In this document: in pieces, positions 1 to 26,781 of the stretch | How the letters are laid out: every line of letters starts with the position of its first letter | Position numbering within the stretch: position 1 is the stretch's first letter | Origin: a virus | Virus record (IMG/VR): IMGVR_UViG_3300042564_000380 | Span: 1-26,781 of that record | Strand: one strand, 5' to 3' | DNA length: 26,781 bases | Made by a program: the position numbers and the translations under genes | Notes under the pieces: generated by a model | Told to the model about the DNA's origin: nothing | The model's database searches: none | The model's input: the letters and a program-made list of their open reading frames with translations, nothing else

Positions 1-722
1 GTTCTGAAGAATCAGGTATTGATGTTCTCCGAACTAAGATTCGAGAGTTCGCTTCATCAGTTTCCTTTGGTGGTAAGACCAAGGTAGTTATCCTTGATGA
101 GGCAGACTATCTAAATCCAAACTCTACTCAACCTGCATTGCGTGCATTTATCGAAGAGTTTGCAAACAACTGTCGGTTTATCTTCACATGTAACTTTAAG
201 AACCGAATCATTGCTCCTCTTCACAGTCGGACTGCTGTCATCGAATTTAAGTTGACAAAGGCAGACCGTCCTAAGATGGCAGGTCGCTTCATGAAGCGAC
301 TATCTGACATCCTTGCTACTGAGAATGTTGCATTCGATGAGAAGGTTGTCGCTGAAGTTCTCAAGAAGCATTTCCCTGACTATCGCCGTGTCCTAAACGA
401 ACTGCAACGGTACAGTGTTTCCGGAACTATTGATGAAGGTATCCTCGTCAATGTTCAAGAAGTCAACATGAAAGAACTTGTTGCCTCGTTGAAAGGTAAA
501 GACTTCAAGAAGATGCGTAACTGGGTTGTCGATAACATTGACAATGACCCAAATCTTATCTTCCGTAAGATCTATGACACCATTCTAGATGACGTCAAGT
601 ATCCTTCGCAATTGGTTCTGCTGCTTGCAGATTATCAGTATAAGGCAGCGTTCGCTGCTAATCCTGAGATCAATCTGGTTGCTTGTCTTGCTGAAATTAT
701 GGCAGGGATGGAGTGGAAATAA
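1..722 (+). CDS. 44: Sliding-clamp loader large subunit, gp44-like AAA+ ATPase (5' partial)
   Basis: The reading frame is open from base 3 and the gene begins upstream of the window; 239 residues are visible, while T4 gp44 has about 319. The fragment shows a Walker B box (VVILDEADYL, near fragment residues 28-37), a sensor-1 stretch (RFIFTCNFKNRII) and the conserved SR arginine finger (PLHSR). The P-loop half is missing because of the window edge. In T4, four gp44 subunits with one gp62 use ATP to load the gp45 clamp for DNA polymerase gp43. The stop codon overlaps the ATG of the gp62 gene (TAATG), which suggests coupled translation. The order gp44-gp62-regA-gp43 is that of T4. Identity is firm; only the start is unseen. 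Confidence 0.95.
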   Translation, partial: SEESGIDVLRTKIREFASSVSFGGKTKVVILDEADYLNPNSTQPALRAFIEEFANNCRFIFTCNFKNRIIAPLHSRTAVIEFKLTKADRPKMAGRFMKRLSDILATENVAFDEKVVAEVLKKHFPDYRRVLNELQRYSVSGTIDEGILVNVQEVNMKELVASLKGKDFKKMRNWVVDNIDNDPNLIFRKIYDTILDDVKYPSQLVLLLADYQYKAAFAANPEINLVACLAEIMAGMEWK

Positions 723-1177
723 TGACTGGAGTGCTCGATGGATTGGGTGCTCCGAAAGTTGAATATGATGCTGAGGAGTACAAAGAAAAGAAGAAGGGTA
801 TATCTCCCTTCGACTTCATTAAAGATATAAACTATGAAAAGAAGAATCTGATTGTCGATGATTGGTCCGAGAAACAATACAATCCTTGGATCATCAATCG
901 TGGTTTAACATTCAGTATTGACACTGTTCACCCTGCCAATGAAATGAACTGCCGTCCCCATCTCGATAAGAGCATGCAAAACATGTATCTTATAAATACT
1001 ATTCGCGCTAGAAAACGTTTTGATAAATGGATCAAAATCGAGGACGATGCCGAAGTGGAGATGGTGAAAGAGTATTATGGTTACAGCAATGACAAGGCTC
1101 GCCAAGCACTCACAATTCTCTCTGAAGAACAAAAAAAATATATAAAAGAGAAATTGTTTAAAGGTGGTAAAAAATGA
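722..1177 (+). CDS. 62: Clamp loader small subunit, gp62-like
   Basis: This 151-residue protein matches the gp62 family in its most conserved parts: FDFIKDINYEKKNLI near the N-terminus, NRGLTFSIDT in the middle, then NEMN, HLDK and a basic RARKRFDKW stretch. T4 gp62 is somewhat longer (187 residues). It is the non-ATPase stator that holds the gp44 ring and contacts the clamp. The ATG at 722 is chosen because it overlaps the gp44 stop as TAATG; an in-frame GTG at 713 would add three residues and is less likely. The 3' end overlaps regA by ATGA, so gp44, gp62 and RegA look like one translationally coupled unit. Confidence 0.92.
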   Translation: MTGVLDGLGAPKVEYDAEEYKEKKKGISPFDFIKDINYEKKNLIVDDWSEKQYNPWIINRGLTFSIDTVHPANEMNCRPHLDKSMQNMYLINTIRARKRFDKWIKIEDDAEVEMVKEYYGYSNDKARQALTILSEEQKKYIKEKLFKGGKK

Positions 1178-1590
1178 GCGAAGATTTTTTTGACATTGAC
1201 TTTCCAGGGTACGCACCCTTAGAAGTCAACTTAAAGAATCCTGATGACTTCTTGAAAGTTCGAGAGACCCTTTCCCGTATTGGTGTCGCATCAAGGAAAG
1301 AAAAGATTCTTTATCAATCATGTCACATTCTACACAAGCAGGGCAGATATTTCATTGTGCACTTTAAAGAACTCTTTGCCTTAGATGGTAAAGATGCAGA
1401 CTTTAGTGACAATGATTTACAACGCAGAAACACGGTAGCACATCTTCTTTCGGATTGGGGTTTAATTACTATTCTAAATCCAGAGATTCATGAAGACAAA
1501 GCACCACTGAATCAGATTAAAGTAATTGCGTTCAAGGAAAAGAATGAGTGGGAACTTGTTCAGAAATATAACATTGGTCGTAAAAAATAA
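1174..1590 (+). CDS. regA: RegA translational repressor
   Basis: The 138-residue product carries the RegA signature almost unchanged: NPDDFLKVRETLSRIG, KILYQSCHILHKQGRYFIVHFKE, LLSDWGLI and the C-terminal EWELVQKYNIG. In T4, RegA is a small RNA-binding protein that blocks the start sites of many early phage mRNAs, including its own and clamp-loader messages. Compared with T4 RegA (122 residues) this one has about 15 extra N-terminal residues (MSEDFFDIDFPGYAPLE); the ATG overlaps the gp62 stop, which supports this longer start. It is the last gene before a hairpin terminator and a new promoter. DNA polymerase, which directly follows regA in T4, is here about 1.6 kb further on. Confidence 0.95.
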   Translation: MSEDFFDIDFPGYAPLEVNLKNPDDFLKVRETLSRIGVASRKEKILYQSCHILHKQGRYFIVHFKELFALDGKDADFSDNDLQRRNTVAHLLSDWGLITILNPEIHEDKAPLNQIKVIAFKEKNEWELVQKYNIGRKK

Positions 1591-1621
1591 TTGACTTTCT
1601 TCTAAAAGTATAGTATAAATA
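1591..1621 (+). promoter_or_regulatory. Combined sigma70-like and T4-late-type promoter before Hsp20
   Basis: TTGACT (1591-1596), a 17-bp spacer and TATAAA (1614-1619) form a near-consensus sigma70 promoter directly after the regA stop. The same bases contain TATAAATA (1614-1621), the exact T4 late-promoter box. Transcription would start near 1626, inside the left arm of the following hairpin, so a transcript begun here could not form the whole terminator. This would let read-through from regA be stopped while Hsp20 is transcribed from its own start. Confidence 0.7.
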
Positions 1622-1622
1622 G

Positions 1623-1652
1623 AAGGTGCCATGCTTCGGATGGCACCTTTTT
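1623..1652 (+). terminator. Rho-independent terminator after regA
   Basis: A ten-base stem, AAGGTGCCAT (1623-1632) pairing with ATGGCACCTT (1640-1649), encloses a GCTTCGG loop containing a CUUCGG-type turn. A T-run (1648-1652) follows. This is a textbook intrinsic terminator for the clamp loader-regA transcript. Confidence 0.85.
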
Positions 1653-1678
1653 AACACTCGCTTAATAGGAGAACAATT

Positions 1679-2167
1679 ATGAAATTTAATACAACTAATT
1701 TGGCAGACTTCGACCGTTATTTCGTTGGCGCAGATCGCGTCATGAAAAGATTAGCAGATATTGCTGATCAATCGTCGCAAATGATGCCAGTAAAATATCC
1801 CCCATACAATATCAAGAAAGTCGATGAAGATCGCTACGTAATCGAACTGGCAGTTGCTGGTTTCGGTAAGTCGGAGATTGATATTGAATTGCAAGAAGGC
1901 AAGTTGACCATCAAAGGAAAGTGCGACTCGCCTGAATCCACTGAATATCTTTACAAGGGAATTGCTGAGCGAGGATTCAAACGTGAATTCACTCTCGCCG
2001 ACAATGTTGAAGTAAAGAGTTCTTCGCTGGTCAATGGTATGCTAAAGATCTTTCTTGAGGCATTTATTCCAGAAGAAAAGAAAGCAAAGAAAATCGACAT
2101 CACTGATGAGGATACTGAATATCCATCGCAAGCTGCCGAATTCTTAGCAGAAGGCAAAACAAAGTAA
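1679..2167 (+). CDS. Small heat shock protein, Hsp20/IbpA family
   Basis: A 162-residue protein with an alpha-crystallin domain at roughly residues 37-140: PPYNIKKVDEDRYVIELAVAGF, then KLTIKGKC, GIAERGFKREFTLADNVEV and the ending motif LVNGMLKIFLE. Members of this family bind unfolding proteins and prevent their aggregation; phage copies are common in marine T4-like phages and are thought to help virion assembly. It starts at an ATG behind a strong AGGAGA site (1668-1673), after its own promoter and possibly a late promoter. The C-terminal tail has no clear IxI motif, although EKKAKKIDI is close. It is one of three genes placed between regA and DNA polymerase. Confidence 0.93.
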   Translation: MKFNTTNLADFDRYFVGADRVMKRLADIADQSSQMMPVKYPPYNIKKVDEDRYVIELAVAGFGKSEIDIELQEGKLTIKGKCDSPESTEYLYKGIAERGFKREFTLADNVEVKSSSLVNGMLKIFLEAFIPEEKKAKKIDITDEDTEYPSQAAEFLAEGKTK

Positions 2168-2175
2168 TTTAAATC

Positions 2176-2204
2176 TGGTGGGTGGGAGTAATTCTCACCC
2201 ACCA
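2176..2204 (+). other. Strong hairpin between Hsp20 and the next gene
   Basis: TGGTGGGTGGGAG (2176-2188) pairs with CTCACCCACCA (2194-2204) with one bulged G and a TAATT loop. No T-run follows, so it is not a classical terminator. It may block 3' exonucleases on the Hsp20 message or lower read-through into the next gene, whose AAGGTGA ribosome site lies just downstream. Confidence 0.5.
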
Positions 2205-2224
2205 ATAACAATGAAGGTGAATAC

Positions 2225-2524
2225 ATGAGCAATATTAGATGCGTGAAACTACTCAGTGGTGATGAAATTATCGCTGATATCGATGAGACAATTGATGGTC
2301 TTATCATTCTAAAGAAACCACTGCAAATTATGATGATTCCGAATCAGAATAATCAATTCGGCATAGGTCTAGCACCATTCTGCCCATACGCGAAAAATGA
2401 TGTAGTTCCTCTTCGCGAAGGTGCAGTTATCACAATTTTTGAACCAGAGACTGGTATGCTAAACGAGTATAACACTCGGTGCGGTTCTGGTCTAGTCGTC
2501 CCAGAAAGTAAGATTATCATATGA
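2225..2524 (+). CDS. Small conserved phage protein of unknown function
   Basis: A 99-residue protein beginning MSNIRCVKLLSGDEIIADI, ending with SGLVVPESKIII. Its length and the pattern of short hydrophobic strands (VKLLSGDEIIADI, GLIILKKPLQIMMI, GAVITIF) suggest a small beta-barrel, perhaps Sm-like; that is an inference from pattern only. Similar short proteins are, to my knowledge, widespread in marine T4-like phages without known function. An AAGGTGA ribosome site (2214-2220) precedes the ATG. The stop overlaps the nuclease start (ATGA), so both are probably translated together. Confidence 0.75.
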   Translation: MSNIRCVKLLSGDEIIADIDETIDGLIILKKPLQIMMIPNQNNQFGIGLAPFCPYAKNDVVPLREGAVITIFEPETGMLNEYNTRCGSGLVVPESKIII

Positions 2525-3165
2525 AACAATTAATCGCTCTCGCATTATTCCTGCTTCCAGGAACAGCATTCGCTTCACCATGTGATCAGTTCTATCCGAA
2601 TGGTAAGGAAATCGTAGTTCCAAACACTAAGGTTCTCTGCAACTCATTCTTCGCAATTGTATATGATGATGACCGCAATGCTAATATTTTGTCGACCGAA
2701 ATCGCACAAGAACGGTTGAAGAAAACTCCACGCACTGATGACTTCCGTGCTGACAAACGCATCGCAGACTCACCGACACCTGCTGACTATACCAACTCTG
2801 GTTATGACCGTGGACACATGGTTCCTGCAGCAAATGCTGATGATCCAAATGAAATGTCAGATACGTTCTTCATGACAAACATGACACCGCAATTGCCTTC
2901 AGTCAATCGTGTCGCTTGGCGTTTGCTTGAAGACCAAGTTCGTGACATGCCATTCAAGTGGGTTGTAACTGGTGCACAATATTCAAAGACACCAAAGAAG
3001 TTGGGTAAGGCGCAAGTCCCTGTTCCTGACATGCTTTATAAAGTCGTATACCTGAAAGATGGTAGCACAGTTGCATATACTGTCAATAATCTAGTTCCTA
3101 AGTCTCAAATCGAGAAGGTAACTCTTGATCAACTCGAAGCGAAATTAGGATATAAGTTACGATAA
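2521..3165 (+). CDS. Secreted DNA/RNA non-specific endonuclease (NUC1/Serratia nuclease family)
   Basis: The 214-residue product starts with a clear Sec signal peptide (MKQLIALALFLLPGTAFA, cut expected before Ser19) and then carries the beta-beta-alpha-metal nuclease signature DRGHM at residues 96-100, with His99 as general base. The downstream TNMTPQLPSVNRVAW (119-133) supplies the metal-binding Asn (N120), and E137 fits the conserved Glu. Two cysteines (C21, C40) could form a disulfide, consistent with a periplasmic site. The family cuts single- and double-stranded DNA and RNA without sequence preference. A phage nuclease exported to the periplasm could destroy DNA of incoming competitors or salvage nucleotides; neither role is shown by sequence. 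It is coupled by ATGA to the preceding gene. Confidence 0.92.
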   Translation: MKQLIALALFLLPGTAFASPCDQFYPNGKEIVVPNTKVLCNSFFAIVYDDDRNANILSTEIAQERLKKTPRTDDFRADKRIADSPTPADYTNSGYDRGHMVPAANADDPNEMSDTFFMTNMTPQLPSVNRVAWRLLEDQVRDMPFKWVVTGAQYSKTPKKLGKAQVPVPDMLYKVVYLKDGSTVAYTVNNLVPKSQIEKVTLDQLEAKLGYKLR

Positions 3166-3170
3166 ATCCC

Positions 3171-3199
3171 TTTACTTTTGTTATGTTTTATAGTATAGT
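3171..3199 (+). promoter_or_regulatory. Sigma70-like promoter of the DNA polymerase gene
   Basis: TTTACT (3171-3176), 17 bp, TATAGT (3194-3199), with a second TATAGT overlapping just upstream (3189-3194). The 11-mer CCTTTACTTTT (3169-3179) recurs exactly at the primase promoter (22574-22584). A GAGGG ribosome site follows at 3214-3218, before the ATG at 3225. Confidence 0.7.
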
Positions 3200-3224
3200 A
3201 GTATTTGAATGACGAGGGATTTAT

Positions 3225-5762
3225 ATGAAATTTTATACATGCGCACACCAATATGGTTCCAAGGTTCTTGTCCGTGGAGTACATAACGGTGTGCGCTTCA
3301 CCAAACGAGATGACTTCAGTCCCACCCTGTTTGTAAAATCCAAGGGTGGCGAAAAAACGGAATACAAGTCTCTGTATGGAGAAGATCTTCAACCGATTGA
3401 CTTTGAAGATAACAATGCTGCCAAGCAGTTTGTTCAGGCATATGGTCAAGTAGACAACTTTGAGATCTTTGGTCAGACCAACTATGGTTACCAATATATC
3501 ACAAAGAAGTATCCTGGAGAAATTCAGTGGGATATGTCTCAACTTAATATTCAGACTGTCGATATCGAGACCTCTGCAGAGCATGGGTTTCCTGATGTAA
3601 ACAATCCTATTGAAAGTGTTCTCTTGATCACGGTCAAGAATCTTATTACTCGACAGATTACCACATTCGGTTGCGGTGATTTTGATGATAAGAACTCTGA
3701 GATTGTTCAGACCCTGAGGGATGCTGGCAACAAGTTCCTCTATGTAAAATGTGATGATGAACGTGACTTGCTAGAAACCTTTCTGCGTTTCTATTCTGAC
3801 GACCATCCAGATATTATTACAGGTTGGAATTGCGAACTGTTCGACATTGCGTATCTTATCTCTCGGATCGATCGTCTGTTCTGCACCGAAGAAGATACAA
3901 CCATGCGCAAGAAGTTCTCGCCATGGGGTCTGGTTCGTCGCAAGAATTTGACAATCATGGGTCGCGAACATATCTCGTATGATATTACTGGCGTCGCAGT
4001 TATCGATTATCTCGATCTCTATAAGAAGTTTACGTATACTCGACAAGAGAGTTACAAGTTGGATCACATTGCCAAGGAAGAACTTGGTAGGAAAAAACTT
4101 GAACATCCGTATGAAACATTCCGCGAGTTCTACACAAAAGACTGGACACGGTTCGTCGAATATAACATCATCGACGTTGAGATTGTTGACGAACTTGAGC
4201 GCAAAATGAAACTAATTGAACTTGTGCTTACGATGGCATACGATGCTAAGTGCAATTATACTGATGTGTTCTCACAGGTTCGCACGTGGGATTGTATTAT
4301 CTACAATCACCTTCATGATCAGAATATTCAGATTCCCCAGAAGAAAGAAAACAGGGGACGCACTATTGAAGGTGCATATGTGCAAGAACCAAAGGCAGGT
4401 AGGTATGACTGGGTGGTGTCGTTTGATGCTACCTCGCTGTATCCATCTATCATTATGCAGTATAATCAATCACCAGAGACTTTCGTTCAGGGTGTTGTAA
4501 AAGATACAACAGTGAAAGGTTTGCTCGAGCATAGTTATAATCTCGAGGATCTCAAACAAGATGATGTTTGCATGACTGCCAATGGTTATTGTTATACTCG
4601 TAAAAAGATGGGAATGTTTCCTGAGATTGTTCAGAAGTTCTTTGATGACCGACAGCGGTATAAGAAATTAATGATCATTGCTCAGAAAGAATATGAAGAA
4701 ACTAAAAATCCCAAACTAAAGAACGACATCTCGAAGTATAATAACTTCCAGATGGCAAGAAAAATTCAGTTGAACTCACTGTTCGGTGCGTTAGCAAATG
4801 AATATTTCCGTTACTATGATGCTCGCATTGCCGAGGGTATCACTATGACTGGTCAGTATATTATTCGGGAAGTAGGTAAGGCACTTGATGTTTATCTTAA
4901 CAAGGTTGTAGGAACAAATGGACACAACTACTCTTTCTACTCTGATACTGATTCTTGTTACATTTCCTTGGACCCTCTTGTTCGTAAGTATTATGGTAAT
5001 CTGGATCGCGATAAACTCATTGATGTTCTCGATAAAATCTGCGAAGAGAAAATCACAGAGGCAATCAACAAGAGTTGTGATGGACTTGCGAACTACACGA
5101 ATGCATTTCAAAAGAAGATTATCTTCAAACGTGAGGCAATCGCGGAACGTGGTCTCTGGGTTGCAAAGAAAAGGTATGCACTCAATGTCTACGATAACGA
5201 AGGCGTCCGATACAAAGATCCGAAACTCAAAGTCATGGGTCTCGAGATTGTTCGTTCTTCCACTCCTGCTCCTGTTCGCGAAAGTCTCAAAGAAGCAGTA
5301 AGACTATCGTTGACTGCAGATGAAGCAACTCTTCAGAAGTTTATTCAGCACACTCGTGGGTTGTTCAATAAAATGGAACCTGAAGATATTGCTTTCCCGC
5401 GAAGTGTCAATGGACTTGCTAAGTATACATCAAGAGCAGACATATATGGTAAAGGAACACCGATGCATGTTCGTGGTGCTTTGATGTATAATCACCTGCT
5501 CGAGAAGCACAATCTTAGTATGAAGTATGAAGCAATTCAAGAAGGCGAGAAGATTAAGTTCCTATACTTGAAGGAACCAAATACTATTCGCGAAAATTGT
5601 ATTGGTTTTATTGGTAAAATACCAAAAGAGCTTGACATACATAGATATGTAGATTATAATACAATGTTCAATAAGAGTTTTCTTGAACCATTAAAACAAA
5701 TTGTAGAAGGCATTGGTTGGAATACAGAACCAGTTGCCACGTTAGAGGATATGTTTACATGA
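3225..5762 (+). CDS. 43: DNA polymerase, family B (gp43-like)
   Basis: 845 residues, slightly shorter than T4 gp43 (898). The proofreading exonuclease is intact: Exo I VDIETS (D113, E115; T4 has D112, E114), Exo II ITGWNCELFD (198-207) and Exo III YNIIDVEIVDE (313-323). The polymerase motifs are also complete: motif A SFDATSLYPSII (D401), motif B KIQLNSLFGAL (513-523) and motif C YSDTDS (572-577). It copies the phage genome together with the clamp (gp45), clamp loader, helicase and primase. It has its own sigma70-like promoter. Unlike T4, three extra genes separate it from regA. The stop overlaps the likely uvsX ATG (ATGA). Confidence 0.98.
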   Translation: MKFYTCAHQYGSKVLVRGVHNGVRFTKRDDFSPTLFVKSKGGEKTEYKSLYGEDLQPIDFEDNNAAKQFVQAYGQVDNFEIFGQTNYGYQYITKKYPGEIQWDMSQLNIQTVDIETSAEHGFPDVNNPIESVLLITVKNLITRQITTFGCGDFDDKNSEIVQTLRDAGNKFLYVKCDDERDLLETFLRFYSDDHPDIITGWNCELFDIAYLISRIDRLFCTEEDTTMRKKFSPWGLVRRKNLTIMGREHISYDITGVAVIDYLDLYKKFTYTRQESYKLDHIAKEELGRKKLEHPYETFREFYTKDWTRFVEYNIIDVEIVDELERKMKLIELVLTMAYDAKCNYTDVFSQVRTWDCIIYNHLHDQNIQIPQKKENRGRTIEGAYVQEPKAGRYDWVVSFDATSLYPSIIMQYNQSPETFVQGVVKDTTVKGLLEHSYNLEDLKQDDVCMTANGYCYTRKKMGMFPEIVQKFFDDRQRYKKLMIIAQKEYEETKNPKLKNDISKYNNFQMARKIQLNSLFGALANEYFRYYDARIAEGITMTGQYIIREVGKALDVYLNKVVGTNGHNYSFYSDTDSCYISLDPLVRKYYGNLDRDKLIDVLDKICEEKITEAINKSCDGLANYTNAFQKKIIFKREAIAERGLWVAKKRYALNVYDNEGVRYKDPKLKVMGLEIVRSSTPAPVRESLKEAVRLSLTADEATLQKFIQHTRGLFNKMEPEDIAFPRSVNGLAKYTSRADIYGKGTPMHVRGALMYNHLLEKHNLSMKYEAIQEGEKIKFLYLKEPNTIRENCIGFIGKIPKELDIHRYVDYNTMFNKSFLEPLKQIVEGIGWNTEPVATLEDMFT

Positions 5763-6829
5763 ATGCACTAATAGATAAAATTAAAAAGAACAGCACCATT
5801 AAGGAGACTAACGTTCTCTCTAAGAGTAAGTTGTTCAGCACTAAGGATCTGATCCAGACATCAGTTCCTGCTTTGAACGTCGCCCTGTCAGGTAAACTTG
5901 ATGGTGGATTGACTCCAGGATTGACTGTCTTTGCTGGTCCATCTAAGCACTTTAAAACAGCATTCGCTATGATGTTGATCCAGAGTTTCCAGAACAAGTA
6001 TCCTGATGGTGTTATCTTGTTCTATGACTCGGAGTTCGGTGCACCGCAGTCATACTTTGAAAACTTTGGTATCAACACTGACATGGTAATTCATACACCA
6101 ATCACTGACATCGAACAACTGAAGCATGATGTCATGCAGCAAATTAATCAGTTTGAACGTGCCGATAACGTTATGATTGTTGTTGACTCTGTTGGTAACT
6201 TGGCATCTAAGAAGGAAGTTGATGATGCTCTCGACGGTAAGTCGGTTGCTGACATGACTCGTGCCAAGCAGATGAAGTCCTTGTTCCGTATGATCACACC
6301 ACATCTTACCATCAAGGATATTCCGATGGTCGTGGTCAATCATACTTACATGGAAATTGGTATGTTCCCGAAGGCAATCGTGTCGGGTGGAACTGGTATC
6401 TATTATTCTGCAGATAACATCTTCATTATTGGTCGTCAGCAAGAGAAGTCTGGTACCGAGGTAGTTGGTTATAACTTCATCATTAACGTTGAGAAGTCTC
6501 GCTATGTTCGTGAGAAGTCAAAGATCCCGATTGAAGTTACCTTCGAAGGTGGTATCAGTAAGTGGTCTGGTCTGTTGGATATTTCGTTGGCATCTGGTCA
6601 CGTTGTGAAACCGAGCAATGGTTGGTACCAGCGTGTTGGTGAAGAAAAGAAGTATCGCCTCAATGACACTTACAACAAAGAGTTCTGGATGCCAATTCTA
6701 ACCGACCCAACGTTCGGCGAGTGGATTGAAAATCGTTATCGCATGGGCAACGGACAAATGATGGAGGGTGATAATGTGGACATTTCTGATGAAGATATTT
6801 CAGAAGAATACGAAAATCAAGATATGTGA
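5759..6829 (+). CDS. uvsX: UvsX recombinase (RecA-like)
   Basis: With the ATG at 5759 the product is 356 residues. A TTG further upstream (5717) is possible but would lie inside gp43, while 5759 gives the usual ATGA coupling. The ATPase core has a UvsX-type Walker A, GPSKHFKT (60-67; T4 has GPSKSFKS), an LFYDSEFG strand and a Walker B stretch MIVVDSVGNL. The family forms filaments on single-stranded DNA and drives strand exchange, which in T4-like phages starts recombination-dependent replication and repair. The acidic tail (GDNVDISDEDISEEYENQDM) resembles the acidic C-termini of RecA proteins. A perfect hairpin follows the stop codon at once. Confidence 0.96.
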   Translation: MNALIDKIKKNSTIKETNVLSKSKLFSTKDLIQTSVPALNVALSGKLDGGLTPGLTVFAGPSKHFKTAFAMMLIQSFQNKYPDGVILFYDSEFGAPQSYFENFGINTDMVIHTPITDIEQLKHDVMQQINQFERADNVMIVVDSVGNLASKKEVDDALDGKSVADMTRAKQMKSLFRMITPHLTIKDIPMVVVNHTYMEIGMFPKAIVSGGTGIYYSADNIFIIGRQQEKSGTEVVGYNFIINVEKSRYVREKSKIPIEVTFEGGISKWSGLLDISLASGHVVKPSNGWYQRVGEEKKYRLNDTYNKEFWMPILTDPTFGEWIENRYRMGNGQMMEGDNVDISDEDISEEYENQDM

Positions 6830-7004
6830 TCAATGTGGGGTCGTTCTGAAAAAGAACGACCCTGCTATTTGCCTTCACGGTATCGAAGAGGGTCTCGAGT
6901 ATGAGATCTTTGTTTGTGAACCATGTTGCATTAAAATTGCACATGAATATGATGAGATAGAGGATTTAAAAGTTGCAGAAGATCGAGACGATTATACTGA
7001 GTAA
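6774..7004 (+). CDS. Small CxxC (zinc-ribbon-like) protein
   Basis: A 76-residue protein with two cysteine pairs, CDQC and CEPCC, about 30 residues apart, as in small zinc ribbons, followed by an acidic tail. The ATG at 6774 stands five bases behind GGAGGG, a strong ribosome site, so the gene overlaps the uvsX end by 56 bases in another frame; an internal ATG at 6789 is an alternative. The 3' end overlaps the probable gp41 start. I do not recognise a named family. Its position between recombinase and helicase suggests a replication or recombination accessory (compare T4 gene 40, which lies in the same interval but is not visibly similar). Confidence 0.72.
   Translation: MWTFLMKIFQKNTKIKICDQCGVVLKKNDPAICLHGIEEGLEYEIFVCEPCCIKIAHEYDEIEDLKVAEDRDDYTE
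6837..6863 (+). repeat. Perfect inverted repeat (hairpin) just after the uvsX stop
   Basis: GGGTCGTTCT (6838-6847) and AGAACGACCC (6853-6862) are perfect complements around a GAAAA loop, extended by one G-T pair. It lies eight bases after the uvsX stop, inside the CxxC gene. No T-run follows, so an RNA-processing or stability role fits better than termination. Confidence 0.6.
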
Positions 7005-8361
7005 ATTGTTTTCTGATGAAGACTATGCTCGCAAGGTAATTCCATTCATAACACCAGAATATTTCCACGATACTTCCGAGCGCAAGATTTTCAATTATGC
7101 CAGAGAGTTTATCGAGAAGTATAATTCACTTCCGACAGTCGAAGCAATTGAAATCGCAGTGCAGAATGACCGTGGTATAAACGAAAATGAATTTAAAAAC
7201 ATCAACGAGAAACTGACACATCTAGATGATTCTCTTGATGTGAACGAGAAGTGGTTGCTTGAAGAGACTGAGAAGTTCTGTAAGGACAAGGCAGTTTACA
7301 ATGCAATCATGCAATCGATTCAGATTATCGATGGTGATGATAAGCAACATACTCAGGATGGTATCCCTTCTATTCTACAGGATGCATTGAGTGTGTGTTT
7401 CGATAATAATGTTGGGCATGACTATCTTGACAATTCTGAATCGCGATATGACTTCTATCACCGTGTCGAGAACAAGTTACCTTTCGATCTTGACATGTTC
7501 AACAAGATTACTAATGGTGGTCTGCCAAACAAGACTCTGAACATTGCGCTTGCTGGCACTGGTGTTGGTAAGTCTTTGTTCATGTGTCACATGGCAGCAG
7601 GTGCCTTGGGGCAAGGTAAGAACGTTCTGTATATCACCATGGAAATGGCAGAAGAACGTATCGCTGAACGTATCGATGCGAACTTGATGAACGTAAACAT
7701 TCAGGATCTTAAGGATCTCTCTAAGTCCATGTTCGATAATCGTATCGATAAGATTAAGAAAAAGACTGAAGGTAAACTGATCATCAAGGAATATCCTACT
7801 GCCAGTGCGCATGTCGGTCACTTCAAAGCATTACTAAACGAACTACAACTGAAGCGCAACTTTAGACCTGATATTATCTTCGTCGATTATCTTAACATCT
7901 GTGCATCCAGTCGATTTAAAGCAGGTGCTGGTGTCAACTCTTATACATATGTCAAGGCGATTGCTGAAGAACTTCGTGGGTTCGCAGTTGAGTTTGATTT
8001 ACCTGTTGTTTCTGCCACCCAAACTACTCGTGGTGGATATGCGAACAGTGATGTGGATCTGACTGATACTTCGGAATCATTCGGTTTGCCTGCGACTGCT
8101 GACTTGATGTTTGCACTTATCTCAACTGAAGAACTTGAGAACATGGGTCAACTTATGGTCAAGCAGTTGAAGAATCGGTATAATGACCCTGCTATAAATA
8201 AAAGGTTCATGGTTGGGATCGACCGTGGTAAAATGAAACTATTTGATCTAGAGTTATCTGCTCAACAAGGTATCACCGATTCAGGACAAGATACTGTTCC
8301 TGTTTTTGAGCGGACTCCATCTGGATCTCGTACGAGGGAGTTGTCTAAATTTGACTTCTAA
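6973..8361 (+). CDS. 41: Replicative DNA helicase, gp41-like (DnaB family)
   Basis: About 462 residues. The N-terminus (KIETIILSKLFSDEDYARKV) aligns with that of T4 gp41. The RecA-like core has Walker A AGTGVGKS (194-201), the strand VLYITMEMAEERIAERIDAN, Walker B IIFVDYLNIC and the SYTYVKAIAEELR helix typical of gp41. It is the ring helicase that unwinds the fork 5'-3' and activates the primase gp61. No ATG fits; TTG at 6973 with GAGG at 6959-6962 is the most likely start, which makes the exact start uncertain. The C-terminal part after ~430 is poorly conserved, as in T4. Confidence 0.95.
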   Translation: MQKIETIILSKLFSDEDYARKVIPFITPEYFHDTSERKIFNYAREFIEKYNSLPTVEAIEIAVQNDRGINENEFKNINEKLTHLDDSLDVNEKWLLEETEKFCKDKAVYNAIMQSIQIIDGDDKQHTQDGIPSILQDALSVCFDNNVGHDYLDNSESRYDFYHRVENKLPFDLDMFNKITNGGLPNKTLNIALAGTGVGKSLFMCHMAAGALGQGKNVLYITMEMAEERIAERIDANLMNVNIQDLKDLSKSMFDNRIDKIKKKTEGKLIIKEYPTASAHVGHFKALLNELQLKRNFRPDIIFVDYLNICASSRFKAGAGVNSYTYVKAIAEELRGFAVEFDLPVVSATQTTRGGYANSDVDLTDTSESFGLPATADLMFALISTEELENMGQLMVKQLKNRYNDPAINKRFMVGIDRGKMKLFDLELSAQQGITDSGQDTVPVFERTPSGSRTRELSKFDF

Positions 8362-8941
8362 TTTTATAGAACTGTATCCGAACGTATTGACTGCTGAGGA
8401 ATGCGCTGAGGCATGCGATAGAATCGATGATATTATTTCACGCCCAGATCCTGGGAATGCTTGTGTTTTGTCTGACGATAAATCTAGAACTGACTGGAAT
8501 TTATTTAACAACAGATACGGTTCCTTGAAACCGACAGAAGATAAGATAATGGAAGCATTATCACGAGGTTGGCGTAAGTATAACACTACATATTCTGCGT
8601 GTTCTAAATCATTTTTTGAAGTCGTATCACCAGGATGGAAATTCCAGCGCTCTGACACAGGAGGAGGATTTCATCAATGGCATCACGAGCAAGGAACAGG
8701 AAGAGAATCTCCAGGAAGATTTGCAGTTTGGATGATATACTTGAACGACGTCGAGGAGGGCGGAAAAACTGAATTTAAATATCAGGATTTGGCAGTCAAA
8801 CCTACTGCTGGGACATTAGTTATCTGGCCAGCAGCATATACTCACGTCCATAGAGCAAATCCAGATCTAGTCGGGAAAAAGTATATTGCGACGGGATGGT
8901 TTGTTTATCCTGAGAAAGATAGATTTCGAGAAAACCGTTGA
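8351..8941 (+). CDS. 2-oxoglutarate/Fe(II)-dependent oxygenase (prolyl-4-hydroxylase-like)
   Basis: About 196 residues from a TTG at 8351 behind GAGGGAG (8334-8340); this gives the family-like N-terminus SNFIELYPNVLTAEEC. A TTG at 8306 would add 15 residues. The jelly-roll core shows the HxE metal pair in WHHEQG, the P4H-type stretch YLNDVEEGGKTEF, the strand GTLVIWPAAYTH with the distal His, and KKYIATGWF, whose Lys may bind 2-oxoglutarate. The enzymes hydroxylate proteins, small molecules or bases using O2 and 2-oxoglutarate. Similar phage proteins are frequent in marine T4-like phages; their substrates are mostly unknown. It is last in the helicase operon, overlapping gp41 by a few bases. 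Confidence 0.88.
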   Translation: MTSNFIELYPNVLTAEECAEACDRIDDIISRPDPGNACVLSDDKSRTDWNLFNNRYGSLKPTEDKIMEALSRGWRKYNTTYSACSKSFFEVVSPGWKFQRSDTGGGFHQWHHEQGTGRESPGRFAVWMIYLNDVEEGGKTEFKYQDLAVKPTAGTLVIWPAAYTHVHRANPDLVGKKYIATGWFVYPEKDRFRENR

Positions 8942-8966
8942 CAAATTCGAATAAGTATAGTATAGT
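8938..8966 (+). promoter_or_regulatory. Sigma70-like promoter of the tRNA
   Basis: TTGACA (8938-8943), exact consensus, a 17-bp spacer and TATAGT (8961-8966), with an overlapping TATAGT immediately upstream (8956-8961), as in the polymerase promoter. Predicted start is a few bases before the tRNA 5' end. Confidence 0.75.
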
Positions 8967-8978
8967 TGAATAGTAATT

Positions 8979-9055
8979 GGTGCCATAGCTCAGCTGGATA
9001 GAGCAAGAGCCTTCTAAGCTCTAGGTCGTAGGTTCGAATCCTACTGGCATCACCA
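8979..9055 (+). tRNA. tRNA-Arg (anticodon UCU)
   Basis: A complete 77-base cloverleaf: acceptor GGTGCCA pairing with TGGCATC (one G-T pair), D-arm with AGCTCAGCTGGATAGAGC, anticodon stem AGAGC/GCTCT around CTTCTAA with anticodon TCT (9013-9015), T-arm GTAGG-TTCGAAT-CCTAC, discriminator A and encoded CCA. It reads AGA codons, which are used often in this AT-rich genome (many lysine- and arginine-rich internal proteins) and are rare in many bacteria. It has its own promoter and is followed by a T-run (9056-9060). Confidence 0.97.
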
Positions 9056-9076
9056 TTTTTAATAAGAGGATAGATT

Positions 9077-9448
9077 ATGACTGAACAAACTGAAACACAA
9101 GAATTGAAATTGAAGTTGGTTGCAACCACGCTGGTATGGACCAATGCAGGAACCGAAGACATGCCTCTGTGGAGAGCAACTGGTGGTAAGGAATATGTTA
9201 TTGCTCGGTTTGATTACGAACCAACACTACCAGAGATTGGTAAGGTAATGGATTCTAAGCGACACATGATTGAGAATCATTATCCACAACTCCACGAAAC
9301 TCTTTCGGGGTGGCAACTGTATCTTGACGAAACAATGACACATAATGAATACATGCAGTATCACTTGACGCAATCGGTGGACTTTCCTGCGACTGACTTG
9401 ACCATCGTTGATGCCTCCGAGGAGATGGCGGGAATTGTCGCGCAATAA
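9077..9448 (+). CDS. Hypothetical protein
   Basis: A 123-residue soluble protein, MTEQTETQELKLKL..., with an AAGAGG ribosome site eight bases upstream. I recognise no family. It is mildly acidic, with neither signal peptide nor membrane segment. It lies between the tRNA and a glycosyltransferase whose likely start overlaps its 3' end, suggesting joint translation. Codon use resembles the neighbours, so I regard it as a real gene. Confidence 0.75.
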   Translation: MTEQTETQELKLKLVATTLVWTNAGTEDMPLWRATGGKEYVIARFDYEPTLPEIGKVMDSKRHMIENHYPQLHETLSGWQLYLDETMTHNEYMQYHLTQSVDFPATDLTIVDASEEMAGIVAQ

Positions 9449-10154
9449 CATAACAATAATTCACACGTATTACAATGAAAGATCCTATCTCGAAACTCAG
9501 ATCGAGAGATGGAACAACTACAATACTCCAGTAAATATTATATTAATTGATGACGGGTCTCAGATAGAACCTGCAGAAAATGTTCTTAGCGAACACACAT
9601 TAAATGATAATATTAATTTTTCATTGTATAGAGTTACTGAAGATATCGGATTCAATGGTCATGGGTGTCGCAATCTTGGTGCAAGATTAGCAAAATCTAA
9701 CTGGTTATTGTTTCTAGATATAGATTACACATTACAACCATCCGATCTCAAAAGATTGCAAACCGAAACCCTCGATCTAAATACTTGGTATGAAATGAAT
9801 GCCAAGTTTAAAGGTCGAGGGGATTCGTATATGGCATTAAATCAATTCATGATACCCAGAAAACTATTCTTAGATTCTGGTGGATATGATGAATCTTTCA
9901 CACCATTTCATCACGGAGATCGTGAATTTTTATCTCAACTCGAACGTGATTACCAAAAGATTAATCTAGATTGGATGTATCTAACGTGTCGTCGTGGTGG
10001 TCGAAAAGCAAGAGTAGATGATACACTTACAATTCCAGTTTATGACGACGAGAACATGTTAATATATACTCCGCGATTTGATGTAGAATCTATTGTGCGC
10101 AAAGATACTAAATTGAATTTTACATGGGAAGAAATTGTTATAAATAGGGGGTAA
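9435..10154 (+). CDS. GT-A fold glycosyltransferase (family 2-like)
   Basis: About 239 residues from a TTG at 9435 (MSRNNITIIHTYYNER) behind AGGAGA (9420-9425); longer starts at 9408/9411 exist but would add only residues unlike the family. Features of the GT-A nucleotide-sugar fold are visible: strand VNIILIDDGS, the RNLGARLAKSNWLLFLDIDYTL stretch with a DxD motif (DID) for metal and sugar nucleotide, and a late GGYDESFTPFHHGDREFLSQL acceptor-side region. The enzyme should transfer a sugar to an unknown acceptor: phage DNA, a virion protein or host surface glycan. It closes the early segment, and a late promoter box sits in its last codons. Confidence 0.88.
   Translation: MSRNNITIIHTYYNERSYLETQIERWNNYNTPVNIILIDDGSQIEPAENVLSEHTLNDNINFSLYRVTEDIGFNGHGCRNLGARLAKSNWLLFLDIDYTLQPSDLKRLQTETLDLNTWYEMNAKFKGRGDSYMALNQFMIPRKLFLDSGGYDESFTPFHHGDREFLSQLERDYQKINLDWMYLTCRRGGRKARVDDTLTIPVYDDENMLIYTPRFDVESIVRKDTKLNFTWEEIVINRG
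10139..10146 (+). promoter_or_regulatory. T4-type late promoter box before the virion block
   Basis: Exact TATAAATA followed by GGGGG, 26 bases ahead of the ATG at 10173 and overlapping the end of the glycosyltransferase gene. In T4 this single box is bound by gp55 sigma. Its position at the switch from enzymes to virion genes supports the call. Confidence 0.7.
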
Positions 10155-10172
10155 CATTATAATAGGATCTCC

Positions 10173-11291
10173 ATGCAAAGTTTCTTATCATTCCTTTCCG
10201 AAGCAGCAATTCTTCACATTGAGCATCCATCCGATAGATTATTTGATGGACCACAACCAGCAAAGCATGCGCTCAAAACACTGAAGCAGGTTTCTGCCAG
10301 CAAAGCACCAACCATGACTCGCAAGATTGATGACAGAATGTCATTCAATGTTATTCGCAGAGCAGATGGTAAAGTTGGTGTTAAGTATAAGGGAACAGGT
10401 TCCTCTTACAATTTCAGCGAACAAGATATTGAAGACCAACATAGTCATAAACAATATCTCGCACATCCTCTAAAACTTCTCCTAAAGCATCTCCCTAAAG
10501 TTATTCCGCATACTCCAGGCGAGTATCAGGGCGGATACATGTCGGATCGTGAATCCAGAGAGCATGAGAATGGAAAGATTTCTCATACACCAAACACAAT
10601 TAAATATGAGACAGATGCCAATAGTCCTGAAGGCAAGGCACTTGCTAAATCTAAAGTAAGTGCTGTCATTCACACTAAGATTACTCCTGCTGGTGCAAGA
10701 CCACTAACAAGTTTGGCAGGATTTAACAATCACCCTGACGTTCATCTTGTTCAACACCTTGTGTCAAAAGACCACGCAGTTATTCCGAAAGAACATAAGT
10801 CGAAAGCAGATGAACATCTGAAAAAGGCAGAACAAATGATGGCGTCACATACATATGACCATCATGTTGGACACGAACAAACACTTCGCCAGTATATCAA
10901 CTCGACATTGTCAACTAATGATACACCTTCGACTCAAGGGTATAAGAGTTATCTTACGAAGTGGCATCAGAAAAAGATTGATGCAGTTAAAACTGACAAG
11001 ACGAAGGTCGCTAAAAAGAAGGTGTTGGATGATGCGATTGATCATGTTTCTAAACACCAAAAACAATTCAACGACACCTTAGAAATTCATCACCACTTGC
11101 AGCAAGCAACTAATCATCTTTCGAGAGGATTGGATTCTTCTGGTGCAGGTGGTTTCAGTACATCTATCGCAGGTGAAGCAGCAGGTGGCGAAGGTCACGT
11201 CTATAATGGACTGAAGGTTGTTGACCGCCAAGGATTCTCAGCAGCAAATCGTGCTCGTAGTGAAATGTTCAAGGCGAGCAAAGGGCAATGA
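10173..11291 (+). CDS. Putative virion-packaged ligase-like nucleotidyltransferase with capsid-targeting leader
   Basis: 372 residues. Residues 1-10, MQSFLSFLSE, followed by A, copy the T4 internal-protein leader (MKTYQEFIAE|A), with an L-x-E cleavage point for the prohead protease. The body resembles a family common in marine T4-like phages (probably the one called DUF6267): HIEHPSDRLFDG, TRKIDDRMSF, GEYQGGYM (116-123) and SAVIHTKI (163-170). K51-I-D-D-R resembles motif I (KxDG) of ATP/NAD-dependent ligases and capping enzymes, so K51 could be adenylated; this is my inference. The C-terminal half is His- and Lys-rich and helical. The stop overlaps the next gene (ATGA), itself a nucleotidyltransferase. 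Confidence 0.7.
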   Translation: MQSFLSFLSEAAILHIEHPSDRLFDGPQPAKHALKTLKQVSASKAPTMTRKIDDRMSFNVIRRADGKVGVKYKGTGSSYNFSEQDIEDQHSHKQYLAHPLKLLLKHLPKVIPHTPGEYQGGYMSDRESREHENGKISHTPNTIKYETDANSPEGKALAKSKVSAVIHTKITPAGARPLTSLAGFNNHPDVHLVQHLVSKDHAVIPKEHKSKADEHLKKAEQMMASHTYDHHVGHEQTLRQYINSTLSTNDTPSTQGYKSYLTKWHQKKIDAVKTDKTKVAKKKVLDDAIDHVSKHQKQFNDTLEIHHHLQQATNHLSRGLDSSGAGGFSTSIAGEAAGGEGHVYNGLKVVDRQGFSAANRARSEMFKASKGQ

Positions 11292-11899
11292 GCGAAACAC
11301 ATCACTTGACTATAGGTAGATTCGCGCCTGTTCATGCTGGACATGCGCTTATGATCAACCATGTTTTAAATGCAGCAAGACAAGACAATGCACATCATAC
11401 TATTCTTACTACTGCAACACATGATGGTAATAAAAATCCATTAACTCCAGATGTCAAAGTCAAACATCTAAAGCGTGCATTTCCTTCTGCAAATATTGAA
11501 GCAATGAGCAAGGGTGCTCCAACTATACTCCATCACTTGTCTAAATTGCACAGTCAAGGTGTGAAGAATATCGTTGTTCATGCTGGATCTGATAGAGCGC
11601 ACGAATACCACGCATTAATACACAAGTATAATGGTGTCGAAAGTCGCCATGGTCATTACAATTTTGATTCGATCAAAGTTAAGACTGTCGGTGGAACTAG
11701 AACTGATGCTGATGAGGGCGTCGCTGGTGCATCCGCAACTAAGATGCGCAAGGCAGCATCTTCTGGTGATGAAAAAACTTTTCATTCAATGGCACCAAGT
11801 TCTATGTCCAAACCGCATAAGCATGAGATGTATAAAGATGTTCGTCGTGGTCTTGGGATCCAAGAGTCAGTTACATTCAAACAATTTCTAGGAATCTAA
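11288..11899 (+). CDS. HxGH nucleotidyltransferase (cytidylyltransferase/NMNAT-like)
   Basis: 203 residues. The N-terminus has the HxGH superfamily pattern: TIGRFAPVHAGHALMI with H16-A-G-H19, and a later GASATKMR (148-154) that corresponds to the ISxTxxR motif. Between them, IVVHAGSDRA fits a nucleotide-binding strand. The superfamily moves NMP groups from NTPs to substrates such as NMN, phosphopantetheine or glycerol-3-phosphate; the substrate here cannot be read. The last residues, ESVTFKQFLGI, resemble the core of the head-targeting leader but at the C-terminus. It is coupled to the preceding ligase-like gene by ATGA and probably works with it. Confidence 0.8.
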   Translation: MSETHHLTIGRFAPVHAGHALMINHVLNAARQDNAHHTILTTATHDGNKNPLTPDVKVKHLKRAFPSANIEAMSKGAPTILHHLSKLHSQGVKNIVVHAGSDRAHEYHALIHKYNGVESRHGHYNFDSIKVKTVGGTRTDADEGVAGASATKMRKAASSGDEKTFHSMAPSSMSKPHKHEMYKDVRRGLGIQESVTFKQFLGI

Positions 11900-11900
11900 C

Positions 11901-12725
11901 ATGTCACAGATTAGAGTAAATGATGAGTTTCATGAAACCCACGGTATTATTACCTCCGATGGCGAACTAGTAACTACTTCTAATCCTTTCCCTGTAACAC
12001 AAGTAGGTGGTGCTGCTGTTTCTGAGAATAGTACATTCGGTCTAAATGTTGCACGTGGACTGGTTCCTGGTATTACTGGAGTTTTTAAAGCAGGGTTCAA
12101 TTCTGCCTTTGCTAATGGTTCGCAAGAAAGTTTTTGGAGTCATTCCGAATTATATCCATGGTCGTCTTGGGGGGCAGGTGGAACCTTGAGTTGTGTTAGT
12201 GGATCGGCAAGTGATACTGGCACTCTCACGATTGTTGGATTAAATTCCACTACATGGGAAACTCAAACCGAAACAATCACCCTGAATGGAACAACACCAG
12301 TCGTAACTTCAAACTCTTATATCAGATTGAATAGTTTAGAATACAATGGTGGTAGTACCAATGTTTCAGAAATTCACGCGAATAGAAATGGAGTTTGTGT
12401 CGGTCATATTACAGCGGGAGTAGGTCTAAGTCAAGGTGCCCAGTATACTGTGCCTGCAGGATATACTGCATACATGATGCAAGGAACTGCAAATATCGGT
12501 AAAGGTAATGACGGCACAGGGTTCTTTAAATATAGAGTTTATGGTGGGTCGTTTGATACTGCATTGACGTTCTTGTTATACCAATCGACTTTTGATTATA
12601 CATTCTCTGTTCCTCTTCCATTGCCTGAAAAAACAGATATTGATGTTACCATGATTGCGTCGAATGCCAACACTTCTGCGAGTTGCGCATACAGTGTGGT
12701 TTTGATAGCAAATCCAGAAGAATAA
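11901..12725 (+). CDS. Putative virion structural protein, beta-rich
   Basis: 274 residues, rich in Thr, Ser, Gly and Asn and predicted beta-strand throughout, with no Lys-rich tail. The opening GIITSDGELVTTSNPFPVTQVGG, the NVARGLVPGI stretch and YTVPAGYTAYMMQGTANIGKG resemble a group of proteins I associate with marine T4-like phages, usually annotated as virion or hypothetical proteins. It may be a surface decoration or tail fibre accessory. The ATG is two bases after the previous stop. It is followed by Rz/Rz1, so late expression is likely. Confidence 0.7.
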   Translation: MSQIRVNDEFHETHGIITSDGELVTTSNPFPVTQVGGAAVSENSTFGLNVARGLVPGITGVFKAGFNSAFANGSQESFWSHSELYPWSSWGAGGTLSCVSGSASDTGTLTIVGLNSTTWETQTETITLNGTTPVVTSNSYIRLNSLEYNGGSTNVSEIHANRNGVCVGHITAGVGLSQGAQYTVPAGYTAYMMQGTANIGKGNDGTGFFKYRVYGGSFDTALTFLLYQSTFDYTFSVPLPLPEKTDIDVTMIASNANTSASCAYSVVLIANPEE

Positions 12726-12751
12726 ATATAGGCAACTAAGAGGAAATTGAT

Positions 12752-13264
12752 ATGTTCGGTATGATCCCATTACCATATAAGTTACTGGCAGGTGTTGCTT
12801 TAATACTTGGTGTGTTTGTGTTTGGTTACATGAAGGGATCTGCTCATGCTGAGTTGGAACTGCAAAGATTTGCTGCTAAGAATGCAACATTAACTGCAGA
12901 TATGGAAAAGAAAAATTCAGAGATCTCCACCGAAGTGGTGACTCAATATGTTGACCGTGTAAATACAATTAGGGAAAAAGAATATGTCTATCGCGATATC
13001 GCCAAAACTGTTGTGCCTTCTCAGTCTGTCCTTTCTAATGGTTGGGTGTTCACGCACGACATTAGTGCCACAGGCAGTAATGCCGACGCCACCAGAAGTT
13101 CTGATGCGTCCCCCTCAGGTATTGCAGACAATCAAGCCCTCTTCACCATCGTCGGAAACTACGCAACCTGTCAAGCAAACGCCGAGCAATTGATTGCTCT
13201 TCAGAAATGGATTGCGGATAACAAGACAGCGATCGACGAACTAAACAAGAAAGCGAAAAAGTAA
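12752..13264 (+). CDS. Rz: Inner-membrane spanin subunit, Rz-like
   Basis: 170 residues: a short cytoplasmic N-terminus, one membrane segment (about residues 9-27, LLAGVALILGVFVFGYM), then a charged periplasmic helix with coiled-coil character (ADMEKKNSEISTEVVTQYVDRVNTIREKEYVYRDI) and a C-terminal helix. This is the i-spanin layout: it bridges the periplasm with the Rz1 lipoprotein and helps fuse inner and outer membranes at the last step of lysis. Decisive support is the embedded lipoprotein gene in the +1 frame (12984-13193). An AGAGGAAA ribosome site (12740-12747) precedes the ATG. Confidence 0.88.
   Translation: MFGMIPLPYKLLAGVALILGVFVFGYMKGSAHAELELQRFAAKNATLTADMEKKNSEISTEVVTQYVDRVNTIREKEYVYRDIAKTVVPSQSVLSNGWVFTHDISATGSNADATRSSDASPSGIADNQALFTIVGNYATCQANAEQLIALQKWIADNKTAIDELNKKAKK
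12984..13193 (+). CDS. Rz1: Outer-membrane spanin lipoprotein, Rz1-like, embedded in Rz
   Basis: A 69-residue gene wholly inside Rz in the +1 frame. It encodes a lipoprotein signal (MSIAISPKLLCLLSLSFLMVGC with Cys22 as lipidation site; the lipobox LMVGC is slightly unusual) and a short proline-rich mature part (PQAVMPTPPEVLMRPPQVL). That is the standard o-spanin form. An AGGGA site (12971-12975) lies eight bases ahead of the ATG. Nested Rz1 genes are known from lambda; the chance of such a signal peptide, lipobox and Pro-rich tail arising as a shadow in exactly this place is small. Confidence 0.85.
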   Translation: MSIAISPKLLCLLSLSFLMVGCSRTTLVPQAVMPTPPEVLMRPPQVLQTIKPSSPSSETTQPVKQTPSN

Positions 13265-15171
13265 TGGCAGAAAAAAAGTATATCGGTAAACCAGGAAAAC
13301 AAGACGATCCTTGCTGGAAGGGATACGAGATGGTAGGCATGAAGAAGAAGGGTGGACGCAAGGTTCCTAACTGTGTACCTGAAGCAACCGATATTATTGC
13401 CAAAGCAAAGGCAGCAGTTGCAAAAAAAGCAGGTGCCAAACTAAAGATGGATCCAGATACTGGAACGCCTGATCATTTTACTGCTGCGATGCGTCGTAAA
13501 AAAGGTTTACCAGAAGAGGCAGATTCTAAGAAGTATCCTAGAAAGGGATTTCCTGAACCTGGAGACTATGGTTATCACCCAAATCCTGGTCTGAAACCAC
13601 AAGAGAGCGACAAAGATGAAGATATGGATGTCGCATACAAGAAAGCAACCGAGAAAGAGGGTCGCAAACCATTGAACGCAAAGATTACTGAGGGTGTGAC
13701 TAATCCAGAAATCAAGAAAGCATATGCTGATCTTATAAAAACTCCTAGTGGTTCTGCTGAGCGCAAATCTGCTATCCGTCGTTACAAGAGTCTTCGTCAG
13801 AATGCTGTCAAGGAAGAATCGGAACTCGAAGAAGCGCATGGCATGTGGAAGGTAGACTTCCCTAAGCAACATGCTGGTAAGGCAGTCGCTGCTGGTTCGG
13901 TTCACGTTAAGGCGCAGAACACTGCTCATGCTCACAAGGTTGCTGCTAAGAGAGTCGGTGTTGATCATAAGATGTTCAAGTCGAAGGTTACTAAGTCGAG
14001 CATTCTTCCAGAGGGCGTTCAACTTGATGAAGTCTTAGGTAAGGACAACGAATGGGGTCGCCCAGAACTACGCAAGAAGTTTGCTGCTATGACTCCAGGA
14101 CAAGAAGGTATGACAGCAGATAAGATCCCATCTTTCGATCCACGTTATGACGATGTAACTACTCAATACTGCGGTGGTATCAGAGAAGGTTATCTTGCTG
14201 AGATTTCTGCCAAGGGTGCAGAGGCACGTGCTAAGTTCCAAACAAAAGTCAGACAAACACTGGCAGATCCTAAGAATATTGCACGAGCAAAGAAAACTCT
14301 TGCTAAGAAAAAAGAAGCAGAGAAAGCAAAAGAACCACCACATCTTGTAATGCAACTGCGCAAAGCAGTAAGCATCGGTTCTAAGGTTCACTTCCAAGAT
14401 GGTCAACATCACACAATTGCTCCTAACCATGCTGATGTATTCATGAACAAGTATAACTCTGCCAAGTCTTCTATTGAAAAAGAAGCACTACAGAAACGTG
14501 CTCACAAATCTCACTCTGAGTTTATGAGAACAATTGCTGAAGAAGCGCATGAGAATTGCGGAACTCCTGACTGCTGCCAGATGTGCGACACCGCAGAAAT
14601 GGGAACTCACCACGTTGATTCCTATGAAGCGCACAAGGGTTCGGGCGATCAGATCTCCCCAGTAATTTCACATGATGATGAAGACATCCGCTTCCAAGAT
14701 TTCGATGAAGAAGCATTCGAAAAAGAACTAGAAGCAGATGTCCTTGCTCTTTCGTGGGATGATTTAGTAGATCTCTATGACGAAGATGAAATTGAATATG
14801 ATGAGTCGCCTGATGAAGAAGGCGAAGAACTAGAGGAAGGTATTACTCCTACTGGTCGTCTCAAGAAAAAATTCAATGCGATGCGCACAAAGAGTCGTCG
14901 TATGATGGCAAGAAATATTGCAATCAAGCGTGTGTCTTCACCAGAAAAACTTAAATCTAGATCAATTCGTGCTGCTCGACGCATGGTATACAAGAGACTG
15001 TTGCGCAACAGAGATATTTCTACTGTTTCGGCAACAGAAAAGACACGTCTTGAAGGACAGATAAAGCGCATGGCACCTATGGTTGCTCGTCTATCTGTTA
15101 GAGTCATGCCAGCAGTTCGTAAACTTGAGCAATCAAGAATCAAGAACAGCAGAACCAGAAAGAAAAAGTAA
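13264..15171 (+). CDS. Large basic mosaic protein, probable processed internal head polyprotein
   Basis: 635 residues with distinct blocks: a head block DPCWKGYEMVGMKKKGG (15-31) ending in NCVPEA; a Lys-rich linker; a block at 191-250 starting AHGMWKVDFP; a block at 257-313; a Lys-rich coil (314-425); a Cys cluster (C432, C437, C438, C441); an acidic stretch (470-525); and a very basic C-terminal block (526-635) rich in Arg, Lys and Met. The borders carry I/L-x-E sites: ITE143|G, LEE190|A, LPE250|G, LDE256|V, LAE313|I, IAE426|E and LEE525|G. In T4 such sites are cut by gp21 in the prohead. I infer a polyprotein that yields DNA-associated peptides in the head. Overlaps Rz end by one base and the next gene by one base. 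Confidence 0.65.
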   Translation: MAEKKYIGKPGKQDDPCWKGYEMVGMKKKGGRKVPNCVPEATDIIAKAKAAVAKKAGAKLKMDPDTGTPDHFTAAMRRKKGLPEEADSKKYPRKGFPEPGDYGYHPNPGLKPQESDKDEDMDVAYKKATEKEGRKPLNAKITEGVTNPEIKKAYADLIKTPSGSAERKSAIRRYKSLRQNAVKEESELEEAHGMWKVDFPKQHAGKAVAAGSVHVKAQNTAHAHKVAAKRVGVDHKMFKSKVTKSSILPEGVQLDEVLGKDNEWGRPELRKKFAAMTPGQEGMTADKIPSFDPRYDDVTTQYCGGIREGYLAEISAKGAEARAKFQTKVRQTLADPKNIARAKKTLAKKKEAEKAKEPPHLVMQLRKAVSIGSKVHFQDGQHHTIAPNHADVFMNKYNSAKSSIEKEALQKRAHKSHSEFMRTIAEEAHENCGTPDCCQMCDTAEMGTHHVDSYEAHKGSGDQISPVISHDDEDIRFQDFDEEAFEKELEADVLALSWDDLVDLYDEDEIEYDESPDEEGEELEEGITPTGRLKKKFNAMRTKSRRMMARNIAIKRVSSPEKLKSRSIRAARRMVYKRLLRNRDISTVSATEKTRLEGQIKRMAPMVARLSVRVMPAVRKLEQSRIKNSRTRKKK

Positions 15172-15458
15172 TGTTATCTTTCAAAGAATTTATCACTGAA
15201 GCAGCAGTTGACGGTAAAGGTCATAAGAGTTCCACTGGTGGTCTAACCCAGAAGGGTCGTGACTATTACAACAACAAGTATGGCGGCAATCTACAGGCAC
15301 CAGTAACAACCAAACCTTCTAAGTTGAAGGCAGGCAGCAAAGCAGCGAATCGTCGCAAGTCTTTCTGTGCTAGAATGTCTGGCGTCGATGGACCAATGAA
15401 GGATGAAAAGGGTCGTCCGACTCGCAAGGCACTAGCACTAAGAAAATGGAATTGTTAA
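15171..15458 (+). CDS. Small basic internal head protein with capsid-targeting leader
   Basis: 95 residues. Residues 1-10 are MLSFKEFITE, followed by A: same length and pattern as T4 internal-protein leaders, with I-T-E|A as a good prohead-protease site. The remainder is basic, with GGLTQKGRDYYNNKYGG and the hallmark RKSFCARMSGVDGPMKDEKG, ending in RKALALRKWNC. That C-terminal block is a conserved phage family (DUF6321, as I recall) of unknown function. Two Cys (one in FCAR, one terminal) might bind metal. The mature 85-residue piece would be carried inside the capsid and perhaps injected. Its ATG overlaps the stop of the mosaic protein (TAATG). Confidence 0.82.
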   Translation: MLSFKEFITEAAVDGKGHKSSTGGLTQKGRDYYNNKYGGNLQAPVTTKPSKLKAGSKAANRRKSFCARMSGVDGPMKDEKGRPTRKALALRKWNC

Positions 15459-15459
15459 T

Positions 15460-15897
15460 ATGGATGAATTGAACACATCAATGAAGATAGTGCTCGCAAA
15501 TACTTTTGCGATGTATTTCAAAGCACATGGGCATCACTGGAATGTAGAAGGCAAAGACTTCTCCCAAATGCACGACTTCTTTTCGAACATCTATGAAGAA
15601 CTATTCGCTGCGGTTGATCAGATTGCTGAGCAGATTCGTGCACTAGATGATTATGTGCCTTATGGTCTAGATACTATGTCCAGTATTGCTACCATCAAAG
15701 ATTCATCAATCAATGGTAACAGTATTCCGTCGATGCTTCAAGATTTAATGGATGCCAACGCATCAGTCATCGAAGCATTGAATGCTGCGCATAAACTGGC
15801 GGAAGCAGAAGGTAACAGAGGTCTTGTTAATCATATTGAAGGGCGTCTTGATGTTCATGCTAAGCATGGATGGATGCTTCTCGCAACCTCAAAGTAA
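15460..15897 (+). CDS. Dps/ferritin-like ferroxidase
   Basis: 145 residues, a four-helix ferritin-like protein of the Dps family. The ferroxidase ligands of E. coli Dps map well: H26 (HHWNVEG), H38 (12 residues on), D53 and E57 (D-x3-E in AVDQIAEQIRALD); the position equal to Asp67 is Ser42. Dps proteins form 12-mers that oxidise and store iron with peroxide, and some bind DNA. It is shorter than E. coli Dps (167) and lacks its Lys-rich N-terminal tail, so DNA binding is doubtful. Found one base after the internal-protein gene and just ahead of a late promoter box, it is likely made late and may be packaged or protect DNA during assembly; both are inference. Confidence 0.9.
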   Translation: MDELNTSMKIVLANTFAMYFKAHGHHWNVEGKDFSQMHDFFSNIYEELFAAVDQIAEQIRALDDYVPYGLDTMSSIATIKDSSINGNSIPSMLQDLMDANASVIEALNAAHKLAEAEGNRGLVNHIEGRLDVHAKHGWMLLATSK

Positions 15898-15905
15898 TAT
15901 AAATA
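15898..15905 (+). promoter_or_regulatory. T4-type late promoter box
   Basis: Exact TATAAATA directly after the Dps stop codon, followed by G. The next gene begins at 15931 behind an AGAGG ribosome site (15917-15921), a spacing like that at the 10139 box. Confidence 0.7.
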
Positions 15906-15930
15906 GATAAAAGATTAGAGGAATCATTTA

Positions 15931-17205
15931 ATGAGACTAGAACAAGTTATTAGGTCAACTATGACTGAAGCGATGGACATGGACGGCAGACTCGACCAGT
16001 TGGTTCGCGCTGGTTTGATGCCAACAAGTTCGCTGCCACTTTTGAAGCGTGCCATTTCTAGAATGCATGCTGGTATGTCACTTCAGGGTGCTGAGCGTGA
16101 TGTAATGAACATGTTCATCAGTTCGATGATGTTCATTGTTCTCGGTGATGACACTGTATTCAATAAGGCACGTGCTGGCGCCAAGTCATATGCTACTGAA
16201 GCAAAAGAAAAGACAGAGTATGACTACGAAGGTGACATGGCAATGGGTCAACTGAAGTCAATCATTGCTAACTCGCAGCGCATGCATGACATGCTTTCTG
16301 ATGACACCAACCTTCCTGAGTGGGTTCAGTCGAAGATTACTTTAGCAGAAGATTATATCTCGACCGCAAGCAATTACATGCAAGGTGAGATGAATGAAGA
16401 AGTTGAATCGATCGACGAACTCTCAAAGAAGACCATGGGTTCCTACATCAAGAAGGCATCTGGTGCTGAAAAACCAAAGAATGTAATGGATCCAAAGAAT
16501 GTTCCTCTGACAAAAATCGCTGCTTACCAAGGTGACAGTGAAACAGGACACTTCGGTAAGAGATTCAATCAGGCAACCTATGATAAGGCAGAACGTCTTC
16601 ACAAGAACCGTTCACAAGGAATCACAAGAGCTGCTGATAAACTTGCCAAAGAAGAAGTCGAACAGGTCGATGAGATCTCGAAAGCAATGGCAGGTCGCTA
16701 CATCAACAAAGCGAAAAACTCTATTGACCTAACTGCTTGGAGACAAGGATACAAAGAAGCAGGCGCTGGCAGTCCTTCGAAGCAAATGGAAAAGAAGTTG
16801 TCGAAGCGCCACAAAGGTATAGAAACTGCAGTCAAGAAGTTGACTAAAGAAGAATCCGAAAACCTTGACGAACTGTCAAAGGCAACAATGGGTCGTTATA
16901 TCAATAAGGCTGCCACAAAAATGGGCAGTCAAGGTGTTACTGCTGGTCTGAAGATTGCTGCCGATGAAAAGTCGAGCAAGAACTTCAAGGACATGGGCAA
17001 GCGCGAAAAGGGTATCTCGAGAGCAGTTAATAAACTGACCAAAGAAGATATTGATGCAGTAAAACAAATGAACGAGTCATATAAGACTGCATTTGAAACT
17101 GCTCTAAATGAATATGGTATCAAGTCTCCCTCGGAACTTGATGAATCGAAAAGAAAAGAATTTTTCAATCACGTAGACCTAGAATTTAAAAAGGGAGACA
17201 ATTAA
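15931..17205 (+). CDS. Internal/core virion protein with three tandem DELSK repeats
   Basis: 424 residues. The N-terminus MRLEQVIRSTMTE|A recalls a prohead leader. Residues 15-155 are helical, with QLKSIIANSQRMHDML and LPEWVQSKITLAEDYI, a stretch I associate with phage head proteins. Residues 161-372 hold three repeats, each opening (I/V/L)DE(L/I)SK..MG.YI.KA and closing KGI..AV.KLTKE: 161-241, 246-307 and 312-372. Each repeat starts at an I/V/L-D-E site that the prohead protease might cut. The end (FETALNEYGIKSPSELDESKRKEFFNHV) is a further module. The protein is basic and helical, fitting a scaffold or internal head protein. It has its own late box at 15898. Confidence 0.7.
   Translation: MRLEQVIRSTMTEAMDMDGRLDQLVRAGLMPTSSLPLLKRAISRMHAGMSLQGAERDVMNMFISSMMFIVLGDDTVFNKARAGAKSYATEAKEKTEYDYEGDMAMGQLKSIIANSQRMHDMLSDDTNLPEWVQSKITLAEDYISTASNYMQGEMNEEVESIDELSKKTMGSYIKKASGAEKPKNVMDPKNVPLTKIAAYQGDSETGHFGKRFNQATYDKAERLHKNRSQGITRAADKLAKEEVEQVDEISKAMAGRYINKAKNSIDLTAWRQGYKEAGAGSPSKQMEKKLSKRHKGIETAVKKLTKEESENLDELSKATMGRYINKAATKMGSQGVTAGLKIAADEKSSKNFKDMGKREKGISRAVNKLTKEDIDAVKQMNESYKTAFETALNEYGIKSPSELDESKRKEFFNHVDLEFKKGDN
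16411..17046 (+). repeat. Three degenerate tandem repeats within the 15931 gene
   Basis: Protein-level repeats encoded at 16411-16653, 16666-16851 and 16864-17046. Shared core: DELSK-x-TMGRYINKA at the start and K-x-KGI-x-x-AVxKLTKE at the end. Middle parts differ in length and sequence. DNA identity is low, so the duplications are old or under diversifying change. Confidence 0.75.
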
Positions 17206-18806
17206 TGTCCGCATGGGGTAAATCAGATAATAAATCATCGGATGGTACAGTAGCATTATCTGCACCATCTATCACATTCAACGCCGCGACAGGTCATGCT
17301 GCTGGCGTTTATACTTCGGCAGGTCATCCATTCCAACTTGGTGATCCTGTTGTATATTCAAACGGTTCAGGAACTTCGGTCGTTGGTCTAACATCTGGTA
17401 GCACATACTATGTTACCAACGTAACAGCAAACACTTTCATGGTTGCTTCCACAGAAGACCGTGCGCTACGCAACGTTCCTGAAGCAATCGTATCAACTGA
17501 TGGTATTGGTTCTTCGCATACGTTCACGTTGCCACTTGCACTTGGTCGCGGAACTCTAACAGGTACTAACAGCACAATATTTACTGAAGAACTGTCTGTC
17601 GGTGACATTGTTCGCGCTTCGTCAACGGGTGGCAATCAGGAAATGATTGTAATCGCAGTTACTAGTGACACACTTGCTACTGTAATTAACGCGAATCCAG
17701 GTACGACTCTGACTGCATTTGCTGATGATTCGGCTTATAGAATCCACGAGAAACCAACCTTTGTTTCTTCTGTTGCGACAACTGACTTCGAATCAACACA
17801 AGTATTCGGCGTAAGAAGCGACGAAATCCATGGTGACCAACAAGGTGGTTATGTTTCGGCAATCTCTCTACAAACTGCTGGTGTTGCTAAGTATGTTGAA
17901 GTTCCTGCAGTAACAGTAGGTTCTTCTGAAAATGGTAGTGACGCTGCAGGTATTGCTGTTATCACTGCTGGTGCAGTATCGACGGTTACGGTCGATGATC
18001 GTGGCGATGGATATGAAGCAGCACCTACTGTTACAGTAGAGACACCAAGATTGACCATTCCTTCGACAATGTTCAACACCAACGACACCATCACATACAG
18101 TGCAAATCACTTACTAGTAACTGGCGATGAAGTAAACTTCATCATCGGCACTGGTGATCGTCCGCACTTTGATGCGGTAACTGTCAATGCTGACACGGGT
18201 GCTTTTAATCTGTCAACCGAAGAAGTAACTTCTGCGGCACACAAATTCATCACAGGCGATTACGTTCGCTATAGCACTGCTGGAACTCCACCGACTGGTC
18301 TGACATCTGGCAACTACTACTTCATCGTTAAGACTGGTGCTAATACATTCAAGTTGGCAGCATCGTATGCCGATGCTGTTGCGACATCTCCAGTAATTGT
18401 TGGTCTAAGTGGAAGTCCTGCAGGAACAAGTCATACATTTACTGCTCACCTAACTAACGATAAACCTTACTACATCATCAAGACTGGTGATACCACATTC
18501 AAGTTGGCACGTACCGCTGCTCTAGCAACTGCTGGTACTGCGGTTGACATTACATATGTTGGAACTGATGGTTCAGACAGAAAGATGTTCCTGACTTCTG
18601 GTGCTCCAGTATTCAAGGCAGCGCTCGGTGTAAACCAAGGAATTGACAATGCCGAATCTGGTGCTGTTGCTCACACTGGTTGGGTGCATCGCAAGGTTCT
18701 AACGGGTCGCCACGCTGGTCGTATCCAGTATGAAGTTCTAGTGGCACTTTCGAAGAACGGTATCACTAGTGATGCTGGTGATGATACTGCGTTCCCAGAG
18801 GACTAA
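17205..18806 (+). CDS. Putative virion surface protein with repeated beta modules
   Basis: 533 residues, Thr/Ser/Gly-rich and beta-stranded. It begins MSAWGKSDNKSSDGT. A repeated module of about 43 residues appears at 40-82 (GHPFQLGDPVVY...GLTSGSTYYVTNVTANTFMVA) and 345-387 (AHKFITGDYVRY...GLTSGNYYFIVKTGANTFKLA), with a shortened copy at 413-437 (PYYIIKTGDTTFKLA) and a weak one near 301. The C-terminus (AVAHTGWVHRKVLTGRHAGRIQYEVLVALS) resembles the end of virion proteins known to me from marine T4-like phages. It may be a head decoration or baseplate-associated protein. It overlaps the preceding stop by one base. Confidence 0.72.
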   Translation: MSAWGKSDNKSSDGTVALSAPSITFNAATGHAAGVYTSAGHPFQLGDPVVYSNGSGTSVVGLTSGSTYYVTNVTANTFMVASTEDRALRNVPEAIVSTDGIGSSHTFTLPLALGRGTLTGTNSTIFTEELSVGDIVRASSTGGNQEMIVIAVTSDTLATVINANPGTTLTAFADDSAYRIHEKPTFVSSVATTDFESTQVFGVRSDEIHGDQQGGYVSAISLQTAGVAKYVEVPAVTVGSSENGSDAAGIAVITAGAVSTVTVDDRGDGYEAAPTVTVETPRLTIPSTMFNTNDTITYSANHLLVTGDEVNFIIGTGDRPHFDAVTVNADTGAFNLSTEEVTSAAHKFITGDYVRYSTAGTPPTGLTSGNYYFIVKTGANTFKLAASYADAVATSPVIVGLSGSPAGTSHTFTAHLTNDKPYYIIKTGDTTFKLARTAALATAGTAVDITYVGTDGSDRKMFLTSGAPVFKAALGVNQGIDNAESGAVAHTGWVHRKVLTGRHAGRIQYEVLVALSKNGITSDAGDDTAFPED

Positions 18807-18809
18807 TAT

Positions 18810-19262
18810 ATGGCAGACAGTAAAGTAACCGCCATGAATCCAGCGACGTCGGTCTCGCCAACCGACGTCCTGTATCTCGTGAAACCAAATACAAGTCCAT
18901 ATGATCATAAGGTTACTGTTGCCAATTTTTTTGGTGGCATTCCAGTTCCCGTAGTTCTGGAAGACGATCTGATTCTTGGTGGCACCGTGCAGACAATGAG
19001 TTCTGCTGGTGCCATCAGTGTTTCTACATTAGTAACCAGAATCAATTCACCAGATGGTGCAGGAACTTTGACTATTCCTGATGGGGTTGATGGACAAATT
19101 AAAGTTATCGTAATGGTAAGCAACACAGGTAATCATGCATTGACCATCAATTCAAATATTGGTCATACTTCTATTGTTTTCAATCGTCCAGGTAGAACTG
19201 CTACTCTTATGTTCTTGGCAGGAAATTGGTATTTCCTCGGGGGAACGGCGACAGTTACATAA
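18810..19262 (+). CDS. Small beta-rich virion protein
   Basis: 150 residues. Opening MADSKVTAMNPATSVSPTDVLYLV resembles the N-terminal motif of phage tail fibre or neck-associated proteins ('MADSKITALT...TPTDVLYVV'). The rest is strand-rich with Gly/Thr/Asn (GAGTLTIPDGVDGQIKVIVMV, HALTINSNIG) and ends NWYFLGGTATVT, like a trimerising fibre tip. Function remains a guess. A perfect nine-base hairpin lies over codons 13-20. The ATG is three bases after the previous stop. Confidence 0.7.
   Translation: MADSKVTAMNPATSVSPTDVLYLVKPNTSPYDHKVTVANFFGGIPVPVVLEDDLILGGTVQTMSSAGAISVSTLVTRINSPDGAGTLTIPDGVDGQIKVIVMVSNTGNHALTINSNIGHTSIVFNRPGRTATLMFLAGNWYFLGGTATVT
18845..18869 (+). repeat. Perfect GC-rich inverted repeat near the start of a virion gene
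   Basis: GACGTCGGT (18845-18853) and ACCGACGTC (18861-18869) are exact complements around a seven-base loop (CTCGCCA). The stem is much richer in G and C than its surroundings and lies about 35 bases inside the gene starting at 18810. It could slow ribosomes or RNA polymerase; no T-run follows. Confidence 0.6.
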
Positions 19263-19263
19263 C

Positions 19264-19626
19264 ATGCTAGAACTAAATAATGATACCTTCTTGATTTATG
19301 CTATTAAAAATTATGACAATCCCAGTTGTAATGGGATGCCTGATTTAGAAGAAGACATGAAGAGATTCAAATATATAAAACGATTGTTTAAGAGATATGA
19401 AAAAACTGATGTCTTGAATGAACGTTTGATATTGAATCACATAATTGTTTTATATAATGTGTTTGGTAATGCCGCAACTAAGATGCTGTTTTACAAAATA
19501 GAAGAGAAATATTGGCACTACTTGAAAACATTCCTTGTTTTTCTCAATAGAATGACAAGTAGTTCTATGGTTGAGGTCAACTTAGACCATAAAATAGTTA
19601 CAAAGTTAAGGGAACTTAATGTCTAG
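19264..19626 (+). CDS. Conserved phage protein of unknown function
   Basis: 120 residues from the ATG at 19264, which lies one base after the previous stop; a longer in-frame start at 19159 would overlap the preceding gene by 104 bases and adds nothing recognisable. The sequence is helical and has TFLIYAIKNYDNPSCNGMPDLEEDMKRFKYIKRLFKRY, then RLILNHIIVLYNVFGNAATKML. I recall very similar short proteins in marine T4-like phages, always beside the next gene (MSRFVDAL...). No function is known to me. It overlaps that next gene by eight bases, indicating coupled translation. Confidence 0.82.
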   Translation: MLELNNDTFLIYAIKNYDNPSCNGMPDLEEDMKRFKYIKRLFKRYEKTDVLNERLILNHIIVLYNVFGNAATKMLFYKIEEKYWHYLKTFLVFLNRMTSSSMVEVNLDHKIVTKLRELNV

Positions 19627-20305
19627 ATTTGTAGATGCACTGATAACATATCGTATTCTAAGGTTGTTGACTACACCTTTCGATCAACAGGATGCATTTC
19701 GTCTAGGATTGATCGATAAGCATGGTAATCGATTGAAGAAAGAGAATGAACTAAATACTACTGAAGAACAAGAGGCGTATAGTCTGCTTCATAGAATGGT
19801 ATTTAGATTGAAACGAATCATCGAGAAGGTTCCTATGGACAATAAGAACTTCCTTTCATTTGCTACTGCTGTTGCATTAGTAAGAGAAGGTATAGAATAT
19901 GATGATGAAATATTAGAGGAAGTTTTTTATATGACACAAGAACGCCAAGATGTCAAGGAATTGGCAGAAGAATTAGAATCAGGTAAGATGCTTTCGTTCA
20001 AGGGATTTCTTGAAGAAAAGATTAACATGAAGTCTGCGTCAATGGGTGATGTCATCACTGACTTTAAAAAGTCAGATGCCCCTCAGTTTAAAGGTAAGAG
20101 CAAAGAGAAGCGTCGCCAGATGGCAATCGCTGCCAAACTTGCCAACGAAGAAATGGGCGTTGCTGGTGGTGGAGTTGCTGGGATTGGTATTCCGCATCCA
20201 ACAAAAGCAAACCAAGCAGAACCTGGACTTACCAAGAGTCAGCAGAAAAAATACAAAAAGAAAAACAAAGCAGGTGTACCTGCTGTATTGATTAGAAGGA
20301 AGTAA
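19619..20305 (+). CDS. Conserved phage protein with an internal capsid-targeting-like motif
   Basis: 228 residues in two parts. Residues 1-122 (MSRFVDALITYRILRLLTTPFDQQDAFRLGLIDKHG...) are a helical domain of a conserved marine T4-like phage family. Residue 124 is Met, followed by LSFKGFLEE, so 124-133 repeat the ten-residue head leader (with L-E-E as cleavage point). After it comes a basic part with DAPQFKGKSKEKRRQMAIAAKLA, Gly-rich GGGVAGIGIP and a Lys-rich end. Either the protease cuts the full protein at E133, or translation can start at M124 (codon at 19988) to make a 105-residue internal protein. The upstream site there (AGGTAAG) is weak. Likely a head protein; function unknown. Confidence 0.75.
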   Translation: MSRFVDALITYRILRLLTTPFDQQDAFRLGLIDKHGNRLKKENELNTTEEQEAYSLLHRMVFRLKRIIEKVPMDNKNFLSFATAVALVREGIEYDDEILEEVFYMTQERQDVKELAEELESGKMLSFKGFLEEKINMKSASMGDVITDFKKSDAPQFKGKSKEKRRQMAIAAKLANEEMGVAGGGVAGIGIPHPTKANQAEPGLTKSQQKKYKKKNKAGVPAVLIRRK

Positions 20306-20306
20306 C

Positions 20307-20741
20307 ATGAAGGGTATATTCGATTTTGTCAAAGTGTCGAACAGTATCGACTCTCTAGAAAAACTAGAGATCGAAAAGGGTAAAGTCCAGATCATGATCA
20401 TGAAGATGGCAGCAGTTACGCTGGGATCTATCATGCTTTCTGTTGTGATCATGATGTTGATCGGATTGTTTTTACCAAATGCAATGATCGATAACAATGA
20501 GATCTTCAAGATTATTGGTCCAGCATTCTCGATGATTGTTGGTGCGTTCGTTGGTGCATTTGCTACAATGATGAACATGAAAGTTTCTGAGTTTGATCCA
20601 AATGTTAAAGTCCAAGAAATGGGCAAGACCGATTATAAGCACATCGCTGAAGCAAACTCTATCGAAGCAGATACTGAAATCAGATTGATGGCAGCGGTCG
20701 ATAAGTATAAAAATAGCGACGATGACTTCGGTCCATTCTAA
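20307..20741 (+). CDS. Putative holin (two membrane segments)
   Basis: 144 residues: a charged N-terminal helix (SIDSLEKLEIEKGKVQIMIMKMAA), membrane segment 1 at about 35-57 (VTLGSIMLSVVIMMLIGLFL), a short loop with NAMIDNNE, membrane segment 2 at about 67-89 (FKIIGPAFSMIVGAFVGAFATM), and a charged C-terminal tail. The layout and the place immediately ahead of the endolysin (10 bases) fit a holin that opens the inner membrane at the timed end of infection. Unlike T4 gpT it has two membrane spans. A T4-type rI/antiholin is not evident nearby, though the coiled-coil protein at 22103 is a candidate. Holin function is inferred from context and topology. Confidence 0.65.
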   Translation: MKGIFDFVKVSNSIDSLEKLEIEKGKVQIMIMKMAAVTLGSIMLSVVIMMLIGLFLPNAMIDNNEIFKIIGPAFSMIVGAFVGAFATMMNMKVSEFDPNVKVQEMGKTDYKHIAEANSIEADTEIRLMAAVDKYKNSDDDFGPF

Positions 20742-20751
20742 GGAGTAGATA

Positions 20752-21927
20752 ATGACACAACTAACTGAACATTTTACTCTCGCAGAAATGATTGTATCGC
20801 CAACCGCGAAGCGTCTTGGTATTCCTAACACACCAACTGCTGAACACATTGAGAACATGCGCTACTGCTGTGAAAAGATTCTTGAACCTGTTCGTGCCAA
20901 GTTTGGTCCAGTAACAATCAACTCTTCGTATCGTGCACCACTTGTCAATAAGGCAGTTGGTGGTTCGAAAACATCACAGCATGTCAATGGTCAAGCGATT
21001 GACTTTGAAGTAAAGGGTGTTGACAATAAGAAGGTTGCTGACTGGGTTGCTGACAATCTAGAGTTTGACCAAGTCATCCTCGAGTTTTACTCGGCAGGTG
21101 ACAAGAACTCTGGTTGGGTCCATGCTTCGATTAAGAAGGGCGGCGGAAACCGCAAACAGCGTCTGGTTGCTACCAAGTCTAAGGCAGGTGGAACAAAGTA
21201 TACTCCTGTTGCTGACTTCGATCCAAGCACAACAAAGGAAGCAGGTGCTCCTGTTGTTCAAGCAGTCGCTCAGGTTGCTAAGGCAGCAGTCCAAGCACCA
21301 ACTGTTGCTGGTCTCGGACCAATGCAATCACTACAAGCAAAATGTGGTGTCGCTGCTGATGGTAAGTGGGGTCCAGGAACATTCAAGGCAGCGAGAGATT
21401 ACTTCAAACTATCGACTGCACAAGCAGCACACTTCTTCGGACAGTGTGCTCACGAGTCAGGTGGATTTAAGGTGTTCTCTGAGAATCTAAACTATTCAGA
21501 TAAGGGTCTGAATGGTATCTTCAAGAAGTATTTCCCGACAATCGCTTCGACTGCAGGGTATGCTCGCAAACCAGAGAAGATTGCTAATAAGGTTTATGCA
21601 AACCGTATGGGTAATGGTCCTGAATCTTCAGGTGACGGTTACAAATGGCGTGGTCGTGGTCCTATCCAGTTAACTGGTAAGAGTAACTACACTCAATTCG
21701 CTCAAGACATTGGTCGTCCTGATGTTCTAACAAATCCTGACATCGTTGCAACAGAACTCGCATTCGAGTCAGCACTATGGTTCTTTAACAAGAACGGTCT
21801 GTTCGCAATCGCTGCTAAGGGTGTTACCGATGCAGTTATTGGTCAGATTACTCGTCGCGTAAACGGTGGCACGCATGGTCTAGATGACCGTATCAAGAAA
21901 ACTAAACAATTCGCAGCATGGGGATAA
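20752..21927 (+). CDS. Two-domain endolysin: M15 peptidase plus GH19 glycosidase
   Basis: 391 residues. N-terminal domain (about 1-130): a Peptidase_M15-type zinc endopeptidase with SSYRAPLVNKAVGGSKTSQH (H77), D84 in GQAIDFE and H124 in GWVHAS as metal ligands. An Ala-rich linker (about 160-188) leads to a peptidoglycan-binding-like stretch (MQSLQAKCGVAADGKWGPGT). The C-terminal domain (about 215-391) is GH19 chitinase/lysozyme-like: catalytic Glu in AHESGGF (E235), likely second Glu in SENLNY, and the GYKWRGRGPIQLTG signature (297-309). It would cut both peptide cross-links and glycan strands. No signal peptide is visible, so it depends on a holin. The gene lies directly behind the holin candidate. 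Confidence 0.93.
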   Translation: MTQLTEHFTLAEMIVSPTAKRLGIPNTPTAEHIENMRYCCEKILEPVRAKFGPVTINSSYRAPLVNKAVGGSKTSQHVNGQAIDFEVKGVDNKKVADWVADNLEFDQVILEFYSAGDKNSGWVHASIKKGGGNRKQRLVATKSKAGGTKYTPVADFDPSTTKEAGAPVVQAVAQVAKAAVQAPTVAGLGPMQSLQAKCGVAADGKWGPGTFKAARDYFKLSTAQAAHFFGQCAHESGGFKVFSENLNYSDKGLNGIFKKYFPTIASTAGYARKPEKIANKVYANRMGNGPESSGDGYKWRGRGPIQLTGKSNYTQFAQDIGRPDVLTNPDIVATELAFESALWFFNKNGLFAIAAKGVTDAVIGQITRRVNGGTHGLDDRIKKTKQFAAWG

Positions 21928-21931
21928 GAAT

Positions 21932-22102
21932 ATGCTAAATCAAATCAAAGACGCACTAAAGAAACTTTTCGGTTTTGTTGACACTAACAAGGATGGCAAG
22001 GTCGATCTTGCTGAGATTACTGCAGCAGTCGACAAGGCAGAAGCAAAGGTCGAAGAAGTCAAGGCAGTTGTCAAAAAAGTACGCAAACCAAAGGCGAAGT
22101 AA
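21932..22102 (+). CDS. Small EF-hand protein
   Basis: 56 residues from the ATG at 21932, four bases after the endolysin stop. Residues 17-28, DTNKDGKVDLAE, are a perfect 12-residue EF-hand loop (D1, N3, D5, G6, V8, D9, E12), which should bind Ca2+. An amphipathic helix comes before (MLNQIKDALKKLFGFV) and a helix rich in Ala, Lys and Glu follows, ending in a basic tail (KKVRKPKAK). No signal peptide. It stands between lysis genes and a tail-anchored coiled-coil protein, so a role in lysis timing or as a calcium-responsive virion part is possible; neither is established. Confidence 0.8.
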   Translation: MLNQIKDALKKLFGFVDTNKDGKVDLAEITAAVDKAEAKVEEVKAVVKKVRKPKAK

Positions 22103-22570
22103 TTGGAATCTTTGGAAACCAAAGTCGCGGTAATCGAACACGATCTGAAGCAAATTCAGGTCGTGTTCAGTCGTCTCGACCTCGCCATCGAAAAGATTGG
22201 TGATGTTTCCAACTGCATCAATAAGATGCTCGCTGTCCACGATACTAAACTTGAAGCACAAGAATCAGTCAACGAAGATATCTACGAAAGTTTAGAAGTG
22301 CACAGACAAGAAACCAAGGCAATTAATGCCGAGTTACATTCGCGTATCACGACAACTACTCGTGAACTCGAGGCAAAAATTCAGTCTACGGAAGACAAGA
22401 TGCTCGCTGCAATCGGTGCACTAAAAACTTCTGTCGATAAAGAAGAAGAAAAAAACAAAAATCGTATTGACAAATTGGAAAAAACCAAGTATCTTATGAT
22501 TGGTGGTGGTATCGTTATCGGTGCTATCATCACCAAGGTGCTTCCAATGCTTATGAAATTTATTCAATAA
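22103..22570 (+). CDS. Coiled-coil protein with C-terminal membrane anchor
   Basis: 155 residues from TTG at 22103, immediately after the EF-hand stop. Residues 1-128 have heptad-like hydrophobic spacing (ETKVAVIEHDLKQIQVVFSRLDLAIEKI; TRELEAKIQSTEDKMLAAIGALKTSV), then one membrane segment at about 130-149 (YLMIGGGIVIGAIITKVLPML) and a short basic end: a tail-anchored protein with its coil in the cytoplasm. This form is known among phage membrane proteins and could act as an antiholin or lysis regulator, given the preceding holin and endolysin genes. I cannot name the family. It closes the late block. Confidence 0.75.
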   Translation: MESLETKVAVIEHDLKQIQVVFSRLDLAIEKIGDVSNCINKMLAVHDTKLEAQESVNEDIYESLEVHRQETKAINAELHSRITTTTRELEAKIQSTEDKMLAAIGALKTSVDKEEEKNKNRIDKLEKTKYLMIGGGIVIGAIITKVLPMLMKFIQ

Positions 22571-22575
22571 AAGCC

Positions 22576-22604
22576 TTTACTTTTCCCTCGTTTCGAGGTA
22601 TAAC
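22576..22604 (+). promoter_or_regulatory. Sigma70-like promoter of the primase gene, with palindromic spacer
   Basis: TTTACT (22576-22581), 17 bp, TATAAC (22599-22604). The spacer holds CCTCG-TTT-CGAGG (22586-22598), a perfect small palindrome. The ATG comes only seven bases after the -10 box, so the transcript would be leaderless or nearly so, unless transcription from upstream dominates. Confidence 0.55.
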
Positions 22605-22610
22605 TATATT

Positions 22611-23645
22611 ATGAGTTTATATATTGACATCAAGTATCTCCATGCGATTGCGTATCGCCTCGAGAACTTCAAGAAAAAATCACAAGATTTGTTCAACTGC
22701 AGATGTCCTCTCTGTGGTGATTCACAGCGTAATAAGAAAAGAGCACGTGGTTATTTCTATCGCGGTAAACAGGATCTGTATTACAAGTGCCATAAGTGTG
22801 GTGCGAGTCATCACTTCGGAACCTTCCTGAAGAACTTCGATCCTAACCAATACAGTCAGTATGTCGTTGAACGATATGCTGATGGTGGACATGGTCGTGC
22901 CACCGCACATAAGAATGTTGAAGAAGTTCTCAAGTTTGAAGAACCAAAGTTTACTAAGAAACCTGAACCCAAACTTATCGACTCGATTATGGATCGTCTC
23001 GATACACTACCAGATGACCATGAGGTAATTCAATATGTTACTAACCGCAGGATCCCTCGCGATGCTTTTGATAGGTTGTATTTCATACCTAATGTTAAAG
23101 ATGTCATACAACTTAATGACAAATACAAAAACTCGATCATTACGTCTGAGCCGCGACTCGCGATTCCTTTTCTTGATGGCAATAACAAACTCCTTGTTGT
23201 TAGCCTTCGCGGAATCAGAGGCGAGTCACTTCGTTATATTAACATTAAGGTAGACGAAGATGCTCCCTCGATTTTTGGATTGGATAAGGTCGATCCTACG
23301 CAAGAAGTATTCGTCGTCGAAGGTCCTCTTGATTCCCTTTTTCTGCATAATTCTATTGCTTGTGCTGGAACCTCATTCGGAAAGATTGATCAACTCCCGA
23401 TCGCAAAAGATAAAATAACAATTATTTTCGACAACCAACCTAAGAACAGAGACGTCGGTAAGTTGATGAATAAGTATATTGATCAGGGATACAGAATCGT
23501 AATCTGGCCAGATGTTCCAGGAAAAGATATTAATGAAATGATTGAAAATGGATTGACTTCCGAGGAAATTCAAGATATTATAAATCATAATAAGTTTCTA
23601 GGACTAGCAGCAAAGGCAAAGTATGCCATGTGGAGGAAGGTATGA
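22611..23645 (+). CDS. 61: DNA primase, gp61-like
   Basis: 344 residues. The N-terminal zinc-binding domain has CPLC (C32, C35) and CHKC (C60, C63), within FNCRCPLCGDSQRNKKRARGYF and YYKCHKCGASHHFG, as in T4 gp61. The TOPRIM core follows, with VFVVEGPLDSLF (Glu237, Asp241) and an acidic metal-binding stretch IIFDNQPKNRD. It makes short RNA primers for lagging-strand synthesis and acts together with gp41 helicase, encoded 14 kb upstream. The start lies seven bases after a -10-like box with no clear ribosome site. The stop overlaps the next gene (ATGA). Confidence 0.95.
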   Translation: MSLYIDIKYLHAIAYRLENFKKKSQDLFNCRCPLCGDSQRNKKRARGYFYRGKQDLYYKCHKCGASHHFGTFLKNFDPNQYSQYVVERYADGGHGRATAHKNVEEVLKFEEPKFTKKPEPKLIDSIMDRLDTLPDDHEVIQYVTNRRIPRDAFDRLYFIPNVKDVIQLNDKYKNSIITSEPRLAIPFLDGNNKLLVVSLRGIRGESLRYINIKVDEDAPSIFGLDKVDPTQEVFVVEGPLDSLFLHNSIACAGTSFGKIDQLPIAKDKITIIFDNQPKNRDVGKLMNKYIDQGYRIVIWPDVPGKDINEMIENGLTSEEIQDIINHNKFLGLAAKAKYAMWRKV

Positions 23646-23908
23646 GCGAATTGGTCGCTAATGAATATGGTATAGAGTTCGACCATATTAAAATTACAAA
23701 GTTACGCATCCATCGAACAGACGACATGTGGTTAGTCGAGTATCGCCGCCAACCTCGTTGGTTTCTTGGACTCGACCGCTGGTGGTGGTTCGATGATGGT
23801 AGGTATGCAAATTATGCCGATGCAACTGATCGCATAGATACTCTGTTGGGTATTGGTTTTGTGAGCAAGGCACAGTTCCAAACAGTCAAAGAGTTTGAAG
23901 TCGAGTAA
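23642..23908 (+). CDS. Hypothetical Trp-rich small protein
   Basis: 88 residues from the ATG at 23642, preceded by GAGGAAGG and overlapping the primase stop. It contains many Trp (MWLVEYRRQPRWFLGLDRWWWFDDGRY) and a following ADATDRIDTLLGIGF helix. Similar small proteins occur, to my knowledge, in marine phages with no known function. No membrane segment or signal peptide. Confidence 0.75.
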   Translation: MSELVANEYGIEFDHIKITKLRIHRTDDMWLVEYRRQPRWFLGLDRWWWFDDGRYANYADATDRIDTLLGIGFVSKAQFQTVKEFEVE

Positions 23909-24453
23909 TGCTTTATACTGGTTCAGGTAATATTCCGAATCACATCTACTGTTGGGTGCAATCATCATTCATTCGTAAAGATGTAGAACCTTATACCTTT
24001 GAACCCTGCGTTTGGTTTGCATTACATTCGAAACCTGGACATTCATGGGGTTGCCATGTGATGTTGGAATGTGGTGCAGTCTACCGTGGCGTTCCTCCGC
24101 ATGCTCTGGCATTTTCTGTAGAACCAGAACCATTTTGGAGACTTGATGATACACAGGTATGGGATTGTTATGGTGATCAGTTCTCGGTTGTGCGATATGA
24201 TTATCTAAACACTCAGCGAGCAGAGATACGCAGCACTGGAGAGTTTGGTCGCTATCTGTTTACTGCTATTCCTATGAACGATGGTTACAGTATGCATCCA
24301 TCGCAATCTAAAGAGTTTATGTTTATAGAACTAGACAACGGCAGACTGTGTATCATGCCAACAAATGAACTACGGTTCCACGACAAGTCATTTACCGAGG
24401 GTGATTGGCCAACTAATATTAAACTGAATACAAAATCATGGAGAGTTGAATGA
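23908..24453 (+). CDS. Hypothetical protein
   Basis: 181 residues starting at an ATG that overlaps the previous stop (TAATG). Visible features: many Trp, Cys and His (PCVWFALHSKPGHSWGCHVMLECGAVYRG), then VWDCYGDQFSVVRYDYL and HDKSFTEGDWPTNIKLN near the end. Five Cys and several His in the first half might bind metal, but no fixed motif is present. I have a weak impression of homologs in other marine T4-like phages. Cytoplasmic; likely co-translated with its neighbours in the primase-to-ThyX string. Confidence 0.78.
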   Translation: MLYTGSGNIPNHIYCWVQSSFIRKDVEPYTFEPCVWFALHSKPGHSWGCHVMLECGAVYRGVPPHALAFSVEPEPFWRLDDTQVWDCYGDQFSVVRYDYLNTQRAEIRSTGEFGRYLFTAIPMNDGYSMHPSQSKEFMFIELDNGRLCIMPTNELRFHDKSFTEGDWPTNIKLNTKSWRVE

Positions 24454-24644
24454 AAGATGATATTAAACATGTGCTTCGGAAACAGTTCCAAGCGAATATT
24501 GAAAAGCATGCAATGAACGTGCGTGTTATGATGAATAACCCAATGGCGATTCACGAGCATACTGACTTCATGGGCGCGATTGAACTAGAACTTGGTCATA
24601 TCGCTGAATACAAAGACAAGTTGGAAGCATTGGAAAACATTTAA
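24450..24644 (+). CDS. Small helical conserved phage protein
   Basis: 64 residues, MKDDIKHVLRKQFQANIEKH..., with the stretch NVRVMMNNPMAIHEHTDFMGAIELELGHIAEYKDKLEAL that I recall as typical of a short protein found in many T4-like phages. It is predicted to be two or three helices. Function unknown. It overlaps the genes on both sides by four bases or less. Confidence 0.82.
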   Translation: MKDDIKHVLRKQFQANIEKHAMNVRVMMNNPMAIHEHTDFMGAIELELGHIAEYKDKLEALENI

Positions 24645-24817
24645 TGAGTGAACAAGAAATGAATGATGACCTCTGGCGTGCGAAAGATCGCATCGTGGAA
24701 CTTGAGAATGCGGTACGTTCTCTTAATCAATTGTGGACTAACGAGTATACTGCACATCATAAGACACAACTACAAGTAATTGAACTACAAAAGCGTATAA
24801 TGGGAATTAAAGAATGA
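24644..24817 (+). CDS. Small coiled-coil protein
   Basis: 57 residues, MSEQEMNDDLWRAKDRIVEL..., ending QLQVIELQKRIMGIKE. The whole length is helical with heptad spacing of Leu/Ile/Val, suggesting a short coiled coil. It fits exactly between its neighbours: its ATG overlaps the stop of the gene before (TAATG), and its stop overlaps the ThyX start (ATGA). That tight fit is strong evidence that it is real although very short. Function unknown. Confidence 0.8.
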   Translation: MSEQEMNDDLWRAKDRIVELENAVRSLNQLWTNEYTAHHKTQLQVIELQKRIMGIKE

Positions 24818-25512
24818 GTGAAGTGAACCTAGTAAGTCTGTCTAAACCTTCTGCCTACACCGAATGTAACTCTGCCAATGAATTGGTTGCTTGGGCAGCA
24901 AGAGTATCTAATCCGTCAAATCAAAACAACACAGCAACAGCACCTAAGTTGGTTCAATATTTAATCAAGAACAAACACTGGTCACCACTGGAGATGGTCC
25001 ATGTCGCAATGGAAATTAAAACAACACGAGATATTGCCCGTCAGATTCTGCGGCATAGTTCTTTCAGATTCCAAGAGTACAGTCAGCGTTACGCCGATCC
25101 AACCCAGGATCTGGGATTTGTTGTACGGGAAGCACGCCTGCAGGATGCCAAGAATAGACAGAACTCAGTAGACGTTGAAGACTCTCGCCTACAAGAAGAA
25201 TGGGCAATGAAACAGGTAACTGCTACTGACGCTGCACTAGATGCTTATGAGTGGGCAATTGAAAATGGTATCGCCAAGGAACAGGCACGTGCTGTTCTGC
25301 CTGAAGGTAACACCGAGTCGGTCATGATCATGTCTGGTTCGCTTCGGTCATGGGTGCACTATTGTCAGTTGCGTATGGATAAGGCAACTCAAAAAGAACA
25401 CCGTATCGTCGCCGAGCAGTGCTGGGAAATCATTTGCCACCACTTCCCTGATGTGAAGGCAGCAATTGATAGTATGGCAGCGCAAGCAGAGTTCGAAAGA
25501 AAACTACCTTGA
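24814..25512 (+). CDS. thyX: Flavin-dependent thymidylate synthase ThyX
   Basis: 232 residues. ThyX features: NKHWSPLEMVHVAMEI, the signature region ARQILRHSSFRFQEYSQRY (75-93) and the C-terminal substrate-binding part LPEGNTES...GSLRSWVHYCQLRMDKATQKEHR. It makes dTMP from dUMP using methylene-tetrahydrofolate, FAD and NADPH, feeding phage DNA synthesis. The classical RHRx7S motif here reads RHSx7S (R80, H81, S82, S90), with an Arg at 85; the change should be noted but the rest of the protein is intact. Upstream overlap is ATGA. Its neighbours (MazG-like and NrdA) also concern nucleotides. Confidence 0.95.
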   Translation: MSEVNLVSLSKPSAYTECNSANELVAWAARVSNPSNQNNTATAPKLVQYLIKNKHWSPLEMVHVAMEIKTTRDIARQILRHSSFRFQEYSQRYADPTQDLGFVVREARLQDAKNRQNSVDVEDSRLQEEWAMKQVTATDAALDAYEWAIENGIAKEQARAVLPEGNTESVMIMSGSLRSWVHYCQLRMDKATQKEHRIVAEQCWEIICHHFPDVKAAIDSMAAQAEFERKLP

Positions 25513-26132
25513 CCCAATCTGGAAAAAAGTTTCAAAATTCTCGGGACGTGATTTTTTCGCGGCCGAATTTTGAGTCCAAAAACCCGCACGAAACCGCAAT
25601 TATAAAATACAATGAAGAAGAAGATTTTTACTATCTAGAATCTGATGTTTTTGAACAAGTTGGTTGGAAACCAGGAGATGATATCATCTGGATTGAAAAT
25701 GAAGATGGCAGTTTTACATTAAGGAAAGAAGAAAATATTATGAATAACCAAAAAGACGTTACCGAATTTATGACATCTGCCGATCAGTATATTGGTGAAA
25801 CGCCACACTTGAACGAGAAAAATGAGCAGCAGGCACGCCTATATATTGACCTGATTGATGAAGAATTTCGTGAACTTTGTGACGGATTTCTTCGTCGCCA
25901 TATCGGAGACATTGCTGACGGTGGTGCCGACCTAGTTTGGGTTGTCCAAGGATTGTTTACAACTCTTGGTATCGACTTCAATAAAGTCTGGGAAGAAGTT
26001 CGTGCGTCAAACATGAGCAAGGTTTCTGATAATGGTAAGATTAAAAAGCGCGAAGATGGTAAGATTCTGAAACCAGAATCATACTTTAAACCAGACATTG
26101 AACGAGTATTGAAGGAACAGGGACTTAAATGA
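25509..26132 (+). CDS. AbrB/MazE-like domain fused to MazG-like pyrophosphohydrolase
   Basis: 207 residues if translation begins at the TTG at 25509, which overlaps the thyX stop. Residues 38-72 (EDFYYLESDVFEQVGWKPGDDIIWIENEDGSFTLRK) match a swapped-hairpin AbrB/MazE-type DNA-binding domain. From M78 (25740), residues 82-207 form an all-alpha MazG/PRA-PH-like enzyme: EEFREL (E118, E119, E122), DIADGGADLVW (D134, D137, D141) and a basic SNMSKVSDNGKIKKREDGK. MazG enzymes cut NTPs or (in phage) ppGpp-type or dNTP substrates. The two parts might be made as one fusion, or M78 might start a separate MazG; an AAGGA at 25721-25725 allows weak independent initiation. Confidence 0.8.
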   Translation: MTQSGKKFQNSRDVIFSRPNFESKNPHETAIIKYNEEEDFYYLESDVFEQVGWKPGDDIIWIENEDGSFTLRKEENIMNNQKDVTEFMTSADQYIGETPHLNEKNEQQARLYIDLIDEEFRELCDGFLRRHIGDIADGGADLVWVVQGLFTTLGIDFNKVWEEVRASNMSKVSDNGKIKKREDGKILKPESYFKPDIERVLKEQGLK

Positions 26133-26781
26133 AAAAAGAAACGTATCTGGGTATAGAAATAGATTATTCACGCGACTCTCTATTTGATAAACTTGGTATC
26201 CAGCGACTAGAAGAATCATACATGCGCGAGGATGAAACTTCTCCGCAGCATAGATTCGCTTATGTTTCTACTACTTTCGCATCAAATCTGGAACATGCTC
26301 AGCGTTTATATGAGTATTCATCCAAGCATTGGTTGTCATATGCCACACCAATTCTTTCCTTTGGTCGTTCTAAGCGTGGAATGCCAATCAGTTGTTTTTT
26401 AAATTTCATCGATGACACAGCAGAAGGTCTAGTTGAGAATCTCAGCGAAACCAATTGGTTGTCCATGATCGGAGGAGGAGTTGGAATTGGTTTTGGAATT
26501 CGTGCTGCTGACGATAAGTCTACTGGTGTTATGCCACATCTTAAAACTTATGACGCAAGTTCCATGGCGTATCGTCAGGGTCGCACTCGTCGTGGCAGTT
26601 ATGCCGCTTATCTTGACATTAGTCATCCTGACGTGGGACAATTTCTTGAGATGCGTAAACCCACTGGAGATCCCAACATCCGATGCCTCAATTTACATCA
26701 CGGAATCAACATTACCGATGACTTTATGGAAATCATCCAACGATGCATGGCAGACCATGAAGCAGATGACAGTTGGAATCT
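26129..26781 (+). CDS. nrdA: Ribonucleotide reductase alpha subunit, NrdA-like (3' partial)
   Basis: 217 residues are visible; the frame is open to the window end. It begins MKKETYLGIEIDYSRD and soon enters the catalytic barrel region: YATPILSFGRSKRGMPISCF (Cys89, the position of the redox Cys of class I enzymes), WLSMIGGGVGIGFGIR, MAYRQGRTRRGSYAAYLDISHPD and RCLNLHHGIN. It reduces ribonucleotides to deoxyribonucleotides for phage DNA. No ATP-cone is present at the N-terminus, unlike E. coli or T4 NrdA; this shorter type is the one found in cyanophages. The ATG overlaps the stop of the MazG-like gene (ATGA). Confidence 0.93.
   Translation, partial: MKKETYLGIEIDYSRDSLFDKLGIQRLEESYMREDETSPQHRFAYVSTTFASNLEHAQRLYEYSSKHWLSYATPILSFGRSKRGMPISCFLNFIDDTAEGLVENLSETNWLSMIGGGVGIGFGIRAADDKSTGVMPHLKTYDASSMAYRQGRTRRGSYAAYLDISHPDVGQFLEMRKPTGDPNIRCLNLHHGINITDDFMEIIQRCMADHEADDSWN

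Follow-up and report, generated by a model that had tools for sequence, protein, structure and literature searches.

The stretch of DNA analysed here (the window) is a 26.8-kb virus record of a T4-like phage from water, in which genes for a clamp loader, RegA, Hsp20, a family B DNA polymerase, UvsX, a DnaB-like helicase and a 2OG oxygenase precede a coupled pair of genes, with lysis genes and genes for primase, thymidylate synthase and MazG lying further downstream (Table 1). An earlier reading of the sequence alone (the sequence-only reading) had described the pair as two open reading frames joined by ATGA, and both frames and the overlap are present as it gave them. The product of the first gene (the 10173 product) belongs to PF19782 (DUF6267), a Pfam family without an assigned function, which it matches with E 3.9e-38 over residues 14-359 and with 132.2 bits against a gathering score of 27, covering positions 2-371 of the 376 in the profile. 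The family is present in at least 454 sequenced phages, and our literature search found no mention of DUF6267 by name. The product of the second gene (the 11288 product, or partner) matches two PHROG families annotated as 'cytidyltransferase' (phrog_3041, E 9e-45; phrog_395, E 2e-41).

Table 1. Positions in the window of the two coupled genes, of their motifs and head-targeting peptides, and of one further leader-bearing gene
Feature	Position	Strand	Basis
DUF6267 gene, predicted ligase-like covalent nucleotidyltransferase, 372 aa	10173..11291	+	PF19782, AlphaFold2, VIA-align
Leader MQSFLSFLSE for head targeting, with E10 as the predicted cut site of the prohead protease (L-S-E↓A)	10173..10202	+	Register of T4 IPIII
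Motif I, K51-I-D53-D54	10323..10334	+	K51 and D53 in 83/83; KWDG in 66/83
Motif III, Q119-G-G121	10527..10535	+	QGD in relatives; carboxylate absent here, gained at D54
Motif IIIa, SAVIHTKI, H167 invariant	10656..10679	+	Alignment; model strand 162-171
Helical insertion, residues 199-322 (~120 residues), between motifs IIIa and IV	10767..11138	+	Model secondary structure
Motif IV, E340-G-H-V343 (GEGHV)	11190..11201	+	E340 and G341 in 83/83
Motif V, K348-V-V-D-R352	11214..11228	+	K348 and R352 in 83/83
ATGA, stop/start codon overlap of the two genes	11288..11291	+	Sequence
HIGH-superfamily adenylyltransferase, 203 aa; phage annotation 'cytidyltransferase'	11288..11899	+	PHROG matches, model, fold
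HxGH signature HAGH	11333..11344	+	R11, P14 and H19 invariant in 47 relatives
GASATKMR signature	11726..11749	+	G147, S149 and R154 invariant in 47 relatives
C-terminal head-targeting tag, I-Q-E then SVTFKQFLGI and stop (IQE↓SVTFKQFLGI)	11858..11899	+	Clade conservation
95-aa protein with its own head leader MLSFKEFITE	15171..15458	+	Leader scan of the window

We gathered relatives of the 10173 product from IMG/VR and phage records and scored motif conservation on an alignment of 83 diverse DUF6267 members, those outside the window's own clade sharing for the most part only 21-32% identity with the window protein. Invariant throughout are H18, K51, D53, K73, P140, N141, Y145, H167, N243, E340 and G341, together with K348, R352, F355 and N359, and the motifs follow the order I (KxD[G/D]), III (QG[D/G]), IIIa (...HT), IV (EGxV) and V (KxVxR). 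The sequence-only reading had likened three strings of this protein, namely K51-I-D-D-R, GEYQGGYM (116-123) and SAVIHTKI (162-169), to motifs I, III and IV of covalent nucleotidyltransferases such as ligases and capping enzymes. All three strings are present, and the likeness goes beyond chance, as K51 and D53 of motif I are retained by every one of these divergent homologs. Its placement of motifs I and III also stands; SAVIHTKI, however, is motif IIIa, and the true motif IV is GEGHV, the glutamate and glycine of which are universal in the alignment, as is the motif V lysine.

In most relatives motif I takes the canonical form KWDG and motif III the form QGD, and it is at these two motifs that the window protein departs from the pattern of the superfamily: in the 17 members of the window's clade the glycine of motif I (KxDG) gives way to D54 and the acidic residue of motif III to G121, the other 66 members having G and D at the respective positions. 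The two changes go together, with G54/D121 in 66 sequences, D54/G121 in 17 and no mixed cases among the 83. The D54/G121 clade is monophyletic (support 1.0) and the exchange falls on a single branch, so that it counts as one evolutionary event and not as 17. We infer from the alignment that in the window's clade a carboxylate closing motif I has taken the place of the one in motif III. As the window protein misses two canonical motif positions, we name it ligase-like rather than a canonical member, and the activity of its clade could differ or have been lost.

An AlphaFold2 model of the 10173 product, built with the 83-member alignment (pLDDT 91.1, pTM 0.86, with low confidence confined to the leader, where residues 1-13 have pLDDT <50), has the strand and helix order of the nucleotidyltransferase domain of ligases. 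When it was compared with the PDB by VIA-align, the best 50 entries listed were all polynucleotide ligases, headed by the Naegleria RNA ligase NgrRnl (Z 8.1 over 181 residues, 3.8 A) and including the yeast-type tRNA ligase Trl1 (Z 7.2), human LIG1 (Z 7.2) and T4 Rnl1 and Rnl2 (Z 6.4); the agreement with the superfamily fold is thus moderate, a Z of up to 8.1 being a modest value. Capping enzymes do not appear among these best 50 entries, which excludes nothing. A Foldseek search of the PDB likewise ranked DNA and RNA ligases first, none of them significant (best E 0.11), and in a comparison with viral models a phage protein annotated as an RNA ligase ranked behind the DUF6267 family's own members, at E 5e-3. 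The fold predicted by the model is accordingly ligase-like by VIA-align, and not the unrelated one that would have told against the sequence-only reading.

At the sequence level, hhalign comparisons of DUF6267 with the T4 Rnl1 and Rnl2 profiles were not significant (E 0.043 and 0.19, respectively); the best local match for both falls on motif IV, EG(Y/H)V, and that for a HIGH-family control does not. Searched against PDB sequences, the DUF6267 profile matched nothing beyond chance helical stretches, and in a Pfam scan of the 83 members DUF6267 was the sole consistent match: PF01068 (ATP-dependent DNA ligase) was not among the Pfam matches listed for them, and PF09511 (T4 RNA ligase 1) matched one of the 83, at E 0.017 and short of the cut-off. 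With the RNA ligases Rnl5 (NgrRnl), Trl1, Rnl1 and Rnl2, DUF6267 shares the order of motifs I, III, IIIa, IV and V, the invariant lysines and glutamate, the predicted fold (Z 8.1-6.4) and the kinase-, phosphatase- and Pol-beta-like companions described below. It differs from them in lacking significant sequence similarity and an OB or known C-terminal domain, in its helical insertion between motifs IIIa and IV and its head leader, and, in the window's clade, in the exchanged motif I glycine and motif III aspartate. No OB domain follows motif V in the model, where the chain ends about 20 residues on, as one helix. Motifs and fold together support the 10173 product as a covalent-nucleotidyltransferase-like protein, and DUF6267, judged by the model, most likely belongs with the covalent nucleotidyltransferases as a divergent relative without an OB domain.

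The 11288 product (model pLDDT 91.1) had been placed by the sequence-only reading in the HxGH nucleotidyltransferase/NMNAT superfamily on the strength of HAGH (16-19) and GASATKMR (147-154), and both the retained signatures and the fold agree with this placement. Foldseek returned NMN/NaMN and phosphopantetheine adenylyltransferases (53 matches at E <= 0.001), and VIA-align gave Z 15.0 for PPAT and 13.7 for NMNAT, which suggests that the modelled fold would suit CoA-type and NAD-type enzymes equally well. With NMNAT (NadM, NadR) and PPAT (CoaD) the partner shares this HIGH fold and the [HT]xGH and S-x-[ST]-K-x-R signatures; it differs from both in scoring below the curated family cut-offs and in bearing a C-terminal head tag. 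The phage annotation 'cytidyltransferase' is probably wrong, the fold matches listed being adenylyltransferases.

The two genes are also coupled well beyond the window. DUF6267 is adjacent or fused to a HIGH partner in 162 of the 171 distinct loci with enough downstream sequence, a count that carries a mild bias in that some loci were retrieved with the partner as query: the HIGH gene comes next in 154 of them, the two are fused, in either order, in seven, and the remaining one is the minus-strand locus of S-SZBM1, scored by hand. The co-occurrence on which the sequence-only reading had staked its pairing is therefore widespread and extends to natural fusions. In six further loci (L139, L151, L162, L167, L170 and L185) a HIGH gene is absent nearby and DUF6267 carries an N-terminal Pol-beta-like domain, and three of the 171 have neither. 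This Pol-beta reading is of the pattern GSTG...SGDLDLxVD...QTDFMF only, the domain having no match in Pfam, PHROGs, NCBIfam or PDB searches. One locus (L138) combines a HIGH domain, a stretch that reads as HAD-like by its motif (AYDFDDT) and DUF6267 in a single chain.

In related phages, leader-tagged genes beside DUF6267 have matches in polynucleotide kinase families, at E 2.5e-6 for a HAD phosphatase-like protein and at E 2e-6 and 1e-7 for P-loop kinases. Leader-tagged upstream genes, for which Pfam gave nothing relevant and PHROGs only families listed as unknown, may be PD-(D/E)xK proteins by motif inspection only. Phage RNA repair is built of a kinase, a phosphatase, a Pol-beta nucleotidyltransferase and a ligase; to our knowledge HIGH enzymes are no standard part of it. 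Pol-beta nucleotidyltransferases of the RlaP type have been described as accompanying phage RNA ligases (PMC7824862).

In the leader of T4 internal proteins, targeting depends on residues 4 and 7 and processing on residues 8 and 10, with cleavage by gp21 following L/I-x-E (PMC9026906). T4 IPIII and IPII begin with MKTYQEFIAE↓A (the arrow marking the cut) and the window protein with MQSFLSFLSE↓A, so that the key positions agree, namely an aromatic residue at 4, F7, I/L8 and E10, with a cut site of the form L/I-x-E. This T4-like head leader, which the sequence-only reading had recognized on the 10173 product, occurs on 128 of 196 distinct DUF6267 genes, compared with 1-6% of the genes two to five positions away and 0.1% of shuffles, and on 17% of the genes directly upstream; many cyanophage DUF6267 genes are without it.

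The partner's conserved C-terminal tag had escaped the sequence-only reading. In the window's clade the partner has no N-terminal leader, and its C-terminus follows the consensus VRRGxG[LI]xE↓[AS]xSFKxFLG(I/L), in which a leader-like peptide follows a cleavage site. The match is unique within the window, and the tag is found on 41 pairs of the D54 clade. In the KWDG group, 62 pairs have N-terminal leaders on both genes, and in the KIDD group there are 38 pairs in which DUF6267 has the leader at its N-terminus and the partner the tag at its C-terminus; that sister groups bear tags at opposite ends speaks for selection on the packaging of both proteins. The ten-residue leader, with the same key positions and cut site, is shared with T4 IPI-IPIII and Alt, the last of which is likewise processed at both ends (PMC9026906), but the DUF6267 pair consists of enzymes of another kind and the tag of its partner is C-terminal.

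The NMNAT-like or cytidylyltransferase proteins of cyanophage virions are of the same family as the 11288 product. They have been detected by mass spectrometry in S-SM1 (PMC3037559), S-CREM2 (PMC10665884), S-SCSM1 (PMC9602691) and S-SZBM1 (PMC9146016), and a virion protein of this family in S-CBWM1 is cited in PMC10665884. We found no mention of a DUF6267 partner, of ligase motifs or of leaders in the published accounts of these proteins, and the published cyanophage virion proteomes that contain the partner family show no DUF6267 protein. In S-SZBM1 the partner has the leader MRFRQFIIE↓A and is on the virion list, and the DUF6267 protein is without a leader and absent from that list (PMC9146016), a pattern that fits the leader rule and predicts the packaging of leader-bearing DUF6267 proteins such as that of the window. 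The earlier suggestion that no system of this form had been described thus holds for DUF6267 and for the pairing, whereas virion-borne NMNAT-like cyanophage proteins were already in the literature.

In light of these observations we lean slightly towards the view that the pair constitutes a virion-borne, injected nucleic-acid repair module. The leaders, at the N-terminus of DUF6267 and the C-terminus of its partner, would draw both proteins into the prohead, where the prohead protease would remove the leader peptides, and the packaging of both in this phage appears highly likely. Both would then likely enter the cell with the DNA and be ready before any phage gene is expressed. Once there, DUF6267 would very probably adenylylate itself on K51 and, with fair probability, go on to seal nucleic-acid ends, for example those of tRNAs cut by host defence nucleases. 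As to the substrate, we tentatively prefer RNA, the sealing of which is somewhat more likely than the sealing of DNA nicks, itself doubtful; the kinase-, phosphatase- and Pol-beta-like companions, as in RNA repair, favour RNA ends. The partner's role is the weakest part of this account: it might be an adenylyltransferase that works together with DUF6267, its substrate being either a small cofactor, for instance NMN, or a molecule handled in the same repair step. In the former case, were NAD what the ligase uses, the partner could recycle NMN as well.

The distribution of DUF6267 speaks for this repair module and bears also on an unlikely alternative, in which the protein is the DNA ligase of Kyanoviridae-type phages and replaces T4 gp30 at nicks and Okazaki fragments, the packaged share in leader-bearing phages mending the entering genome. 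Among the complete genomes, T4, KVP40, RB49 and Aeh1 (Straboviridae) have PF01068 and PF09511 and lack DUF6267, and nine Kyanoviridae (P-SSM4, P-SSM2, S-SSM5, S-RIM2, S-SZBM1, Sf-CH1b, C48C1, HTVC008M and Melnitz-3) have DUF6267 and none of PF01068, PF09511 and PF01653 (NAD-dependent ligase), with PF09414 also absent from the six of the nine that were scanned for it; the pattern covers 13 genomes of two families and may reflect ancestry. According to a review, cyanomyoviruses are without the g30 ligase and have either unidentified distant homologues or none (PMC2984593). The cyanophage DUF6267 genes sit in the replication block, adjoining uvsX and the primase-helicase, and the Z score of human LIG1 is close to those of the RNA ligases. 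However, the distribution is equally complementary with Rnl1, one genome fragment (G006) holds both DUF6267 and a DNA ligase, the companions resemble those of RNA repair, and the host ligase can serve. DUF6267 shares with the gp30-type DNA ligase (PF01068) the superfamily fold and this complementary distribution among T4-like phages, but it is without the OB-fold domain, with which DNA ligases grip the nick, has no Pfam match to that family and is paired with a HIGH adenylyltransferase.

Rather less probable is an NAD module, in which the partner is an NMNAT that either rebuilds NAD after a host NAD-depleting defence, as the sequence-only reading had entertained, or feeds an NAD-using DUF6267 by recycling NMN. 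The NCBIfam and PDB profile matches of the partner do lean to NMNAT (best MJ0541, E 0.017), with which its fold is compatible, and NMNAT is the published guess for the cyanophage virion proteins (PMC10665884, PMC9602691); moreover, some partners in the window's wider clade reach 800-1,100 aa and have, like NadR, a P-loop kinase following the HIGH domain. Yet the NMNAT matches all lie far below the curated cut-offs (23.4 bits against 127 for NF002243 and 21.4 against 341 for TIGR01526), PPAT scores as high, DUF6267 shows nothing resembling the Ia domain with which LigA binds NAD, and the six loci with the Pol-beta-like domain have no HIGH gene. Rebuilding of NAD alone finds little support, and no further gene of the pathway was seen, the window genes scanned, which are those of a fragment, including no NadV-like or other NAD salvage gene, no companion phosphoribosyltransferase of the NadV-NadM/NARP1 type and no ADP-ribose enzymes.

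We consider it improbable that the pair instead modifies a host macromolecule or metabolite after injection, with DUF6267 transferring a nucleotide to a host target in a capping- or AMPylation-like manner and the partner either supplying the donor or adding a second modification. Such a role would be in keeping with covalent nucleotidyltransferase chemistry in a protein that has neither an OB nor a ligase-type C-terminal domain, as would packaging like that of T4 Alt, an injected modifying enzyme (PMC9026906), but the fold neighbours listed are ligases and the companions are of the end-healing kind. That the proteins are mainly structural components of the prohead core with remnant catalytic sites, as the leaders, the prohead-protease-like sites and the two altered catalytic positions of the window clade might suggest, is very improbable, for all the other catalytic residues are invariant over a very large divergence, the substitution is reciprocal rather than random and the partner keeps both active-site signatures.

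Returning to the proposed injected repair module, it is possible, if somewhat short of an even prospect, that DUF6267 represents the supposedly missing ligase of T4-like cyanophages and their relatives, and that in the window's lineage its carboxylate moved from motif III to motif I and it is injected from the head with its partner as an end-repair set. If true, this would answer the published question of an unrecognised ligase in T4-like cyanophages (PMC2984593), and it would mean that a myovirus injects repair enzymes along with its DNA. With this analysis an unnamed family that occurs in a dominant group of marine phages acquires a function open to testing, and the pair is a natural case of a head-targeting tag that has changed ends on a protein.

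The DUF6267 domain, which in the window is paired with a gene for a HIGH adenylyltransferase, is joined to this partner in a single chain at one of the loci of relatives (L-numbers in the table), along with a HAD-like stretch. At other loci (L139, L151, L162, L167, L170 and L185) DUF6267 is preceded within the same protein by a conserved domain (GSTG...SGDLDLxVD...QTDFMF), which, judging by these motifs, may resemble the Pol-beta nucleotidyltransferases; no HIGH gene is present at these loci. In the cyanophage P-SSM2 (GU071092) a distance of 100 kb separates DUF6267 from the HIGH gene (loci 60608-61498 and 160150-161424), and the match to DUF6267 is split in two, which suggests that part of the domain has been lost. 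Some public phage records (e.g. MH107246, KY945241, KF156339 and PV261925) label the HIGH adenylyltransferase as ribonucleotide reductase A or as a tail fiber protein.

Features in the window and at DUF6267 loci of relatives
Location	Strand	Feature	Remarks
window 8979-9055		tRNA-Arg(TCT) gene	just upstream of DUF6267/HIGH pair
window 9408-10154		family 2 glycosyltransferase	directly upstream of DUF6267/HIGH pair
window 13264-15171		charged 635-aa protein	CWKGYEMVGMKKKGGRKVPNCVP close to N-terminal start
window 15171-15458	+	95-aa protein	head leader MLSFKEFITE; C-terminal basic domain
window 15460-15897		145-aa protein	match to phrog_3636 (DNA binding protein)
window 19619-20305		228-aa ORF	in-frame internal Met at 19988, leader-like MLSFKGFLEE
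L138:1856-4987		single 1,043-aa chain	HIGH domain N-terminal, HAD-like AYDFDDT, DUF6267 C-terminal
L139:3290-5056		DUF6267 fusion, putative Pol-beta-like N-terminal domain	also L151, L162, L167, L170, L185
L198:2630-3637, L214:3019-3996, L194:1417-2244, L233:599-1408		leader-tagged genes 5' of DUF6267	D...ISHKAG, D...IEIK patterns
L079:6110-9439, L077:5256-8084, L074:6137-8743		long DUF6267 partners	chains of 800-1,100 aa

A head leader is also found on the 95-aa window protein, whose basic domain (KSFCARMSG...RKWNC) matches phrog_4689 as well as the terminal parts of a number of larger proteins from phages; it is probably a further packaged protein. The leader-like peptide within the 228-aa ORF could mark an internal start or else be a chance match. 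The 145-aa product additionally shows a weak match to a starvation-inducible regulator family and is Dps-like by appearance. In relatives, the patterns of the leader-tagged genes upstream of DUF6267 are like those of PD-(D/E)xK nucleases, a possible reading for which Pfam and PHROGs offered no supporting match.

Stretches like those of the charged 635-aa protein occur within long HIGH-domain proteins (L074, L108), and similar ones are shared by S-SZBM1_139, a cyanophage protein detected in virions (PMC9146016). The long DUF6267 partners tabulated here combine HIGH and P-loop kinase domains, in some instances with DUF5824 or DUF5661, and look like multidomain packaged effectors.

Follow-up and report, generated by a model that had tools for sequence, protein, structure and literature searches.

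A small protein with an EF-hand Ca2+ loop is encoded next to the endolysin gene of an uncultivated virus with T4-type late genes, and proteins with a similar plan recur among the lysis genes of other viral contigs. The gene lies in a 26,781-base IMG/VR virus record (the window), and our computational analysis confirms it as a real gene with a canonical EF-hand loop. Judging from sequence and gene context, we put at about one half the probability that its product is a late lysis accessory or regulator on the cytoplasmic face of the host inner membrane. Two other readings, a membrane-tethered nucleic-acid binder and a late gene that has no part in lysis, are serious rivals and are weighed below.

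A single EF-hand gene in the lysis region

The initial annotation had described a 56-residue open reading frame (ORF) with one EF-hand, placed between the genes for an endolysin and a tail-anchored coiled-coil protein. The ORF call, Pfam and shuffling bear out the gene, and both neighbours are as claimed (Table 1). The protein matches Pfam EF-hand_1 with an E value of 2.3e-5 and 24.1 bits, missing the cut-off of 25.4 by 1.3 bits, and its 12-residue loop has the canonical ligand and glycine residues D1, N3, D5, G6, D9 and E12. None of 200,000 shuffles of the protein yielded a canonical loop, and a looser PROSITE-like pattern appeared in 79 of 200,000. No other window ORF of at least 40 residues contains a canonical loop. 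A profile search of PDB sequences ranked the EF-hands of SCaMC-1 highest (E 3.4e-6 over the whole sequence), which we take to show likeness of motif and not kinship. AlphaFold placed helices at residues 2–16 and 26–50 on either side of the loop with low confidence (mean pLDDT 60.8, pTM 0.29); a second structure model was also weak (pLDDT 66.8). A longer, 72-residue form starting at 21884 is probably not used, as no in-frame ATG precedes M1 in the relatives L008, L009 and L039.

Table 1 Features of the EF-hand gene and associated elements in the window (TM, transmembrane)
Feature	Position	Strand	Basis
Rz-like i-spanin	12752..13264	+	phrog_4952 E 6.9e-32; phrog_8821 'Rz-like spanin' E 2.3e-8
o-spanin candidate: 69-residue Pro-rich lipoprotein ORF, in another frame inside the i-spanin gene	12984..13193	+	Lipobox scan
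TATAAATA, T4-type late-promoter-like site, nearest (last) upstream of the lysis genes	15898..15905	+	
Two-TM protein, putative holin, acidic C-terminus	20307..20741	+	Adjoins the EF-hand gene in L069, L070, L071, L076 and L209
Endolysin, M15 peptidase + GH19	20752..21927	+	
TGGGGATAAGAAT, endolysin stop and G-rich ribosome-binding-like stretch ahead of the EF-hand gene start	21919..21931	+	
EF-hand protein CDS, 56 residues, MLNQIKDALKKLFGFVDTNKDGKVDLAEITAAVDKAEAKVEEVKAVVKKVRKPKAK	21932..22102	+	ORF, Pfam, loop scan
Residues 1–16, N-terminal amphipathic helix, proposed membrane-surface anchor	21932..21979	+	AlphaFold helix 2–16 (low confidence), hydrophobic moment
Residues 17–28, EF-hand Ca2+ loop DTNKDGKVDLAE	21980..22015	+	Pfam, pattern, pN/pS
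Residues 26–50, exiting helix	22007..22081	+	AlphaFold, low confidence
Residues 48–56, basic tail KKVRKPKAK	22073..22099	+	Family-wide tail charge
Coiled-coil protein, C-terminal hydrophobic segment, TTG start right after the EF-hand gene stop	22103..22570	+	DUF7201, PF23831 E 8.5e-16

The loop is conserved in a close clade

A first scan of viral contigs found 35 loci, and a second, made with an alignment, found 57. A close clade of 42 contigs (L001–L031 and L039–L049) shares, wherever covered, the gene order two-TM gene, endolysin, EF-hand gene, coiled-coil gene and primase. The coiled-coil gene begins at the stop codon of the EF-hand gene in 40 of the 41 contigs that could be assessed (L031 ends inside the EF-hand gene and was left out). 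The sole close-clade case in which the two genes are parted is L008 (4187–6374), where two large genes, of 489 and 238 residues, have been inserted.

We measured pN/pS in 20 close-clade sequences, 19 of them distinct over the compared codons. The ratio was 0.166 over the first 47 codons, 0.141 in the N-terminal helix, 0.087 in the loop and 0.262 in the second helix. At the six ligand and glycine positions pN was 0 and pS 1.1; synonymous sites are saturated in this set, and the ligand positions are still invariant. From these values the loop is under purifying selection in the close clade, and the conservation of loop residues that the initial annotation had chosen as the test of its own proposal is present in these sequences.

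Relatives share a plan of anchor, loops and basic tail

Across a wider family of 90 distinct proteins, compared after their starts were re-chosen, the shared plan begins with an N-terminal anchor, continues through usually one to three loops (pattern D-x-N-x-D-G-K-[VI]-D-x-x-[DE]) into a helix and ends in a tail rich in Lys and Arg. The window protein has a single loop and no paired hands, although two copies could pair by dimerizing, as the initial annotation proposed; among the 90, 40 proteins have one loop, 47 have two, two have three and one has none. The loop was lost in L074, and in L143, a three-loop member, the loop unit looks freshly duplicated, with two near-identical repeats. The last 25 residues are net positive in every one of the 90, and GRK or RKP occurs near the C-terminal end in 60. 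Because the family was picked with loop-like search patterns and counted with a loop-shaped pattern (positions 1, 3, 5, 6, 8, 9 and 12 partly fixed), part of the loop conservation in the wider set stems from hit selection; position 7, which the counting pattern does not fix, is K in 134 of 140 loops. The wider family was joined through short, low-complexity sequence, and some of its members may not be kin of the window protein.

Two members, L057 and L074, differ in their C-terminal segment, which weakly resembles the phage profiles 'prohead protease inhibitor' (E 1.7e-5 for L057), 'endonuclease VII' (E 8.9e-5 for L074) and 'nucleoid associated'; no Pfam family matched this segment above its cut-off. 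On the minus strand, L209 (5215–5532) and L249 (5237–5497) encode a distinct small protein that begins like a signal peptide and has EF-hand-like loops; its gene adjoins an Hsp20-like gene that was assigned by eye.

Searches of Pfam and PHROG with the family gave matches above chance to generic EF-hand and dockerin profiles only, with no strong PHROG match along the length. With the EF-hand as known (Pfam EF-hand_1 and EF-hand_5), the window protein shares the canonical 12-residue loop and the predicted flanking helices; it differs in having one loop within 56 residues, in falling just under the Pfam cut-off, and in its probable anchor and basic tail. The two-loop relatives L059, L060, L061 and L062 pass the EF-hand_1 cut-off. 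Two-loop relatives also exceed the Dockerin_1 cut-off of 22.9 bits (41.8 for L060 and 38.9 for L062), and, as in type I dockerins, most wider-family loops end in D and not E (114 of 140). Unlike a dockerin, with its duplicated loop, the window protein has a single loop with E at the last position, and it is phage-encoded, probably anchored and basic-tailed, with no cellulosome context seen. Foldseek of a two-loop model returned a best E value of 0.35, with dockerin and EF-hand chains among the weak matches. The window protein also has a weak profile match (E 0.0017) to Asr1131 (PDB 9qsb), a cyanobacterial EF-hand Ca2+ sensor that is not known to be anchored or phage-encoded; both are small EF-hand proteins, but the match is limited to profile positions 4–25.

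The initial annotation had called such a loop rare in phage proteins, a view that does not hold: a single related query found 86 matching loci in IMG/VR. Six family queries found no match among cultured phages by tblastn, a weak negative given the poor recovery with the low-complexity filter; in a control with the window query, 48 of 171 known loci were recovered with the filter on, none below 66.7% identity, and 74 with it off. A single scan of contigs from bacterial and archaeal genomes produced 569 pattern matches and no relatives. The EF-hand itself is old; what appears new, as far as the searched part of the literature extends, is a protein that combines an EF-hand with an anchor and a basic tail and is encoded in phage lysis cassettes, for which those searches returned no description, just as they returned no name or description for the family.

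The N-terminus probably anchors the protein in the membrane

The N-terminal helix is probably a membrane anchor. Residues 2–16 of the window protein have a hydrophobic moment of 0.593, equalled or exceeded in 1.2% of shuffles; by the same test the moment was not significant in L053, L069, L032 and L060, which have no TM segment. An N-terminal TM-like segment is present in 54 of the 90 family proteins and absent from 36. At L154, a TM-anchored two-loop protein lies between a gp51-like gene and the coiled-coil and primase genes; as this TM-type protein fills the slot of the EF-hand gene in the window clade, it is a stronger argument for an anchor than the helical moment. Under the positive-inside rule, the order of short N-terminus, TM segment and then basic residues suggests an N-out, C-in orientation, in which loop and tail would face the cytoplasm. 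The window protein does not look like a spanin: a lipobox scan did not flag it, and its close-clade relatives have no TM-like segment.

EF-hand genes recur in lysis cassettes

Six gene arrangements, the close clade included, place the EF-hand gene among lysis genes, so that the lysis-region location first proposed from the window extends beyond the close clade to L032 and L060, the L069 group, L154, L168 and L209. In L032 and L060 the gene is followed by one for a coiled-coil protein with a C-terminal TM segment, which in L060 matches phrog_689 'holin' (E 1.4e-4). In L069, L070, L071 and L076 its stop overlaps the start of a homologue of the two-TM gene by 4 nt. These four loci, with L073 and L077, form an arrangement whose upstream genes include an Rz-like one (tested for L069 and L076); coiled-coil and primase genes lie downstream in L069, L071 and L076, L070 is cut off there, L073 has a different, 83-residue ORF after the EF-hand gene, and the EF-hand protein of L077 is identical to that of L076. 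The TM-type gene of L154 overlaps the coiled-coil gene. The order in L168 is small two-TM protein, TM-type EF-hand protein, 55-residue hydrophobic protein, Rz-like protein, lipoprotein, coiled coil and primase.

The L209 cassette runs from an Rz-like spanin through a lipoprotein spanin, the EF-hand protein and the two-TM protein to the endolysin, with gene ends that overlap or touch, and is bracketed on both sides by opposite-strand genes. It was found through its endolysin and not through its EF-hand gene, and is therefore free of EF-search bias. In the window itself, the lipoprotein ORF within the i-spanin gene forms an embedded Rz1-type arrangement; separate lipoproteins like it come after the Rz-like genes of L209 and L168.

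Late-promoter cores and settings away from lysis

TAAATA is the core of the T4-type late promoter. In the window, the site at 15898 precedes the gene run that leads to the lysis genes. Among the TM-type proteins, 44 of 54 have TAAATA within 60 nt upstream, a count based on re-chosen starts (in an earlier count some of 57 starts were intragenic, at least those of L136, L143, L144, L155, L163 and L169). In the same kind of loci the background was 2.3% for random 60-nt stretches (260 of 11,400) and 24% for other ORFs of at least 100 residues (110 of 463). Stand-alone family members mostly lie behind such a core and are often opposite in strand to their neighbours.

The idea that the EF-hand gene is tied to the endolysin was rejected, as endolysin orthologues often have no EF-hand gene nearby. 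In 80 loci selected by endolysin, the gene was directly downstream in 36 and absent in 40, and 4 loci were cut. Absence here means none within 500 nt downstream and none among the listed ORFs of at least 40 residues in the flank examined, the exceptions being L209 and unrelated minus-strand ORFs. As L209, one of the 40, has its EF-hand gene upstream, 39 of 76 assessable loci have none nearby; the gene is therefore not essential.

Lysis is also not the sole setting. When the 90 proteins were classed by any match within the locus (up to about 8 kb), 31 fell in a lysis or primase cluster (L164 and L169 among them, although their immediate neighbour is Dps-like), 40 in a superoxide dismutase (SOD), UvsE-like or NifU context, 2 near PhoH and 17 elsewhere. 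The SOD-like (by eye), NifU-like Fe–S protein and UvsE-like endonuclease genes form a group in L053, L056, L058, L059, L061, L062 and L129; the EF-loop gene lies between the SOD and endonuclease genes and runs in the opposite direction. In L035, L164 and L169 a TM-type EF-loop gene directly precedes a Dps-like gene. The window also encodes a ferritin/Dps-like protein among its structural genes (15460–15897; Pfam Ferritin E 3.5e-21, phrog_3636).

The coiled-coil gene is present in the cyanophages S-SRM01, S-CAM7, Bellamy, ACG-2014f and S-TIM54, in Caulobacter phage Cr30, and in HTVC008M, Mosig and Melnitz, and in these nine phages it lies directly before the primase gene except in Cr30 and S-TIM54. 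No EF-loop protein was found near it in the stretches examined of any of the nine.

Discussion

We infer the membrane side, the partners and the accessory role of the EF-hand protein as follows. An amphipathic helix, or a TM segment in relatives, would pin the protein to the membrane; the loop would form a Ca2+-dependent turn; and the exiting helix and basic tail could contact partners, most plausibly the tail-anchored coiled-coil protein (22103) and the two-TM protein (20307); the acidic C-terminus of the latter could pair with the basic tail. Since the cytosol normally contains far less Ca2+ than the outside, the loop would stay empty before the holin breaches the membrane and would fill afterwards. 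That Ca2+ filling acts as a switch, and not as a structural staple, is speculative; the idea of Ca2+ inflow fits the proposed cytoplasmic-face topology. T4 RIII is a cytoplasmic antiholin, and the window protein would likewise be a small, cytosol-facing, helical lysis regulator; RIII is not known to have a Ca2+ loop.

The likeliest of the alternatives, although an improbable one in our estimate, is a membrane-tethered nucleic-acid binder, in which the loop would be a hinge, a histone H1-like or RGRKP-type tail would hold DNA or RNA (such as the DNA of phage or host at the envelope late in infection), and the lysis location would be secondary. The uniformly positive tails with their frequent GRK or RKP, the profiles resembled by the L057 and L074 segments, and the many members distant from lysis genes all speak for it. 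Basic tails, however, bind acidic lipids and acidic proteins too, and the repeated placement in lysis cassettes would be left unexplained. The core of an AT-hook is R-G-R-P, which relatives approach with RGRKP but which the window tail, just nine residues long, lacks. Slightly less probable is a late 'moron', a self-contained late gene inserted where tolerated, which would act not in lysis but at the host membrane or in stress (for example, in members near SOD or Dps). Members that stand alone behind a late-promoter core of their own, frequently on the strand opposite to the genes around them, are what such a gene would look like, and the SOD, UvsE and NifU contexts and the Dps-like neighbours agree with it; what does not agree is the occurrence in six distinct lysis arrangements, in several of which gene ends overlap.

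Two further readings have little probability. The phiKT disruptin is described as a short, amphipathic, antimicrobial-like peptide associated with lysis, found because some phages lack spanins (PMC12819732). With 56 residues, a net charge of +5 and an amphipathic N-terminal helix, the window protein could similarly be a cationic peptide that breaks the outer membrane after holin and endolysin have acted. We rejected this as the main explanation once the spanin pair of the window was found, and hold it very unlikely: the window has an Rz-like i-spanin and an embedded o-spanin candidate, L209 and L168 carry both spanin types beside or near the EF-hand gene, the window protein has a conserved EF loop, and TM-anchored relatives are unlikely as free peptides. 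The least probable reading is a minor virion component stabilized by Ca2+, akin to the virion role that the initial annotation had offered as an alternative, for which the analysis brought no support; the late expression context and the tail-fibre and baseplate-like genes upstream would suit it, but no structural profile match carries weight (best PHROG E 0.022), most relatives have a TM segment and the neighbours are lysis genes.

The preferred reading, a late lysis accessory, has a bolder extension: that T4-type phages have a family of membrane-anchored Ca2+-loop proteins which detect the Ca2+ gradient breaking down as the holin perforates the inner membrane, and use this to synchronize the later steps of lysis (spanins, endolysin release and the coiled-coil protein). 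We regard this as improbable. The conserved loop, the gene pairs and the L209 cassette make simple tests possible. The control of lysis has been worked out in a handful of model phages; if the extension is true, a Ca2+-binding protein in the lysis cassettes of uncultivated T4-type phages would add the ion gradient as a new input.
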